From positions 1-64,000 of the forward strand of contig QZLB01000210.1 of NCBI GenBank assembly GCA_004796425.1: DNA of 64,000 nucleotides, written 5' to 3'. The notes under the pieces are model-generated. The model was given only the letters and a program-made list of their open reading frames with translations. It ran no database searches and was not told the DNA's origin. The translations under genes and the position numbers were made by a program. The stretch is from Desulfobulbaceae bacterium (GTDB lineage Bacteria > Desulfobacterota > Desulfobulbia > Desulfobulbales > Desulfocapsaceae). Positions 1 through 64,000 of the stretch are shown here, one piece after another (the stretch's first letter is position 1; every line of letters starts with the position of its first letter).

Positions 1-2
1 GT

Positions 3-968
3 GTACAGAAACTGCTCTTTGGAGCAGATAGCGATGTTATCAGCTCAGCCCGGGCGGCTACCGCTCACGCACCAGGTGGTACCGGAGCACTGAGAATTGG
101 CGCTGAACTGCTTAAAACCTTTCAGCTCGATTCCCACGTCTGGGTGAGTGATCCTACCTGGGCAAATCATAACGGCATCTTCACCGCAGCCGGTTTTCAG
201 CTCAAATCGTATCCTTACTATAATCCTGAAACCAAGGGACTCAATTTCGAAGAGATGCTTGACTGCTTAAAAGAAATACCAGCGGGTGATATTGTCCTAT
301 TGCACGCCTGTTGTCATAACCCGAGTGGTGTTGATTTATCGGGGGACCAGTGGCAAACTGTTGCTGAAATAGCCCAGCAGCGAGGTTTTATACCGTTCCT
401 TGACTTTGCCTATCAAGGTTTTGGTTCGGGAGTAGAAGAGGACCGGGTTGCTGTTGAAGCCTTTGCCGAAGCCGGGATCGATTTTTTCATTGCCAGCTCA
501 TTTTCAAAAAACTTCGGCCTCTACAATGAAAGAACCGGTGCAATAACGGTGGTCAGCCCATCGGCAGCCGAATCGGCCGTTGCCATGAGCCATTTGAAAA
601 AGACCATCAGGGTTTGCTATTCAAACCCTCCTGCACATGGTGGCCTGGTTGCCAAGACTATCCTCTCTGAGCCGAGCCTGGAGAAGGCCTGGCGGGGAGA
701 ACTTAAAGAGATGTGTGACCGCATCGTTACCATGCGGTCGGCGTTCGTCGATGGTTTGAAATCACGTGGTATCGACCAGGATTTCAGCTATATAAAAGCC
801 CAGCGAGGGATGTTTTCATTCAGTGGTCTTGATGATCAGACCGTGAACTGGCTCAGGGAGCACAAATCGATCTATGTTGTGGGAGGCGGCAGGATTAACG
901 TCGCGGGACTGACCTCACAGAATATTGATTATGTGTGCGACGCCGTTGCTGAAAGTCTGAATCGGTAA
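3..968 (+). CDS. Aromatic/aspartate aminotransferase, 5' end cut off by window edge
   Basis: Class I PLP-dependent aminotransferase that would transfer the amino group of aspartate or an aromatic amino acid to 2-oxoglutarate in the cytoplasm. The frame is open from the first bases of the window, so the GTG at 144 is internal; about 75-80 N-terminal residues of a family of roughly 400 residues lie outside. Visible landmarks are the PGGTGAL stretch near the left edge, CHNPSG (PLP-binding Asn), the SSFSKNFGLYNERTG block carrying the PLP lysine, and a C-terminal GGGRINVAG arginine segment. These are typical of the AspC/TyrB (type I-alpha) group. Which amino acid is preferred cannot be told from the sequence. 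A bidirectional hairpin terminator follows directly. Confidence 0.9.
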   Translation, partial: VQKLLFGADSDVISSARAATAHAPGGTGALRIGAELLKTFQLDSHVWVSDPTWANHNGIFTAAGFQLKSYPYYNPETKGLNFEEMLDCLKEIPAGDIVLLHACCHNPSGVDLSGDQWQTVAEIAQQRGFIPFLDFAYQGFGSGVEEDRVAVEAFAEAGIDFFIASSFSKNFGLYNERTGAITVVSPSAAESAVAMSHLKKTIRVCYSNPPAHGGLVAKTILSEPSLEKAWRGELKEMCDRIVTMRSAFVDGLKSRGIDQDFSYIKAQRGMFSFSGLDDQTVNWLREHKSIYVVGGGRINVAGLTSQNIDYVCDAVAESLNR

Positions 969-972
969 GCTA

Positions 973-1018
973 ATCGTACCTTACCGGCTATTCCTTTCCG
1001 GAGCCGGTAAGGTACGAT
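973..1018. terminator. Bidirectional hairpin between convergent genes
   Basis: Perfect 17-bp inverted repeat (arms 973-989 and 1002-1018, 12-nt loop) sits in the 60-bp gap between the aminotransferase and the leftward rubredoxin-type gene. It lacks a clear T-run on either side, so it may act as a bidirectional 3'-end hairpin rather than a classical intrinsic terminator. Confidence 0.7.
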
Positions 1019-1028
1019 AACCAAGCGG

Positions 1029-1652
1029 TTAATTCTTTCTGGTATCAAAAACCAATTTTCCACCAAGATGGCCGGCAATACCGGCAGCTCCTACCATAAC
1101 CAGGCCAATCAGAACGTACACCCATTTACTCTCCGAACCCATGACATCAGGGGTAATAAGTCGCCAGACTACCAGCGCACTCAAGGTTATGGTGACAACA
1201 ATGGAGGCACCTATTTTGACCATAAAGATACCCGTCTTCACCCCCTGGTATCGATTCTGCCACTCGAGATAACCGGTGGCGATAACAGCTGGCATGTTGA
1301 TCAGCACAAAAATCAGACTATAAAAGGCGGCCAACTCAAACCCTGCAATTTGAAACAGCGCCGTTCCCACCAAAAAGAGTAATGCCAGCGGGAGTATGCC
1401 GTTGGGGGTATGTACCATGATCGGATGGAGGTGGAACTTAAGCACGAGACCAGCAATTCCGCCCACTTCCTTTTTGGCCGGTGGTGAGGTTGTCGTCGTT
1501 TCAGCAGGTACTTCCTGGGTTGTACTTTCAGCTTCCGTATCCGAGACCACTTCGGTAAAGTACTCTTTCCCCGCACCACAAATCGGACAAACCTCCGGAG
1601 GTTCATCCCCTTCATGGATGTAACCGCATACTGTACATTCCCATTTTTTCAT
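1029..1652 (-). CDS. Rubredoxin-like domain fused to DUF2231-type membrane domain
   Basis: A 207-residue protein with two parts. The N-terminus is a rubredoxin-like iron site of the rubrerythrin tail type, with Cys6, Cys9, Cys22 and Cys25 in WECTVCGYIHEG and VCPICG. After a Glu/Thr-rich linker (about residues 36-65) come four hydrophobic segments beginning with HPIMVHTPNG, which resembles the DUF2231 membrane family. The ATG at 1652 is chosen because AAGGAGG lies 7 bases upstream; a longer frame to 1694 has no such site. The protein probably transfers electrons at the inner membrane, with the iron domain most likely cytoplasmic, but donor and acceptor are unknown. The gene stands alone, convergent with the aminotransferase. 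Confidence 0.8.
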   Translation of the reverse strand: MKKWECTVCGYIHEGDEPPEVCPICGAGKEYFTEVVSDTEAESTTQEVPAETTTTSPPAKKEVGGIAGLVLKFHLHPIMVHTPNGILPLALLFLVGTALFQIAGFELAAFYSLIFVLINMPAVIATGYLEWQNRYQGVKTGIFMVKIGASIVVTITLSALVVWRLITPDVMGSESKWVYVLIGLVMVGAAGIAGHLGGKLVFDTRKN

Positions 1653-1808
1653 GCTGGATCCTCCTTGCGTTCCACAGAATTTAAGATCTTCCAATGATTA
1701 ATCGTTTGCCAGAATCTGGCCATTACAGCCGGCAACCCTGTTTGGTCTGAGTCACCATAACGTGAATTATTTCAATGTTCAATGCGATTCACTCCCACAC
1801 CACACGGG

Positions 1809-3794
1809 CTATCGATCGGCCAATTCCTGATCAATCTCATCAACCTTCTGTTGTGCTTCCTCCCAACGATCAATCCAGCGATCCAAACGACGGCAACAGT
1901 CATCATACTCCTTGCTTGCCTCACTGAAGGCCTTCTGGTCCTGGTATAACTCAGGGTCAGCCATGGTTGCTTCAAGTTCCTCTTTCAAAATTTCGAGTGC
2001 TTCAATCTTTTTCTCGGATTCACTCACCCTGGTTATCCACTTCCCGGCTTTTTCCTGACGCTCGGCTCTTTTTCGAGCCTCCAGCCGTCGTTGCTCCTTG
2101 CGATTCTCACGGGAACTGTCGTTCTCACGCTCCGGTGACGGCTCAGGATATGCAACTATCCCCGTTTGAGTCTCCTGCTGCTCAGCTCGGTTTTCCTTTT
2201 GATGGATATATTCGCTGATATTGCCGAGAAATTCAGTTACCTGACCATCTTTAACTTCCAGAACTTTGTTGACAAAGCAATCAAGAAAATAGCGATTATG
2301 GGACACCACGATAATGGTCCCATCATATTGGTTCATCGCTTCCTGCAAGACCTCCTGTGATTTCATATCCAGGTGGTTGGTTGGCTCATCAAGAATCATG
2401 CAATTGGCTGGTGTCGCTATCATCTTAGCCAGGGCAAGACGACTCTTCTCGCCACCTGAAAGTACTGAAACCTTTTTATCAACATCCTCACCCCGGAACA
2501 GAAAGGCTCCCAACAGTGAACGCATCTGGGTAACCGTCATGTCAGCGCCGCTGTGCGAGAGCGTCTCGAGCACACTGTAGTTGGCCGGCAGCTCTTGGGC
2601 CTGATGTTGGCCAAAATAAGTTGGCAGCACTCCGGTCCCATATGTAATGGAACCCTCATCGAGGGTGATTTTATCTGCCAACAGTTTCATTAATGTGGAT
2701 TTACCTGCACCGTTATTGCCGACGACCGCTACTTTATCGCCCCGGTTCAACAAAAAATCAACCCCACTGAACACCTGATTTTGATCATAGGATTTACCAA
2801 GCGACTTCACCTTCAGGACATCCCTGCCAGAGCGGGGTGCCGTGGGAAACGTGAAGCGAACCTGATGTTCATCCTCCCTCAACTCTATCTTTTCTAGTCG
2901 ATCCAGTTGTTTGAGTTTAGACTGTGCCTGTCGTGCCTTGGTTGATTTCGCCTTGAATCGTTCAACAAAACGCATGGTCTGGCGAATCTGCGCCTGTTGA
3001 TTATCATAAGCGGCTTTCTCAATCTGGCGTCGTTCCTCCTTTTCAATCAGGTATCGAGAATAATTGCCTTTATAGGAAGTGAGTCTGCCAAGACTGAGTT
3101 CCCAGGTCTTGGTGGTGATGCGATCGAGAAATGTCCGGTCATGGGAGATAATGACCAGGGCGCCTTTATGGGACTGGAGATAGTTCTCAACCCAGGTAAG
3201 AGATTCAAGATCCAGATGATTGGTGGGCTCGTCGAGCAGGAGCAGTGAAGGACAGCTCAAAAGCATCCGTGCCAGCAGCAACCGCATCACCCAGCCTCCT
3301 GAAAACGTTGATACCGGTCGGTTAAAATCATCCCGTGAGAAGCCCAATCCCATCAAAACTTTCTCGGTTTTTGAACGAATTGAGTAGATATCACTGTCCT
3401 CCAACCGGTGCTGAATTGACCCGAGCCGCTCCAGCAACAGTGCCACTTTCGGGTCTTGGGGACCCAGTTCGTTGAGTTGGTTGTTAAGCATCTCTGACTC
3501 CTGCTGAAGTGCCAAAAGTTCAGAGAAGGCCCCTTCGGCCTGATTATAGAGCGTACCTTCACTCAACACTTCTGAGGACTCCTGAGGAAGATATGATACA
3601 GAGAAATGCTTGGCGCAACTCACAACGCCGTCATCGCTGCTCGTTTCCCCTGCCATAATTTTCATCAGGGTTGATTTTCCCGCACCATTTACCCCTACCA
3701 GGCCAATTCGGTCCTGAGGATACACCGCCGCACTTACCGATTTAAAGAGGTGCTTTTCCCCATATTGAATATCTAAATTACTAACCGACAACAT
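1809..3794 (-). CDS. ABC-F family ATPase (ribosome-associated type)
   Basis: A 661-residue protein with two ABC ATPase domains and no membrane segments, the layout of ABC-F proteins (Uup, YheS, EttA), which act on ribosomes rather than in transport. Walker A motifs are at residues 34-42 (GVNGAGKST) and 359-367 (GNNGAGKST); signature motifs are FSGG near 165 and LSGG near 446; both domains have DEPTNHLD. The linker between domains (about 245-310) is basic and helical, and the last 100 residues form a charged coiled coil as in Uup/YheS. It is the last gene of a leftward operon and overlaps the radical SAM gene by 14 bases. The exact subfamily is uncertain. Confidence 0.9.
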   Translation of the reverse strand: MLSVSNLDIQYGEKHLFKSVSAAVYPQDRIGLVGVNGAGKSTLMKIMAGETSSDDGVVSCAKHFSVSYLPQESSEVLSEGTLYNQAEGAFSELLALQQESEMLNNQLNELGPQDPKVALLLERLGSIQHRLEDSDIYSIRSKTEKVLMGLGFSRDDFNRPVSTFSGGWVMRLLLARMLLSCPSLLLLDEPTNHLDLESLTWVENYLQSHKGALVIISHDRTFLDRITTKTWELSLGRLTSYKGNYSRYLIEKEERRQIEKAAYDNQQAQIRQTMRFVERFKAKSTKARQAQSKLKQLDRLEKIELREDEHQVRFTFPTAPRSGRDVLKVKSLGKSYDQNQVFSGVDFLLNRGDKVAVVGNNGAGKSTLMKLLADKITLDEGSITYGTGVLPTYFGQHQAQELPANYSVLETLSHSGADMTVTQMRSLLGAFLFRGEDVDKKVSVLSGGEKSRLALAKMIATPANCMILDEPTNHLDMKSQEVLQEAMNQYDGTIIVVSHNRYFLDCFVNKVLEVKDGQVTEFLGNISEYIHQKENRAEQQETQTGIVAYPEPSPERENDSSRENRKEQRRLEARKRAERQEKAGKWITRVSESEKKIEALEILKEELEATMADPELYQDQKAFSEASKEYDDCCRRLDRWIDRWEEAQQKVDEIDQELADR

Positions 3795-4794
3795 AGTTCA
3801 AGCTATTACGCTCCAGGTCATTTTTGCACTCCACCGTTACCATACAATAAGGAAATAAATGGCTGAGTCTTTGCAGATTTTGTCTTTTAGGTCCTAGAAA
3901 TGCAGAGCAGTCTCGGTTGCTAACAACAAAGGTTACTGCCGTGGCACCACTGTTTCTGCTCAAAACCTCCCGAGCCCGCAAGTACCATTCCCGGCTGACC
4001 ACCAACTCACCAAAGGCCGGGTGATATGGTCCAGCGAGAAGGTTTTGCTCCAATTCTGCCGATGGTTGCAATCCCATCCTGATTACCGGAATATTGCATT
4101 CAATAAATGCTGCCCGCGCTTTTCTAACCAGCGTAATGGCTCGATTCAAGCTGAGCGGTCGCCACCGACTGTGCTTGTACAGATCTGCCAAACCGGTTCC
4201 CTGGAGAACCAGCAATGGGTAAAGCCTGACAAAATCGGGCTCTAGTCCGATAACTTTTTTTACTCCTGCACCAAAGGAGCTGGTCGTCTCTCCAGGTAAG
4301 CCCGGTAACAACTGCACCCCAACACGTAACCCCGACTGCTTTAAAATCTTCACGGCTTGTACACTGTCATCAGCACGGTGTCCGCGCGCCACTTTCTGCA
4401 AGACCTGATCATCCATAGACTGCACACCGACCTCTACAGTTTTCACACCGTGGACCCGCAGGTAATCACAGATCTCAGGTGACAGACAGTCCGGTCGGGT
4501 AGAAACGCGCACTGATTCAATACTGCCATCTTGCAGAAATGGCTCTGCACCCTGTAAAAGCGTCTGCTGAACCTGTTCGTCAAGACAGGTGAAAGAGCCC
4601 CCATAAAAAGCGAGTTGTACGGGGTGGTTATCTTTCCTGAACCCAAGCCACTGCTCAATTGTTTTGGTCAACTGCTGCTGGATGTTCTCACTGGTGGCTT
4701 CTACATTTCCCGTAACCGCGTGCTGATCGCAGAACAGACAGCGGTGCGGGCACCCCTGGTGCTGAATAAAAAATGGGATGATAAGCCCGCTCAT
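3781..4794 (-). CDS. Radical SAM protein, Elp3-like without acetyltransferase domain
   Basis: A 337-residue radical S-adenosylmethionine protein. The 4Fe-4S cluster Cys residues are C15, C19 and C22 in GCPHRCLFCDQ, followed by an LAFYGGSFT segment and VEVGVQSMDDQVL, all typical of the Elp3/COG1243-like group. The histone-acetyltransferase-like C-terminal half of true Elp3 is absent; the tail instead ends in a short region of no recognised family. Substrate unknown; tRNA or rRNA modification would fit the neighbours. Start codon overlaps the rnc stop (ATGA), and its 3' end overlaps the ABC-F start, so rnc, this gene and the ABC-F gene are surely one transcript tied to RNA and ribosome functions. 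Confidence 0.85.
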   Translation of the reverse strand: MSGLIIPFFIQHQGCPHRCLFCDQHAVTGNVEATSENIQQQLTKTIEQWLGFRKDNHPVQLAFYGGSFTCLDEQVQQTLLQGAEPFLQDGSIESVRVSTRPDCLSPEICDYLRVHGVKTVEVGVQSMDDQVLQKVARGHRADDSVQAVKILKQSGLRVGVQLLPGLPGETTSSFGAGVKKVIGLEPDFVRLYPLLVLQGTGLADLYKHSRWRPLSLNRAITLVRKARAAFIECNIPVIRMGLQPSAELEQNLLAGPYHPAFGELVVSREWYLRAREVLSRNSGATAVTFVVSNRDCSAFLGPKRQNLQRLSHLFPYCMVTVECKNDLERNSLNYVVG

Positions 4795-5534
4795 TGGCTA
4801 TCGGTATCTCCGCCTTCTTCTCTGATTGCCAGCGCTGCCGCGGCCGCCCGTTGTTCTGCTTCTTTCTTGGAACCTGCCTGTCCGGTACCAAGAACCTGGC
4901 CACGAAACATGACAGACACACTGAAATGTTTCTGATGTGACGGCCCGTCCTCTGAATCCAGCCGATAGACAGGAGCTTCATTGAATTCTTCCTGTAGTTT
5001 CTCCTGCAGTCTGCTCTTGGCGTCAGTGAGCACCAGATGTGCTTTTCTGGTTTCAATCTCCTCATCGAACAACCGTTGAATCAGATCTGAGGCAACCTGG
5101 TAGCCACTATCCTCAAAGACTGCCCCAATCACCGCCTCGAAGGCACAGGAAAGAATAGAGGGTTTATTTCTACCATTGGAAGTCTCCTCACCCTTACCGA
5201 GGCTCAGATAACTGCCCAGATCAATCTTCCTGGCCATTCCGGCAAGATGTGCCTCATTTACCAGGGAAGCCCGTAAGCGGGTCAGCTGGCCTTCGCGCAT
5301 TTCCGGATATCGTTTACACAGGGTATGGCCAATCACCAGATCCAGTACGGCATCTCCAACAAACTCCAATATTTCATTATCTTTGCCAGTCTGCCCCTGC
5401 TCAAAGGCATACGACGAGTGAATCAGCGCTTTTTGTAAGAGACGCAGGTCGGTGAACCGATAGGCGATCTTCTGTTCAAGCTCGGTAAGTATTTCCTTGT
5501 TCTGATTGGCAAGATTGTCTATCTTAAGACTCAT
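4791..5534 (-). CDS. rnc: Ribonuclease III
   Basis: Double-strand-specific endoribonuclease of rRNA and mRNA processing, 247 residues. The catalytic signature NEILEFVGDAVLDL lies at about residues 53-66, and a C-terminal dsRNA-binding domain occupies roughly 165-240, ending in GSKKEAEQRAAAAAL. ATG at 5534 is preferred to a TTG at 5555 because AGAGGA precedes it with normal spacing. Unusually, the second metal-ligand segment reads ILSCAFEAVIGA: the aspartate normally two residues before FEA (E. coli D114) is a cysteine here, codon 5145-5147. The glutamate of FEA (E. coli E117) is kept. First gene of the rnc-radical SAM-ABC-F operon, divergent from tRNA-Cys. Confidence 0.95.
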   Translation of the reverse strand: MSLKIDNLANQNKEILTELEQKIAYRFTDLRLLQKALIHSSYAFEQGQTGKDNEILEFVGDAVLDLVIGHTLCKRYPEMREGQLTRLRASLVNEAHLAGMARKIDLGSYLSLGKGEETSNGRNKPSILSCAFEAVIGAVFEDSGYQVASDLIQRLFDEEIETRKAHLVLTDAKSRLQEKLQEEFNEAPVYRLDSEDGPSHQKHFSVSVMFRGQVLGTGQAGSKKEAEQRAAAAALAIREEGGDTDSQ

Positions 5535-5548
5535 GCTGAGATTTCCTC

Positions 5549-5576
5549 TTGTCAAATAACTAAACTATGGTATAAA
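5549..5576 (+). promoter_or_regulatory. Sigma-70-type promoter for tRNA-Cys
   Basis: TTGTCA (5549-5554) and TATAAA (5571-5576) are separated by 16 bases, placing the transcription start near 5583, about 15 bases before the tRNA. The -35 region overlaps the 5' leader of the divergent rnc gene. Confidence 0.6.
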
Positions 5577-5598
5577 GATCGGTCTCATCATAATTAAC

Positions 5599-5674
5599 GG
5601 CGGCGTAGCCAAGTGGCTAAGGCAGTGGTCTGCAAAACCATTATTCAGCGGTTCGAATCCGCTCGCCGCCTCCA
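5599..5674 (+). tRNA. tRNA-Cys (GCA)
   Basis: A 76-nt cloverleaf: acceptor arms GGCGGCG (5599-5605) and CGCCGCC (5664-5670), anticodon loop CTGCAAA giving anticodon GCA, T-arm with GGTTCGAATCC, and an encoded CCA end (5672-5674). It has its own promoter and terminator, so it is a single-gene unit. Confidence 0.97.
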
Positions 5675-5680
5675 GATAGA

Positions 5681-5719
5681 AAAAAGGGATTTCCGGAGAC
5701 CGGTAAATCCCTTTTTTTT
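5681..5719. terminator. Bidirectional intrinsic terminator
   Basis: Stem AAAAAGGGATTT (5681-5692) pairs with AAATCCCTTTTT (5705-5716), extended by CCGG/CCGG with a one-base bulge. Runs of T follow the stem on both strands, so it can end tRNA-Cys rightward and glycogen phosphorylase leftward. Confidence 0.9.
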
Positions 5720-5828
5720 ATTCACCAGACAGCGCTGCTACGCCGGGTTCTTATAGCACACTTTCCACGCGCCTGCATTAACTAACTATCAGCGAGAATG
5801 GATCAGGCGACCAGCTATGTCCCCCCTG

Positions 5829-8318
5829 TTAGACCGGAATTCCCCATATCTCGTTTGAGTATTGTCGAATAGTGCGATCGGTGGAAAATTTGCCCATACG
5901 GGCAACATTCAAAATCGCCATCCGAGTCCACCGTTTCGCATCCAGAAAAGCATCATTAACCTCACGCTGACAGGCCAGATAAGACTCCAGGTCTCTGATC
6001 AACAGATACTGATCATGAGGACTCATCAGAGAATCGACCAATGGTCTGAATAACTCACGATCACCACGGCTGAAGGCACCGTCCTCCAGTGATTGTATCA
6101 CCTCTGCTATGTCCGTATTGGCCTGGCAGATCTGTTCGGGCGTTTTGCTGTTATGGATTCTCTCATATTCTGCTTCATCTGCATCAAGTCCGAAGATAAA
6201 AATATTCTCGGGACCGACTTCCTCCCTGATCTCAATATTTGCTCCATCAAGCGTCCCGATGGTCAAGGCGCCATTAAGAGCAAACTTCATATTTCCGGTA
6301 CCTGATGCTTCGGTCCCTGCCGTTGAGATCTGCTCAGAAAGATCTGCTGCCGGCATGATCAATTCTGCCTGGCTGACATTGTAATTGGGCAGAAAAACCA
6401 CCCGCAGGCGATCACCGATTCGCGGATCGTTGTTAATTACATCACCGATCGAGGTAATCAGTTTGATAATGAGTTTTGCCCGCCAATAAGACGGCGCAGC
6501 CTTCCCGGCAAAAATAACAGTTCGAGAAGCATATTCCTCATCGGGACTACAGATCATTTTCTGATACAAGTGGATCACGTGCAGGGCGTTGAGCAGCTGC
6601 CGCTTATATTCGTGAATTCTTTTCACCTGTACATCAAACATCGTCTCCGGACTGACCTCGACCCCGGTGTACATCTTGATATACTCGGCCAGCTTTGTCT
6701 TGTTCTGCAACTTGATATCCAGAAACGATCGACAGAATTCCTGGTCATCAACCAGCGGTTCAAGCTGTCTCAGTTCGTCAAGATCAACTTCCCAGCCGTC
6801 GCCGATCCGAGAAGTAATGAGTTCAGCAAGTGGCCGGTTTGCCTCAAGCAACCACCGCCGTGGGGTTATCCCATTGGTTTTTGAGTTGAACTTACCGGGA
6901 TAAAAAGAATGAAAGTCATCAAAGATCCGGTCTTTGAGCAATTGCGTGTGTAAGGCGGCCACACCATTTACCGAATGACTGCCCACAATGGCGAGATGGG
7001 CCATTCTGACTTTCTTGGGGTACCCCTCCTCAATGATCGACATGTCTCGCAGTTTTTCATGATCGCCGGGGAAATGGCGAGCAACCATGTCCAGAAAACG
7101 CTGATTAATCTCATAAATAATCTGCAAATGACGGGGTAAAACCTTGCCAATAAGCTCAACCGACCATTTTTCCAGCGCTTCCGGCATCAACGTATGGTTT
7201 GTATAGGCAAAGGTCTTCACACAGATGTCCCAGGACTTTTCCCAGCCAAGTCCTTCAATATCCATCAGCAGTCTCATCAGTTCAGGAATTGCAATGGCCG
7301 GATGGGTATCGTTGAGCTGAACGGCGACCCGATCGTGGAACTTGCCAAAGGTTTTGTTCTTCTTTTTGTAGCGGCGCATGATGTCCTGAAATGTCGCCGC
7401 CACGAAAAAGTATTGTTGCCGGAGCCGCAATTCCTGCCCAGCATAATTGTGATCAGGCGGATAGAGCACCTTTGAGATTGTTTCAGAGCTTACTTTATGC
7501 TGTACCGCACCGATATAATCACCTTCGCCAAAGTGGGTAAGATCAAGCTCGCGCGAGGCCCGTGCAGTCCAAAGCCTCATATTAATCACATGATCGTTTT
7601 TATATCCGGGTACCAGAATATCGCAAGGCAGTGCCATGACATCTTTGGTCTCGATCCATTTCGACCTGAAATGCCCCTTCTCATCCTGGTAGGTGCTGAC
7701 TTTTCCGTAAAACTGCACATTAAAAACCGGCAATCTTCTTTCAAATTCCCAGGGTGAACCATACCGCAGCCAGTTGTCAGGGCTTTCCACCTGATACCCA
7801 TTAATAAGCTGTTGATAAAACAAGCCGTACTCGTAACGGATACCATACCCGTATGCGGGTATTTTCAAGGTTGCAATCGAATCCATGAAACAGGCTGCGA
7901 GCCTGCCGAGACCACCATTGCCAAGAGCCGCATCCTCCTCCTGCTCCTTGATCTCTTCCATACTATAGCCAAGACTTTCAACGGCCTCTTTCACCTGATC
8001 ATAGAGACCAAGGTTGGTGATGGAGTTGCCCAGTGAGCGGCCGATTAAAAATTCGAGGGAAAGGTAGTAGACCCGCTTTTTCTCTTTGGCGTAGAACGTT
8101 TTCTGGGTTTTTATCCACTTCTCGACCATAATATCCCGCAGGGTATAGGCAAGTGCCTTATAGATATCTGTAGCCCCTGAACGCTCGGGATCTCTTCCTT
8201 GAAAGCTCATCAGATGATGAATGATATTCTCCTGGATTGATTTTGCACTGGTGGCAAAGTGTATGTCAGCATAATTCTCCGCCCGTTCGGACAGAACATC
8301 AGGTGTGGTCTTGCTCAT
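5829..8318 (-). CDS. glgP: Glycogen/starch phosphorylase
   Basis: Releases glucose-1-phosphate from alpha-1,4-glucan with phosphate; cytoplasmic enzyme of storage-polysaccharide breakdown. At 829 residues it is full length for the family. Diagnostic segments are YYLSLEFLIGR and ALGNGGLGRLAACF in the N-terminal half, VQLNDTHPAIAIPELMR in the middle, and the PLP-lysine block EASGTGNMKFALNGALTIGT in the C-terminal half. ATG at 8318 follows GGAGGG. It stands alone and ends against the terminator shared with tRNA-Cys; no other glycogen gene is in the window. Its promoter must lie in the 314-bp divergent gap toward the TPR gene. Confidence 0.97.
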   Translation of the reverse strand: MSKTTPDVLSERAENYADIHFATSAKSIQENIIHHLMSFQGRDPERSGATDIYKALAYTLRDIMVEKWIKTQKTFYAKEKKRVYYLSLEFLIGRSLGNSITNLGLYDQVKEAVESLGYSMEEIKEQEEDAALGNGGLGRLAACFMDSIATLKIPAYGYGIRYEYGLFYQQLINGYQVESPDNWLRYGSPWEFERRLPVFNVQFYGKVSTYQDEKGHFRSKWIETKDVMALPCDILVPGYKNDHVINMRLWTARASRELDLTHFGEGDYIGAVQHKVSSETISKVLYPPDHNYAGQELRLRQQYFFVAATFQDIMRRYKKKNKTFGKFHDRVAVQLNDTHPAIAIPELMRLLMDIEGLGWEKSWDICVKTFAYTNHTLMPEALEKWSVELIGKVLPRHLQIIYEINQRFLDMVARHFPGDHEKLRDMSIIEEGYPKKVRMAHLAIVGSHSVNGVAALHTQLLKDRIFDDFHSFYPGKFNSKTNGITPRRWLLEANRPLAELITSRIGDGWEVDLDELRQLEPLVDDQEFCRSFLDIKLQNKTKLAEYIKMYTGVEVSPETMFDVQVKRIHEYKRQLLNALHVIHLYQKMICSPDEEYASRTVIFAGKAAPSYWRAKLIIKLITSIGDVINNDPRIGDRLRVVFLPNYNVSQAELIMPAADLSEQISTAGTEASGTGNMKFALNGALTIGTLDGANIEIREEVGPENIFIFGLDADEAEYERIHNSKTPEQICQANTDIAEVIQSLEDGAFSRGDRELFRPLVDSLMSPHDQYLLIRDLESYLACQREVNDAFLDAKRWTRMAILNVARMGKFSTDRTIRQYSNEIWGIPV

Positions 8319-8632
8319 GATAGCGCCCTCCTGTCGACTATCGTTTATATGACTTCCTAAAACATAGTGATTAATGCAAAAACTACCAGTCCTCCGGAGA
8401 GATCCAGCAGTGAGAAGAACGAATTGATTTTTGGGGAAAAGGTGCTCTAGCCACTCTTCAATGATGCACCCGATCGATACATTTGTCCAGCTGAGAAATT
8501 GTCCAGCGTGGTGAAAGGTAAAATACTACATAATCACATTCACAAACACTATTTCATGTCTATTGTAATGAAATATTAACATTTATTCCGAACATAAGCA
8601 CATTTAATTCATTTTACATTAACGAGGAACAG
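8319..8632. other. Divergent intergenic region, no gene seen
   Basis: 314 bases between glgP (leftward) and the TPR-met-cys unit (rightward). The right 110 bases are strongly AT-rich and presumably hold the promoter of the sulfur amino-acid operon. I checked for a SAM-type riboswitch leader and did not recognise one. No convincing short ORF. Confidence 0.5.
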
Positions 8633-9232
8633 ATGGCAAAAGCAAGCCAAACCGTCAACAAGCAGACCCTCTACATAACGATATTCATTGTCTTTATCGC
8701 CGGATTTTTGTCAGGAGTCGGTTTTGCCGTCTTCAAACTTGACGATTCATCCTCAACTGCGAGTCAGAATCAACCAGGTCAAACCAATGTGGGTGATCAG
8801 GAGCGGCAGGCGATTATTAATCTGGAAGCACGGGTTACCTCTAATCCCGAGGACTTTAATGCCTGGACCAAGCTTGGCCATCTTTACTTTGACAGTGATC
8901 AGTACAACAAGGCAATCGGTGCCTATACCAAGTCACTTGAGTTACACCCCGGAGACGCCAACCTCTGGACCGACCTTGGTGTGATGTACCGAAGATCGGG
9001 TGATTCGACCAAAGCAATTGAATCTTTTGACAAGGCAATTGCGATGAACCCTGTCCATGAACCTTCCCGTCTCAACAAAGGAATCGTGCTCTTCTATGAC
9101 TTTGGCAAGGTGGAAGAGGCGATCGCCATCTGGGAGGCAGTCCTTAAACTCAATCCTGAATCCAGGACTGCCAACGGTATGAAACTGCAGGACTTTTTAG
9201 AGCAAATCAAAGAAGAACAAAACAATTCGTAA
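8633..9232 (+). CDS. Membrane-anchored TPR protein
   Basis: A 199-residue protein with one N-terminal membrane helix (about residues 12-33, LYITIFIVFIAGFLSGVGF), a short Ser/Gln-rich linker, then tandem tetratricopeptide repeats from about residue 65 to 190 (for example AWTKLGHLYFDSDQYNKAI and LWTDLGVMYRRSGDSTKAI). The orientation suggests TPRs in the periplasm, where they would bind a partner protein. GAGGA precedes the ATG. Only 35 bases separate it from metY, so it is likely first in the met-cys transcript, though no link to sulfur metabolism is evident. Similar proteins are often annotated as cytochrome-biogenesis (CcmH/NrfG-like) TPR proteins, but that function is not shown here. Confidence 0.85.
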   Translation: MAKASQTVNKQTLYITIFIVFIAGFLSGVGFAVFKLDDSSSTASQNQPGQTNVGDQERQAIINLEARVTSNPEDFNAWTKLGHLYFDSDQYNKAIGAYTKSLELHPGDANLWTDLGVMYRRSGDSTKAIESFDKAIAMNPVHEPSRLNKGIVLFYDFGKVEEAIAIWEAVLKLNPESRTANGMKLQDFLEQIKEEQNNS

Positions 9233-9267
9233 CTTCAAAATCCTCTGAAGTACGTGGAGAGAGAACG

Positions 9268-10545
9268 ATGAAATTTGACACAATCGCATTGCACGGCGGT
9301 CATACCGTCGATCAGGATAGCCATTCACGGGCGGTACCACTTTACCGAACGAGTGCCTATCTATTCAGAGACACTGAACATGCGGCAAATTTATTTGCCC
9401 TCAAGGAGCTCGGTAATATTTACACCCGCATTGGCAACCCCACCCAGGACGTGCTTGAGCAGCGATTGGCGCAGCTCGAAGGGGGCACGGCGGCACTCGC
9501 GCTGGCCTCAGGTACCTCAGCCATCTTCTACACGATGATCAATATCTGTGCGCACGGTGATGAAGTGGTTGCCGCGAATAATCTCTATGGTGGTACCTAT
9601 ACCCAATTTGATACTATCCTGCCGCAGCTCGGTATCAAAGTGAACATGGTCGATCCGACTGAGCCAGTAAATTTTGCTTCAGCCATCACTGAGAAAACCC
9701 GGGCGCTCTATTGTGAAACCGTCGGCAACCCGGCGCTCAACGTCATTGATCTGGAGGCAATTGCTGAGATTGCCCGGAGCCATCATCTGCCCCTCATCGT
9801 TGATTCTACCTTTACCCCACCGTGTCTCCTGCGTCCGCTGGAACATGGTGCAAATATTGTAATTCACTCGCTGACGAAATGGATCGGTGGTCACGGCACA
9901 GGAATCGGCGGTATTGTGATCGATGGGGCAAATTTTGACTGGACGGATAAAAAGTTCAGTCTCTATAACGAGCCGGATCCATCCTATCACGATCTTCGTT
10001 ACGCCCATGATCTCGGCGACCTCAACCCACTCGCTTTTGCGCTGAGAATGCGGCTGGTGCCACTGAGAAACCTTGGCGCCTGTATCTCACCTGACAACGC
10101 CTGGCAATTCCTCCAGGGCATTGAAACACTTGGTTTGAGAATGGAGAGACATAGCCAGAATGGTGCCCAGGTTGCAGAACATCTGCAAACCCATCAACTG
10201 GTTGATTGGGTCTATTATCCGGGACTGAGTGGTTCGCCCGGTCACGACCAGGCGGTTCGGTACCTCAAAAACGGCTTTGGCGGCATGGTGACCTTTGGCA
10301 TTAAGGGCGGGTTGGCAGCCGGTCAGAAGTTCATCGATTCGCTGGAGATCATTTCACATCTGGCCAATGTTGGTGATGCAAAATCACTGGCAATCCACCC
10401 GGCGTCAACGACTCACTCGCAATTGTCTGAGTCGCAGCGCGCGGAGGCGGGGATTGCCGACTCCATGATTCGCCTGTCCATCGGTATTGAACATATTGAC
10501 GATATTCTCGCTGATATCAACCAGGCACTCGCCAAATCGGCCTGA
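9268..10545 (+). CDS. metY: O-acetylhomoserine sulfhydrylase
   Basis: Makes homocysteine directly from O-acetylhomoserine and sulfide (direct sulfhydrylation), a cytoplasmic step of methionine synthesis suited to a sulfide-rich anaerobe. The 425 residues match the longer MetY branch of the Cys/Met PLP family. Lys204 in SLTKWIGGHG is the PLP lysine, NNLYGGT (about 104-110) is the conserved tyrosine segment, and HPASTTHSQL near the C-terminus is typical of O-acetylhomoserine/O-acetylserine sulfhydrylases. GGAGAG precedes the ATG. It is followed after 17 bases by metX, which supplies its substrate. Confidence 0.95.
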   Translation: MKFDTIALHGGHTVDQDSHSRAVPLYRTSAYLFRDTEHAANLFALKELGNIYTRIGNPTQDVLEQRLAQLEGGTAALALASGTSAIFYTMINICAHGDEVVAANNLYGGTYTQFDTILPQLGIKVNMVDPTEPVNFASAITEKTRALYCETVGNPALNVIDLEAIAEIARSHHLPLIVDSTFTPPCLLRPLEHGANIVIHSLTKWIGGHGTGIGGIVIDGANFDWTDKKFSLYNEPDPSYHDLRYAHDLGDLNPLAFALRMRLVPLRNLGACISPDNAWQFLQGIETLGLRMERHSQNGAQVAEHLQTHQLVDWVYYPGLSGSPGHDQAVRYLKNGFGGMVTFGIKGGLAAGQKFIDSLEIISHLANVGDAKSLAIHPASTTHSQLSESQRAEAGIADSMIRLSIGIEHIDDILADINQALAKSA

Positions 10546-10562
10546 AAACTGAGCCAACCAAC

Positions 10563-11735
10563 ATGAATCCTGACGTTGCGAGCCCTACCAGACTGATCAG
10601 CGAAAAACAATTTTACACCTACGGGCACCCACCCGATAAGGTGATTCTGGAAAGTGGTGCCCAGCTGGGCCCGGTCACCATCGCCTATGAGACCTGGGGC
10701 ACGCTCTCTGAGGAACGAGACAACGTGATACTTGTGGCTCATGCATTTTCCGGTGATTCACATGCGGCTGGTTTCTATCCGGATGACCCTGAAGATGCCA
10801 AACCGGGTTGGTGGGATTCTCTTATTGGCCCGGGCAAGGGGCTTGATACCGAACACTATTTTGTAATTTGTGCAAACATCCTTGGTGGTTGTATGGGAAC
10901 GACAGGCCCGGCCTCAATTAATCCTGAAACGAATCAGCCCTATGGTCTTGATTTCCCAATGATGACCATAGGAGATATCGTTGACACTCAAAAAGCACTG
11001 CTCGACCACCTTCAGATTGACACGCTTCATGCAGTAATTGGTGGATCGGTCGGTGGTATGCAGGTACTCGAATGGTGCGTTAGATATCCACACATGGTGA
11101 AAGCAGCCATTCCGGTCGCTACTACCATGCGGCACTCAGCACTTGCCATCGCTTTTAATGAGGTTGCCCGCCAGGCAATCATGGCTGATCCCCAGTGGAA
11201 AAAAGGAGCTTATTACGACTCCACTCCACCGGATCTCGGCCTGGCGGTTGCCCGAATGGTCGGTCATGTAACCTACCTTTCAGACGAGGCAATGCGCAGA
11301 AAATTTGGCAGAAAACTGCAGAATAAAGATGAGTTTTCTTTTGGCTTTGATGTCGATTTCCAGGTAGAAAGCTACCTTCGCTACCAGGGCAACAAATTCG
11401 TCAAACGTTTTGATGCGAACTCCCTGCTCTACATCACCAAGGCTTCCGATTATTTCGACATGATCGACCGGTCCGCAGAAAAAAAGTCGCTGAGGGACCT
11501 CGATCATGCCTACACCCGCTTTCTGGTGATCAGCTATACCTCAGACTGGCTTTACCCTACGTATCAGGCAAAAGAAATTGTTCAGACTTTGAAGCGAACA
11601 GGCCAGAATGTGAGTTTCTGTGAGATCGAAGCTGATTGCGGGCATGACGCATTTTTAATTCCCGACCAGCGACTGAGCGACATTGTCGGCGGATTTCTTA
11701 AGCGCGCTGAAAGGAGCGACGGCCATGAGATTTGA
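10563..11735 (+). CDS. metX: Homoserine O-acetyltransferase
   Basis: Alpha/beta-hydrolase-fold enzyme that acetylates homoserine from acetyl-CoA, the committed step before MetY. Length 390 residues. The nucleophile is Ser162 in IGGSVGGMQVLEW; the other triad members fit Asp328 (YTSDWLYP) and His361 (DCGHDAF). NILGGCMGTTGP is a further family hallmark. Whether acetyl or succinyl is used cannot be proven by eye, but pairing with metY and this sequence type favour acetyl. Its last 11 bases overlap the start of metW. Confidence 0.95.
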   Translation: MNPDVASPTRLISEKQFYTYGHPPDKVILESGAQLGPVTIAYETWGTLSEERDNVILVAHAFSGDSHAAGFYPDDPEDAKPGWWDSLIGPGKGLDTEHYFVICANILGGCMGTTGPASINPETNQPYGLDFPMMTIGDIVDTQKALLDHLQIDTLHAVIGGSVGGMQVLEWCVRYPHMVKAAIPVATTMRHSALAIAFNEVARQAIMADPQWKKGAYYDSTPPDLGLAVARMVGHVTYLSDEAMRRKFGRKLQNKDEFSFGFDVDFQVESYLRYQGNKFVKRFDANSLLYITKASDYFDMIDRSAEKKSLRDLDHAYTRFLVISYTSDWLYPTYQAKEIVQTLKRTGQNVSFCEIEADCGHDAFLIPDQRLSDIVGGFLKRAERSDGHEI

Positions 11736-12324
11736 TCTGCAGGTGATCTCTTCACGAATTGACCCGGGTTCAACTCTGCTCGATCTGGGGTGCGGAAACG
11801 GCGATCTCTTGGACTGGTTGGCCCGCCACAAGCAGGTCAAGGGCTCCGGTATCGAGCAGGATAAAGATAAAGCGGCCCACTGCATCAGCAGAGGGTTGAG
11901 TGTACTGCAGGGGGATATGCTCGAAGAGATGGAAGACTATCCGGACAAAAGCTTCGATTACGTGATCCTCTCCCAGACACTGCAACAGGTATACGAACCT
12001 GCCCGGCTGCTCTATTCACTATCGCGTATCGGTAGAAGGTTCATCGTCAGTTTTCCAAATTTCAGTCACTGGGTAATTCGAACTGAACTACTACTCAAAG
12101 GTCAGGCCCCGAAGAGCCAGGAGTTACCATACAACTGGTATGACAGTCCCAATATCAGGGTCATTACTTTGAAGGACTTCAGAAAATTTGCGGCCGATGT
12201 GGGCTACCAGATCGTTGAAGAAATCGCCATAAAAACCGGCCCACGCAATAAAACCGGTAAAGTAATCAAATTTTTTAGAAATTTTAGAGCCTCCTACGGC
12301 ATTTTTATTATCGAAAAATCTTAG
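11725..12324 (+). CDS. metW: Methionine biosynthesis protein MetW
   Basis: SAM-methyltransferase-fold protein of 199 residues found next to metX in many proteobacteria; its exact role in methionine synthesis is not settled. Motif I is LLDLGCGNGDLLDWL (about residues 18-32), followed by IEQDKDK and the segment SQTLQQVYEPARLL typical of MetW. ATG at 11725 is chosen since AAGGAG lies 8 bases upstream and the protein then starts MRFDLQVI, as MetW proteins usually do; an upstream in-frame start at 11683 would overlap metX further. The metX-metW overlap implies translational coupling. Confidence 0.92.
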   Translation: MRFDLQVISSRIDPGSTLLDLGCGNGDLLDWLARHKQVKGSGIEQDKDKAAHCISRGLSVLQGDMLEEMEDYPDKSFDYVILSQTLQQVYEPARLLYSLSRIGRRFIVSFPNFSHWVIRTELLLKGQAPKSQELPYNWYDSPNIRVITLKDFRKFAADVGYQIVEEIAIKTGPRNKTGKVIKFFRNFRASYGIFIIEKS

Positions 12325-12341
12325 CCCTGGAAGAGTCAGTG

Positions 12342-13325
12342 ATGCAAACGAAAATAGAAGAGTTAAAGAACGGGGATGAGTGTAATCACCACGAGATCAG
12401 TGCCACAAGCAAACACCACTTGATACCATCGGTAGTTAAGCAGCTCTTGAATTCGTGGAGCACGAAAGAATGCTACGAGCATATCAGCCCGGTGGCAATT
12501 CCATCACATCGTGCCATTGTCGACATTTTAAAACAGGCGCGACGAATTTTGTTCCCCGGATACTTTACCAGTGCAAAACTCCATGCTTCAAACCTGGAGT
12601 ACTATATAGGTAAAGAAACTACCGAGCTTTACGACAAGCTGACCGAGCAGATAACCATGGCCATCAGGCACGACTGCAGGCGAGATAATCAACCCTGTAC
12701 GAACTGTGAACAGCGAGCCAGTGAGATGGCGTATTATTTCATTGGTAAACTGCCAGCCATCGCCTCGGTGCTGGCACAGGATATTCGTTCGACGCTGCAG
12801 GGAGACCCAGCAAGTAAAAGCCATGATGAAATCATCTTCAGCTATCCGGGCCTGCATGCGATCACCATTTACCGGATGGCTCATGAGCTCTTTAAGCTCC
12901 AGGTGCCGATTATCCCCCGGATCATGACAGAATGGGCCCATGGAGAAACCGGTATCGACATTAACCCGGGTGCCCAGATCGGCCCGGGTATATTTATCGA
13001 CCATGGAACCGGGGTGGTCATTGGAGAGACCACGATTATTGGTAAAAATGTCAGGATCTATCAAGGAGTTACCCTGGGTGCACTCAGCCTGCCCCGGGAT
13101 GCCGGCAAATCGCTTCGGAATACCAAGCGGCATCCGACCATCGAAGATAATGTGATCATTTATTCAAACACCACCATCTTAGGTGGTGATACGGTGATCG
13201 GTGCAAATTCAGTGATTGGTGGTAATATCTGGCTCACCGAGAGTGTCAGCACCGGCACCAAAGTTCTGCTTAAAAAACCTGAACTTATCTATCAAAAATC
13301 AATCACCAACATAACAGGAGCGTAG
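12342..13325 (+). CDS. cysE: Serine O-acetyltransferase (EpsC-like, long N-terminus)
   Basis: Acetylates serine from acetyl-CoA to give O-acetylserine for cysteine synthesis. The 327-residue chain has an all-helical N-terminal region of about 190 residues and a C-terminal left-handed beta-helix of hexapeptide repeats ([23 protein letters not shown]). The His of [12 protein letters not shown] and the Asp pair are the usual active-site residues. ATG at 12342 is preferred to the adjacent GTG at 12339 because GGAAGAG is then 6 bases away. A Cys pair (CTNCEQ) near residue 125 is not a classic CysE feature. The gene sits 17 bases after metW and directly before cysK. Confidence 0.93.
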
Positions 13326-13326
13326 C

Positions 13327-14244
13327 ATGGCACTTTCTCTGAACGAAACATTTGGTTGTACGCCACTTTTATCCCTGCAGCGATTGGGTAGTGACAGTGG
13401 AGCCACCATTCTGGTTAAACAGGAATCCCGCAACCCCATGGGCAGCGTTAAATGTCGAATTGCCGTTGCCATGATCGACGCTGCCATCGGCGAAGGAAAA
13501 ATTACAGAAAAAACCACGATTGTCGAACCCACAAGTGGAAATACCGGACTTGGGCTGGCTTTTGTCTGCGCCGCAAAGGGATTGAATTTAACGTTGACCA
13601 TGCCGGAAAGTATGAGTCTTGAACGGAGGATGCTGTTAAAGCATCTTGGTGCACAACTGGTACTCACCCCCGCGGCTAAAGGTATGAAAGGAGCGATCAG
13701 TGCAGCAGAGGAAATTCTTGCTGAAAACCCTGACTCATTTATGCCGAACCAGTTTGGCAACCCGGCCAATCCTGAAATACATCGCAAAACAACAGCCGAG
13801 GAAATCTGGCATGACTGCCCCACAGTCGATATTTTTGTCTCCGGCGTCGGCACGGGTGGGACCATCACCGGTGTTTCTGAGGTATTGAAGCTGAAAAACC
13901 CGAACCTGAAAAGTGTGGCGGTTGAACCTGCAGCCTCTCCGGTCCTTTCCGGTGGTGATCCCGGACCTCACAAGATTCAGGGTATCGGAGCGGGCTTCGT
14001 ACCGCCAATTCTCAATACCGAAATCATTGATGAGATCATCCAGGTAACCAACGAGGATGCCATTGGCACAGCCAGAGCGCTTGCCCGCAGTGAAGGAATT
14101 CTTTGCGGTATCTCCTCGGGCGCTGCCGCCTGGGCGGCCCTGCAGCTTGCCAGCAGAGCTGAAAACAACGGCAAAACCATCGTGGTTATTTTACCCGATA
14201 CCGGGGAACGCTACCTGAGTACAGACCTGCTGGAAAAGGATTAG
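13327..14244 (+). CDS. cysK: Cysteine synthase (O-acetylserine sulfhydrylase A)
   Basis: PLP enzyme joining O-acetylserine and sulfide into cysteine; 305 residues, as expected. Lys42 in [11 protein letters not shown] binds [15 protein letters not shown] is the substrate loop, and [11 protein letters not shown] is the phosphate-binding loop. AGGAG precedes the ATG, which begins 2 bases after the cysE stop, fitting the known CysE-CysK cysteine-synthase complex in which the CysE C-terminus enters the CysK active site. The CysE tail here ends in NITGA rather than the more usual terminal isoleucine, so complex formation is not assured. Last gene of the met-cys unit. Confidence 0.95.
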
Positions 14245-14284
14245 GTTGGAGAGGAGTTATGCTCAGTCAACATGTGGGTGGGCC

Positions 14285-14593
14285 TCAACTCCCCAACCAC
14301 AGGTGTTTATCAAGATCAATCTGGCCCGGCTTCAGGAAACCAACCCCTTCTCCGGCCAGGAGTTGCTCCTGAAGTTCGTGGCTCATGTTGCTTCGCTCTG
14401 AAATTCGACCATGCCGATTCACTACCCGGTGCCAGGGAAGATCATATTTCGCTGAACTCGAGTGGAGTATTCTGGCGACCTGACGGGCACCACTCGCGTT
14501 ACCTGCAGCGGCGGCGATGGTTCCGTAGGTCGAAACCATTCCTGAAGGAATTCCCTGAATCAACTCAATTACACGACGGGTATAATCCTGCAT
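14285..14593 (-). CDS. Alkyltransferase-like protein (ATL, MGMT homologue without Cys)
   Basis: A 102-residue DNA-binding protein resembling the C-terminal half of O6-alkylguanine-DNA alkyltransferase. The active-site motif reads PWHRVVN, with Trp in place of the catalytic Cys of PCHRV, which defines the ATL group (E. coli YbaZ): it binds alkylated guanine and flags it for nucleotide excision repair without removing the alkyl group. IPSGMVSTYGTIAAAAG and ARQVARIL form the winged-helix and arginine-finger region. ATG at 14593 gives the usual length, but no clear ribosome site is visible; a GTG at 14623 would add ten residues. The stop lies 40 bases from the convergent cysK end. Confidence 0.88.
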   Translation of the reverse strand: MQDYTRRVIELIQGIPSGMVSTYGTIAAAAGNASGARQVARILHSSSAKYDLPWHRVVNRHGRISERSNMSHELQEQLLAGEGVGFLKPGQIDLDKHLWLGS

Positions 14594-14658
14594 TTTTTTC
14601 GGTCGTACGTAAGATGCGTGCACTCAAGAGGTGAATGTTCCGGCTCACCGGGTTCTAC

Positions 14659-15717
14659 TTAATAGAGTTTTCTGAATGCTGAGGCTTTGATTGCCCCGTA
14701 TACGGTCATCCCTGAAACCAAACCCAGTTCGTCAAGAGACTGGGGTACAATTTCAGCAATCAATCGATGGCTGTTTATCAAGAGTTCCACCTGTACCATC
14801 CATTCGGTCTGCCGTATTTCTCCAACCGTAAACGAGAGTATATTTCGCGGACTTCCCGCCTCGGGAAACGCTTTGAAAACAAGGATATCCCGAGAGCTTA
14901 AACCAAACAGACCCGATGATGGCTGCCCACGATTGACGAGAATCAACTCCGACGCTCCCCACTGGTAGGTTACCAGCATACCAGAGACTGACGGTTCTGT
15001 CAGATGAATCATATTCAGATAACCACGTTGCTGGGTTTCTTTACTCCCACGAGCCAGTTCATCCGGTTCGATTTGAGCGATAATCGATCCATTATCACCC
15101 ATCATGAAGACGTCCTCTGCCATCATCCTCATCTCGTCGACATTATGACTTATATAAAGCAATGGTATTGAGTACTCACTGGTGACCCTTTGCAGGTATG
15201 GAATGATCTGATATCTCAACTGATCATCGAGACCACTCAACGGTTCATCCATTAACACCAGGGACGGGTTCGAGAGTAAGGTTCTGCCCAGAGCCACCCG
15301 CTGCCGCTCTCCACCGGAAAGACTTGTCACATTGCGTTTGAGTAATTCATCGAGTTGCAAGTTGTGACAGATCTGTTGAGGGTTCAGATCGTTTCTCCCA
15401 GATTTGGTACGGCGATAACCATAGTGCAGATTTTTTTCAACATTCATATGAGGGAACAGGTGCGCATGCTGAAACACCAGACCGATACGTCGATCCTCCG
15501 GGGCAAAGTTGACCGATTGGTCACTGTCAAACAGTACCCTGTCATGAAGCGTGATTCTTCCCGTATCCGGCTTGAGTAGCCCCGCGATCATATGCATCAA
15601 CGTGGACTTACCGCTCCCGGATGGACCGAAAAGCCCGGAACGAATGGTATTCGTGGCAAATCTCACCTGACTGACAAAGCCAGGGAACCTCTTTGTGACA
15701 TCGACCTTCAGAAGCAC
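14659..15717 (-). CDS. modC: Molybdate ABC transporter ATP-binding protein
   Basis: ATPase that powers molybdate (or tungstate) import with ModB and ModA. In 352 residues: Walker A GPSGSGKST (31-39), signature LSGGERQRVALGR (from 133), Walker B LVLMDEPLSGLD, and a C-terminal region (about 285-350) of the MOP/TOBE type that binds oxyanion and regulates transport. It starts 2 bases after the modB stop and ends the leftward modA-modB-modC operon. Confidence 0.95.
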   Translation of the reverse strand: MLLKVDVTKRFPGFVSQVRFATNTIRSGLFGPSGSGKSTLMHMIAGLLKPDTGRITLHDRVLFDSDQSVNFAPEDRRIGLVFQHAHLFPHMNVEKNLHYGYRRTKSGRNDLNPQQICHNLQLDELLKRNVTSLSGGERQRVALGRTLLSNPSLVLMDEPLSGLDDQLRYQIIPYLQRVTSEYSIPLLYISHNVDEMRMMAEDVFMMGDNGSIIAQIEPDELARGSKETQQRGYLNMIHLTEPSVSGMLVTYQWGASELILVNRGQPSSGLFGLSSRDILVFKAFPEAGSPRNILSFTVGEIRQTEWMVQVELLINSHRLIAEIVPQSLDELGLVSGMTVYGAIKASAFRKLY

Positions 15718-15719
15718 GC

Positions 15720-16400
15720 TTATCCTCTTGCCAGGTAGCGGCTGACAAGCTCACCGGTCATCAGCACCAGATATGACAGAATGATTGACACGACACATAA
15801 ACCAAGTGCCATTGAATCACCGCCGGGCATACTGGTGTACTGGAAGATAGCTAGCGGAATCGTCTGGGTAATCCCAGGAATATTGCCAGCCAGAATGATC
15901 GTTGCACCAAACTCTCCGAGACTGCGGGCGAACATCAGGGTCATACCGGCCAGGATCGCCCGTGCCGAGAGCGGTATCATGATAGACCAGACGGTGTCAA
16001 ACCATCCGGCACCGAGCGTTCTGGCCACCGAAAGATAATTCAAATCGATAGCTTCAAGGCCGGTACGAATAGACCGGACCAGCAACGGAAATCCAACCAC
16101 CGTCGAGGCTATGACTGCCCCTTTCAGAGAAAACATGAGTGTGATCCCGATCTTGTCGAGGAAGGAACCGATAAAACCGCTTTTTCCCAGTAGCAACATC
16201 AGGAGATAGCCAATAACCACCGGCGGCAATACCAGGGGTAAATTGACGATCCCTTCGATAAATACTTTTCCACGAATCTTTTTGATGGCAAGAAGATACG
16301 CAACTCCGAAACCAAAGGGGAGCGCCAGCAATGTCGCACTGGTCGCGACTTTCAGAGATAATACAATCGCTGAGAAATCCTGGGGTGACAGCGTAATCAT
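15720..16400 (-). CDS. modB: Molybdate ABC transporter permease
   Basis: Inner-membrane channel subunit, 226 residues with about five to six hydrophobic helices. The cytoplasmic coupling motif is present as ARTLGAGWFDTVWSIMIPLSARAILAGMTL-type EAA loop (the core being ARTLGAGWFDTVW), followed by FARSLGEFGATIILAGN, which is characteristic of ModB. Located between modA and modC in the same direction with 26 and 2 bases of spacing. Confidence 0.95.
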   Translation of the reverse strand: MITLSPQDFSAIVLSLKVATSATLLALPFGFGVAYLLAIKKIRGKVFIEGIVNLPLVLPPVVIGYLLMLLLGKSGFIGSFLDKIGITLMFSLKGAVIASTVVGFPLLVRSIRTGLEAIDLNYLSVARTLGAGWFDTVWSIMIPLSARAILAGMTLMFARSLGEFGATIILAGNIPGITQTIPLAIFQYTSMPGGDSMALGLCVVSIILSYLVLMTGELVSRYLARG

Positions 16401-16426
16401 GGCCGGGTTAAGATCTTATCCATCAT

Positions 16427-17191
16427 TCACTGAACAGGCAGAAAACCTGCATGAGCTAACAGATCGCTGACCTCTTCCGAACTTAAGTAGTGATAAAAAT
16501 CGAGCACATTCTGGTTCGTAGCTCGACCTGAAATTATTGCCGCCGGATAAGAGATATGTTGATGGAACCCCTCAGGTACCGTAAACAATAATTTTGCATT
16601 CCGGGCAATCGCCAGATCGGTGCGATAGACAAAGGCACCATCAACCTCCCCTCGATCCGCATAGAGCAGCGCCTGCCGCACATCTTTGGCATAAATCAGC
16701 GCATTAGAGCGCTTAAGTGATTGGTAAAGACCAGCCTTGACCAGTGCCTGTTTGGCATACTGTCCGGCAGGGACGCTTTCCGGTACCCCAATCGCCAGCC
16801 GATCCAAATCGGAAAGCGCTTCGAACCCTGGTATCGGGTGCCCCGGTTTCCCAACAAACACCAGTTCGTTACGGGCGATGATCTTACGTCGGCCGGGGTC
16901 AACAAGACCTTGCGAAACCAAATGATCCATCCAGTACTGATTGGCAGAGATGTATATATCAACAGGAGCCCCGTGCACAATCTGTCGGGCAAGTGACCCT
17001 GAAGAACCGGTATTTATCACGATCCTGGTCGTCGGCGTATGCTTTTCAAAACGGTCGGCCACTTCGGTAAAGAGATCTGACATACTGGCGGTAACCGAGA
17101 GATACAGGGTTGCAGCCGATGCCTGCTGAGTCAAACAGATCAGGAGCAGCACAATACTGATACTCAGTGTCATTCCACGGTTTTTTCGCAT
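16427..17191 (-). CDS. modA: Molybdate-binding periplasmic protein
   Basis: Periplasmic oxyanion receptor of 254 residues. A signal peptide is visible when translation starts at the ATG at 17191: MRKNRGMTLSISIVLLLIC followed by LTQQASAA with cleavage after ASA. The longer in-frame reading to 17263 adds 24 residues with no secretory character, so it was not used. SVTASMSDLF near the mature N-terminus and INTGSSGSLARQI (oxyanion-binding serines) are typical ModA motifs, as is GAPVDIYISAN. Whether molybdate or tungstate is preferred is not evident. A short ORF with a strong ribosome site precedes it by 13 bases. Confidence 0.93.
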   Translation of the reverse strand: MRKNRGMTLSISIVLLLICLTQQASAATLYLSVTASMSDLFTEVADRFEKHTPTTRIVINTGSSGSLARQIVHGAPVDIYISANQYWMDHLVSQGLVDPGRRKIIARNELVFVGKPGHPIPGFEALSDLDRLAIGVPESVPAGQYAKQALVKAGLYQSLKRSNALIYAKDVRQALLYADRGEVDGAFVYRTDLAIARNAKLLFTVPEGFHQHISYPAAIISGRATNQNVLDFYHYLSSEEVSDLLAHAGFLPVQ

Positions 17192-17204
17192 CTTTGACCT
17201 AACC

Positions 17205-17273
17205 TCACGGTTGTTTTTTGTCCACAGACAGATATCTGAGTGCTGTCCGGAAATCATCCGCAACCGTTAACAC
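17205..17273 (-). CDS. Possible 22-codon leader ORF upstream of modA
   Basis: GTG at 17273 is preceded by AAGGAG with 5-base spacing, a better ribosome site than that of modA itself. It encodes MLTVADDFRTALRYLSVDKK plus two residues and stops 13 bases before the modA ATG, so ribosomes ending here could reinitiate at modA. It may be a regulatory leader peptide, a small protein, or the relic of an older gene start. No similarity is recognised. Confidence 0.4.
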   Translation of the reverse strand: MLTVADDFRTALRYLSVDKKQP

Positions 17274-17552
17274 GTGATCTCCTTACCACTTGAATAAACA
17301 AATCCTGTGCCAGACTCAGGACAGCCTGCAGATAATATGTGAACTGACAGTTACCCTATTAATATCAAAATGTTATCCCGAAATGGAAGTGATCGAATAC
17401 AATCAGGGGCGGGTTACAAGAAAAGCCGACCGGTCTGATCACTCTACAATTTTGTCGGGAAACGACATTAATGTAACAAACTTGAAAATGTCCGGGTTCA
17501 TGGTGGCTGAAATCACCAATTGGTCATGAGGGGCTCGCAACCACGGCAAGGA
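17274..17552. other. Region upstream of modABC, operator-like palindrome
   Basis: Non-coding stretch between the mod leader and the CYTH gene. A perfect 10-bp palindrome ACATTAATGT lies at 17465-17474 and GTTACC/GTTATC direct repeats lie at 17350-17384. I looked for a ModE-type box and a Moco riboswitch and could not support either. Confidence 0.3.
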
Positions 17553-18017
17553 TTACCAGGTTGAGTAAGGGTGGCGAGCTAAATACGAATTAAAATAACG
17601 CTTATCACCGGTGACTTCCTGGCCCAGCCACGGTGGTTTTTCAAATTGCTGATCTTCGTGATCCAGCTCTATTTCTGCCAGGATTAATCCTTGATTGACC
17701 CCATGAAAAATGTCAATTTCCCAGGTCTTCTGGGCAAACCCAATCTTGTACCTGGTTTTTTCAATGATAGATTCCTGACAGAGTTTCGACAACATTTCAT
17801 CCGCATCACGGGTGGGAATCTGATATTCAAATTCAAGCCTTCCGATGCCTTCGGTTGGTCCTTTGATGGTGAGAAAACCGTGATCCCCGGCGATCCGTAC
17901 CCGGACCGTAACCCCCTTCTGCCCACCAATATAGCCCTGCCGGTAGATCGTACCGCTATGATCTTCTTTCCAACTATCGTTTTTCAGTAGAAATTTTCGT
18001 TCTATTTCCAGTGCCAT
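17553..18017 (-). CDS. CYTH domain protein (triphosphate tunnel metalloenzyme)
   Basis: A 154-residue CYTH/TTM-superfamily protein, cytoplasmic, acting on a triphosphate substrate such as inorganic triphosphate. The diagnostic ExExK is E4-E6-K8 in MALEIERKFLLK. Alternating charged strands follow (VTVRVRI, FLTIKG, RLEFEYQI, WEIDIFHG, LILAEIEL) as in the eight-stranded tunnel. ATG at 18017 is favoured because GGGAG lies 5 bases upstream, inside a slightly longer frame starting at 18029. The gene appears monocistronic. Substrate (tripolyphosphate, thiamine triphosphate or ATP) cannot be told. Confidence 0.9.
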   Translation of the reverse strand: MALEIERKFLLKNDSWKEDHSGTIYRQGYIGGQKGVTVRVRIAGDHGFLTIKGPTEGIGRLEFEYQIPTRDADEMLSKLCQESIIEKTRYKIGFAQKTWEIDIFHGVNQGLILAEIELDHEDQQFEKPPWLGQEVTGDKRYFNSYLARHPYSTW

Positions 18018-18326
18018 CACCACTCCCATATGAAGCCTGTTCCGCCTACCTGACGAAAGGTAGCAGGGCTATTGTTATTGCGACTTACCCATCCCCATCA
18101 GGTAATTGTAGATAGTATAACATGTTATAGGGCTGAAGAGAAAATTGGATTCAAACTCGCTTTCTCATCCAATTTTGGTTCATCTTGATGCGAAGAATTT
18201 GAAATATTTAGCATTTTGCTATTGAATCTGATAAAAATAGATGTCAGTATAAAAAAGATGTCAACTACCCTCATCACAGGTATCTGTGGCCTGTGGACTA
18301 ATCCTTTCAATACGGAGGATCGAATC
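18018..18326. other. Intergenic region with inverted repeat
   Basis: 309-bp divergent gap between the CYTH gene and the vWA/OmpA gene. It holds a 10-bp inverted repeat, AAAATTGGAT (18141-18150) and ATCCAATTTT (18167-18176), with a 16-nt loop and no T-run, which could be an operator or an RNA hairpin in the leader of the rightward gene. No gene seen. Confidence 0.35.
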
Positions 18327-19415
18327 ATGACGAGTGCAAGACGATCACTGCTCACCCTACATTGTGCCCTGTTGGCCATATTAATGACGGTTTTCACTGC
18401 ACATGCCGGCAAAATGTCAACCATGTGGGGCGGCAAGGAAGTGTATATGGTCAGGAAAGCTGACAACTTCATTATCCTATACGACCGCTCAGCTTCCATG
18501 GCAGATATGTATGCACAAACCGTGATGACCGAACTTGCTGCCGAGCGGAAAATTCTGTTGGAGAAAAATGCCACACTTCCTGACATGAACTGGCAGGCAG
18601 GCATTTATTCGTTCACACCCGGTACCGGGGTGGAAAATATTACAACCTACTATCCGATGCAGGCTTACGATAAGAAATCGTTCAGCCGAACCATCATGAA
18701 AATGCCCCGCGAACCCAAAGGTGCGACATTGCTTCAGCAGGGGCTTTGGGCGCTACCGAATATTCTCAATAAGTTGACCGGTAAAACGGTTATCTTTCTC
18801 TTTACCGATGGTCAGTATACCCCGGTCGATAAAATACCCTCACCCTCTGTTATTGCCTCCAGGCTTAACGCTCAGTTTGACCTCTGTTTTGTTGTAATCA
18901 ACACCGGTGCTCAAAAGAAAGAACTTAAGGAAATAACTGCTATTTCAAAGGTTAACAGCTGCTCATACATGGTACCATTCGAAAAACTGCTTGGTAATCC
19001 TGAATGGATGACCTATGCGCTCTTTGAGATCCAGGAAGCCAAACCGGCAGGCTCCTCAGAGGTGGTTATTGGCTATGAATGGGAAAACATTCTTTTTGAT
19101 TTCGACAAATACAATGTCAAACCGGAATATTTTGACATCCTCGATAAAGTTGCCGCCTTTCTCAAAGAACACCCCGCGGCACGCATTATCCTGGCGGGCC
19201 ACACTGACTCCATTGGCACCAGAGAATATAACATGAACCTCTCACACCAGCGGGCGGCGAGCGTCAGAGCATATCTGGTTCAAAAAGGCGAGGTGAGCGC
19301 CGACAGAATCACCTTGAGCGGATTCGGTTTTGATGATCCGGTTGCGACCAATGATACCTCAGAAGGACGCGCCCTCAACCGCAGAGTGCAGGGTATAATC
19401 AGCGGCGTCGAGTAA
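18327..19415 (+). CDS. Secreted vWA-like protein with C-terminal OmpA peptidoglycan-binding domain
   Basis: A 362-residue envelope protein. ATG at 18327 follows GGAGG and opens a signal peptide (MTSARRSLLTLHCALLAILM, ending TAHA). The N-terminal domain (about 50-235) looks like a von Willebrand A fold with a MIDAS start DRSASM (DxSxS) and a later FLFTDGQYT. The C-terminus (about 250-360) is an OmpA-like domain with ILAGHTDSIGTREYN and LSGFGFDDPVATN, ending in ALNRRVQ, which binds peptidoglycan. It may be an outer-membrane or periplasmic tether that holds a metal-dependent ligand. A strong terminator follows. Confidence 0.88.
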   Translation: MTSARRSLLTLHCALLAILMTVFTAHAGKMSTMWGGKEVYMVRKADNFIILYDRSASMADMYAQTVMTELAAERKILLEKNATLPDMNWQAGIYSFTPGTGVENITTYYPMQAYDKKSFSRTIMKMPREPKGATLLQQGLWALPNILNKLTGKTVIFLFTDGQYTPVDKIPSPSVIASRLNAQFDLCFVVINTGAQKKELKEITAISKVNSCSYMVPFEKLLGNPEWMTYALFEIQEAKPAGSSEVVIGYEWENILFDFDKYNVKPEYFDILDKVAAFLKEHPAARIILAGHTDSIGTREYNMNLSHQRAASVRAYLVQKGEVSADRITLSGFGFDDPVATNDTSEGRALNRRVQGIISGVE

Positions 19416-19444
19416 GTCCTCGCACACATTCTTTTAACAATATG

Positions 19445-19486
19445 AACCCGGCTGGTTTCAGCAGATGAAATCAGCCGGGTTTTTTT
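19445..19486 (+). terminator. Intrinsic terminator
   Basis: AACCCGGCTG (19445-19454) pairs with CAGCCGGGTT (19472-19481), with further TTTCA/TGAAA pairing inside, followed by a T-run (to 19486). It lies between convergent genes and overlaps the 3' end of the leftward PLP gene. Confidence 0.9.
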
Positions 19487-20615
19487 ATGTACGCAACGCA
19501 GATGCGATATCTTTGAGAATATCTTCAGGATGTTCAATACCCACCGACAGCCGCAGCAACTTGTCAGTCACCCCAATTCGCTCACGGCTTTCCCGGTCCA
19601 TCTTCCGGTGTGAAGTCAAGGCAGGCGCACAGATTGTCGTCTCGATACCTCCAAGGCTCAGAGCCGGGACAATGAGAGATAGATTTCTCATGAATTCCGT
19701 GACTGAAGGTGCCGTAGCGGTGAGGGAGAAACTGAGCATTCCACCAAAACCTTGCATCTGGCTCGCCGCAATTTCATGACCGGGATGGTTCTGAAGGCCG
19801 GGGTAGTAGACCCGGTCCACCTTTGGGTTCTGCTCCAACTCACGGGCAATGATAAGCCCATTCTCCGACTGGCGGGAAACCCTGAGGTGAAGGGTTTTTA
19901 ATGACCGTTCAAGAAGCGCGCAGGTTGTTCCATTGAGACTGCCACCAAAATCGATACCACTCACCCGAACCTCCTCGATGAGTTTTTCGCTGGCCAGCAC
20001 TGCTCCACAGCAGATATCACTATGCCCCCCGAGATATTTGGTCCCACTGTGAATCACAACATCAATACCGAATTGCAGCGGATTCTGGTTGATGGGCGAG
20101 GCGAAGGTGTTGTCAATGATGGTGATGATGTTATACGATCGTGCCAGTGCGACCACCTTCTCAATATCGACAATCCCGAGAAGCGGGTTAGTCGGGGTTT
20201 CGATGTAAATAACCCGGGTCTTATCACCGATTGCTGCCTCAAGAGCTTCAATAGACTTGTCGACAAAGCTGTAATCAATCGAAAATCTTGGAAACTGTTG
20301 GGTTACCAGAGCGTGGGTTCCACCGTACAGCTCGGATTGAATTACCAGGTGATCACCACTTTGCAGAAAACCAAACAGGGCGGTGGAAATTGCCGCCATC
20401 CCGGAGCTGAACACAATACCATCCTCTGCCCCCTCCAGAGCACAAAGCTTGCCGATAACCGCTTCCTGATTCGGCGTATTGAAATAGCGCGGATATGACT
20501 GCTTGCCATCATCGATATACCTGAATGCCGATGAGGTGTAGATTGGGGTATTGATTCCACCGGTCTGCTCATCGGGGACGGTACCGCTATGAATGCATTT
20601 TGTTTCAAGTTTCAT
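19485..20615 (-). CDS. Cys/Met metabolism PLP enzyme (cystathionine gamma-synthase/lyase type)
   Basis: A 376-residue trans-sulfuration enzyme. Hallmarks are FSSGMAAISTAL, SELYGGTHAL (the catalytic Tyr), ETPTNPLLGIVDIEKV, the PLP-lysine block HSGTKYLGGHSDICCG, and NHPGHEIAASQMQGFGGMLSF. It belongs to the shorter family branch containing cystathionine gamma-synthase, gamma-lyase, beta-lyase and methionine gamma-lyase; these cannot be separated safely by eye. It shares ancestry with metY in this window but is a distinct branch. The upstream regulator gene (same strand, 15 bases away) probably heads the same transcript. Confidence 0.9.
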   Translation of the reverse strand: MKLETKCIHSGTVPDEQTGGINTPIYTSSAFRYIDDGKQSYPRYFNTPNQEAVIGKLCALEGAEDGIVFSSGMAAISTALFGFLQSGDHLVIQSELYGGTHALVTQQFPRFSIDYSFVDKSIEALEAAIGDKTRVIYIETPTNPLLGIVDIEKVVALARSYNIITIIDNTFASPINQNPLQFGIDVVIHSGTKYLGGHSDICCGAVLASEKLIEEVRVSGIDFGGSLNGTTCALLERSLKTLHLRVSRQSENGLIIARELEQNPKVDRVYYPGLQNHPGHEIAASQMQGFGGMLSFSLTATAPSVTEFMRNLSLIVPALSLGGIETTICAPALTSHRKMDRESRERIGVTDKLLRLSVGIEHPEDILKDIASALRT

Positions 20616-20630
20616 AACCTGGTCCTCTTG

Positions 20631-22148
20631 CTAATAGTGGGCTTTGCGGCCAAACGGGATCTGGAGTTTTCGCATGCGCTTTCTCAGCGTCGATGGATTA
20701 ACCCCGAGCAGTCGCGCCGCACCATGTTCTCCACCAACTTTACCACCCGTCATGGACATGACGCGTTTGATATGGTTGGTCGTACACGTATCAAGATCTA
20801 GCTCGGCTTCTGAAAAGTCCTCCAGCCGTAGCGCATTCCCGGATCTTCCCGCCGTCAGGGACGCCAGATCCAGCTGTCCTGTATCATTGTGCAGGATCGC
20901 ATTCTCGATCAGATTGCTCAACTCCTTCACATTTCCCGGCCACTCATATTCATAACAACGGGGGAGGGAGTTTTTATCGAGCGTGACCATTTCCGATCGA
21001 TTCATCAGTCGGCAATGTTTTTCAATAAAGTATTCTGCAAGCCGAGCCAGATCCTCTTTGCGATCTCGCAGCGGTGGTATGGTAATCGTATGTGCAGTCA
21101 TCGATTCCACCAGAGACAACTCTGAACGGTGTTGCTCATCCAGCACCAGAAAAAGCCGGACATCACACTTCAGCCGCTCCCCGTCCCGCCCTGTACTGAT
21201 TGAACGATTGAGTGCCAGCTCAGCCAGTCGTTTCCTGATTTCCAGCGGCAGCCCCAAAACCCCGGAGATTACCGCACTTCCGCCAGATGCACGTTGAAAC
21301 AATCCTTTTTTGCTATCAAATAGAGTCTGACCGACCTCCGGTGCCAAACCAAAAAGATAGTCTGCAAGCTGCGCCTCGGGGATTCGTGCACAATTAACCT
21401 CTATAAACGGCTGTTCTTGCCGCCCGGAAAGTTGGTGAATGGTGCGGGCAAGGAATTTACGACCACTGCCAGTCTCCCCAATCAAACAGAGGTTGTCATC
21501 CTCAGTTCCCGCCTTTCGCACCTCAGGCATGATCCCACGCAACCCCATGTCAGCACCGATAATCTCCTCAGGAATCTCCCCATCTTCCATATTGGTGTTA
21601 AAGTGCTTGAAGTTATCACTCAGCTTCTGGTGGCGATTACGGATATTTCGATAGTGAAAGCAGTTTTTTATGCCGACTGAAAGTGGTTGTCGCAGTTGAG
21701 CAAGTGTATTGCCATGGGATCTTTCGAACTCCTTTCCAGGTTCTGCCACCAGAAAGAGCAGGCCGATCATTTTTTTGCCAATTACCATTCTCACAACAAT
21801 TAAAGAAGCATCACCGGCGATCAAACCCGCTTCTATCAATCCCTTGGCCGGCAGTGCCGCCGAAGCACGGCGAAACATGGTGATCGGTGCCCCCATCCCG
21901 CCCAGCGCTTTGGCCACGTCCATTTCTGTTCTTAATCGATTGGAAACTTCCCGCGAGCCTTCTCGATCACTTATCCCCAAGACCATCATGACCGAATCAC
22001 TGGGGTAAAACCCCGCCAGTAAAATCTTATCGACCGGTGAAAAGTCCTTGGTCAAATTATCGATACTCTCTAGAAAGGGGCTGAATTCAAGATGAGAACA
22101 GATGGATATCGTCGCCTCAATAATCTGTTTGTCTGCAAGATCACTCAT
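20631..22148 (-). CDS. Sigma-54-activator-like regulator with degenerate AAA+ core
   Basis: A 505-residue protein with an N-terminal GAF-like domain (about 15-165), an AAA+ domain of the NtrC family (about 195-420) and a C-terminal Fis-type helix-turn-helix (HGAARLLGVNPSTLRKRMRK). The ATPase core is ruined: Walker A reads GETGSGRK (224-231), with Arg where the lysine should be; Walker B, normally LFLDE, is AVISG (about 292-296); and the GAFTGA loop that touches sigma-54 is missing between LFG (265-267) and KKGLFQRA. WPGNVKELSNLIENAIL near 415 is still well kept. It likely binds DNA and senses a ligand but cannot remodel sigma-54 RNA polymerase. It lies 15 bases before the PLP enzyme, suggesting it controls that gene. 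Confidence 0.9.
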   Translation of the reverse strand: MSDLADKQIIEATISICSHLEFSPFLESIDNLTKDFSPVDKILLAGFYPSDSVMMVLGISDREGSREVSNRLRTEMDVAKALGGMGAPITMFRRASAALPAKGLIEAGLIAGDASLIVVRMVIGKKMIGLLFLVAEPGKEFERSHGNTLAQLRQPLSVGIKNCFHYRNIRNRHQKLSDNFKHFNTNMEDGEIPEEIIGADMGLRGIMPEVRKAGTEDDNLCLIGETGSGRKFLARTIHQLSGRQEQPFIEVNCARIPEAQLADYLFGLAPEVGQTLFDSKKGLFQRASGGSAVISGVLGLPLEIRKRLAELALNRSISTGRDGERLKCDVRLFLVLDEQHRSELSLVESMTAHTITIPPLRDRKEDLARLAEYFIEKHCRLMNRSEMVTLDKNSLPRCYEYEWPGNVKELSNLIENAILHNDTGQLDLASLTAGRSGNALRLEDFSEAELDLDTCTTNHIKRVMSMTGGKVGGEHGAARLLGVNPSTLRKRMRKLQIPFGRKAHY

Positions 22149-22396
22149 GTTAATTTCCTGAAAGAAAAGAACCCAAAATACTCCATGGGAGATTTACCTC
22201 ATAAAAAAGTCATAATATGCCCCATGGCGCAAATATTTCAAGCTGAATTCTCTTTGAAACTACGAAAAACGGCTCGTCTCATCGCTTTTACCTATCATAA
22301 CGTTTACAATTTCCTACTAAATGTCTTATGTTACTGAGAGTCCGCTCAGGATAATACCTGAGTCATAAATGATACTCCTCGCACCCCAGGTAACTC
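22149..22396. promoter_or_regulatory. Divergent regulatory region between two regulators
   Basis: 248 bases shared by the degenerate activator (leftward) and the LysR gene (rightward). Three mutually complementary segments lie close to the LysR start: CTGAG (22334-22338), CTCAG (22345-22349) and CCTGAG (22357-22362), so two alternative hairpins compete for the middle segment. TCATAAATGA, a near-palindrome of the kind LysR proteins bind, follows at 22363-22372. Confidence 0.4.
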
Positions 22397-23326
22397 ATGG
22401 ATACCCGACATCTGAGAATATTCACCACCATTTACCGAACAAGAAGTTTCACCAAAGCCTCTCAGGAGCTTTTCACCAGCCAGCCAACCGTGAGTGAACA
22501 TATGAGAAATCTCGAAGAGCAGCTTGGTTGTAAGCTCTTTGACCGGCTGGGGCGTTCAATTTTACCCACCGCCGAAGCTGAAGTGCTTTACCCTCGGGCC
22601 ATCGATATTCTCAATGAACTGGACCAGATCGAAAAGACGCTCTCCTCTGTTACCAACAGTGTTTCAGGCGAGCTGCTTATCGGGGCAAGTACGATACCCG
22701 GAGCATACATTATTCCAGGGTATGCCGCGCTTTTTAAAAGGAAATATCCGGATGTCTCCTACCAGATTCTGATACGTGATTCCGAAGATATCATCAATGA
22801 GATTTCAACACACAAACTGTACCTTGGTATCGTTGGTGCGCGGACTCCTTCCAAAAATGTTGAGTACACACCGTTCGGCTCTGACGAATTAGTCCTCGCC
22901 GGTCCGGCCAATGATACGTTGCCAGATCGACTCAACCTCTCCGAGCTCGCTGGTCTTGATTTTTTGATTCGTGAAAAAGGTTCGGGTACGGGTAAAACCC
23001 TGAGAAACTATCTGCAGCAACATAACTTCCCGTATGATCAGCTCAATGTGCGGGCCATACTTGGCTCATCAACGGCAATCAAAGAAGCGGTGAAATCCGG
23101 TCTGGGTGTCGCGTTCATTTCCAAAACCGCCATCGCCGATGATCTCAGCGCAGAGACAATAAAGATCATCAAGGTTAAAGGAGTAACGATAAAAAGAACC
23201 TTTTTTATTGTTACCCCGCGCAAACGAACCATGCCTAATCATTACCTGGTTTTTGCCAATTCACTCAAAGCAAGTGTGACCGGACCCAAAGGTGTGTATT
23301 TAGGCGAGCGTCATGAAGCTCCATAA
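22397..23326 (+). CDS. LysR-family transcriptional regulator
   Basis: A 309-residue LysR regulator. The winged helix-turn-helix fills residues 1-60 (LRIFTTIYRTRSFTKASQELFTSQPTVSEHMRNLEEQLGCKLFDR, read here in parts: TKASQEL as the turn and SQPTVSEHMRNLEE as the recognition helix). The effector domain (about 90-295) has the periplasmic-binding-like fold with ELLIGASTIPGAYIIPGYA, like CysL/selenium-metabolism and YeiE-type LysR proteins. The ligand is unknown. LysR proteins often control a divergent neighbour, here the degenerate activator and the PLP enzyme downstream of it, which would place it in sulfur amino-acid control; this is inference. Confidence 0.93.
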   Translation: MDTRHLRIFTTIYRTRSFTKASQELFTSQPTVSEHMRNLEEQLGCKLFDRLGRSILPTAEAEVLYPRAIDILNELDQIEKTLSSVTNSVSGELLIGASTIPGAYIIPGYAALFKRKYPDVSYQILIRDSEDIINEISTHKLYLGIVGARTPSKNVEYTPFGSDELVLAGPANDTLPDRLNLSELAGLDFLIREKGSGTGKTLRNYLQQHNFPYDQLNVRAILGSSTAIKEAVKSGLGVAFISKTAIADDLSAETIKIIKVKGVTIKRTFFIVTPRKRTMPNHYLVFANSLKASVTGPKGVYLGERHEAP

Positions 23327-23384
23327 ATAGCTGAGCTAGACCATAGAAGATCTGAATTACCCCCACCGTAATAATTATGCAGGT

Positions 23385-23786
23385 CTACCGTTTCTGTTTC
23401 TTCGGTGTAATCAGAAACCAGCTCACTAATACCAAGAGCCCAAATGTGGTGTAAAGCAGAATAAATACCCATTCTGGTGCACTGTAATAAAGTATGGAAT
23501 GTAACCAGTGTTGTATGAAATTCCCTGAATAGGTAGCATCGCCACCACTCTGTCGCAAAGACATTTCCCATGTTGTGAGGGGGCAGATTTTGCCGAACCA
23601 TGATTGCAGGACAACGACACCGATGGCAGTGAGATGCAATAGGCGAAACCAGATATTTCTCACCCAGGACCATTTGAAAAACCAGCCAAGGTAAACTGCC
23701 AGCAGTCCGAAGATAACGAATACAACAAATACCACATGTACGATCAAAATGGCATCCGCTGCAATAAGATAACCTTTTTGTTCCAA
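23385..23786 (-). CDS. DUF2784-type membrane protein
   Basis: A 133-residue inner-membrane protein with four hydrophobic segments (AILIVHVVFVVFVIFGLLAV; IWFRLLHLTAIGVVVLQSWF; WLHSILYYSAPEW; VFILLYTTFGLLVLVSWFLI). The pattern HVVFVVFVIFG, the QSWFGKICPLTTWE block and the short basic tail match the DUF2784 family of unknown function. The only plausible start is a TTG at 23786 with AGGATTAGGG just upstream. Two Cys/Trp-rich and His residues could bind heme or metal but nothing proves it. No operon partner. Confidence 0.75.
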   Translation of the reverse strand: MEQKGYLIAADAILIVHVVFVVFVIFGLLAVYLGWFFKWSWVRNIWFRLLHLTAIGVVVLQSWFGKICPLTTWEMSLRQSGGDATYSGNFIQHWLHSILYYSAPEWVFILLYTTFGLLVLVSWFLITPKKQKR

Positions 23787-23961
23787 AACCCTAATCCTGC
23801 TTTGCCTTCACATAAAGTGCTTCTTTAGAAACACCATCAATAAACCATGGTAAATCCCTTGTAGTTTCCAGCTTCAACAATCAAGCAAGCAGCCTGAATA
23901 TTCATATCAGGAAGTGTCCTGGCTAACTGATATCTGCACACATTACCTTTAGCACACGAGC

Positions 23962-25656
23962 TCATGGGACCTGTGCCACCCGTAAAACCTCTTCCACAGC
24001 CGTAATTCCCTCAACCACCTTATCTACGCCATCCTCAAACAGGCTTTTCATGCCCTGTTGATGTGCGATGGTGCGCATCAGCTCATTATCGTCTTCCTGC
24101 AATATCGCTTGATGCAGCTCTTCGCTGAATGGTAAAAACTCATGTATCCCGCAACGACCGCGATACCCGGTCTGGTTACACTGATCACACCCGTGTGGAT
24201 GATAAAATTTCCCCACACGTTGCTCATCACCATTGAGGCCGATTCTGGTAAGCTCATCAGCTGAGGGCAGATAAGCCGCTCTGCAGTTCAAACAGAGTCT
24301 GCGCACCAACCTTTGTGCAAGAATCGCCTTTACTGAACTGGTAATCAGGTAAGGTTCGACACCCATGTCCTTCAGTCGGGTTATGGTACTTAATGAATCA
24401 TTGGTATGCAGGGTAGAAAATACCAGATGGCCCGTCAATGAAGACTGGATTGCGATCTCTGCCGTTTCATAATCCCTGATCTCACCAATCAGAATCACAT
24501 CGGGATCCTGGCGGACAATGGATCGAAGACCGTTGGCGAAAGTAAGATCTATTTTAGGGTTCACCTGTACCTGACTGATTCCTCGGATACGGTATTCAAT
24601 GGGATCCTCAACGGTGATGATATTAATTTCTGTACGGTTAATCTCTCCCAGTGCGGCATAGAGCGTTGTCGTCTTGCCGGAACCGGTTGGTCCGGTGACA
24701 AGGACCATACCGTTGGGAGAATGGATGGTCTGGCGAAAGCGATGATAGCACTCCTGCCCCATGCCAAGATCTGCCAACGACATTTTTACCGCTGATTTAT
24801 CTAGGAGCCTCAGCACCACACGTTCACCAAACGCCGTGGGCAGTGTTGAAACACGAATATCTACATCCCGGTTGCCAATCTTTACCTCAAATCTGCCATC
24901 CTGCGGTAATCGCTTTTCGGCAATATTCATCTTGGCCATCAATTTGATGCGTGAGATCAGCGAAGACTGTGCATGTTTTGGTGGTGAGAACATCTCATAC
25001 AAGACACCATCCATGCGTTGTCTGATCTTCAACTCATCACGGTACGGTTCGATGTGAATATCTGATACCTCCTGGCGAATCGCCTGGGAAAGCATCAGGT
25101 TGACCAGTCTGATCACCGGCGAATCAGACGTATCATCAAGCAGATCGCCGACCTGCTCAATTTTTGAGAAAAGCTCATCAGGGTCCTCGTCATCGATTTC
25201 ACCGATTACATCTTCGGCACGATCCATCGATTCCCCGTAGACATGGTTGATCAGTTCGATGATGCTGCGTTCCGGCGCTAGAACTATGCGATGCGATTGA
25301 ATATCCAGTTGCATGCACAACTCATCAATTGCCTCAATTCTAGTTGGGTCGTTGACCGCAAGATAGGCTTGATCATTGAATTGGATGGGGACCATGACAT
25401 TTTTTTTGAGAAACAGAATGGGGATTTTTCGGACAAAATCGGAATTATGTTCACCGGACAGAGATTGCAGATAGGAAACATCAAATTGGCTGGCCAGCGC
25501 TCCCAGTAATTCCTCTTCTGAAATCTCTCCACGGTCCTGAAGGATTGTACCCAGTCGTTCCGGTTGCTCCATCTGCTGCTCGAGTGCCCTGTCGATCACC
25601 GAATCACTCAAACCAACGCTGTCGGCCAGGATGCTCCCGATCTTTTTTCCCGTCAT
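23962..25656 (-). CDS. gspE: Type II secretion ATPase
   Basis: Cytoplasmic ATPase that powers pseudopilus assembly in type II secretion. The 564 residues include an N-terminal MshEN-type domain (about 1-150), then the PilT/GspE core with Walker A GPTGSGKTTT (322-331), an Asp box (VEDPIEYR), Walker B (DPDVILIGEIRD) and a His box (LTGHLVFSTLHTND). The Cys pairs CLNC and CDQC form the GspE/PilB zinc-binding module near 450-495. GspE rather than PilB is supported by the neighbouring gspN, gspA and gspB genes. It is transcribed leftward after gspN with 47 bases between them. Confidence 0.92.
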   Translation of the reverse strand: MTGKKIGSILADSVGLSDSVIDRALEQQMEQPERLGTILQDRGEISEEELLGALASQFDVSYLQSLSGEHNSDFVRKIPILFLKKNVMVPIQFNDQAYLAVNDPTRIEAIDELCMQLDIQSHRIVLAPERSIIELINHVYGESMDRAEDVIGEIDDEDPDELFSKIEQVGDLLDDTSDSPVIRLVNLMLSQAIRQEVSDIHIEPYRDELKIRQRMDGVLYEMFSPPKHAQSSLISRIKLMAKMNIAEKRLPQDGRFEVKIGNRDVDIRVSTLPTAFGERVVLRLLDKSAVKMSLADLGMGQECYHRFRQTIHSPNGMVLVTGPTGSGKTTTLYAALGEINRTEINIITVEDPIEYRIRGISQVQVNPKIDLTFANGLRSIVRQDPDVILIGEIRDYETAEIAIQSSLTGHLVFSTLHTNDSLSTITRLKDMGVEPYLITSSVKAILAQRLVRRLCLNCRAAYLPSADELTRIGLNGDEQRVGKFYHPHGCDQCNQTGYRGRCGIHEFLPFSEELHQAILQEDDNELMRTIAHQQGMKSLFEDGVDKVVEGITAVEEVLRVAQVP

Positions 25657-25703
25657 GATAGTCTCACATACACCTTTGGTGATTTATTATAATCCATCTG
25701 ATA

Positions 25704-26576
25704 TTACAGGCTAATATCGATTACCGGATCATGAACCGTACCTGAAACACGAACAGGGAAATACGGCGTTCCCAAGCTACGGTACAAGAGTTGAGCCTGG
25801 TTGCGTGCTTCCACATTTGTATCAAGAAACGATTGTTCGGGATTGATGGCTGCATATCCCTCAATTTCAGCATTCTGCCAATTTTTTATATCTTTTACCA
25901 CTGCGTTGAATTTACCGCTAAACAGTGGTCCGTGCATCTCTCCTTCGTTAAAAAAAAGATCACCATCAAGCAGCGATAATTCTGACTCCAGTTCATCAAG
26001 CAGCAATCTTCTATTCCAGAAGATCTCTTTATAGAGTTCCATATTGAAATCTTGCAGGATAAGATCTCCACCTGCTTCAATAATTTCAAAATTGCTCGTC
26101 CTAAGCCTTAGCTTACCATTAAAAAAAAACGAGCCGCTGACTGAGCGATCGAAATCCGCAAACAAAGACCGGGCCCTGGTAAGATCGATTGCTGTAAGTT
26201 GAATCGTTTCAAACAACAGATGGGTATTTTTCTCAAGTAATCTGAGATGAGCCTTCACCCTGCCCTTTGCAAAGCGGAGACCGGCAGAAAAGCTGGTGAG
26301 TGATCTCCTTGGGGTATAGGTGATTCTGATATCTTCTACCAATAGTTCCCGGAGCGTATTTTTTTGCCGGCAATGGAGGTTTTTAAAATAGAGTGAGGCC
26401 GGTAGATCAATCTCAGGTGGGGAGACAACGCATTCAAATGCGGGAAGTCGCTGTTCAAGCGCACGCTCGAGCATATTTGCAACCTTGTCCTCCGGAAATC
26501 GCCAGATAGCGAAGAACAGAATCGCGATCACGGTAATGAAAAGAAAAAGGATAATCCTGCTGATTGATCGCATCAT
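25704..26576 (-). CDS. gspN: GspN-like type II secretion protein
   Basis: A 290-residue inner-membrane-anchored periplasmic protein. One N-terminal helix (about 6-26, IILFLFITVIAILFFAIW) is followed by beta-rich repeats in which small domains contribute phrases such as GSFFFNGKLRLRTSN, GGDLILQDFNM and GMHGPLFSG-like strands, ending with FPVRVSGTVHDPVIDISL. A C-terminal VSGTVxxPxxxI motif and this size match the GspN/AsmA-like proteins of deltaproteobacterial type II systems. First gene of the leftward gspN-gspE pair, divergent from gspA. Assignment rests on context as much as on sequence. Confidence 0.75.
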   Translation of the reverse strand: MMRSISRIILFLFITVIAILFFAIWRFPEDKVANMLERALEQRLPAFECVVSPPEIDLPASLYFKNLHCRQKNTLRELLVEDIRITYTPRRSLTSFSAGLRFAKGRVKAHLRLLEKNTHLLFETIQLTAIDLTRARSLFADFDRSVSGSFFFNGKLRLRTSNFEIIEAGGDLILQDFNMELYKEIFWNRRLLLDELESELSLLDGDLFFNEGEMHGPLFSGKFNAVVKDIKNWQNAEIEGYAAINPEQSFLDTNVEARNQAQLLYRSLGTPYFPVRVSGTVHDPVIDISL

Positions 26577-26761
26577 ATGATTTACAGGAGTGCTTTCGTT
26601 ATGTTTTATCGCTCGATTGTATCATCAACTATTGTGCGTTATTACCCTACCATTCAGAAATCAAAGGCAAATGATAACGCAGCATGATATATCATACAAT
26701 GCAGATTGGTGGAATATACCATGATTCTCCATGAATTCGGTTGATCAACAATATTAATGCT

Positions 26762-27748
26762 ATGTATACTACGTTCTTCTCCCTTGATGAGAATCCGTTC
26801 TCCATTTCACCAAACCCACGGTATCTCTACAAAAGTTCTCAGCATATGGATGCACTGGCGCACCTTATGCACGGCATTGCCCCGGACGGTTGTATTACCT
26901 TATTGACCGGGGACGTCGGCACAGGCAAAACAACGATTTCGCGCTGTTTTATTGAGCAGGTTTCAGAATCTGCAACACTGGGTATCATCATTAATCCCAA
27001 AGCCTCAGGCAACGAGCTGCTGAATCTGGTATGCAAAGAGTTTGGTATTTCCTGCTCAGATGATCAGCCGACCTCCATCCCCGAACTAGTAAATCAAATA
27101 AACAACTATCTCCTTGATATTTACCGTGGCGGTGGCAACGCAATTCTGCTGATCGACGAGGCCCAGAACCTGGACATGGATTCTCTGGAGCTTTTACGAT
27201 TGTTAACCAATCTCGAAACAGATACCCACAAACTGCTCAAAATCATTCTGATTGGCCAGCCGGAGTTAAAAAACATCTTGAACCGGGAAGGGTTTCGACA
27301 AATAAATCAGCGGATCACCAGTCGATTCCACCTGACCCCATTTAGCCGAGAGGATGTGGCACGTTACATACAGCATCGGTTACAGACCGCTGGGGGAGAT
27401 AAGACCGATCGATTCAGCAAAGCTGCAGTTAGGGAAATACACCGGATAAGCAGCGGGATTCCCCGCCTTATCAACCTTTTGTGTAACCATTGCCTGATTG
27501 GAGCCTACGCCCATGGGGTGGCACGGGTAAACCGCACCATCGTCAGACGGGCAGCGCAGGAGATTTTCGATGAATCGATGGTTACACCCTCCATTTTCTC
27601 TCGACCATCCACCATCTTCCTGACCCTGGGACTGTTCGGAGTGATGGTCGTCTTTATAGAATACCTTCTGACCGGTCAATCATCCCTAATGCGGATTAAA
27701 GAACAACTCGTGACGCTCGCCAGTCGCTTTGGAGCACTTTCCCCATGA
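26762..27748 (+). CDS. gspA: ExeA-type AAA ATPase of type II secretion
   Basis: A 328-residue AAA+ protein that, with GspB, helps place the secretin in the outer membrane by working through peptidoglycan. ATG at 26762 gives the family's opening MYTTFFSLDENPFSISPNPR; a TTG at 26741 would add 7 residues. Walker A is GDVGTGKTT (50-58), Walker B AILLIDEAQNL, and sensor/arginine segments QINQRITSRFHL follow. One membrane helix lies near the C-terminus (FLTLGLFGVMVVFIEYLL); the peptidoglycan-binding tail of longer ExeA proteins is missing, so the chain ends soon after the helix. gspB follows 99 bases later. Confidence 0.9.
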   Translation: MYTTFFSLDENPFSISPNPRYLYKSSQHMDALAHLMHGIAPDGCITLLTGDVGTGKTTISRCFIEQVSESATLGIIINPKASGNELLNLVCKEFGISCSDDQPTSIPELVNQINNYLLDIYRGGGNAILLIDEAQNLDMDSLELLRLLTNLETDTHKLLKIILIGQPELKNILNREGFRQINQRITSRFHLTPFSREDVARYIQHRLQTAGGDKTDRFSKAAVREIHRISSGIPRLINLLCNHCLIGAYAHGVARVNRTIVRRAAQEIFDESMVTPSIFSRPSTIFLTLGLFGVMVVFIEYLLTGQSSLMRIKEQLVTLASRFGALSP

Positions 27749-27847
27749 AGCGCTGGATTATGAAAGCAAATAGATTGGACCCGCGTGAAAAGATATCGAT
27801 CACAATAAATTTGGCTGAAAACAAATATTGAACAGGAACACGTACGT

Positions 27848-28477
27848 ATGTCCTACATTCTTGATGCACTGAAGAAAGCAAACCAGGAGCGTAATCTTCA
27901 TGTGGACAATCCCGACCATGAAGCATTTATCGCCGATGAGCATCCAGCAGAATCGCCCCCTCGTTCGCGAGCCAAATTTCTGATCCCGACCTTGCTGCTG
28001 TTAACCTTGACCGGGGTTGGCTTCATGTTGCTGAAACCTCACAAAACATCGGTAGAGAATAAACCGGAGCAATCGGAGCTACCGCCTCCCACTGCAATTT
28101 ATGAAACAGAACCCGTCCCGGACCAGCGGGTAGTCCCTTCTCAAAAGAAAATAGTCGAAGAACCCCCTCAAAGGGTCGACATTGAACCGGAAAAAGTGGC
28201 ACGACCGGTTGGTCAATCCCCCTCAGCAATCGAAAGCAGAACTTTTGAAGTACCTCTTTTAGACTCGCTGCCCTTTAACATACAATCATCAGTTCCTGAA
28301 ATGCAGTTCAGCGGACATGTTTACTCCAGCCAGCCATCAGGACGAATGATTATGATTAATCGCTCGATCCTGAGGGAAAAGGAATACTTCAGCGAGACCC
28401 TGCAGGTGCATGAAATAACTCCAGAGGGAATTATTTTCAAGTATCGGGACGACTATTTCAGAGTGGTGCTGTTCTAA
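27848..28477 (+). CDS. gspB: GspB-like type II secretion protein
   Basis: A 209-residue partner of GspA. The N-terminus MSYILDALKKANQERN is the GspB/PulB hallmark, followed by a Pro-rich basic stretch, one membrane helix (about 43-60, FLIPTLLLLTLTGVGFML), a long Pro/Glu-rich periplasmic linker, and a small C-terminal domain (about 145-209) with FSGHVYSSQPSGRMIMINRS, a secretin-interacting fold. It is convergent with the flavin/Fe-S gene, whose stop is only 19 bases away. Confidence 0.9.
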   Translation: MSYILDALKKANQERNLHVDNPDHEAFIADEHPAESPPRSRAKFLIPTLLLLTLTGVGFMLLKPHKTSVENKPEQSELPPPTAIYETEPVPDQRVVPSQKKIVEEPPQRVDIEPEKVARPVGQSPSAIESRTFEVPLLDSLPFNIQSSVPEMQFSGHVYSSQPSGRMIMINRSILREKEYFSETLQVHEITPEGIIFKYRDDYFRVVLF

Positions 28478-28496
28478 ACCGTCATATTCACCACAA

Positions 28497-31328
28497 CTAC
28501 TGCCAACGAGGTTGAGAAACTTCATCTACCAGGTGGAGTATGGAGCGGTATGGAATTCCACCATGCAAGGAGAGACCGATCTCACAGGTTTTACTGGTCG
28601 AGTAACCCGCCTCACAAGAACAGACATGCTGATCAAGCCCTGCCAACGCAGACTCGTTGAGTTCGGGAAAATTGAACCCCCGATCCCCGGCAAAACCACA
28701 ACAATAGATATCCTCTGGCCAGACCACCTCAGTGGCGCATGCAGAGGCAAGTTCGTACAACCGTCGCTCGAGTCCCATTTTTCTGGTGCTGCAGGTCGGG
28801 TGGACCGCAATCTTGATATCCTTTCTGGCAAACAGCAGTCGCTCCATCAAAAAAGATAAGACAAACTCAATCGGCTCATACAGTGACAACCGTTCATCCA
28901 GCATTGCTTTCATCCGCTGCAGACAGGGTGATGTATCACAAAGCACCGGAATTCTCCCGGAATCTGTGGCGCGTAGAAGCTTTTCAGAGAGCTCAGCTGA
29001 CTTTTTATCCGCTTCTTCCATGAAGCCTTTGCTTTCAAATGCCTGACCACAACAGAGATTCCCCAGATCATCAGGATAAATGATGTCATAACCCGCTTTT
29101 TTAAGTAATGACACAGTGGTGGTTGGTAGATCATCACGCTCGCTCTCCTGGCGGGAGGGGCCACTCATACTGCGTGAAGCACAACTGGGAAAGTATACCA
29201 CCTGAAGAGACGTACCAGACCCGGGCGCAACCGGGCGGATCGTGTTAACCCCCGAGGGCATCTCTCTGTTCCAGAGGGGAATCAAATCAAAACTTATCTT
29301 CCGGGCCAAACCTGAAGCTTGTTCCATAAACTCGGTGCCCACATAGCGGTGCACAAGATCTACGCCATTGAGAACTCCACTAATCGCATAGGCCAACTTG
29401 CTGAAATTCCTACCCACCGAACCAGCCACCTTAAAGGCTAATGCACCGTGTGCTTCTTCGCGCAGGGTTTTAACAAGTTTGCCCGTATCGATCCCTACCG
29501 GGCAACGGGTACCACACAACCCATCAGCAGCGCAGGTATCGATTCCAGGATATTGGTACAATCGGGTGAATCTGCTGAGACCGAAACTTTTACCCTCTGC
29601 TGCCAGGCGCCTGCTGATTTCCCGTCTACCGGCGATTCTCTGGCGCGGTGTGAAGCTGAGATCACGTGAAGGACAGACCGGCTCACAAAACCCGCATTCG
29701 ATGCATTTATCAGCAATCTCATGGGTTGCTGGTAACGGCTTGAGGTTTTTAATATGGGCTTCGGCATCCTCGTTGATTATTACACCGGGATTAAGCAGAT
29801 TGTCCGGGTCAAAGAGGTCCTTGATCTCTTTCATCAAAGAAAAGGCAGCACGTCCCCATTCTTTTTCTACAAACGGTGCCATGTTTCTCCCGGTACCGTG
29901 TTCAGCTTTCAAGGATCCGTCATACGTTTCAACGACCATATCAACAACATCGCTCATAAAATCTCTATAACGGGCAACCTCTGATTGAATAGAGAAATCC
30001 TGTGTAAAGACAAAATGCAGGTTACCTTCAAAAGCATGACCAAAAATAATTGCTTCATGATAGCGGTACTTTTCAAACAAGCCCTGGAGTTCAAGAGCCG
30101 CGGCCGCTAAATTCTCGGTTGGAAAAGCCACGTCTTCAATGATCACAGTCGTACCCGTCTCTCTTACTGCCCCGACTGCGGGAAACAGACCTTTTCTAAT
30201 TTTCCACAGTGATTGATATTCGGCCTCGACATCGGTAAACTCAACCGGCCTGATCGTTTCAAACTCTGACAAACACTGGACAATACCATCGATCTGAACC
30301 GGCAACTCAGAAGCAGATTCTGCTCTGGTCTCAATCAACAGCGCGGTCACCTCCTTGTCCAGCTCTTTCAGGAAAGTGGGCATCCCTTCCTTGTTCTCAA
30401 CAGAGGCAAGACTTGCCCGGTCCATGAGCTCGGCGGCCGCGACTGGTTGCTGTCTGAGCAGCGGAATCGCCCGACAGGCGTCTTCCATATTGCGAAACAA
30501 AACGAGCGCGCTCGCTTTATCACGATACTCCGGAACCGTTTGATAGATAGAATCGGCAATGAACGCCAGGGTCCCTTCGGAGCCGATCATCAGGTGAGCC
30601 ATGATGTCAATGGGATCATCGAAATCAAGAAAGGCGTTCAAGGCATATCCGGTGGTGTTCTTGATCTTGAACTTATAGCGTATCCGCTCCTCAAGATCCG
30701 GGCCATTAAGGATGCGTTGTCGAATGGCCGCCAAACCGTCAAGCAACTCTCTGTGGCTTTTTTTGAAACTCGCCACACTGGCGGTATCACCGGTATCTAC
30801 AACCGTACCATCCACCATGATCAGCCTGATACTTTCCAGAGTTTGATAGCTGTTCTGCTCAACCCCGCAGCACATGCCGCTGGCATTATTAGCCAAAATT
30901 CCACCAATTTTGGCACTGTCGATCGAAGCGGGATCCGGTCCAATTTTTCGGTCAAATGGGGCCAGCTGACGATTTACTTCCCCGCCAACAATCCCTGGTT
31001 GGACCTGGACAAACTTCGCCTCATCGTAAACCCGCAGACGATCCCACCCCCGTCCCATTCTCATCAGAATGCTGTCGGTGATCGACTGGCCGGAGAGGCT
31101 GGTACCGGCAGCCCTGAAAGTAACCGGCAGTTTTCGAGCCCGAGCTTCCTTCAGTACAAGACGTACCTCATCTTCATGCTCCACATCGATGATGATTTCG
31201 GGTACCAGTTTGTAAAAGCTCGCATCCACGCCGATGGCTACTTTCTTCAAAGGGTCAGTGATAATATTTTTTGGGGGAAGAAACCGGGAAACGGCTCTTT
31301 GAAATTCCTTGTATTGTTCCTTAACCAT
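28497..31328 (-). CDS. FAD-binding/Fe-S oxidoreductase, D-lactate or glycolate dehydrogenase type
   Basis: A 943-residue fusion. The N-terminal half (about 1-510) is a PCMH-type FAD domain plus the GlcD-like C-terminal part, with VTFRAAGTSLSGQSI, PDPASIDSAKIGGILANNASG and SEGTLAFIADS. Then come two 4Fe-4S motifs, CIECGFCEPVCPS and CAADGLCGTRCPV, and finally two CCG domains (NLCCGQAF; YCCGFAGDRG) as in GlpC/HdrD-like proteins. This is the layout of the 'Dld-II' flavin/iron-sulfur dehydrogenases that oxidise D-lactate or other 2-hydroxyacids and pass electrons to quinone or a redox complex. ATG at 31328 (GAGG upstream) is preferred to TTG at 31337. It stands alone, without a lactate permease or transferase nearby. 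Confidence 0.9.
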   Translation of the reverse strand: MVKEQYKEFQRAVSRFLPPKNIITDPLKKVAIGVDASFYKLVPEIIIDVEHEDEVRLVLKEARARKLPVTFRAAGTSLSGQSITDSILMRMGRGWDRLRVYDEAKFVQVQPGIVGGEVNRQLAPFDRKIGPDPASIDSAKIGGILANNASGMCCGVEQNSYQTLESIRLIMVDGTVVDTGDTASVASFKKSHRELLDGLAAIRQRILNGPDLEERIRYKFKIKNTTGYALNAFLDFDDPIDIMAHLMIGSEGTLAFIADSIYQTVPEYRDKASALVLFRNMEDACRAIPLLRQQPVAAAELMDRASLASVENKEGMPTFLKELDKEVTALLIETRAESASELPVQIDGIVQCLSEFETIRPVEFTDVEAEYQSLWKIRKGLFPAVGAVRETGTTVIIEDVAFPTENLAAAALELQGLFEKYRYHEAIIFGHAFEGNLHFVFTQDFSIQSEVARYRDFMSDVVDMVVETYDGSLKAEHGTGRNMAPFVEKEWGRAAFSLMKEIKDLFDPDNLLNPGVIINEDAEAHIKNLKPLPATHEIADKCIECGFCEPVCPSRDLSFTPRQRIAGRREISRRLAAEGKSFGLSRFTRLYQYPGIDTCAADGLCGTRCPVGIDTGKLVKTLREEAHGALAFKVAGSVGRNFSKLAYAISGVLNGVDLVHRYVGTEFMEQASGLARKISFDLIPLWNREMPSGVNTIRPVAPGSGTSLQVVYFPSCASRSMSGPSRQESERDDLPTTTVSLLKKAGYDIIYPDDLGNLCCGQAFESKGFMEEADKKSAELSEKLLRATDSGRIPVLCDTSPCLQRMKAMLDERLSLYEPIEFVLSFLMERLLFARKDIKIAVHPTCSTRKMGLERRLYELASACATEVVWPEDIYCCGFAGDRGFNFPELNESALAGLDQHVCSCEAGYSTSKTCEIGLSLHGGIPYRSILHLVDEVSQPRWQ

Positions 31329-31404
31329 TAATGACAACCTCTATAATGAGAATTAATATCAAGTGAAACAATATCGCATCTATACAATGAACTCAAGTCT
31401 CATT

Positions 31405-31500
31405 CCACGCTTTCTCGGCAGGGAAAGAGAAATGTCTCCAGACCGCAAAGCCGGAAACCACAAAAACTATTGAAATTTCTTGGAATCTACGTTACAGGTG
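31405..31500 (+). promoter_or_regulatory. Candidate structured leader, GEMM (c-di-GMP-I)-like
   Basis: Upstream of the DRR-repeat gene, CGGC (31416-31419) can pair with GCCG (31450-31453) around a small hairpin GAGA-AATG-TCTC (31427-31438), with an unpaired AGGGAAA on the left and GACCGCAAA on the right. The string GCAAAGCC (31445-31452) and this topology recall the first half of cyclic-di-GMP-I riboswitches. The second stem and its tetraloop receptor are not convincing, so this is tentative. Confidence 0.3.
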
Positions 31501-31529
31501 TCTGCATTGAGCAAGGTAGAGAAGAGAAG

Positions 31530-31817
31530 ATGAACATGAAAGACTCAAAAATATGGAGTGGGGTTGACCGACGTTCCGGTGACCGGTGTCGAAGAAGCGG
31601 TACAGACAGACGGGTATCCGGTGAACGAAGAGTAGACCGCCGAGGTGCTACCTCAAGCAAGAAGCGAGGCCTGAAGGCGTGGGTTCGTACACTCACCAAT
31701 CCGCGCCTCGGTGTTGACCGAAGGAAAGGAGTTGACCAACGCGCAGGTGACAGCAGAAGGGATATCAAAATCAACTCCCTGCTCACCCAGGAAGAATTGT
31801 CCGACCTCCTCAAGTAG
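31530..31817 (+). CDS. Small arginine-rich DRR-repeat protein
   Basis: A 95-residue protein of unknown function, starting at the ATG at 31530 (GAAGAGAAG just upstream) rather than at the in-frame start 60 bases earlier. Residues 10-39 and 70-80 repeat a (G/S)xDRR-type unit (GVDRRSGD, SGTDRRVSG, ERRVDRRG, GVDRRKGVDQR), so charge is very high and no membrane segment exists. The last 15 residues, INSLLTQEELSDLLK, resemble the N-terminal CheY-binding peptide of FliM (consensus-like LSQ-EIDALL). It could be a small adaptor or nucleic-acid-binding protein. Stands alone, 200 bases from its divergent neighbour. Confidence 0.7.
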   Translation: MNMKDSKIWSGVDRRSGDRCRRSGTDRRVSGERRVDRRGATSSKKRGLKAWVRTLTNPRLGVDRRKGVDQRAGDSRRDIKINSLLTQEELSDLLK

Positions 31818-31919
31818 TACGCTCCTCTTTATATCGCATCAGGGTAACCAAAGTGACCATGCTCCGCCCTCGTGCGTCGAATTCCCATTTGCCGTAAATC
31901 ACGCCGCTGAGTATACTGG

Positions 31920-32492
31920 ATGTTGATTATCAATATCATCAAATCAACACCAATGAATAGATCCTCACACTATAACTCACCGCTTATGGACACCATTCAG
32001 GCCGAAGCTGCCGTTGCCGTAATCCAAGCTCGGCTAACGGACCATACGGTTTTATTACTGCGTCGTGCCCGCAGCCCCAAAGACCCATGGTCCGGGCACT
32101 TCGCCTTTCCAGGTGGAAGACAGGAAACCAGTGATCGTGACCTCTACATGACCTGTGTCAGGGAAACCGAAGAAGAAACCGGAATTTTGCTTGAGAAACA
32201 GTGGTTGAGGGAGACCTTACCCATCAGAGCTGCAGGGAGAAACGTCCAGGCACCGGTACAGGTGCAACCCTACCTGTTCGAACTTGATTTCAGACCGGAT
32301 GTGGTTGTTGAAGAAAAAGAAATAGATAGTTACCACTGGCTCGATCTTCATCATTTTAGAAACCCTGAAAACCATATTCATACAGAAATTATGCCAGGCA
32401 GGTTCTTTCCCGCCTATCCACTCTTGGACTATTATATATGGGGGTTCACGTACCTCCTGCTGAGCGATTTGTTTCCAGTAACTGCTGATTAA
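31920..32492 (+). CDS. Nudix hydrolase, CoA-pyrophosphatase-like
   Basis: Cytoplasmic Nudix-fold pyrophosphatase of up to 190 residues. The Nudix helix is FPGGRQETSDRDLYMTCVRE followed by TEEETGI, in which RExxEExG is intact and the spacing from GG to RE is one residue off the general consensus, close to the coenzyme A diphosphatase style; LLRRARSPKDPWSGHFAF upstream supports that group. No ribosome site is clear: starts at 31920, 31953 (MNRSSHYNS) and 31986 are all possible. Substrate therefore uncertain. No operon partner is evident. Confidence 0.85.
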   Translation: MLIINIIKSTPMNRSSHYNSPLMDTIQAEAAVAVIQARLTDHTVLLLRRARSPKDPWSGHFAFPGGRQETSDRDLYMTCVRETEEETGILLEKQWLRETLPIRAAGRNVQAPVQVQPYLFELDFRPDVVVEEKEIDSYHWLDLHHFRNPENHIHTEIMPGRFFPAYPLLDYYIWGFTYLLLSDLFPVTAD

Positions 32493-32706
32493 TGACCTGC
32501 AGACCACTTGACTCGTTGGTCTTCGCAATACAGACTCCTTAGCGCTTTGTTTTTACTTGATTTTTCTGGCAAATTATCACTCAAAAAAGCTGCTTCCAGC
32601 TACAGAAGCCAGCAAGCCAAAGGATACAAAGTTCTTTCTCGTCGGTCCCAAAATCATGCTTATCGTAATGAACTAATGTCGTACAACCCATTCGACTATT
32701 GATGAT

Positions 32707-34482
32707 ATGGATATCTGGATCATTTCCGCAATACTACTGCTTACCCTTTACCTGCTGGTAACGGAGGTAATCTCGGTCGACCTTTCAGCCATTGGCATCA
32801 TGGTTTTGCTGGTGGTTTTTGGCATCCTTACACCAAAAGAGACCGTTTCTGGCTTTGCCAATCCAGCGGTCATTACCGTTGCCGCAATGTTTGTCGTCAG
32901 TAAGGGGTTGATGAGGACCGGTGGTATCGAGTTTCTCGGCAGGCAGATTATCAAGGTGGCCCGGAAGAATATCAGCGCCGCTCTGGCACTAATTCTGGTC
33001 TCCGTGGCTCTCTCTTCGGCATTCATCAATAACACACCGATTGTTATCTTGTTCATCCCCGTTGTCATGGCGATGTGCTGCGAGTTGGGCCTAAGTCCGT
33101 CAAAGTTTTTGATACCAGTATCTTATGCCTCGATACTCGCTGGTACCTGTACCTTGATCGGTACGTCGACCAATATCATTATCAGTGACCTCAGTGCGCA
33201 ACTCGGTTACGGCGCATTGTCTATTTTCGAGCTCTCGGTAATTGGCGTACCTATCGCCATTTTTGGGCTCATTTTTTTGATCTTTGCAGCCCCCCGGCTC
33301 CTTCCTGATCTGGCCAACCCCACCTGCCAACTGCAGACCGATGAGCATCGCAGGTACCTTGCCGAATTAAAAATTCTTGATAACAGCAAGCTGATCGGCA
33401 CCCATCCACTCGAACTGTTTTCGGACAAATTTCCAGACATTGAAGTGATTGAACTGATCAGTAATGACCGGATTTACCAACCGGCCCGGGATACCAAACT
33501 GGTGAATGGTGGTGATATCCTGCTGGTCAAAGGAACGCTCAATGATCTGGTTGGTGCCCTGCACGTGGATGGTATCGAACTCCCTTCGACTGAAAACGGT
33601 CTTGCCCTCGGTGCCCAGAAGGATGCGCCCATCGTCGTTGAATTGCTGATCGCCCCCGGGTCGACACTCGCCGGTCGCCGCCTTCATAAAACAGAGCTTG
33701 CCCGAGATCCAGAAATCAACATTATTGCCGTCAAACGACAGAATCTGCACCTGGCAGAACGCCAGATTAGTGATATCAGACTGAAGAATGGTGATGTCCT
33801 GCTTGTCTGGTGTTCCGACTCCAAACTCAAGCACCTGAGATCAGAACGCGATTACTTGATTATTGAGGATGTCTATGAGGAAATTGTGCATAAGCGAAAA
33901 GCGGTCTGGGCCATCGTTAATTTCGTGTGCATGATTGGTACTGCAACCCTGGGTCTTGCTGATATTATGACCTGCGCGCTGACCGCCGCTTTCTTAATGA
34001 TTATTACAGGCTGTCTCCAGATGCGTGATGCCTACCGTTCGCTGCAGGGAGATGTGCTGTTGCTCATTGCCGGAACGATTGCCCTTGGTATCGGTATGCA
34101 GAAAACAGGGGCCAGTCAGCTTTATGCGGAATATTTTTTGAGCCTTTTCTCAGGCGCCACTCCGACCATTGTACTTGGGGGTATCATTCTCTTGACCAGT
34201 TTCAGCACGCAGATACTCAGCAATAACGCCACTGCGGTCCTGCTGTTGCCCATCGCCATCTCCACGGCTCAGGGAATAGGTGTTGATCCCAAACCCTTTA
34301 TTATTGGGGTGTGCATTGGCGCAAGCGCCTGTTTCGCCACTCCGGTCGGTTATCAGACCAATCTGATGGTACACGGCCCGGGTGGTTATCGTTTCCTGGA
34401 TTATTTCAGGCTCGGTGTACCGTTGAACCTGTTCGTGGTCGCGACCGGGATGTTGCTCATCCCGGTCATCTGGCCATTTTAG
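32707..34482 (+). CDS. SLC13/DASS-type transporter with TrkA-C regulatory domains
   Basis: A 591-residue inner-membrane carrier. Two sets of hydrophobic helices (about 1-205 and 395-590) flank a soluble middle region (about 215-385) made of two RCK_C/TrkA-C-like domains (VIELISNDRIYQPARDTKLVNGGDIL; EINIIAVKRQNLHL). The helix repeats carry SNT-like hallmarks: INNTPIVILFIPVVM in the first half and SNNATAVLLLPIAIS plus ATPVGYQTNLMVHGPGGY in the second. This is the layout of bacterial SLC13 permeases for dicarboxylates, sulfate or other anions. The anion carried is not deducible. ATG at 32707 has only weak ribosome-site support. Confidence 0.88.
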   Translation: MDIWIISAILLLTLYLLVTEVISVDLSAIGIMVLLVVFGILTPKETVSGFANPAVITVAAMFVVSKGLMRTGGIEFLGRQIIKVARKNISAALALILVSVALSSAFINNTPIVILFIPVVMAMCCELGLSPSKFLIPVSYASILAGTCTLIGTSTNIIISDLSAQLGYGALSIFELSVIGVPIAIFGLIFLIFAAPRLLPDLANPTCQLQTDEHRRYLAELKILDNSKLIGTHPLELFSDKFPDIEVIELISNDRIYQPARDTKLVNGGDILLVKGTLNDLVGALHVDGIELPSTENGLALGAQKDAPIVVELLIAPGSTLAGRRLHKTELARDPEINIIAVKRQNLHLAERQISDIRLKNGDVLLVWCSDSKLKHLRSERDYLIIEDVYEEIVHKRKAVWAIVNFVCMIGTATLGLADIMTCALTAAFLMIITGCLQMRDAYRSLQGDVLLLIAGTIALGIGMQKTGASQLYAEYFLSLFSGATPTIVLGGIILLTSFSTQILSNNATAVLLLPIAISTAQGIGVDPKPFIIGVCIGASACFATPVGYQTNLMVHGPGGYRFLDYFRLGVPLNLFVVATGMLLIPVIWPF

Positions 34483-34490
34483 ATGGGTAG

Positions 34491-34526
34491 CAACCACGGG
34501 CAATCGTTATAAATGCACGTGGGTTG
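34491..34526. terminator. Imperfect hairpin between convergent genes
   Basis: CAACCACG (34491-34498) can pair with CGTGGGTTG (34518-34526) leaving one bulged base, in the 64-bp gap between the SLC13 transporter and the leftward barrel gene. There is no T-run, so termination is only suggested. Confidence 0.35.
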
Positions 34527-34546
34527 TAATTGAAGGGGGGTGACAG

Positions 34547-35248
34547 TTAGAAATTATAAATCAGCATAACTGAAGCCACGGGATAATATTGATATGGCTC
34601 CAGCTCATCTTCAATTTCCTTTTCCTGATCCGCAAGAAACGCGCGTACTTCAGAAATACCATTGATGTCAATCGGTCCATTAACCCGAAGCCCTGTGACA
34701 TCTGGTGCCCCTTGGAACATCACTCCCAATTCACAGGCAAATCCCAGTCCGGGTTCACCGCTGTTACTTCGCCAACCAATGCCAAGGTACGGAGCAACTG
34801 GGTTGAACTCGACATCTCCTGATATTGATACCAGGGTTCGATAGGCCGCATACTGAGAGAACTCGGAAGGAATGGCACTCCCGCTGATCACCCCCGTGGC
34901 ACCAATTACATTATTATTGAGAAATAGTCCGCCACTGACATGAAAACCGCCGCCAAACGGATGCCAGTCAAGAATTGCTGAAATAGAATTAAATTCTGGT
35001 TCAAACTCATAATCGATATCACCGATGGTAGAATCGAAGGAGTAAGTGAGGTAGTTGAACCCACCGCGGATTCTCAGACCATCAATGATAGCCCCGCTCA
35101 CCTCAACCCCGGGTCCCAGGGTCCCAATTTTCACTGTTGCACCCAGCGTTTCAGAAGATGCCATTGCCGAACGACTACCGGTCTGAAGATTTAAAAGAAG
35201 AATAAGTGCGATTGTCAGTATCGTAATAATTGTTCTACGTGTGATCAT
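34547..35248 (-). CDS. Outer-membrane beta-barrel protein, unknown function
   Basis: A 233-residue exported protein. Residues 1-30 are a signal peptide (ITILTIALILLLNLQTG, ending in SAMA). The mature chain alternates polar and hydrophobic residues in strand-length pieces (LRIRGGFNYLTYSF, FHVSGGLFLNNNVIG, VAPYLGIGWRSN, LGFACELGVMFQG) and ends in VMLIYNF, the C-terminal aromatic of outer-membrane barrels. An acidic helical loop (about 205-218, FLADQEKEIEDELEP) sits before the last strand. It probably folds as an eight-stranded barrel. No named family was recognised. It is divergent from nothing and stands alone. Confidence 0.75.
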   Translation of the reverse strand: MITRRTIITILTIALILLLNLQTGSRSAMASSETLGATVKIGTLGPGVEVSGAIIDGLRIRGGFNYLTYSFDSTIGDIDYEFEPEFNSISAILDWHPFGGGFHVSGGLFLNNNVIGATGVISGSAIPSEFSQYAAYRTLVSISGDVEFNPVAPYLGIGWRSNSGEPGLGFACELGVMFQGAPDVTGLRVNGPIDINGISEVRAFLADQEKEIEDELEPYQYYPVASVMLIYNF

Positions 35249-35463
35249 GCCATGCTCTCATCGAATTTTAATCGTGATGCTGCCAGGGGATCTTCCCTGT
35301 GCAGCTCTTCTTCACGTGAGCATAATACATGGATTCATTAGAAAAACAACAAAGGAATGGGTCGGCTGCCAAACAGGCGCTGCCGTCACAGGCAGTGAGT
35401 TTGGTGGGAAACGGGAAAGTAGTGAACGCTTATACCACTCAACAGAGAAAAGCTACCAATAAA

Positions 35464-37179
35464 TCACGACAAGGATACTACCCGATTCCTGCCCCCTTCT
35501 TTTGCCCGATATAATGCGTTATCTACCCGTTGCAAAAGGGTTTTTTCAACTTCCCCTACCTGGAACTCACTGACGCCAAAGCTACAGGTGATACGATTAT
35601 TGAGTGGAAACTGGTGTGTTTCAACCAGGATTCTGAGTTTTTCTGCCATATCCAGGGCATGGGCCAATTCAACTCCTGGAGTCAAAATCACAAATTCCTC
35701 CCCTCCCCATCGAGCAAAAAAGTCGCTCTGCCTGACATTGTCGCTGGTCAACCTGGTAAGCTCAACCAGGATCTCGTCTCCCACAAGATGCCCCTGATGA
35801 TCATTAATGATCTTGAAATGATCAATATCCAACATGATTAGAGATAATGGGGTGTCATACCGTCCGGCTCGTTTCATTTCATAATCGAGTTGCCGGTTAA
35901 AGAATGCACGATTATAGATCGCGGTCAACGCATCGGTATGAGACTGCTGCTCAAGGGTTTTATTCAACTCTTCCAACTCTTGCCGCTGCTGTTGCTCGAC
36001 TGAATGATAGCGTTTGAATATGTTTCGCAGCCCTTTGGAAAACTGATAGGCAACCAGCAGGGTGAGTGCCAATGCTGCGAGAAAAATAAGCAGGAGTTTC
36101 AGTGAGTCATCAATCAGCTGTTTTTTGATTGCTTCTTTTTTGAGCGCCAGCATTTCATCAAGTGAATCAAGATGAACCCCCCTTGCCACCACCCAGTTCC
36201 ATTGGGGATAATGTTTGAAATAGGAGAGCTTACGACCCTCCCCTGTGCCATCCATTTTCTGGTACCAATAAATGACAAATGCTTCACCAATGTCACGGAT
36301 TCCCTGCATGAATTCCTTGCGGAACGGTTTGCCGCGACTATCGAGGTGTTCATCGGAGATTTTTTTCCCCACAAGATCCGGTCGATTTTTATTCATCAAC
36401 ATGGTGGCAAACTCAGCTCCACCATCGAGATCATGCAACTGATAAATAAAGTGATAGGAATTCCCTTCATCCCGGAAACTGTTGCGAAGGTCCCGGGTGA
36501 TTCTTGTCCGGGCCAGAGATTTCAGAGCGTCATCGGAGAGCGCTGAACCGACCAACCAACCATATGGCTCAAATAGAGTGCCGTAATAAACGGTCGGTGC
36601 CCCCTCACCATTCTGTTGCGCTGCACCGGCTGGTTCAATCGTCAGATAGGTGCGTTTTTTCTCTGTCACCGCCGAAATAAAACGGCTGCTGATTATGGAA
36701 CCCTGGTTGAGAATACCACCCAGTACTGTGGCTTCTTCCAGCGGGGGAGACAGGATTACTGCACCGCTGAGGTCCATAATAAAAATCGTACCACCTTCAT
36801 CATTGCTCAAATGCGGCCTGAGACTCTCTATAATGGCCCGCTGAACAACTGACTGATCAAGTTCAGAAGCCAAACGCTTCTGCATATGCTCGACGGTTGT
36901 AATAACATTGGCAACCCGTCTCTGCATCTGGGTGCGTTGAATCTTCTCCATTGAGATACGACGCGAGTCAATCCGTTTGATGGTGGTCTCTATATCATGC
37001 TTTAGAACCTGGCGCTGCCGGTTAAAAAATTCCGTTTCGGTTTTGACCAACTCCTGGTCAAGTGTTTTGATCTGTTGGGAGATAAACAGTGCGCCAATGG
37101 AAAAAGTCAGGAGTCCGACGGCGATGACGCTATAGATAAAACTGATTTTCTGAATGTTCTGCTCGCTGAGCACCATCAT
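35464..37179 (-). CDS. Membrane diguanylate cyclase with Cache sensor domain
   Basis: A 571-residue signal protein that makes cyclic di-GMP. Start is taken at ATG 37179 (GGAG 6 bases upstream). An N-terminal helix (about 10-30), a periplasmic dCache-like region (about 45-330, with AFVIYWYQKMDGTGEGRKLSYFKHYPQWNWVVA pieces typical of Cache_2) and a second helix (about 355-375) are followed by a coiled coil and a GGDEF domain. The active site reads GGEEF and is intact; the RxxD inhibitory site RQSD lies five residues before it, so product feedback is likely. The periplasmic ligand is unknown. RecQ lies upstream on the same strand, with no evident functional link. Confidence 0.92.
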   Translation of the reverse strand: MMVLSEQNIQKISFIYSVIAVGLLTFSIGALFISQQIKTLDQELVKTETEFFNRQRQVLKHDIETTIKRIDSRRISMEKIQRTQMQRRVANVITTVEHMQKRLASELDQSVVQRAIIESLRPHLSNDEGGTIFIMDLSGAVILSPPLEEATVLGGILNQGSIISSRFISAVTEKKRTYLTIEPAGAAQQNGEGAPTVYYGTLFEPYGWLVGSALSDDALKSLARTRITRDLRNSFRDEGNSYHFIYQLHDLDGGAEFATMLMNKNRPDLVGKKISDEHLDSRGKPFRKEFMQGIRDIGEAFVIYWYQKMDGTGEGRKLSYFKHYPQWNWVVARGVHLDSLDEMLALKKEAIKKQLIDDSLKLLLIFLAALALTLLVAYQFSKGLRNIFKRYHSVEQQQRQELEELNKTLEQQSHTDALTAIYNRAFFNRQLDYEMKRAGRYDTPLSLIMLDIDHFKIINDHQGHLVGDEILVELTRLTSDNVRQSDFFARWGGEEFVILTPGVELAHALDMAEKLRILVETHQFPLNNRITCSFGVSEFQVGEVEKTLLQRVDNALYRAKEGGRNRVVSLS

Positions 37180-37267
37180 GAGTTCTCCAGGATGAAAAGG
37201 CAACGCTCCTGTTAAGCCTATCAAAAATCAGCGCTGTTTCCATGCAAACAAGCGAATGTATGAACAA

Positions 37268-39070
37268 TTATGAAAGATGGTCGAGAATTATCTCTAGTAA
37301 TTGCTCACTGTACTGCTCACTTTTTTTCTTACCGATCCCGTGAATTCTGAGAAACTCCTCGGACGAGCGTGGTTTTTTCGCTGCGATATCAACCAGGGTC
37401 CGGTCACTGAAGATAATAAAGGCGGGTACCTCAGCCTGATCGGCAAGCTCCTTGCGGACTCTTTTCAACTTCTCGTACAACTCCTGATCACCAGGCTCGA
37501 TTGTCTCCGCATTCCGGGCGGCCGTTTTGGTGAGCGTTTCGTGACGGGGAGCCGGCATCATGACCCGCTGTTCTCCCCGCAGTACCGGTCGTGCAGATTC
37601 GGTTAGGGCAAGAACTGAATAGTTGCTGATATCCTGATGGAGATAACCCTTGTGCACCAGATACCTGATAATGCTACCCCACCAGAGTTGATCACGGGAT
37701 TCACCAATCCCATAAGTTGACAGCTTATCATGTTGCAGGGAAAGGATTTTCTCTTTTTTTGAGCCTTTCAATACATCAATAACATGTCCGGTACCGAACC
37801 GTTGTCCCACCCGGTAGACACATGAAAGTGCTTTCTGGCAATCCTCGGTGACGTCAATCATCTCCGGAGGATCAAGGCAGATGTCACAATTCCCGCAATC
37901 CTTTTGAGGCCGTTCTCCAAAATAACCCAACAGCACCCGACGCCTGCACCCCAGCGACTGGGCAAAACCAATCATGGCATTCAGTTTATGGGATTCAATG
38001 CGACGCTGCTGAGGGTTGTAGGATTTATCGATCAAGCCTTTGGCAATCATTACATCCCCATAGCTGAACAACAGCAGTGCGTCTGCGGGGAGCCCATCCC
38101 GACCCGCCCGCCCCGTTTCCTGGTAGTAGCTCTCAATGTTTTTGGGTATGTCATAATGCACCACGAAGCGGATGTTTGATTTGTCGATCCCCATGCCAAA
38201 CGCCACGGTTGCCACGATAATCTGCAGATCATCCCTGAGGAACCCATCCTGTACCTGCTGTCGTTCTGAAGCGCCAAGACCGGCATGATAGGCGGCCACC
38301 CGGTAGCCCTGCTGCTCAAGAAACTCACTCACCTTTTCCACCCGCTTACGACTTAGACAATAGACAATGCCGGATTCATCTCTTTTCTCCTCAAGATAGG
38401 CCAACAACTGGCTCTGGGGTTTGTGTTTTTCCACCACCCGATATCGAATATTTTCCCGGTCATAACCGGTAATAAATTGATTGGCCTGACTCAGATCAAG
38501 TCGCTCCAGAATATCTTTGAGTGTATGCGGTTCGGCGGTCGCGGTCAAAGCGATCATCGGCACGCCCGGAAACAGGGTACGGAGTGTACCGAGTTTTCGA
38601 TACTCCGGTCTGAAGTCATGGCCCCATTGCGATATGCAATGGGATTCATCAACGGCTATCAGACTGATCTTCATAGAGGAAATGCGGTCAATAAACTCCT
38701 CGGACATCAACCGCTCAGGTGCGACATAGAGAATATCCAAATCATTATTGTGCAGATCGGCCAGCACATTTCGGGCCTCTCTACTTTTGAGCGAGGAATT
38801 GTAATACGCAGCCTGAACACCGTGCGCTTTAAGTGCATCAACCTGATCCTTCATCAACGAAATCAGAGGAGAAACCACAATACCCACCCCTTCCCGAATC
38901 AGGGATGGAATCTGGTAGCACAGTGATTTACCACCTCCAGTCGGCATCAGGACAAAGCAATCTTGACCTGCCACCAGTCGATCGATAACCTCTTCCTGAC
39001 ACGTCCGAAACATTTCAAGCCCAAAAACTTCTTTCAGGACCACTAAAGGCATATTTTCACTGTTACTCAT
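37268..39070 (-). CDS. recQ: ATP-dependent DNA helicase RecQ
   Basis: 3'-5' DNA helicase of recombination repair, 600 residues from the ATG at 39070 (a 27-base longer reading lacks support). Motifs: [15 protein letters not shown], Walker [14 protein letters not shown], motif [18 protein letters not shown] (DESH variant of DEAH), [14 protein letters not shown] (motif VI), then the RecQ zinc-binding region ([11 protein letters not shown]...CGNCDIC) and a C-terminal HRDC domain (about 520-595, [22 protein letters not shown]-type). All domains of a full-length RecQ are present. Confidence 0.96.
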
Positions 39071-39268
39071 CTTATTGTCCCAACCATGACAAACCACATC
39101 TCGATCTATCTCAACCTTTTGATTTTCTATTCTAAATAGAGTACTTACAACCCTTTAATTCCGTATTCAAATCAATTATAATTTCTTGCACTATTCAACG
39201 CACATGTTAAGTACACATTTGCAGCGAAATTTATTTATCCGACCAATTACAACTGGAATATCCAAAAC

Positions 39269-40369
39269 ATGGGACTCCTCATTTTTTATGTGAGCCTGGC
39301 GCTCGGCGTATCTTTTCTTTGTTCGATCATGGAAGCCGTCCTGCTCTCCATATCTGCTTCTTATATTGCCAAAACGGAGCAGGAAAATCCGGTTCTTGGC
39401 AAAAAACTCAAGCACTATAAGCAAGACATTGATAGGCCATTGGCTGCCATACTCAGCCTCAACACCATTGCCCATACTGTTGGTGCTGCCGGTGCTGGTG
39501 CACAGGCCGCGCGTATCTTTGGTGAGGCATACATCGGGGTAATTTCTGCAGTACTGACTCTGCTGATTCTGGTGATTTCCGAAATAATTCCCAAAACACT
39601 CGGCGCTGCCTACTGGCGCCAACTCTCTTCGGTAACCGTTGTACTGTTGGGCTTGACCACCATCTCCATGTGGCCGTTGGTCAAAATGGCAGAAATGCTG
39701 ACACGGCTGATGACCCGCAAAAAGGAAAAAACCAGAGTTCATCGGGATGAGTTCATAGCTCTAGCCGAATTGGGGACCAAAGAGGGAATCTTTCATAAGT
39801 ATGAGTCGCGGGTTCTTCAGAATCTTTTCCATTTACGAGATATTCGTACCAGAGACATCATGACTCCGCGGACCGTGGTTTTTGCGCTCCCGGAATCAAG
39901 TATCGTCTCGGACGTTGTCGCCGACAACCCGCTCATCCGTTTTTCCAGAATTCCCATTTATGGCAAAGATCTAGATGATACGCGCGGTTTTGTGCTAAAA
40001 GGTGACATATTGAGCGCTGCTCAGGAAAGTCCAGAGATGAAACTCACTGATCTGAGTCGGCCTATTGTCGTGATCGAAGGAAACCTGACCCTGCATTCGA
40101 TGTTCGAGAAGATGATGCGTGAATCGATCCATATTGCCCTGGTGATTGATGAGTTTGGCGGTACCGAAGGAATCGTGACGATGGAGGATTTCATCGAAAC
40201 CTTATTGGGGCTGGAAATTGTCGATGAGGTCGACCGGGTTGAGGATATGCAGGAAACGGCCCGAAAGCAATGGCAGAAACGAGCAAAAAAAGCCGGGCTG
40301 ATTGTTGATGAGACGCTGACCTCCAAGGATCAGGAGCAACACTCAGATACGGACGAATCGGATCATTGA
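39269..40369 (+). CDS. CNNM/CorC-family membrane protein with CBS pair
   Basis: A 366-residue protein of the hemolysin C/CNNM family, linked to Mg or Co ion transport and resistance. Residues 1-155 form a DUF21 membrane domain with about four helices (SFLCSIMEAVLLSISASY; LILVISEIIPKTLGAAYW), and about 185-320 contain two CBS domains (TRDIMTPRTVVFALPE; IALVIDEFGGTEGIVTMEDFIETLLG). The acidic C-terminal transporter-associated domain of longer homologues is absent; the chain ends in a short charged tail. DEFGGTEGIVT is a strong family motif. It is convergent with htpX. Confidence 0.92.
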   Translation: MGLLIFYVSLALGVSFLCSIMEAVLLSISASYIAKTEQENPVLGKKLKHYKQDIDRPLAAILSLNTIAHTVGAAGAGAQAARIFGEAYIGVISAVLTLLILVISEIIPKTLGAAYWRQLSSVTVVLLGLTTISMWPLVKMAEMLTRLMTRKKEKTRVHRDEFIALAELGTKEGIFHKYESRVLQNLFHLRDIRTRDIMTPRTVVFALPESSIVSDVVADNPLIRFSRIPIYGKDLDDTRGFVLKGDILSAAQESPEMKLTDLSRPIVVIEGNLTLHSMFEKMMRESIHIALVIDEFGGTEGIVTMEDFIETLLGLEIVDEVDRVEDMQETARKQWQKRAKKAGLIVDETLTSKDQEQHSDTDESDH

Positions 40370-40408
40370 TCAATCTTTGAAGGACCAACAATCCCACAAA
40401 AAGATATA

Positions 40409-40449
40409 CAGGTGATATGCTCAGTACGTGCTGCCGAACATATCACCTG
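40409..40449. terminator. Hairpin between convergent genes
   Basis: An 11-bp inverted repeat, CAGGTGATATG (40409-40419) and CATATCACCTG (40439-40449), lies in the 91-bp gap between the convergent CNNM and htpX genes. Probably a bidirectional 3'-end structure; there is no T-run. Confidence 0.6.
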
Positions 40450-40460
40450 AGAAGCGCGTC

Positions 40461-41327
40461 TTATTGAAGATTCTGCAACGCCGCAATCCGATCATCAAGT
40501 GGAGGATGTGACCTGAACAGGGACGCCAGCCCACCTTCTTTGGGACGTATGCCAAAGGCGGAAACCTGATCGGGAAGATGTGACGGTTCATGATGAGATT
40601 TTAGTCGCTTGAGTGCATCAATCATCTTCTGCCTACCGGCCAGATGTGCGGCACCACTATCGGCACGGAATTCACGCTTTCTCGAGAACCACATCACGAT
40701 GAGCGAGGCAAATAGGCCAAGTACCAGTTCGAGAACAATCACCACTGCAATATAGCCGAAAAAACCAAGTCCCCCACCATCTTCATCACCGCTGAGGAAA
40801 TTATCAATGATGCCCGCCACCAGTCGCGAGAGAAAAATTACGAAGGTGTTGAGTACTCCCTGAATCAAGGCTAGCGTCACCATATCGCCATTGGCCACAT
40901 GACTGACCTCATGGGCGAGAACCCCTTCTACCTCATCTTTATTCATATTGTTCAGCAGACCGGTACTGACCGCAACCAGTGCATTATCACGTTTCATCCC
41001 GGTTGCAAAAGCGTTCATATCCGGTGCGTCATAAATGGCAACTTCAGGCATCCCGATACCGGCCATTTCTGCCTGTCTTTTCACTGTACTGAGAAGCCAT
41101 TGCTCAGCCTGGTTAGCCGGCTGCTCGATTACCCGTGCCCGGGTAGATTTTTTGGCAATCCATTTTGACAATGCCAGTGAGATAAACGACCCACCCATGC
41201 CAAAAACAGCCGCAATGATCATCAGGCCAGACATTGATCGACTGTCAACACCCAGAATTGACATCACCAAGCCAAGCAATACAAGAATCGCCAGGTTTGT
41301 TGCTAAAAACAGCAAGATACGTATCAC
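40461..41327 (-). CDS. htpX: Membrane zinc metalloprotease HtpX
   Basis: Inner-membrane M48 protease that degrades misfolded membrane proteins. The start is set at the GTG at 41327 since AAGGAGG lies 5 bases upstream and the product then begins [15 protein letters not shown] as HtpX proteins do; 288 residues. HEVSH within [12 protein letters not shown] is the zinc-binding and catalytic motif, [13 protein letters not shown] supplies the third ligand, and four hydrophobic segments are visible. The C-terminal [17 protein letters not shown] is a family hallmark. Expression in envelope stress is usual for the family, but no clear heat-shock promoter was read. Confidence 0.95.
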
Positions 41328-41480
41328 GACAACCTCCTTATTCAAATTAATTTATAGACGCGTCAATAGTAATCATCGGGTAGTTTCTTAGCCACAATAA
41401 TTGCACAAATGTAATGAAATTTTAACGTCTCTTCTGCAATGGGAAGGAGAAACTGGGAGCATAGCTCAAGTGCGTGGTGT

Positions 41481-42890
41481 TCAATCTTTTACTGGCTCAG
41501 TGGATTGATCACCGGGCTGATGGATGTTTCCCCTGACTGCAGAGGCAACGATACCTCCAATACAGAGGCAGCCAAAAATCCTGAAAGACCACCTGATGCT
41601 CTCGATCAATTCGGTTTGAGTCTCTGGTCCGGGCTGTCTCTCTCCCATCACCAGGGAAAAAATAAGTGTCACGATTCCCATGGAAAACATCTGGCCAAGA
41701 ACCCGCATACTCCCGGCAGTTCCAGAAGCAATCCCCAGGTATCGTTTTTCCACCGCTCCCATGATCGCATTCATGTTGGGAGAAGAAAAAAACGCAAAAC
41801 CGATGCCTAGTATCACCAGCAACAAGACGATACTGGTGATTGAGCTGTCTCTGTCCAAAAAACCAAGAGCAAAGAGTACCAGGCAGGTTGCTGCCATCCC
41901 AATACTGGCTATGATACGCGGTTCGCTCTTATCGGACATTTTTCCCGCCAGGGGTGAGAAGGCGGCCATCATGAGTGGCTGAGCAATCAGGATCAATCCG
42001 GTAGTTCGGGGATCCAGCCCTTTAATGTATTGCAGATAAAGACTCATCAGAAACATCAGCCCAAAGGTTGCGCTGTAATGTATCAGCGCTGCACTACTTG
42101 AAAGCGCAAAAAGTTTATTCTCAAAAAGCAAACCGATCTGAAAGAGCGGATATTTCACCCGGTTCTGCCTGATGCCGAAAAAGACCAGACCGCTGATACC
42201 CAGGATCAGCATGATGGAACCACTGAATTGGGGTAGAATCGAAAAACCATAGATCAGGAAAATCAAAGAGGGGATATAGAGCAGTGCGCTCAGGTAGTCA
42301 TAGCGTTCACCAGCCGCATCCGCCCATTCTCCTTTCAGGAAGCGCAACATAATGGTCAGGGGAATCAAACCAAGCAGTGCCACTGTTACAAAAAGCATCC
42401 GCCACCCGAACTGATGGGTAATTATCCCCCCGACAAACGGTCCGGTTGACAACCCGATATATACCGCTGAAACTGCAATTCCGATAACACTGCCGCGTTT
42501 GTTGGGAGGGAATACCGAAGTTAGAATTGCCATGCCGGTCCCGAAAACCATGCCACCACCGATTCCTTGTATGGCCCGTAAACCGATCAGGCTCGCCGGA
42601 CTCCAGGAAAAAGCTGACAGCAATGCCGAGATCGCCAGGATGGTAAAACCCAAACCAAGGATTTTTTTTCGACCGGTAATATCTGCCAGCCTGCCCATTG
42701 GGATCAGCGTCGCACCCGCGGCAAGCAGGTATGAGGTTGCCACCCAGCTCAGGGTAACACTATCCATGCCCTGATCACGAAATGTGGACTGAATCGCCGG
42801 CATGGCAACATTCACTGCTGAAATCATAAACGGGGTGATAAAGGAACTGATGACTGAAACACTCAGTGCGGCACGTTGGATACTATTCAT
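41481..42890 (-). CDS. MFS multidrug transporter, DHA2 (EmrB/QacA) type
   Basis: A proton-driven efflux carrier with about 14 hydrophobic helices in 469 residues. ATG at 42890 is preferred to a TTG 36 bases upstream. Motif A is GRLADITGRKKIL after helix 2; motif C-like glycines and prolines follow (GIAVSAVYIGLSTGPFVGGIITHQFGWR), typical of drug:H+ antiporters of the 14-helix group. Substrates unknown. The gene is alone, with htpX upstream in the same direction but 154 bases of separation from it. Confidence 0.88.
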   Translation of the reverse strand: MNSIQRAALSVSVISSFITPFMISAVNVAMPAIQSTFRDQGMDSVTLSWVATSYLLAAGATLIPMGRLADITGRKKILGLGFTILAISALLSAFSWSPASLIGLRAIQGIGGGMVFGTGMAILTSVFPPNKRGSVIGIAVSAVYIGLSTGPFVGGIITHQFGWRMLFVTVALLGLIPLTIMLRFLKGEWADAAGERYDYLSALLYIPSLIFLIYGFSILPQFSGSIMLILGISGLVFFGIRQNRVKYPLFQIGLLFENKLFALSSSAALIHYSATFGLMFLMSLYLQYIKGLDPRTTGLILIAQPLMMAAFSPLAGKMSDKSEPRIIASIGMAATCLVLFALGFLDRDSSITSIVLLLVILGIGFAFFSSPNMNAIMGAVEKRYLGIASGTAGSMRVLGQMFSMGIVTLIFSLVMGERQPGPETQTELIESIRWSFRIFGCLCIGGIVASAVRGNIHQPGDQSTEPVKD

Positions 42891-43048
42891 ATTTCCGTTG
42901 ATCTCTTGACCTTTATTATTTATCAACTAAACTCAACTTCTTTCGTGGGGAGTTTCTAGAAGAATATCTGAATTTAAACTGCATTAATACTATTTTTCCA
43001 CCAATTTCCTGCACCAACCATCAGATTCAAAACACATGAGGTAGTTTC

Positions 43049-43588
43049 ATGGCTCGTTGGATACGATATGACGATAAAATTGTTCACCACACCCCCATTG
43101 GCGATATTCGCTCCGGTGCTTTACATTCCGAGCGAAGTGGCCAGACCAAAACCTTTTACTCCTTCGATTTCCCCGACTGGGTGAATATCGTCGCCCTCAC
43201 TCCGGATTCACAGATTGTCCTGATAAAACAGTTTCGGTATGGAACAGCCCAAGAAGAGTTGGAGATTCCCGGTGGTGCCATAAACCCTGGTGAGTCTCCG
43301 GTTGCAGCGGGCTGTCGGGAACTGCGTGAAGAAACAGGCTATGTCGGCACCAATGCACAATTAATCGGCAGTGTCTGTCCGAACCCGGCAATTCAGTCCA
43401 ACCTCTGCCACACCGTTCTGGTCACTGATGTAGAAAAGACCAGCGATCTGGAGCTGGATGAAATGGAGGATATTGATTGTCTCACGGTTTCCGAGCAGAG
43501 CCTCTGGAACATGATCCACCAGAACCAGATCCAACATGGGCTGGTACTCAATGCACTATTCTTTTATTTCAATTTCCTTAACCGCTGA
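43049..43588 (+). CDS. Nudix hydrolase, ADP-ribose pyrophosphatase-like
   Basis: A 179-residue Nudix protein that likely splits ADP-ribose or a similar nucleotide sugar. The Nudix box is exact: GGAINPGESPVAAGCRELRE followed by ETGY (GX5EX7REUXEEXGU), and IVLIKQFRYGTAQEELEIPGG is the ADP-ribose-pyrophosphatase-like strand before it. PNPAIQSNLCHTVLV after the box fits the family. AGGTAG lies 8 bases before the ATG. It ends 12 bases from the convergent quinone oxidoreductase, with a small CCACGAT/ATCGTGG hairpin at 43591-43619 between and into the stop. Confidence 0.9.
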   Translation: MARWIRYDDKIVHHTPIGDIRSGALHSERSGQTKTFYSFDFPDWVNIVALTPDSQIVLIKQFRYGTAQEELEIPGGAINPGESPVAAGCRELREETGYVGTNAQLIGSVCPNPAIQSNLCHTVLVTDVEKTSDLELDEMEDIDCLTVSEQSLWNMIHQNQIQHGLVLNALFFYFNFLNR

Positions 43589-43599
43589 ACCCACGATGA

Positions 43600-44577
43600 T
43601 TATGGGATCAGGATCGTGGAGCCCGTGGTCACTCTATTCTCCAGATCTTGATGGGCCCGGGCAGCGTCTTTGAGTTGGTACTCCTGCATTGGTTTGATCT
43701 TGACCGCACCTGAGACAACCACCTCAAATAAATCCCGTGCATGGACCAACAGATCTTCCCTTTTGGCGGTATAGTTCATCAAACTTGGCCGGGTCAGGAA
43801 TAATGAGCCTTTTGCTGCAAGAAGCCCGATATCAAACGGCTGAACCGAGCCTGATGATTGCCCAAAACTGACCATGGTACCCATGGGTGCCAGGCAGTCC
43901 AGTGATTTCATAAACGTTGTCTGCCCAACCGAATCATAGACGACATCAACGCCCCGTCCTCGGGTAAATTTCTCTACTGCACGCTCGAAATCCTCCTCCT
44001 GGTAAAGGACCGTATGGGTGCAGCCATGCGCTTTCGCCAGATCAGCTTTATCGAGAGAGCCAACCGTACCGATGGTGAGCGCGCCAAGATGTTTTGCCCA
44101 TTGACAGAGTATTAACCCGACCCCACCTGAAGCGGCGTGAATCAAAAGAATATCTCCTGGCTGCACGTCAAAGCAGCCTTTCAAAAGATAGCGGGCCGTC
44201 ATCCCCTGAAGCATCATTGCCGCCCCATCCTGAAAAGAAATCTCATCGGGAAGCAGCACCAGTCGATCCGCGGGAATACAGCGTACCTCTGCATATGCTC
44301 CTGGGGGGACCCCTGCGTAAGCGACTCGATCTCCCGGACTGAACTCGGTAACCCCTGCACCGACTTCCTCCACCACCCCTGCACCTTCTAGTCCCGGTAT
44401 TGCAGGGAGTGAAGGAAGCGGGTAAAGTCCCGTCCGATGATAAACATCAATAAAATTGAGTCCAATTGCCATCTGTTTAATCAGTACCTCACCGCTCTCC
44501 GGTGATCCAGATTCAAACGGAACCCACTTGAGGACCTCTGGTCCACCATGCTGATCCAGCATAATCGCATTTGTCAT
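43600..44577 (-). CDS. qor: NADPH:quinone oxidoreductase, zinc-free MDR family
   Basis: A 325-residue medium-chain dehydrogenase/reductase. AAGGAG lies 8 bases before the ATG at 44577. The protein has the GroES-like N-domain (IGLNFIDVYHRTGLYP; IPGLEGAGVVEEVGAG) and a Rossmann part with HAASGGVGLILCQWAK (nucleotide-binding) and YDSVGQTTFMKSLDCL. No zinc ligands are seen, which is the QOR subgroup. It would reduce quinones or alpha,beta-unsaturated carbonyls with NADPH, perhaps protecting the cell from electrophiles. Confidence 0.92.
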   Translation of the reverse strand: MTNAIMLDQHGGPEVLKWVPFESGSPESGEVLIKQMAIGLNFIDVYHRTGLYPLPSLPAIPGLEGAGVVEEVGAGVTEFSPGDRVAYAGVPPGAYAEVRCIPADRLVLLPDEISFQDGAAMMLQGMTARYLLKGCFDVQPGDILLIHAASGGVGLILCQWAKHLGALTIGTVGSLDKADLAKAHGCTHTVLYQEEDFERAVEKFTRGRGVDVVYDSVGQTTFMKSLDCLAPMGTMVSFGQSSGSVQPFDIGLLAAKGSLFLTRPSLMNYTAKREDLLVHARDLFEVVVSGAVKIKPMQEYQLKDAARAHQDLENRVTTGSTILIP

Positions 44578-44690
44578 GGTCAAAACTCCTTCCTTTGCTC
44601 GTACATGCTCTTATTTTCCCCTTCTCTATCTAGCAATCTCTTCGAGTAAGCTCAAGCAATTCATGCCGACGATTATAATAATCACCAACC

Positions 44691-44721
44691 ATTCAAATCA
44701 AACTTGCGTATGTGTTTGAAT
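44691..44721. promoter_or_regulatory. Operator-like inverted repeat before flavin reductase gene
   Basis: ATTCAAA (44691-44697) and TTTGAAT (44715-44721), with CAAAC/GTTTG pairing inside, form an imperfect palindrome about 60 bases before the flavin reductase start. It might be a repressor site; no regulator is adjacent. Confidence 0.3.
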
Positions 44722-44783
44722 TTAGGTAGCCTCCGTCAGTCAGATTTTACATGCACCTCAGGTCATTAAATGGAGGCTCAATA

Positions 44784-45281
44784 ATGGAACGCAAGAGTTA
44801 TCTTCAGGATGCAGAATCGGTGATGAACCAGATCACCCAAGGAGCACTGCTGACAGTAAAAGCAGACGACCAGATTAACACCATGACCATCGGCTGGGCG
44901 ACCATCGGTTTTGTCTGGAAAAAGGAAATCTTTATGGTTGCCGTCAGAGATTCCCGACATACCTTCGCCTTGATGGAAGCAGCCGCTGATTTCACCGTCT
45001 CTATCCCGCTGGATAAACGATATCGGGATATTACTGCGTTTTGCGGTACGAAATCCGGCCGTGATTTTGATAAGTTCAAGGAATGCAACCTGGCGATCAA
45101 AGATGCAATCCACACACAATCACCGATTGTTGAGCTCAGCGGAACCCATTATGAATGCCGTATCATTTTCAAATCGCCGATTGATCCAGCCCTGCTTGAC
45201 CCTCAACTTGAGAAGCTGTACCCGGAGAAAGATTATCACACCCTTTACTTCGGCGAAATTTTAGACTGTTACAACTTGTAA
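44784..45281 (+). CDS. Flavin reductase-family (FMN-binding split barrel) protein
   Basis: A 165-residue protein with the flavin-reductase split-barrel fold: MTIGWATIGFVWKKEIFMVAVR (FMN-binding strands), SRHTFALMEAAADFTVSIP and FCGTKSGRDFDKF are the family landmarks. ATG at 44784 has GGAGG 7 bases upstream. Such proteins bind FMN and often act as small oxidoreductases in anaerobes. The next gene on the strand, an ABC importer binding protein, starts 60 bases later, so the four genes may form one unit. Confidence 0.88.
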   Translation: MERKSYLQDAESVMNQITQGALLTVKADDQINTMTIGWATIGFVWKKEIFMVAVRDSRHTFALMEAAADFTVSIPLDKRYRDITAFCGTKSGRDFDKFKECNLAIKDAIHTQSPIVELSGTHYECRIIFKSPIDPALLDPQLEKLYPEKDYHTLYFGEILDCYNL

Positions 45282-45340
45282 GTCACATACCGTTCAGGCA
45301 CATTATGACAACTAACAAATTTTCCTTCAATGGGGGAACC

Positions 45341-46273
45341 ATGAAGCGTATACAGATCATCACCATTTCCTTATGTCTGGTCCTTTCAATACCATGCCGC
45401 GGGTTCTGTGCAGACCTGAAGCTTGGCGTATTGCTCATTGAGGATGCCGTACCAATCTGGCTTGCCGAGCAACAGGATTTGTTCGCTGCCAATAACGTGG
45501 ATGTAGAACTGGTTCCTTTTCTCAGCGCCCTGGAGCGTGACAGTGCAATGACCGCCGGGGCAATCGACGGTGCGCTCACCGACCCGGTCGGCGCCATTTT
45601 GTTGGACAAAGGGCAGGGACTCTACAAGATAACGTCGCTCTGTCTCGGTAAAACGCCGGCAGAGGGCCCCTTCTCTATCCTTGCGGCACCCGATTCCAAA
45701 CTTGAAAGTGTAGAAGACTTAAAGCATGTGGAAATCGGTGTTTCCAACGCCACTATTATTGAGTATGTCACCGACCGATTGCTCGAAGATCAAGGGTTCA
45801 GCCAGGAAGAGATCAAAAAAATCGAAGTCAAGAAAATGCCGATCCGCATGCAAATGCTGCTCTCGGGAGCCATAGAAGCAGCGACCCTGCCGGAACCGCT
45901 GGCAACCATCGCCGCCGGTAAAGGTGCCCGGGTTCTGATCTCTGATGCTGACAGCAGCGAAAGTCTCTCCCAGACCGTATTACTCTTTTCCACCTCAGCA
46001 CTGACTGAAAAACCGACAGCGGTCCGCTCCTTTTTTCAGGCATATCAGGCTGCAGTATTGGAAATCAACAAGCAGCCGGAGTCCTATCGATCTCTTTTTG
46101 TCGAAAAAGGGCGGATTCCGCCATTTCTCGCTGAATCATACCCCATTCCACAATACCCGCTGCCGGCGCCGTTGAGCGAAGGGCTTTACGAATCGGTGAT
46201 CACATGGCTCACCAAAAGAAACTTGTCTCCATCGCTGGAGTACAAAGACATGGTTGCCCAAGATTTCTTATAA
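45341..46273 (+). CDS. ABC transporter substrate-binding protein, NMT1/SsuA type
   Basis: A 310-residue periplasmic receptor. ATG at 45341 (GGGGGAA upstream) opens a signal peptide (MKRIQIITISLCLVLSIPCR, ending GFCA). The mature chain has LKLGVLLIEDAVPIWLAEQQDLF, AGAIDGALTDPVGAILL and IGVSNATIIEYVTDRLLED, which resemble the THI5/NMT1-like binding proteins that take sulfonates, thiamine precursors or nitrate. Ligand unknown. Its end overlaps the first possible start of the ATPase gene. Confidence 0.88.
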   Translation: MKRIQIITISLCLVLSIPCRGFCADLKLGVLLIEDAVPIWLAEQQDLFAANNVDVELVPFLSALERDSAMTAGAIDGALTDPVGAILLDKGQGLYKITSLCLGKTPAEGPFSILAAPDSKLESVEDLKHVEIGVSNATIIEYVTDRLLEDQGFSQEEIKKIEVKKMPIRMQMLLSGAIEAATLPEPLATIAAGKGARVLISDADSSESLSQTVLLFSTSALTEKPTAVRSFFQAYQAAVLEINKQPESYRSLFVEKGRIPPFLAESYPIPQYPLPAPLSEGLYESVITWLTKRNLSPSLEYKDMVAQDFL

Positions 46274-46289
46274 GCTGAAAAACGACACG

Positions 46290-47033
46290 ATGTTTTCGAT
46301 CAAGAACGCCAGCTTCACTTTTGCAGCAGAAGATCATCAGAATCATGTATTGTCTGATATCTCTTTTACTATCAAGCAGCGTTCGAGTTGTGCCGTAATC
46401 GGCCCGTCCGGCTGTGGAAAGACTACCCTGCTTTACCTTCTGGCAGGGTTGCGACAGCCCAACACTGGCAGCGTTGAAATCCAGGGGAACCCGACAGTGG
46501 GCACCATTTTACAGAACTACGGTTTATTCCCCTGGAAGAGTGTTAATCAAAACATTGGACTGGGCTTGGAACTTCAACGAAAACCGGCTGGGCTCAGGAA
46601 AAAGATTACCGCTGAGCTGCTCAAGGAAATGGGACTCGACGGTTTTGGCGATCACTATCCCGGACAACTATCTGGGGGCATGCAACAGCGCGTCGCCTTC
46701 GCCCGCGCTCTGGCGATTAATCCTGATATTCTGTTGATGGATGAACCACTCTCCTCATTGGATGCTCTCACCCGGGAGCGTTTGCAAAACCTGATCCTCT
46801 CCTTTCGGATCATTAAGGGTATCACGCTCTTCCTGGTTACCCACTCCATAGAGGAGGCAGTCTTCCTGGGCAGCCAGATCATCGTTCTCGGTGAAAAACC
46901 GGGCAGAATTAAACACGTTTTGCAGAACCCGGATTGCGGTGACACCGCGTTTCGAAAATCTGATTCATATTTTTCCCAGTGCCGAACCTTGAGAAACATG
47001 CTTGAAGAGAGTGTCAATGGAACGGAAACGTAA
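46290..47033 (+). CDS. ABC transporter ATP-binding protein, SsuB/TauB-like
   Basis: A 247-residue importer ATPase: Walker A GPSGCGKTTLLYLLAGL, Q-loop TILQNYGLFPW, signature LSGGMQQRVAFARAL, Walker B ILLMDEPLSSLDALTRE and H-loop LVTHSIEEAVFLG. A TTG at 46254 and the ATG at 46290 are both possible; ATG is used, although no strong ribosome site precedes it. Same operon as its binding protein and permease. Confidence 0.92.
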   Translation: MFSIKNASFTFAAEDHQNHVLSDISFTIKQRSSCAVIGPSGCGKTTLLYLLAGLRQPNTGSVEIQGNPTVGTILQNYGLFPWKSVNQNIGLGLELQRKPAGLRKKITAELLKEMGLDGFGDHYPGQLSGGMQQRVAFARALAINPDILLMDEPLSSLDALTRERLQNLILSFRIIKGITLFLVTHSIEEAVFLGSQIIVLGEKPGRIKHVLQNPDCGDTAFRKSDSYFSQCRTLRNMLEESVNGTET

Positions 47034-47760
47034 CATTATAATCGCCGCTCTGGTTATGGTTGGTATCTGGGAGCTTGCCGCCTTTCTATTGAACACCATG
47101 GCTCTGCCAAATCCCCGTGCAGTCGTCAGTCATGCCCTGCAAATGGTGAGCGATGGCTCAATCATTGACGATCTTCTGATTAGTTGTACCAGAGCTGTGT
47201 GTGGAATTCTACTCGCCCTTTTGACGGCCGTGCCACTCGGTCTATTTATCGGTGCCGAACCGCAATGGAGACGAAGACTTTCACCCTATATTTATCTGCT
47301 CTACCCGATTCCCCACGTGGTCCTGCTCCCACTGATCATAATACTGTTTGGTATCGGCAATTTTTCAAAAATCTTCCTGATTGCACTCATCATCTTTTTC
47401 CAGATCATCGTTACCACCAGAGATGCGGCAAAAAGTGTCCACCAGAACTACTATTATGCAATGCAGACGTTAGGTGCGACACGTCTACAGATCTATCGCC
47501 ATGTCATTTTTCCTTCGGCCCTGCCTAAAATCATGACCGCCATGCGGATATCCATCGGTACTGCAGTGGCTATTCTGTTTTTCGCCGAGTCTTTCGCAAC
47601 AACCAGAGGGCTTGGATACATCATTATGGATTCGTGGGGACGAGCAGATTATATCGCGCTGTACAGTGGCATATTTTTCATGGCGCTGCTTGGGTTCTTT
47701 CTTTATCTCCTGCTCGATATTGCTGAACGGAGAATCTGCCGCTGGACAGTGGTACACTGA
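47017..47760 (+). CDS. ABC transporter permease, SsuC/TauC-like
   Basis: A 247-residue inner-membrane subunit with about six hydrophobic segments. The cytoplasmic coupling loop is MQTLGATRLQIYRHVIFPSALPKIM (the core being TLGATRLQIYRHVIFPSALP), which meets the ATPase. The start ATG at 47017 lies inside the ATPase gene (17-base overlap), with a purine-rich site just before. The set is complete for an importer: receptor, ATPase, permease. Confidence 0.92.
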   Translation: MERKRNIIIAALVMVGIWELAAFLLNTMALPNPRAVVSHALQMVSDGSIIDDLLISCTRAVCGILLALLTAVPLGLFIGAEPQWRRRLSPYIYLLYPIPHVVLLPLIIILFGIGNFSKIFLIALIIFFQIIVTTRDAAKSVHQNYYYAMQTLGATRLQIYRHVIFPSALPKIMTAMRISIGTAVAILFFAESFATTRGLGYIIMDSWGRADYIALYSGIFFMALLGFFLYLLLDIAERRICRWTVVH

Positions 47761-47794
47761 TCACACGCTGCGAGAGGAGATCGTCGTTTGGCTT

Positions 47795-50605
47795 TCACGA
47801 AACCAGTGATGCTGTAATTACATTGACAAGATCGTTGATTTGATAAGGTTTTGAGGTCATTCCGCAGAAACCATATTCCTGATAATTTTCCATTATATGA
47901 TCATTGGAGTAACCGCTTGAGACAATGATCCGTGCCTGTCGGTCATAATCAAGTATTTCATTGGCGGCCTGATCCCCTCCCATACCGCCCGGTACGGTGA
48001 GATCAACCAGAACCACATCCGGCTTTTTCCCTTTCTGGTCAAGCTCGCGATACATTCTGACGGCTTCTTCACCGTCACTACTTATACTGACTTCATAACC
48101 GCAGTGCTCTAGCATTGATTTACATACATTTCTAACCATTTCCTCATCATCCATCACTAATATATGCGCACTGGATGCCTGGGTCGGCGAAGGATCCTCT
48201 GCTTCTGCCACTTCCGACTGGGGAAGTGCGGGGATATAAAGGGTAAAGGTCGTACCTTCACCAACTTTCGAGGTGACATCGACCGCACCGCCATGTTTTC
48301 TGATTATTGAGTGAACAATCGCCAGACCGAGGCCGCTTCCTTTGTTACTGTCCAGGGTCTTGGTGGTGAAATAGGGATCAAAGATCGACTTGAGGTGATC
48401 CGCTGAAATACCACACCCCTGATCACTCAGGGCAATCCTGACATAGTTGCCAGACTGGAGGTAGGCATGGTCATCTACCCCAAGGGTAACATTTTCTGAG
48501 GTAATCGTTATTTCACCGCCATCAGGCATCGCTTGATCACCGTTAACTATTATATTCTGCAGTACCTGCCCCATCTGACCGATATCAATATCCACCGGCC
48601 ACAGTTCATCACACATCTCAATCCGATACTTTGACTTGCTGCCATGCATGACAAAGGCGGCAGTTTCTTCAAGCAACTCTGTAAGGTCAGCTGCGGCCTT
48701 GACCGGTTCTCCTCCTTTGGCAAAGGTAAGCAACCGTTTCGTCAGGTCTTTAGTTCGAAGCGTTCCGCTTTCGGAGAGCTTAAGCAGCTCATATACGCGG
48801 TGGTCCTCTGGCAACTCCCGCAACGCAAGACTAAGATTGCCGAGAACAACAGTCAATAAATTATTAAAATCATGAGCAATACCTCCTGCCAGCACCCCAA
48901 CCGATTCAAGCTTTTTCACTTTATGCAACTCTTCTTCCATACGCTGCCGCTCGGTAATGTCAAGCAAGGTGCCAAGTATCACATCATTCTCGGGTCTCCC
49001 ATCAGCAGTATGTTTCCAGCGGGTAAGCACGGTATGGGTCTCACCATCTTTTGCATTCATGCTGATCTCTGTTTGAAACACCCGGGAATCAGGAGTCAAT
49101 TTTTGCAGCATCGACTGCATACGATCCCGATCCTGCGGTGAAATCAGCTTAAAAAATGTCTTCGAACTTGAGGAACGTTCATCAGGTTTGTACCCCAGCA
49201 TGCCAAAGAAACCATCACTGAATTCCCATATGTCCTTTTCTCGGTCGATCACGCAGCTACCAAATTTTGCAACCTGCTGTGCTTCGTTGAGAAAGTCCAA
49301 ACTTTGCCGCAACGCAGATTCAACCGTTTTACGCTGATACACAAAACATTGCAGGGCGTTTGCCATTTCGGTGAGTTCATCATTTCCCTTCATGGGAATT
49401 TCAGATTCAATCCCCATGGCATGCTGGTCCATCGCCGCTTTCAACGAAGTGATCCGACCCACTAATTGTTTACCAACATAAAACCAGCCAATCAAAACTC
49501 CGATAGTGATGGCGACAATAACCGCAATGATCTGCAGCAGCTGGGCCTGGTAGATCGTTCTACTCAAACGCTCAGATTCTACCAGTGATACTTTTGTGCC
49601 TGCCGCTGAAAGGTATTTCACCTGCTCCGAAAAAACTTCTGCAAACTCGATTGTCTGGGCCGAATACTTTTCTACTTTTTCTCTTGCTTTGAGTTCGTCG
49701 ATCCGGAGCTTAAAAATAGAATTATCCCCTTTTCCGAGATTGAAAATCGGTAGGGCTGAAAGCACAACTCTGCTGTTTTCAGGGGTGGTATTGGCAAGAA
49801 TCAATTGCAGTTTCTTCAATGCAGGCAGCAGTTGCTCATAGGTTGTACGCAACCCCTCTACCTGGTCTATCTCGTCAACACTTGCCGCCTGATATAAGAG
49901 TCCGGCACACTGCATGGTCGCCGCAATCACTTCATGATTCGCCCTGATTTCTCCGGCAGCGGTGGTGATCAGCGTATCGAAACCAACCCTGAACATGGTT
50001 ACCAGTCTATTACTATCCGCCGTTATATCATCGGCTTTGAGTACCGTCGTCACGTTGTTTTCGATCTGCGTTCCTTCTTCCAAAAAATCCTGATAGCTTG
50101 AGGCCATCCGTGGTCGAATGATCCGGTTAAACTCACCTTGCCTGAGGGCAAGATCCTGGAGCGCACCATTTAACCTGGCCTGTTCAGCAAGATATTCATC
50201 CACCAGAGAACTTTGATGGATCAGATTCTCTCCCAACGGCACAATACTGGCCCGCAGACCGGGCAGAAACTCACGCTCAACACCCAGGATTTCCAGCTCT
50301 TTGACCAATCCATTGATCCGCTCCAATCGTGCACGCAGCTGAACCATCAGTCTACGATGCTGATCTTTACTGGTAAGTCGGGGTAAATCCCTTGAAGCAA
50401 CCGTGAACAGGGTGATCTCCCTGCCCAATGCCTGAGACTGACTGATGAACGGTATGGTAGAGTCAAGAATCACGTCTGTCTGTGATTCACTCTGATCCAT
50501 CAGGTACCAGGTGATAATGGCAGAGCTGACTGCCAGCAGGGTCACCAGCGCAAATGCGGCAACCAATCTCCAGCGGATACTTTTTATGGTAGGTAACGCG
50601 ACCAT
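47795..50605 (-). CDS. TorS-like hybrid sensor histidine kinase
   Basis: A 936-residue membrane sensor kinase. TM1 is about 13-33 and TM2 about 350-372; the large periplasmic part between is helical and TorS-like (SQSQALGREITLFTVAS). Then follow a HAMP linker, a PAS domain (about 440-545), the HisKA dimerisation region with phospho-His in GGIAHDFNNLLTVVLGNL, a HATPase domain (GNYVRIALSDQGCGIS; GSGLGLAIVHSIIRKHGG), and a C-terminal receiver with DVVLVDLTVPGGMGGDQAA as the phospho-Asp site. There is no separate DNA-binding output, so it should pass phosphate to another regulator elsewhere. It is 36 bases downstream of a solute-binding protein gene, the likely ligand receptor. Confidence 0.92.
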   Translation of the reverse strand: MVALPTIKSIRWRLVAAFALVTLLAVSSAIITWYLMDQSESQTDVILDSTIPFISQSQALGREITLFTVASRDLPRLTSKDQHRRLMVQLRARLERINGLVKELEILGVEREFLPGLRASIVPLGENLIHQSSLVDEYLAEQARLNGALQDLALRQGEFNRIIRPRMASSYQDFLEEGTQIENNVTTVLKADDITADSNRLVTMFRVGFDTLITTAAGEIRANHEVIAATMQCAGLLYQAASVDEIDQVEGLRTTYEQLLPALKKLQLILANTTPENSRVVLSALPIFNLGKGDNSIFKLRIDELKAREKVEKYSAQTIEFAEVFSEQVKYLSAAGTKVSLVESERLSRTIYQAQLLQIIAVIVAITIGVLIGWFYVGKQLVGRITSLKAAMDQHAMGIESEIPMKGNDELTEMANALQCFVYQRKTVESALRQSLDFLNEAQQVAKFGSCVIDREKDIWEFSDGFFGMLGYKPDERSSSSKTFFKLISPQDRDRMQSMLQKLTPDSRVFQTEISMNAKDGETHTVLTRWKHTADGRPENDVILGTLLDITERQRMEEELHKVKKLESVGVLAGGIAHDFNNLLTVVLGNLSLALRELPEDHRVYELLKLSESGTLRTKDLTKRLLTFAKGGEPVKAAADLTELLEETAAFVMHGSKSKYRIEMCDELWPVDIDIGQMGQVLQNIIVNGDQAMPDGGEITITSENVTLGVDDHAYLQSGNYVRIALSDQGCGISADHLKSIFDPYFTTKTLDSNKGSGLGLAIVHSIIRKHGGAVDVTSKVGEGTTFTLYIPALPQSEVAEAEDPSPTQASSAHILVMDDEEMVRNVCKSMLEHCGYEVSISSDGEEAVRMYRELDQKGKKPDVVLVDLTVPGGMGGDQAANEILDYDRQARIIVSSGYSNDHIMENYQEYGFCGMTSKPYQINDLVNVITASLVS

Positions 50606-50641
50606 TATCCCAAAATAATCACATTCGAAAAAAAACGATAT

Positions 50642-51886
50642 CTATTCTCTTATTTTTCTGATGGAGTCAGCAAGCATCCGTACGCTCTGTTCTGCTGAAA
50701 CAGTCTCGTTATTCCAGAACGTAAAAATCGTATCCATAATCGTATTTGCGGTGATTCCTTTCACAGACATTGAAAACCCCGGTATCACTTCACTTCCTTC
50801 AGTGAGTGACTGGATTGCACTTTTAGCGCAGAGATCAAAACCTTCGGTGGACACATCAGTCCGCGGTGGAATCGAGCCCTTGATGATATTAAACTTTCTT
50901 TGAACCTCCGGATTCATGATCACTCGTGCCAGTCGATCTTGTATTTGTTGCTCCTCAGATCCATCACTCACCACCGGTGCAACGAAAACATCTGAAACAA
51001 CCAGGTAACTGTCTTGGGTCTGTGGGCTGAACCCGCAGACAAAATCATCTCCGGCCACTTTACCTGCCTGGAGGAATTCACCACGTGCCCAGTCACCCAT
51101 GATCTGGAACGCTGCTTTGCCTTCTATTACCAGTGCTGTCGTTTCAGGCCAACCGCGGTCTGGACTATAAGGATCGATTAACTTTTTGAGCATCCTGAAG
51201 CCGTTGAATATGGAAACCATTGCGGGACTTTCGATCACCGCCGGATCCTGCTCAACAATCACCGAACGGTAGAGATCTGGTCCACCCACACCAAGCAGAT
51301 AGTTATTAAACAACAAGCGGACTTGCCACGCTTGGCCACCAACTGCAAGAGGTATGACACCAGCCTCCCTGATTTTTGGGGCCATGCTGATGAGCGCTTC
51401 CCAGGTCTGGGGAAAACTCAGATCAAGATCATCCAGTACCTGCCGGTTTCCCCACATCCAGTTTGACCCATGCAGCGTGAGAGGTACGGCAAGCAATGTG
51501 CCATCATAAGAGAGCTTGTCCCAAAGAACTGCAGGTATGACCGATCTCCATCGTTCCGTCTGGGCCAATTCTGCCAAACTCCTGATCAACCCTTCCTCGT
51601 AGAGCTCCTCAAGGGCAACTCCCGCATGCCATTGCACCATGGTCGGTGGCACACCATCGAGCATTCTGGTAATCGCCACGCTTTTGGCCTGATAAGACGC
51701 CTTCACCGGTGTTTCGGACCATTTAAATCCTTCGGCCTCAAAGGCTTTCGCCACTTCCTGGAGTGCCTGGTTTTCACTACCGGAAACCCACCAGTGAATA
51801 ACTTCAGCAGTTTTGTTGTCAGTTCCAAAACAACTCTGACAAACCACAAACCATTGCAGAAAAACCATCAATACAAGCGCTCTCAT
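50642..51886 (-). CDS. Orphan extracellular solute-binding protein, family 1 (sugar type)
   Basis: A 414-residue periplasmic binding protein of the UgpB/MalE type. ATG at 51886 has AGGGGGAA just upstream and opens a signal peptide (MRALVLMVFLQWFVVCQSCF); the longer reading to 51943 is not secretory. Family landmarks are ALQEVAKAFEAEG, LYEEGLIRSLAEL, AVPLTLHGSNWMWGN, LDLSFPQTWEALI and AFQIMGDWARGEFL. No permease or ATPase lies beside it; instead a TorS-like kinase follows, so it probably serves as the periplasmic ligand receptor of that kinase, as TorT does for TorS. The ligand would be a sugar-like compound by family only. Confidence 0.88.
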   Translation of the reverse strand: MRALVLMVFLQWFVVCQSCFGTDNKTAEVIHWWVSGSENQALQEVAKAFEAEGFKWSETPVKASYQAKSVAITRMLDGVPPTMVQWHAGVALEELYEEGLIRSLAELAQTERWRSVIPAVLWDKLSYDGTLLAVPLTLHGSNWMWGNRQVLDDLDLSFPQTWEALISMAPKIREAGVIPLAVGGQAWQVRLLFNNYLLGVGGPDLYRSVIVEQDPAVIESPAMVSIFNGFRMLKKLIDPYSPDRGWPETTALVIEGKAAFQIMGDWARGEFLQAGKVAGDDFVCGFSPQTQDSYLVVSDVFVAPVVSDGSEEQQIQDRLARVIMNPEVQRKFNIIKGSIPPRTDVSTEGFDLCAKSAIQSLTEGSEVIPGFSMSVKGITANTIMDTIFTFWNNETVSAEQSVRMLADSIRKIRE

Positions 51887-52083
51887 TGATTCCCCCTGGC
51901 GAAATTTGGACTGCGTCTCAGAGACCTTGTTCCTATCCTGCAAAAGAGTCCTGAGCGAACAACATTCATTACCCTTTCTTGTATCACAAACAAACGGTTG
52001 ATTTACAGAAAATTAAGAAAAAGTTAGCATCGTTTTAAAGGATTTAGCCTGGGGTTTTTACTTACTTCAAAGTGAGAGAACAA

Positions 52084-52149
52084 CAGTTGACAACTGCAGG
52101 AGACACCATGGTTATTGCTGGCCGTGCAGCGTTAATAGGATGTTTGTGA
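52084..52149 (+). other. Palindrome and 13-codon ORF with strong ribosome site
   Basis: The 282-bp gap upstream of the binding-protein gene contains CAGTTGACAACTG (52084-52096), a near-perfect palindrome, followed by AGGAG and an ATG at 52108 that opens a 13-codon frame (MVIAGRAALIGCL) ending at 52149. It could be a remnant of a lost gene or a leader peptide, or chance. Confidence 0.2.
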
Positions 52150-52168
52150 GCGTTTGCAGGCCCAATGC

Positions 52169-54574
52169 CTACGAACATGAGCGCGCTTCACTGCGTATCA
52201 CTTCACTGGCCAACCTCCCTCGAATATAGAGCGAGAGGACAGCCACCGCATGATCACACACATTGAAAACAGGAATGTTTCGGGCGGTAAGTGCAGCTCG
52301 CAGCGGATCAAAAAGTCGTCCGCCATCAACGACTGTGACCACTGGTTTGGCTGAATCCAACGCAATTTGTGAGATACGTGATCTGATGCCACCTTTCTGG
52401 TCCATGTCATAGCGCGGTGAGTCGTCAGGATGCAGTGTCAGCATAGCCGGAGAAAGTGGATCAAGGCTCAGGACCAACGCATCAACCCCGGGATCCTCCA
52501 GCACAATCCGGGCAATGTTTCCGTGCGTTTCATCATCAGCTGCGGGATTGATATCCATTGGGTTCTTAATGGTTACCAGTTTTTCAAGCTTTTTATCTTG
52601 TAACACTACTCCGATTTTTTCTTCTGTTGCAGTAGAAAAGGTAGCCAGACGAGATTGATAGTCATCCGACTCAATTGAATCCGCCATACCGACTGCTTCA
52701 AAGCCTGCACCACTGATCATTGCCAAACGATTTCCTGATATAAAGCATGTTGAGAGCTGTTGAGCGACAGAGAATAATTCCTGGAACTCGGTAAACGTTC
52801 TAGCAAACATTGCTCCGGCCTGCGTTATACAATTTTCGCAGACCACATAATCTCCTGCAATCGAGGCGGTATGCCCACTGGTGGCATGCTTGCCCTCATC
52901 GGTTCGACCCGCCTTGTAAATAATGACTTCCTTACCGTTGAGTACCGCTTCTCGCACTGCCATGCAGCATTGCAGGCCATCAAGGTCGTTAAATCCCTCT
53001 GCATACACTCCGATCACATCAACTCCGTCCGCATCCTTAAAATGATGCAACATATCTCCAAGAGAAAGATCGGTCTGATTCCCCATGGATATTAAATAGG
53101 CAGGCCGGAGATCCGGGTTCTGGTGAGTTCGGTGAAGCATGAACGCACCACTCTGGCTGATCAGAGCGGAACGGTGATATAAATCATTGCGCTCTTTAGC
53201 CAGTTTTTCATCGGGTATGAACCAGGTATCATAGTGACCCGGTTTTGAAATAACCCCCATACAATTCGCACCCAGAATCACCGGACCTTCGGTACTTTTC
53301 AGGTGATTGTTTTTCAGTAGTGTTTTTACCTGTTCGGCCCGTTCCTCACTCTCCTCAGTCTCCCCAAGACCTCCGGAAATAAGCATTACCGAGCGCGCAC
53401 AATTCATACGTACAATCTGATCCACCAGTTGCGGTACCTGTTCGGAGCCAACTGCCACAATCAGCAGATCAACCGGTTCCTGCAATGCATGAAGTCCGGG
53501 AACACAGGATAGTCCTGCGATCTGATCCGCTGTTTCATGGATAACTCGAATGTCTTCAGGGGCGTAACCTTCAGCCAGAATATTATTTAAAATGATTCGA
53601 CCATAATTCGTTTTTCGCGAGGAAACGCCAAGAATTCCGATACTACGAGGATGAAGCAGCGCATCGATCAACCCAACCGGACGAATCCAAAGGTCTTCTT
53701 TGGGATCGCTAAAACGACAAACCCCATCCAGGGGAACCATCAGGTAATCAGAGAAGGCGAAGGGATTTATTTCCAGCTCTTCAATCACATAGCCGGATGT
53801 GCGGTTTAACGGCGAGTAGTGATTACCGAGATTGATAAAAGAGTCGAAGCATTCTACTAACTGCTCATCACTGACGATCCTTTCTTGCCCTCTGCTGATA
53901 CCAGCAAGCTTCTCATAGGCGATGGTTTTTCGGAACAACTCGAAAAACGAATGACCGGTATGTAAAGCGGTTGACCCGAGCACCAGGGCCTGGCCTTTTC
54001 TAAAACGTTCGGCATAGAGCTCGGTATCGGTGCCGCCGAGGCCAGCGGTGAGAACCATACCAAATTCCCTGGTACACCTCAGACCGACAATCAGCTCATT
54101 GCCAAATGCAATGGAATCAGGTGCCATATACTGCACCAGTAAAATACCAATGATATCGGAAGCAATAGCCTCCGTAAGCGCAGTTCCACTCAAGTTCTGG
54201 TACTGTACGGGTTCTGCAGCAGGATTTCGCTCCAGAAGAGTGGTGTATGTTTCTGGTACCTCATGCAACATCCGACGTACAGCCGAATTGATCTTTTCCA
54301 ACTTATTTTCAATAATCCTGACCCCGCGAACCTCGGTTTTATGGACGATGGTTGGAGAAACAATCTTTATGACAATCCGCTCGCCGCTGAATTGCGTCAA
54401 ATGTTCCTGGGTTATTCGTGTTCCTTTCTTGATGAGCAGTGAACCGGGAGGGGTCTCCGCACCTGACGATGCGAGTAATTTATAGACTTCATGCTCATAC
54501 AACTGCGACCTTCCTTCATCCCGAGCCTGGTCAAACAAGCCGGTGATTGTAGAAAAATCAATATTATAGTCCAT
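52169..54574 (-). CDS. ADP-forming acyl-CoA synthetase, fused subunits in beta-alpha order
   Basis: An 801-residue enzyme of the ADP-forming acyl/acetyl-CoA synthetase family, which links acyl-CoA cleavage to ATP formation or the reverse. The N-terminal third (about 1-280) is the ATP-grasp part (VIKIVSPTIVHKTEVRGV; QYMAPDSIAFGNELIVGL), followed by the CoA-binding domain (SIGILGVSSRKTNYGRI; ILGANCMGVISKPG) and the ligase domain with the phospho-His candidate in GKHATSGHTASIAGD. In most fused homologues the CoA-binding part comes first, so the order here is reversed. Substrate unknown; acetate-forming energy conservation would suit an anaerobe. Stands alone. Confidence 0.88.
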   Translation of the reverse strand: MDYNIDFSTITGLFDQARDEGRSQLYEHEVYKLLASSGAETPPGSLLIKKGTRITQEHLTQFSGERIVIKIVSPTIVHKTEVRGVRIIENKLEKINSAVRRMLHEVPETYTTLLERNPAAEPVQYQNLSGTALTEAIASDIIGILLVQYMAPDSIAFGNELIVGLRCTREFGMVLTAGLGGTDTELYAERFRKGQALVLGSTALHTGHSFFELFRKTIAYEKLAGISRGQERIVSDEQLVECFDSFINLGNHYSPLNRTSGYVIEELEINPFAFSDYLMVPLDGVCRFSDPKEDLWIRPVGLIDALLHPRSIGILGVSSRKTNYGRIILNNILAEGYAPEDIRVIHETADQIAGLSCVPGLHALQEPVDLLIVAVGSEQVPQLVDQIVRMNCARSVMLISGGLGETEESEERAEQVKTLLKNNHLKSTEGPVILGANCMGVISKPGHYDTWFIPDEKLAKERNDLYHRSALISQSGAFMLHRTHQNPDLRPAYLISMGNQTDLSLGDMLHHFKDADGVDVIGVYAEGFNDLDGLQCCMAVREAVLNGKEVIIYKAGRTDEGKHATSGHTASIAGDYVVCENCITQAGAMFARTFTEFQELFSVAQQLSTCFISGNRLAMISGAGFEAVGMADSIESDDYQSRLATFSTATEEKIGVVLQDKKLEKLVTIKNPMDINPAADDETHGNIARIVLEDPGVDALVLSLDPLSPAMLTLHPDDSPRYDMDQKGGIRSRISQIALDSAKPVVTVVDGGRLFDPLRAALTARNIPVFNVCDHAVAVLSLYIRGRLASEVIRSEARSCS

Positions 54575-54930
54575 GCGTACCCCAGGTAACAGAGATCTCG
54601 GAATATTTCTGAGTCCCCTATAGGTAATTTTTAATTATGGATGCATACTTATCGCTAATCCTCATCCAGTTCAAACTGTTTTATCATACCTGCTGCCTTT
54701 TCCTTCAATCTCAAGGTAACTTTTACCACTGTCCTTCACCACCGGCAGCAACAAAAGAAAAGTGGAATAGTCGGTCGTATCTGGCATCTTGATAATACAG
54801 GGAGGGTTGCCACTTCTGTAAAAGCACTGATTATAACAACTATTTTGGGCGAGCAGTTGCGGCAAACAGCTATTCCTGCTACATATTGTAGCCTCAATCT
54901 GAAAACCCCATCATTTCAAAAGGACCTGTC
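54575..54930. other. Divergent intergenic region, no gene seen
   Basis: 356 bases between the acyl-CoA synthetase (leftward) and the ynjB operon (rightward), presumably with both promoters. I saw no convincing short gene, riboswitch or long repeat. AAAAGGAC just before 54931 is the ynjB ribosome site. Confidence 0.4.
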
Positions 54931-56142
54931 ATGACACCGAGAATACAAAAACGATGTATGATCCTACTTTCTACTTTTTTGAGCCTGTTTTTAATGGGCA
55001 ACGCCGCCGCCGAAGAGTGGTCGGCAATTTTAGAAAAAGCCAAAGGACAGACGGTCTATTTCAACGGCTGGGGTGGTTCAGATGTGATAAATGACTATGT
55101 ACGATGGGCGGCGGATATTACCCAGGAGCGATACCAGGTAACAGTCAAGCACGTGAAAATAAATGACATCGGTGGAGTTGTCAGTAGGATTCTGGCTGAA
55201 AAAACAGCAGGAAAAAAGAGCGAGGGAAGCGTAGATCTCATGTGGATTAATGGTGAAAACTTCAACACCATGAAAAAAAATGGCCTGCTGGCTCCAGCCT
55301 ACGCACAACTGCTGCCTCACCATACATTGGTCGATTTTGAGAATAAGCCATCAACCTTATTCGATTTTACCGTACCGGTTGACAACATGGAAGTACCCTG
55401 GGGGATGGCACAACTGGTCTTCATCTATGATACAGAGGTCGTTCCACTACCACCGACCGATATGAACGCACTACTGGCGTTTGCCAAAAAGAACCCCGGC
55501 CGGGTAACCTATCCGGTACCACCAAACTTTCATGGCACCACCTTTCTCAAACAGGCCCTGCTCGAACTGGCTGTGGATAAAGAACCGCTTTACAAACCGG
55601 TCAGTGAAAGCGTTTTTGCAAAGGTAACCGCGCCACTCTGGGCATTTCTTGATGAGCTCCATCCGGTTGCCTGGAGGAAAGGGCGTTCTTTTCCGAGCAA
55701 CTCTTCAGATATGAAGCAACTGCTCAGTGACGGGGAAATCTTTATCTCCCTGAGTTTTAACCCTGCCGAGGCAAGCAACGCCATCAAAACAGCAGAGCTT
55801 CCACCTTCGGTTCGGACCTACGTGCACTCCTCCGGCACTATTGGCAATACTCATTTCCTGGGAATACCGTTTAATGCCAGTGCGAAGGAGGGGGCCCTGG
55901 TATTTGCAAATTTTCTCCTCTCACCAGAAGCGCAGGCTCGAAAAGGAAATCCGACAATCTGGGGTGATCCAACCGTCCTTGCAATCAGCAAACTCTCTCC
56001 TGAGGACCAGGCACTGTTTGCAGCCGTGCCCAAAGGTGTTGCGACGCTGTCACCTGAGGAACTTGGCACTGTATTGCTGGAACCCCATGCAAGCTGGGTT
56101 GAGGCGCTGGAAAAAGAGTGGCAGAAACGTTACAGCCGTTAA
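54931..56142 (+). CDS. ynjB: YnjB-like ABC transporter substrate-binding protein
   Basis: A 403-residue periplasmic receptor with signal peptide (ILLSTFLSLFLMGNAAA, residues about 11-27). VYFNGWGGSDVINDYVRW, SVDLMWINGENFNTMKKNGLL and VPWGMAQLVFIYDTEV are characteristic of the YnjB group, distant from the sugar-type binding proteins in this window. AAAAGGA precedes the ATG. The first gene of a four-gene rightward operon corresponding to E. coli ynjBCD plus ynjF. The ligand is not established for this family. Confidence 0.9.
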   Translation: MTPRIQKRCMILLSTFLSLFLMGNAAAEEWSAILEKAKGQTVYFNGWGGSDVINDYVRWAADITQERYQVTVKHVKINDIGGVVSRILAEKTAGKKSEGSVDLMWINGENFNTMKKNGLLAPAYAQLLPHHTLVDFENKPSTLFDFTVPVDNMEVPWGMAQLVFIYDTEVVPLPPTDMNALLAFAKKNPGRVTYPVPPNFHGTTFLKQALLELAVDKEPLYKPVSESVFAKVTAPLWAFLDELHPVAWRKGRSFPSNSSDMKQLLSDGEIFISLSFNPAEASNAIKTAELPPSVRTYVHSSGTIGNTHFLGIPFNASAKEGALVFANFLLSPEAQARKGNPTIWGDPTVLAISKLSPEDQALFAAVPKGVATLSPEELGTVLLEPHASWVEALEKEWQKRYSR

Positions 56143-56148
56143 CAACAG

Positions 56149-57858
56149 ATGCAGGTCTTGGGGCATAACGCACTGCGTTTCTTTCCTTATCTGACCCTGC
56201 TTGCCTTTTTTGCTCCCGTTGTCGTTGGGCTATTTGGTACGTGGATTCCCGCCTTGGGTTATCTCCCGGCTATCGGGTCGAAAGAGTTCAGCGGCCGGAT
56301 CTTCTCCGGACTCTGGCTGCATCCAAGTTTTCCAAAAGCTGTCTGGGTTTCGCTGATTTCAGGCGTCGCCGCAACCTGCCTTTCTTTCGGCCTGTCACTT
56401 TTTATCACGATTCAGCTCTACGGTTCGCGCTTTTGGAACGGACTTGAGAGAACCATCTCACCCTTGCTGGCTATTCCTCATGCGGCTTTTACCATTGGCT
56501 TTATTTTTCTCATCAGCCCCAGTGGCTGGCTCATCAGGCTCGTTTCACCAGGGCTAACCGGGTTCACCTTCCCACCTGACCTGATTACAAATGGTGATCC
56601 CTATGGTATCAGCCTGACTATTACCATGGCAATAAAAGAAACACCGTTTCTGCTGCTGATGATCATGGGTGGGCTCAACCAGTTACAGACTAAAAACATC
56701 ATCTGGGTCGGCAGGAGTTTTGGCTACGGTACCTTTGGCATCTGGACCAAATTGATTGTGCCCCAACTTTATCCATTGATTCGGTTGCCACTCCTGACGG
56801 TTCTTGCCTATTCGCTCTCGGTGGTTGATCTCGCCATCCTGGTAGGACCTTCGGCACCGCCCACTCTGGGGGTTCTGATTGACCAGTGGTTTAATGATCC
56901 CGATTTGAATATGCGTCTATCCGGTGCCGCAGGCGCAAGTGTGTTGTTCACCATCACCCTGCTGGCCATCTTTGTGGTGCTCCTGCTGGAACTCTTTGTC
57001 CGTAAAACGACCACGGGTTTTCTGATTAACGGCAAACGGAATTATCTCGTTGATAGAATGCAATGGTCTGCCCGAATGCTGAGCGGACTCCTCTGGCTTA
57101 CCACTCTGTTAAGTCTGCTGATACTGGTAATCTGGTCCTTCACCCATGTCTGGCGGTTTCCCTCGGCCTGGCCAACTGACTTCTCCGAGCGTTTCTGGCA
57201 GAAGACCATCCCGCTGTTGAGCGAACCGATGCTGGTGTCCTTGTCTGGTGGCTGTCTGTCGACTTTAATCGCGGTGATCCTGGTGCTTGGCTGTTTCGAA
57301 TATGAAGTTTATCGAGGCCGGACCAGCAGTTATTCCGTAGGCAGAACATCACGCTGGCTGATTTACACACCACTGCTGGTTCCCCAGATCGGCTTCATGT
57401 TCGGAGTACAGATTGTCTTCACCCTGATGGACATCCAGGGCAGTTGGCTGGGACTAATCTGGGTTCACCTGATTTTTGTCCTGCCCTATGTATTTCTCAC
57501 CCTGGCCCAACCCTACCGTAACTATGACCAGCGCTATATGGATGTGGCTATAAGCCTGAGTCAGTCTCGTCTGATCAGTTATTTCAGGATTAAACTGATA
57601 ATGCTGAGCAAACCAATCCTCTTTTCCATGGCCATCGGTTTCTCAGTAAGTATCGCGCAATATGTCTCGACGCTCTATATCGGTGCCGGGCGCTTTGCCA
57701 CCATTACCACCGAAACGGTCAGTCTGGCATCAGGTTCTGATCGGCGAATCATTGCCGTTTACGGGCTCTGTCAGTTTCTCCTGCCCTTTATGATATATAG
57801 TCTTGCCATCGTCATTCCCGCCTTGTTATTCAGAAACAGGCGGGGAATGCAAAATTGA
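56149..57858 (+). CDS. ynjC: YnjC-like fused ABC transporter permease
   Basis: A 569-residue permease with two halves of about six helices each, the fused layout of YnjC. Both halves carry a coupling loop: VGRSFGYGTFGIWTKLIVPQ (near 185) in the first and AISLSQSRLISYFRIKLIM (near 465) in the second. It starts 6 bases after ynjB and overlaps the possible early starts of ynjD, so it is translated in the same operon. Confidence 0.9.
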   Translation: MQVLGHNALRFFPYLTLLAFFAPVVVGLFGTWIPALGYLPAIGSKEFSGRIFSGLWLHPSFPKAVWVSLISGVAATCLSFGLSLFITIQLYGSRFWNGLERTISPLLAIPHAAFTIGFIFLISPSGWLIRLVSPGLTGFTFPPDLITNGDPYGISLTITMAIKETPFLLLMIMGGLNQLQTKNIIWVGRSFGYGTFGIWTKLIVPQLYPLIRLPLLTVLAYSLSVVDLAILVGPSAPPTLGVLIDQWFNDPDLNMRLSGAAGASVLFTITLLAIFVVLLLELFVRKTTTGFLINGKRNYLVDRMQWSARMLSGLLWLTTLLSLLILVIWSFTHVWRFPSAWPTDFSERFWQKTIPLLSEPMLVSLSGGCLSTLIAVILVLGCFEYEVYRGRTSSYSVGRTSRWLIYTPLLVPQIGFMFGVQIVFTLMDIQGSWLGLIWVHLIFVLPYVFLTLAQPYRNYDQRYMDVAISLSQSRLISYFRIKLIMLSKPILFSMAIGFSVSIAQYVSTLYIGAGRFATITTETVSLASGSDRRIIAVYGLCQFLLPFMIYSLAIVIPALLFRNRRGMQN

Positions 57859-57869
57859 GTGTGACCATT

Positions 57870-58505
57870 ATGACGCTCGTACTTGAACATATTACAATAA
57901 CCCTGAACAACCAGCCGCTCTTCACTGAAGTAAACCTGAGGGTCGAGCCAGGCAGAATTGTCACTCTGATGGGGCCCTCGGGCTGTGGAAAGTCTACACT
58001 GCTTTCAGCAATCTTCGGAAATCTTGCTCCCTGCTTTAGACTGAGCGGTGAAATAGTACTCGGTGACAGACTCCTCAATCCACTTCCCATGGAACAACGA
58101 AGAGTTGGCATATTATTCCAGGACGACCTGCTCTTTCCCCATCTTGATGTGGCCGGCAACATGTCCTTTGCCCTTCCGGCAGGAACCCACCGTCATGACA
58201 AAAAGCAGATCATCAGTGAAAGTCTGGACAGAGCAGGTTTGAGCGGTTTTGAGCACCGGGATGTTGCAACCCTTTCAGGTGGACAGAAGGCACGGGTCAG
58301 TCTACTGAGGACCCTGCTGGCAAAACCGCAGGCTATTCTGCTGGACGAGCCGTTCTCAAAACTCGATCAGGAATTAAAGCAAAGTGTCAGATCATTTGTC
58401 TTTGCTCAGATCAGGACCCTGAATATTCCCGCACTACTGGTAACCCATGACCCTGAAGATGCACCTGACGAGCCAATTTTCAACCTTGGGGCGGGCAATG
58501 CTTGA
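57870..58505 (+). CDS. ynjD: YnjD-like ABC transporter ATP-binding protein
   Basis: A 211-residue ATPase subunit. ATG at 57870 fits the family's usual N-terminus (MTLVLEHITITLNNQPLF); earlier TTG (57855) and GTG (57861) starts in the same frame are possible. Walker A is MGPSGCGKSTLLSAIFG, signature LSGGQKARVSLLRTLLA, Walker B AILLDEPFSKLD and H-loop LVTHDPEDA. Its stop overlaps the start of the next gene by 8 bases. Confidence 0.9.
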   Translation: MTLVLEHITITLNNQPLFTEVNLRVEPGRIVTLMGPSGCGKSTLLSAIFGNLAPCFRLSGEIVLGDRLLNPLPMEQRRVGILFQDDLLFPHLDVAGNMSFALPAGTHRHDKKQIISESLDRAGLSGFEHRDVATLSGGQKARVSLLRTLLAKPQAILLDEPFSKLDQELKQSVRSFVFAQIRTLNIPALLVTHDPEDAPDEPIFNLGAGNA

Positions 58506-59106
58506 TCATCTCTCGCTGAAAATGATCAGCCCCGTGCTGAAAAAAATGGCGACTGTGCTTCATCGAGCCGGGGTACATCCTGATGCGGTCAGTGTAATTG
58601 GTTTTCTCATTGGCATGGCTGGCGCAGGAATGATTGCAGGTCAATTCTACCTGGTTGGTTTGATCCTGATTCTGGGCAACCGGTTGGCGGACGGTCTGGA
58701 CGGAGCCATTGCCCGATTGGCGGGCACCACAGATAGTGGTGCCTACCTTGATATCTGTCTTGATTTTATATTTTATTCCGCGGTGGTGCTTGGGTTTGCC
58801 TTTGCTGATCCCGGACGAAACAGCCTCCCAGCTGCCCTGCTCATATTCTCCTTTATCGGTACCGGTTCCAGTTTTCTGGCATTTGCCATCCTGGCCCAAA
58901 AGAACAATATCAGTGATCTGCGATTGCCCGGTAAGGGCTTTTACTACCTAGGGGGACTCGCCGAAGGGACTGAAACCATAGGAGTTTTTATCCTGTTCTG
59001 CCTCTTTCCCTATCATTTTCCGCTGATTGCGCTGAGCTTTGCCATCATTTGCCTGGTATCCACCGTGCTCAGAGTGATTCACGGCTACCGAAGACTCAAA
59101 TCTTAG
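58498..59106 (+). CDS. ynjF: CDP-alcohol phosphatidyltransferase (YnjF-like)
   Basis: A 202-residue inner-membrane enzyme of the CDP-alcohol phosphotransferase family. The catalytic signature is present: DGLDGAIAR and then GAYLDICLD, giving DGxxDG...AR...G...D...D with both metal-binding aspartate pairs. About five to six helices follow. ATG at 58498 (GGGGCGGGC upstream) overlaps ynjD by 8 bases, so its expression is coupled to the transporter. FYYLGGLAEGTETIGVFILF is a YnjF hallmark. The alcohol substrate is unknown. E. coli ynjE (sulfurtransferase) is missing between ynjD and ynjF here. Confidence 0.92.
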   Translation: MLDHLSLKMISPVLKKMATVLHRAGVHPDAVSVIGFLIGMAGAGMIAGQFYLVGLILILGNRLADGLDGAIARLAGTTDSGAYLDICLDFIFYSAVVLGFAFADPGRNSLPAALLIFSFIGTGSSFLAFAILAQKNNISDLRLPGKGFYYLGGLAEGTETIGVFILFCLFPYHFPLIALSFAIICLVSTVLRVIHGYRRLKS

Positions 59107-59150
59107 TCGACACGATAACGCTTTGAGGAACAGGCAGTCATCAGCCCTTT

Positions 59151-59804
59151 TTAATCACTGCCGGGTGCAGTAATCTTCTCGATTGTGATATCGTTTTGCC
59201 ACAAACCGTCGGACAGGGCATCGTTATCATGGCCGCGGATCACCACCGTCACTAATTGCTGGTCTTTACTGAAATCGTAATGTTGGAATATGGCGAGAAC
59301 CTCTTTATTGGCCTGTTTGAAGACCTCTATCATTTTGTAGAATGCTTCACCGGTGCGCTCAAGCTTCAGATCATAACAGGTATCTCCCCCTTCGGTTGAC
59401 ATGATCTCATGGAATGCCTGGAAAATATCGGTGATAGAAATGATCCCGAGCGGACCACCATGAGCGTCGACGACCGGTAACGAGTCGATCTTGTTGCGGC
59501 GCATCAAACCGACCGCATCCAGGAGGCTGGCGGTTGTCGGAATGGTAATGGCAGGTGAGCCCATGGCAGCGGCAACCGTCGTTTGCTCGATCAGGTATCC
59601 ACTCTCTTCATATTCTTCCTGATTCAGCACAGAAGGTAATACACGATTGATATCTGCGGAGGTGAGTACACCGACCACCCGCTGGTCCTGCACCACAGGT
59701 AAATGGCGAAAACCATGGTGCTCAAACAGTGCAATCGCTTCCTGGAGTGTTTGTTCAGCTTCAATCGTCACCACGTTCTTCTTCATCCATAAACTGATGT
59801 TCAT
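59151..59804 (-). CDS. CBS-domain pair protein with C-terminal ACT-like region (AcuB-like)
   Basis: A 217-residue cytoplasmic regulator. Two CBS domains fill residues 1-140 (HGFRHLPVVQDQRVVGVLTSADI; KIDSLPVVDAHGGPLGIISITDI), the ligand-binding module for adenine nucleotides. The last 70 residues (YKMIEVFKQANKEVLAIFQHYDFSKDQQLVTVVIRG) look like a divergent ACT domain, as in AcuB-type proteins. GAGAG lies about 7 bases before the ATG. Target unknown; it is next to the FapA gene on the same strand (19-base gap) and follows it in the transcript. Confidence 0.85.
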   Translation of the reverse strand: MNISLWMKKNVVTIEAEQTLQEAIALFEHHGFRHLPVVQDQRVVGVLTSADINRVLPSVLNQEEYEESGYLIEQTTVAAAMGSPAITIPTTASLLDAVGLMRRNKIDSLPVVDAHGGPLGIISITDIFQAFHEIMSTEGGDTCYDLKLERTGEAFYKMIEVFKQANKEVLAIFQHYDFSKDQQLVTVVIRGHDNDALSDGLWQNDITIEKITAPGSD

Positions 59805-59823
59805 CCGCTGTTCTCTCCTGTGG

Positions 59824-61479
59824 TTACACCGACAATGTTATCGGCAGTTTATTCTCACCGGTGGGCTTATAAACAATTTTTTCGTCATCCGGATCAAGTG
59901 TTATCGTGCCGGGCTCCAGCGAAGTTCTCAGGGTAGCAAGACTATTGCCAATCCTGATTTCCGCACCTTGCTCCAGAGAGGTTTCAATGACGATTTTCTG
60001 TTGCGATGCATACCGAAGACCGCTTGCAGGTTCATCAGCCGAACCATCCGGTACCAGGTTGAATTGATGCAACAGGGTCTCGTTGTCTCGGGTCTGACGG
60101 ATAAGAGCCTGAAGCTCCTCATGTTCAGAATCCGGCCCGACCAGCGCAGAAAGGCGGGTGATTTTTATCTTATCAGCATTTATTGCTTCCTGCACCGCAT
60201 TATAGGTTTCCAACCGTTCCGGGCTGCAGGCAACGGCCAATATTGAACTGGGGCTGCTTATGGTATCCACCTGGCCAAGCGTGATACTCTCTCCAGCAAT
60301 TAAGGTCGAAGCGACTATCTTGGCACCGCCAGGAGCGATGATCGAACCATCACTGCGGATATCAGAGAAATAGATGCTTGAGGCTACCGTTACCGAGCCA
60401 CCGCAAGAAATTGAAGCTTCCTCAATGAAATTCAAGGTGATGTCACCACCTGCTTCAATGTGGGCATTTTTACCGGTAACCCTGCCACCTATCATCACGT
60501 TTGATTTACTGGTGATCTGAGCTCCCGAGACTTCACCGTTAATTACCACATCACCATCAGCAGTGACCTTGAAACCTGGCAGCACGTCACCCCTTATTTC
60601 AATGGCTGCCTTACTCCGGATATTTCCCGTTGAATAATCGACATCACCGCCAATAACCTGAAGATTGGTTACCCTGATATCCCTGCCGTTTGCTATTGAG
60701 ACCACCCCCGCACAGGCTGCCCGAATGATTCCGGTTGCTGCTTCTACAATGATATCCTCTCCCTGACTGAGAACCAGCGGTTCACCAACTCGCTGGGGGA
60801 CTTCATTGCCATAGATGTCTTTGCCAACCATCCCGCTGGTTGCTGAAACGATGGTCGCAAGATGCTGGCCCTGGCGCACATCAACAAAAAGGTTTCGTTC
60901 CTTGTAATCAATACTGCCGTCGAGCGACTCTTTGCCCGGCCTAACATCAAGCTCAAGCTCGGAGCGCAACCAGCCATCCTTACCGTTTACTGGCAAACGG
61001 CCCCTGCAGATGATCAGGTTCTGGACCATTGACCGTTCCTGAGAAACCTTTTCGCAGGCAGACTTAATGGCGTTTTCCCTGATACCAAACCGAACACCAA
61101 GCTGTTCAAGTTGTTCAAGAATCAACTCCCCCCCCACCTCTACCGAGCCGGGAATCGGGGGATACAGAGTTAGTCGCACCGACCAGCCGTCTTCGCTGAT
61201 CGCCACCATCGGTTCGATATTAATAACGGCAGTTTTCTGGCTCCCCGATTCCGTGATATCCAGAGATGGATAACCTGCCAGCGTTGAGCGGGCTGTTGAA
61301 CTGTCAATTAATTCAACATTCTCGCCGGCCTGGAGGATGAATGAGTCTTTAGAGCTGTCTGATTCGAGTGTTATGAGAATTGAACCACCACTGACCCATT
61401 CACTTATCTCAAGTTTGTGGTTACTCTGGCCATCGCTCACTTCGAGTTGAGCTGATTTAAAATGTCGCTGCAGTTTCAT
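59824..61479 (-). CDS. FapA (DUF342) family beta-helix protein
   Basis: A 551-residue cytoplasmic protein of the FapA/DUF342 family. Its middle (about 225-400) is a right-handed polymer-forming beta-helix with regular glycine-rich turns (VIGGDVDYSTGNIRSKAAI; EIRGDVLPGFKVTADGDV; VMIGGRVTGKNAHIEAGGDI) like bactofilins. IVSATSGMVGKDIYGNEVP is the DUF342 hallmark. The N-terminal 140 residues are strand-rich and not recognised. Proteins of this family are linked to flagella or cell shape in some bacteria, but the role here is unknown. First gene of a two-gene leftward unit with the CBS protein. Confidence 0.85.
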   Translation of the reverse strand: MKLQRHFKSAQLEVSDGQSNHKLEISEWVSGGSILITLESDSSKDSFILQAGENVELIDSSTARSTLAGYPSLDITESGSQKTAVINIEPMVAISEDGWSVRLTLYPPIPGSVEVGGELILEQLEQLGVRFGIRENAIKSACEKVSQERSMVQNLIICRGRLPVNGKDGWLRSELELDVRPGKESLDGSIDYKERNLFVDVRQGQHLATIVSATSGMVGKDIYGNEVPQRVGEPLVLSQGEDIIVEAATGIIRAACAGVVSIANGRDIRVTNLQVIGGDVDYSTGNIRSKAAIEIRGDVLPGFKVTADGDVVINGEVSGAQITSKSNVMIGGRVTGKNAHIEAGGDITLNFIEEASISCGGSVTVASSIYFSDIRSDGSIIAPGGAKIVASTLIAGESITLGQVDTISSPSSILAVACSPERLETYNAVQEAINADKIKITRLSALVGPDSEHEELQALIRQTRDNETLLHQFNLVPDGSADEPASGLRYASQQKIVIETSLEQGAEIRIGNSLATLRTSLEPGTITLDPDDEKIVYKPTGENKLPITLSV

Positions 61480-61872
61480 TCACGAACCTTACTATTACTG
61501 ATCGCCACCCGGTGCTTTTCAAGGTAAGAGCCCCAGCACCCAAGCTCTCATTAGGCGTTAAATTCCTGTTACCTTTTTACTTTCTCTAACTTAAGTGTAT
61601 TATTTCCCCACCACCAGGTCAAGGTATAATCGTGGCGTGTAAAGGTAAAAAATAGTAAAAAATCCAAGGACATCAAAGCAATCAGGGGAGTGTGGCAACC
61701 ACTCCCCTGATTGCTTTGATTAACAAGGAAAACGTCATATCTGTTTGAAAAAATAGAGCAAATTCAAAATTCTCACGGTTCATCGATCGATAAGTAAAAC
61801 GGCTGAACGGTGAAAAGTAGCCTCAAACCAGGGCCAGGAGGTCATATAACTGATTGAGACTAAAAATAATCA
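61480..61872. other. Long intergenic region containing a hairpin
   Basis: 393 bases between the small secreted protein gene and fapA-like gene, both leftward. It contains the 21-bp hairpin described separately and the promoter region of the fapA unit. No gene seen. Confidence 0.4.
61672..61720 (-). terminator. Perfect 21-bp hairpin
   Basis: Arms 61672-61692 and 61700-61720 are exact inverted repeats of 21 bp with a 7-nt loop, GGGGAGTG/CACTCCCC at their core. On the leftward strand a T-rich tract (TTTTTTACTATTTTTT) follows about ten bases later, so it can end the transcript of the small secreted protein gene. Unlike typical terminators the stem is long and exact. Confidence 0.6.
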
Positions 61873-62334
61873 CTACTTGGTTAAACTTTCGGTGAGTTGC
61901 ACAAGTTCATTGTAACGACGCTGAGCATTTGGTACGGCATCCTTACTCTGATCAACTTCACCGGTATCATAGTTATTCACCCCCGCAATGACACATCCAA
62001 CCATTTCAAGATCGGTGTTGATACCGTCATTTTTGTAGCCATTGGAGACGGTAAACCATTTTTTTGAATCAGCATCCCGAGAGTCAAAAAAAGTAAGGCT
62101 TAAACCATCAACGGTTGCACTCAGAGACCCTCCCGCACCCTGTGTGATAATGAACACATTGACCTTGTCAGTAAGACTGAAACTTTTGGGAATAGACTCT
62201 ATAAGCTCCAGCATGCGCTCTTTCGAGGCACATTGTTGGTGATCGCTGCCATAGCTGGGGATAATCAACAGGTGCAGAATAATCAAAACACTCAATAGCC
62301 TCAGGGAAAAACGAAAAATAACGTTCTTTTGCAT
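61873..62334 (-). CDS. Small secreted protein of unknown function
   Basis: A 153-residue protein with a signal peptide (FSLRLLSVLIILHLLIIPSYG, about residues 9-29). The mature part has two cysteines (CASKERM; EMVGCVIAG), a strand-rich middle (VNVFIITQGAGGSLSATVDG) and a basic helical tail. No family was recognised. AGGAGGA lies about 5 bases before the ATG at 62334. Codon use looks like its neighbours. It may be a periplasmic protein with one disulfide. Confidence 0.65.
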   Translation of the reverse strand: MQKNVIFRFSLRLLSVLIILHLLIIPSYGSDHQQCASKERMLELIESIPKSFSLTDKVNVFIITQGAGGSLSATVDGLSLTFFDSRDADSKKWFTVSNGYKNDGINTDLEMVGCVIAGVNNYDTGEVDQSKDAVPNAQRRYNELVQLTESLTK

Positions 62335-62604
62335 TGCACAGTCCTCCTATTCAGTCAGTTTCAGATAAATTGAAGTAACTCACATGATTATGTCGAGAAT
62401 CGTTGGGTTATGGTGCTGGCTCATGAGTCTGGGTGCTCACGGTGTCCCCGTCACTCCCTAACAACTACAAGAGCTGAATCTTTTTACTTCTAATTCGGGA
62501 TGTTTTCAAGAAAGAAAAAGGAACATGATTCGGTCAGTCTTTTCTGGCTACAACAACAAATTACAATTACCATGCGGTATAAAAGTGACCGTTATCCAGA
62601 GATA

Positions 62605-63675
62605 CTAATCCAAATCAGGGAAGTGCTTATTCATACAATCCTGGCAGATACTGTGACTGAACTGTGCTTCAGATCTGCTTTCGATATAATCTTCCAGACG
62701 CTTCCAATAACCACCATCATCTTTCATCTTCTTACAATATGAACAGATCGGAATGAGGCCCTTGAGCGTTTTCACTTCATCCAGAGCCTTTGTAAGCGAG
62801 GTAATATCTTCGAGAATCAGAACAGTACCGGAAAATTTTTGGCTTACATCAAGCATCTTTGAAATTTTGATCCGATAGAAGGTTGTTTCCCCGTCTTTAA
62901 CCACCTTTTTGGTAAATTCATGCTCTGGGAGCACATCGTTAAGAAACAGGTTGAATTCAATCTTTAGCCATGGCAGCACATCACCAATATGTTGTTTGGT
63001 GATGGTGCCTATCCCATTTTCAGGTGAGAGTATTTCCTCAGCCGGATAATATGTCTCTCCGGACTGGCTTCCTAGTTGAGTCATCCTGCTTGCGGCCAGG
63101 TTTCGGTTCTCCACTAGTCCCTCTGGATTAATGAAGAAACCAGGACTCAGGCTTGATTCGAAAATAGTCAGATATTTATTCTTTTCGTTGGTGATTTCAC
63201 GGTTTGCTACCTGTAGGTCATAGATCACTTTATCCTGACCTTCAGCTATCCAGGAGCTGCAGAGTCCCACCTCCATGATGTCAAAAAGCCTGCCGATTTT
63301 ATAGAGCGCTTCTTGTTTCCTGCCTTTATCATGCTTCAGGTCAATAAGATCAAAATAGGATTGGCGATAATATTTAAACAGAGAGAGGAACATCCGAAGG
63401 CTTATCCCTCTTTTCCGATGCCGTTCAGCCTCAACAACCCCAAAATGAGCAACACTATTTGAAGGCGAAACCTCTTCAACAGGAAGTTCCACTGATAAAT
63501 GCTCTTCTTTCAAGGCCACTGATATAGATTCAGATAGGCCGGAAATCGATAAACGCCACGCTTCTTTGAGCGTTGAGGTGTACTTGGTGTAGCCATGCTC
63601 TGAGGCGTAATCAAGAATACGCTGCATCAGCCATTCTTCATTTGAGTTGATGAGTGAAATTAGTTTTGATTCCAT
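62605..63675 (-). CDS. PAS-domain signalling protein with C-terminal Cys-pair module
   Basis: A 356-residue cytoplasmic protein. The helical N-terminus (about 1-150) resembles RsbR-like or unclassified sensor domains (MFLSLFKYYRQSYFDLIDL), the middle (about 165-300) is a PAS fold (FESSLSPGFFINPEGLVENR; FSGTVLILEDITSLT), and the end is a compact module GLIPICSYCKKMKDD with GYWKRLEDYI and a second pair HSICQDCMNKHF. This CxxC...CxxC tail is common in signalling proteins of deltaproteobacteria and likely binds zinc. No kinase or cyclase output is present, so it may act by protein contacts. Confidence 0.85.
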   Translation of the reverse strand: MESKLISLINSNEEWLMQRILDYASEHGYTKYTSTLKEAWRLSISGLSESISVALKEEHLSVELPVEEVSPSNSVAHFGVVEAERHRKRGISLRMFLSLFKYYRQSYFDLIDLKHDKGRKQEALYKIGRLFDIMEVGLCSSWIAEGQDKVIYDLQVANREITNEKNKYLTIFESSLSPGFFINPEGLVENRNLAASRMTQLGSQSGETYYPAEEILSPENGIGTITKQHIGDVLPWLKIEFNLFLNDVLPEHEFTKKVVKDGETTFYRIKISKMLDVSQKFSGTVLILEDITSLTKALDEVKTLKGLIPICSYCKKMKDDGGYWKRLEDYIESRSEAQFSHSICQDCMNKHFPDLD

Positions 63676-63886
63676 CTAATCGCTATTCCTGGTATACGCA
63701 TTAAGAGAATTACTATTTGAAGTTCCTTCACTCCTCAGCTGCTTTATAGTTCGCTTTGGTTTGTCTACGGCTTCCTCAGGCAATAACCAACATGTATTCG
63801 ATTGTCTGTGACCTTTGACCTTTGTTGATTGTAATCTTTCTCCATCTTAAATTCAAAGTGTCAGATGACGAAAAAAAAAGAATCTC
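63676..63886. other. Intergenic region with T-run
   Basis: Between the PAS gene and the possible partial gene at the right edge. Reading leftward, a run of nine T (rc of 63871-63879) follows the edge ORF stop, after a small CATCAT-GAA-ATGATG hairpin (63889-63908), which could terminate it. Confidence 0.35.
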
Positions 63887-64000
63887 TCATTTCATCATTT
63901 CATGATGGTTCTGAACGAGCATGGATACCCTATCAATACCGATTGACTCAGTCATCAATCTCCGCAGGATTGCATAGATCTGAATGATTAGGTAGTGTGA
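63887..64000 (-). CDS. Possible 3' end of a leftward gene cut by window edge
   Basis: A frame open to the right edge encodes the last 37 residues of a protein (IYAILRRLMTESIGIDRVSM, ending NHHEMMK) and stops at 63887, followed by a T-run. Length is too short to assign a family; the helical, charged composition would suit a signalling or regulatory protein. It may also be chance. Confidence 0.35.
   Translation of the reverse strand, partial: SHYLIIQIYAILRRLMTESIGIDRVSMLVQNHHEMMK

Follow-up and report, generated by a model that had tools for sequence, protein, structure and literature searches.

A clade of sigma-54 activator homologues that lost ATPase and sigma-54-contact residues, and a proposed local repressor role for its member in the window

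What does a bacterial enhancer-binding protein (bEBP) do once its ATPase is gone, these proteins being textbook ATP-driven activators? The question is raised by a gene in the window, the stretch of 64,000 nucleotides analyzed here, whose product was described in an earlier note, made from the sequence alone, as a sigma-54-activator homologue with a dead ATPase. The ORF had been read correctly there in coordinates and strand, and it encodes 505 aa (Table 1). Pfam profiles recovered a full-length NtrC/FhlA-type architecture with Sigma54_activat (E=4e-19), AAA_lid_14 (E=3e-14) and a Fis-type HTH (HTH_8, E=7e-5). The retention of the WPGNV.EL segment and of the HTH, as claimed earlier, was borne out by Pfam and by alignment. 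The N-terminus had no Pfam match, and sisters alignable with the protein from end to end gave weak GAF_2 matches (E 2e-5 to 0.02), which fall below the curated cut-off. By homology, the protein has the AAA+ fold together with its lid and the Fis-type HTH. AlphaFold modelled the core and lid confidently and in agreement with bEBP structures; this fold match adds weak support, since the input alignment was made of bEBP homologues, mostly with intact motifs. The modelled N-terminus was unreliable (pLDDT mostly < 60) because few N-terminal homologues could enter the alignment.

Table 1. Coordinates of the regulator gene, its domains and degenerate motifs, the proposed upstream sites and the neighboring genes in the window
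Feature	Position	Strand	Basis or remark
CDS, degenerate bEBP homologue, 505 aa	20631..22148	(-)	ORF call and Pfam
N-terminal sensor-like domain, residues 1-165	21654..22148	(-)	GAF-like via weak profile matches of intact sisters
AAA+ core, residues 195-360	21069..21566	(-)	fold kept, catalysis lost (sequence and model)
Degenerate Walker A GETGSGRK, Lys to Arg230, P-loop glycines retained	21456..21479	(-)	alignment
GAFTGA loop position, residues 271-276, motif absent, loop length retained	21321..21338	(-)	alignment
Walker B DE to S295-G296	21261..21266	(-)	alignment
Sensor I Thr/Asn to Leu/Asp	21138..21143	(-)	alignment
Arg-finger segment FRxDLYYRL, shortened, both Arg gone	21099..21134	(-)	alignment
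AAA lid, residues 361-433, WPGNV.EL retained	20850..21068	(-)	Pfam and alignment
Sensor II Arg to Lys408	20925..20927	(-)	alignment
Fis-type HTH, residues 450-505	20634..20801	(-)	best-conserved region among the three members
Proximal palindrome AAATACTCCATGGGAGATTT, proposed operator	22176..22195	strand-less	sequence comparison
Distal palindrome ATATGCCCCATGGCGCAAAT, proposed operator, 39 bp from proximal	22215..22234	strand-less	sequence comparison
Sigma-70-like promoter TTGAAA-18-TATTAT	22212..22241	(-)	consensus match only
Cys/Met-metabolism PLP enzyme, starts 15 bases downstream of the regulator stop codon	19485..20615	(-)	profile match
LysR-type regulator, NF040786 'selenium metabolism-associated'	22397..23326	(+)	profile match above cut-off
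metY-metX-metW-cysE-cysK operon	9268..14244	(+)	same window

Ten catalytic or sigma-54-contacting positions (Walker A Lys, GAFTGA F/T, Walker B DE, sensor I, both Arg fingers and sensor II) were checked in an alignment of bEBPs from the same genome and from related genomes, together with E. coli TyrR and DhaR. In the window protein none of the ten remains, while the other bEBPs in the alignment keep every one of them in 53 out of 53 cases, with the usual F/Y, T/S and N/H exchanges allowed. Three of these losses had been noticed before. Arg230 indeed stands at the Walker A Lys position and S295-G296 at that of the Walker B DE pair. The count of three was an understatement, as sensor I, the two Arg fingers and the Arg of sensor II have disappeared too. 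The GAFTGA motif is absent as described, but the loop itself is not missing: the stretch reads LAPEVGQTLFD, which is full-length and different in sequence, with no deletion.

A second degenerate bEBP-type core is encoded in the same genome (L030 on G000:C267, about 1000-3459). A cyclic-nucleotide-binding domain precedes the AAA core, which has the Walker A GESGTGRR and lacks both GAFTGA and the Walker B DE, and what looks like a membrane segment matching Fer4_5 follows; no HTH was matched at this locus.

The survey for members with the same losses, suggested in the earlier note, found the two nearest relatives, G002:C680 (38% identity) and G021:C25 (41%), which come from two further genera of the family. 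They have 9 of the 10 losses in common with the window protein and retain only the Walker A Lys. Assembly or frameshift error as the cause was considered and rejected, since the losses recur in these two genera. In a tree built from the N-terminal and HTH columns only, with the ATPase left out, the three proteins formed one clade (support 100/100). Profile searches of 258 genomes of the order and of 395 sampled from the phylum detected no further members; the class search took in those 258 genomes again. In the order search, profile scores fell from 822 bits to 343, and the best non-member of the phylum search scored 370. Every other profile match with motifs listed had GAFTGA or GSFTGA plus FLDE, the automatic Walker A match of one (L149) having landed on a different stretch. 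A single-protein scan of 84,980 species genomes, which reaches close relatives only, gave no relative. Only three genomes are known to carry members, the window's own being 4.4 Mb in 330 contigs. Among the sisters, one bEBP with intact motifs carried one in-frame TAA (L039 / L163, G026:C47).

Constraint on the domains was compared between the clade and its sisters. The mean identity of the AAA core was 71% in 47 intact sisters versus 35% among the three clade members, while that of the HTH was 52% versus 66%; the N-terminal domain was unchanged at 34%. In the clade HTH, codon positions 1 and 2 differed by 0.24-0.28 per site and position 3 by 0.62-0.66, indicating that selection still acts on this domain. 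The identities and codon-position differences together show that the loss of constraint is confined to the ATPase and that this is no pseudogene. The comparisons support a fixed clade under purifying selection, which has retained its DNA-binding domain and lost its ATPase and sigma-54-contact residues. The idea of a regulator recycled from a sigma-54 activator was therefore upheld.

Upstream of the regulator gene, two imperfect 20-bp palindromes were located at distances of about 37 and 76 bp from the start codon. A palindrome pair with the same spacing of 39 bp was present in G002, about 35 and 74 bp upstream, and none of 600 dinucleotide-shuffle pairs gave any such shared arrangement. When a palindromic motif was learned from the intact sister promoters alone (consensus ATcTAcCATATATGgTAgAT; log-likelihood 160 versus a shuffle maximum of 44), its top score fell at the distal site both in the window, where 21 of 2000 shuffles did as well, and in G002, where 8 of 2000 did; it matched nothing in the G021 upstream region. 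The palindromes most likely belong to a bEBP-type HTH and not to LysR, since a motif from intact sister promoters finds them. Intact GAF-type one-component sisters of this phylum (e.g., L157, L169, L173, L014) carry one or two ATcTAcCATATATGgTAgAT palindromes upstream, in most cases 25-115 bp from the start codon of the gene itself, a position that suggests an autoregulatory operator.

No exact match to the site pattern occurs in the 4.4 Mb genome outside the two window palindromes, pointing to a local regulator. Allowing up to one mismatch, 63 matches were obtained genome-wide versus 43 in a reversed control, and none made a convincing regulon member. A site pair beside a TetR-type gene (C234) was rejected as such because it looks like the operator of the TetR-type regulator itself. 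Two near-perfect palindromes, ATATGAACCATAGTTCACTT / ATGTGAACTATGGTTCATAT, lie near a TetR-type gene at L325, 3654-3707.

With respect to the putative sigma-70-like promoter, the distal palindrome fills the spacer and covers part of the -10 element, and the proximal one lies just downstream. This placement has the geometry of a repressor, and a repressor is favored over an activator on the basis of site position; of the roles suggested earlier, the repressor is the one that the paired palindromes would favor. A sigma-70-like promoter was not found in G002, and matches to a sigma-54 promoter near the gene in the window were at chance level only.

The earlier description of the neighborhood, a PLP gene 15 bases beyond the stop codon and a divergent LysR gene, was accurate. 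The PLP gene is probably co-transcribed with the regulator gene. As a conserved target it was rejected, the gene being missing in both G002 and G021, and no degenerate regulator of this type was found beside close PLP homologues in 26 loci (L067-L092), where the sole adjacent bEBP (L089) had intact motifs. In G005, from the genus of G021, the LysR gene and a PLP gene of 61% identity are direct divergent neighbors without an intervening bEBP, and in G025 only a PLP gene fragment lies beside the LysR gene (L208, 1184-1360). Gene gain or loss is therefore frequent at the LysR-flanking spot. An orthologous LysR gene, however, is divergent to the regulator gene in all three genomes. At 17 of the 30 examined loci, orthologues of this constant partner stand next to cysE-cysK, homologues of genes that the window carries in its metY-metX-metW-cysE-cysK operon. 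The link of the regulator to the pathway is therefore indirect, and it is plausible that the connection to cysteine/methionine metabolism runs through the LysR gene and not the PLP gene. The sulfur amino-acid link claimed earlier is thus weaker than stated there. In G021 (L062, 1762-3383), the regulator has near it a gene for a TusA-DsrE protein, which Pfam marks as yedF-like, and one that resembles selD by eye, consistent with the selenium in the LysR family name.

We propose that a one-component GAF-type sigma-54 activator gave rise to a pseudo-ATPase descendant, which would no longer hydrolyse ATP nor touch sigma-54. The protein would be a dimeric (or higher) sequence-specific DNA-binding switch, its binding being predicted from the conserved HTH and the sites. 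It would occupy the palindromes flanking and overlapping the putative sigma-70-type promoter and repress its own transcript, which in the window would include the PLP gene. Repression would lift once the N-terminal domain senses a metabolite, probably one in cysteine/methionine metabolism, and the regulator would act alongside the divergent LysR regulator. From the sequence comparisons, a sigma-54-independent, ATPase-dead, ligand-responsive local repressor is considered the likely identity of the protein, and it probably represses its own operon.

The same protein might instead activate from a sigma-70-type promoter, binding upstream sites and recruiting RNA polymerase, perhaps with nucleotide bound and not hydrolysed. 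Nucleotide binding may persist, since the P-loop glycines are conserved in 3/3 members, a Lys directly follows Arg230 in the window protein and the Walker A Lys itself remains in both relatives. Other GAFTGA-less bEBPs do work at sigma-70 promoters, such as R. capsulatus NtrC and VpsR (PMC10274813). However, the only recognised sites lie across and downstream of the putative promoter, as those of a repressor would, and the window protein has exchanged its own Walker A Lys for Arg, so that activation is regarded as unlikely.

It could also be argued that the palindromes are LysR sites and that the degenerate protein is merely a target of LysR, its constant neighbor. LysR proteins commonly act on divergent genes. 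Similar palindromes, however, lie upstream of intact sister bEBPs, whose genes were gathered regardless of LysR, which makes this explanation improbable.

A slightly poorer candidate is a dominant-negative partner, which would mix or compete with intact paralogues of similar HTH (C111, C125) and thereby tune sigma-54 promoters. Intact subfamily paralogues do occur in the same genome, one with an HTH 62% identical (C111). Against such mixing, the window sites have a CCATGG-type core while the paralogues' own sites have a CGTATATG- or CATATTTG-type core, and the Arg fingers, residues of the AAA interface, are gone. A decaying, functionless gene would agree with the strong divergence of the AAA core but is highly improbable, as the ORF is intact in three genera with its HTH under purifying selection, the losses are common to the clade and the operator pair is conserved in two genera.

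The proposed repressor can be compared with known systems. Among bEBP homologues, TyrR, DhaR and HupR, and probably VpsR and YplP, lack GAFTGA and use sigma-70 (PMC3162934). NtrC of R. capsulatus and Caulobacter likewise has no GAFTGA and acts at sigma-70 promoters; the former needs ATP binding only and the latter still needs Walker A/B residues, while VpsR needs no ATP (PMC10274813). The window protein resembles these homologues in lacking GAFTGA and retaining the DNA-binding domain, and its action at a sigma-70 promoter is predicted from the consensus match in the window; both NtrC proteins differ from it in being response regulators.

The closest pattern of losses among known systems was that of E. 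coli DhaR, which is also one-component, lacks GAFTGA and has lost both Arg fingers and the sensor II Arg; its Walker B reads EK rather than DE. Its gene is divergent to the dhaKLM operon, and it is reported to be sigma-70 dependent (PMC3162934). Unlike the window protein, DhaR still has the Lys of Walker A and the Thr of sensor I. It is no orthologue, as identity to it is about 25% in both AAA core and HTH, versus 62% between the HTHs of the window protein and its intact sister C111. The window clade is therefore independent of DhaR, whose loss, to the extent that sequence can show, arose separately. TyrR of E. coli, and PhhR, likewise descend from sigma-54 activators and lack GAFTGA; they depend on sigma-70 and act on aromatic amino-acid genes (PMC3162934). 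In TyrR, in contrast to the window protein, Walker A, Walker B, the Arg fingers and sensor II are intact and only the loop is deleted. Vibrio cholerae VpsR has a receiver-type N-terminus, that of the window protein being putatively GAF-like. Like the window protein, VpsR is GAFTGA-less; it acts at sigma-70 promoters and has no need of ATP (PMC10274813). Its crystal structure (7v2b), a c-di-GMP-binding dimer according to the PDB title, matches the AAA fold of the window protein model. The intact GAF-type sisters of the same phylum (G000:C111, C125) have the same domain order, an alignable N-terminus and similar palindromic promoter sites, but retain GAFTGA, Walker A/B, sensors and Arg fingers.

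Of the aligned sequences, which do not include VpsR, that of the window protein shows the fullest loss. To call it an unusual regulator, as the earlier note did, was an overstatement given the precedents of DhaR, TyrR, HupR, VpsR and R. capsulatus NtrC (PMC3162934, PMC10274813). Most likely the protein acts as a plain DNA-binding switch, an already known, though rare, kind of regulator, and the clade is a further independent case. Beyond that, we suggest only tentatively a lineage in which a sigma-54 activator became a ligand-gated repressor that retained the paired autoregulatory operators of its subfamily and forms, with the divergent LysR protein, a two-regulator module controlling cysteine/methionine metabolism; its dead AAA+ core would be a purely structural or a nucleotide-reading scaffold. 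For family members of this type, the annotation 'sigma-54-dependent regulator' is wrong. With sensor and DNA-binding domain retained, predicted operators in 2/3 genomes and intact paralogues alongside, the clade offers a clean natural test of the role of the AAA+ core once ATP hydrolysis is impossible.
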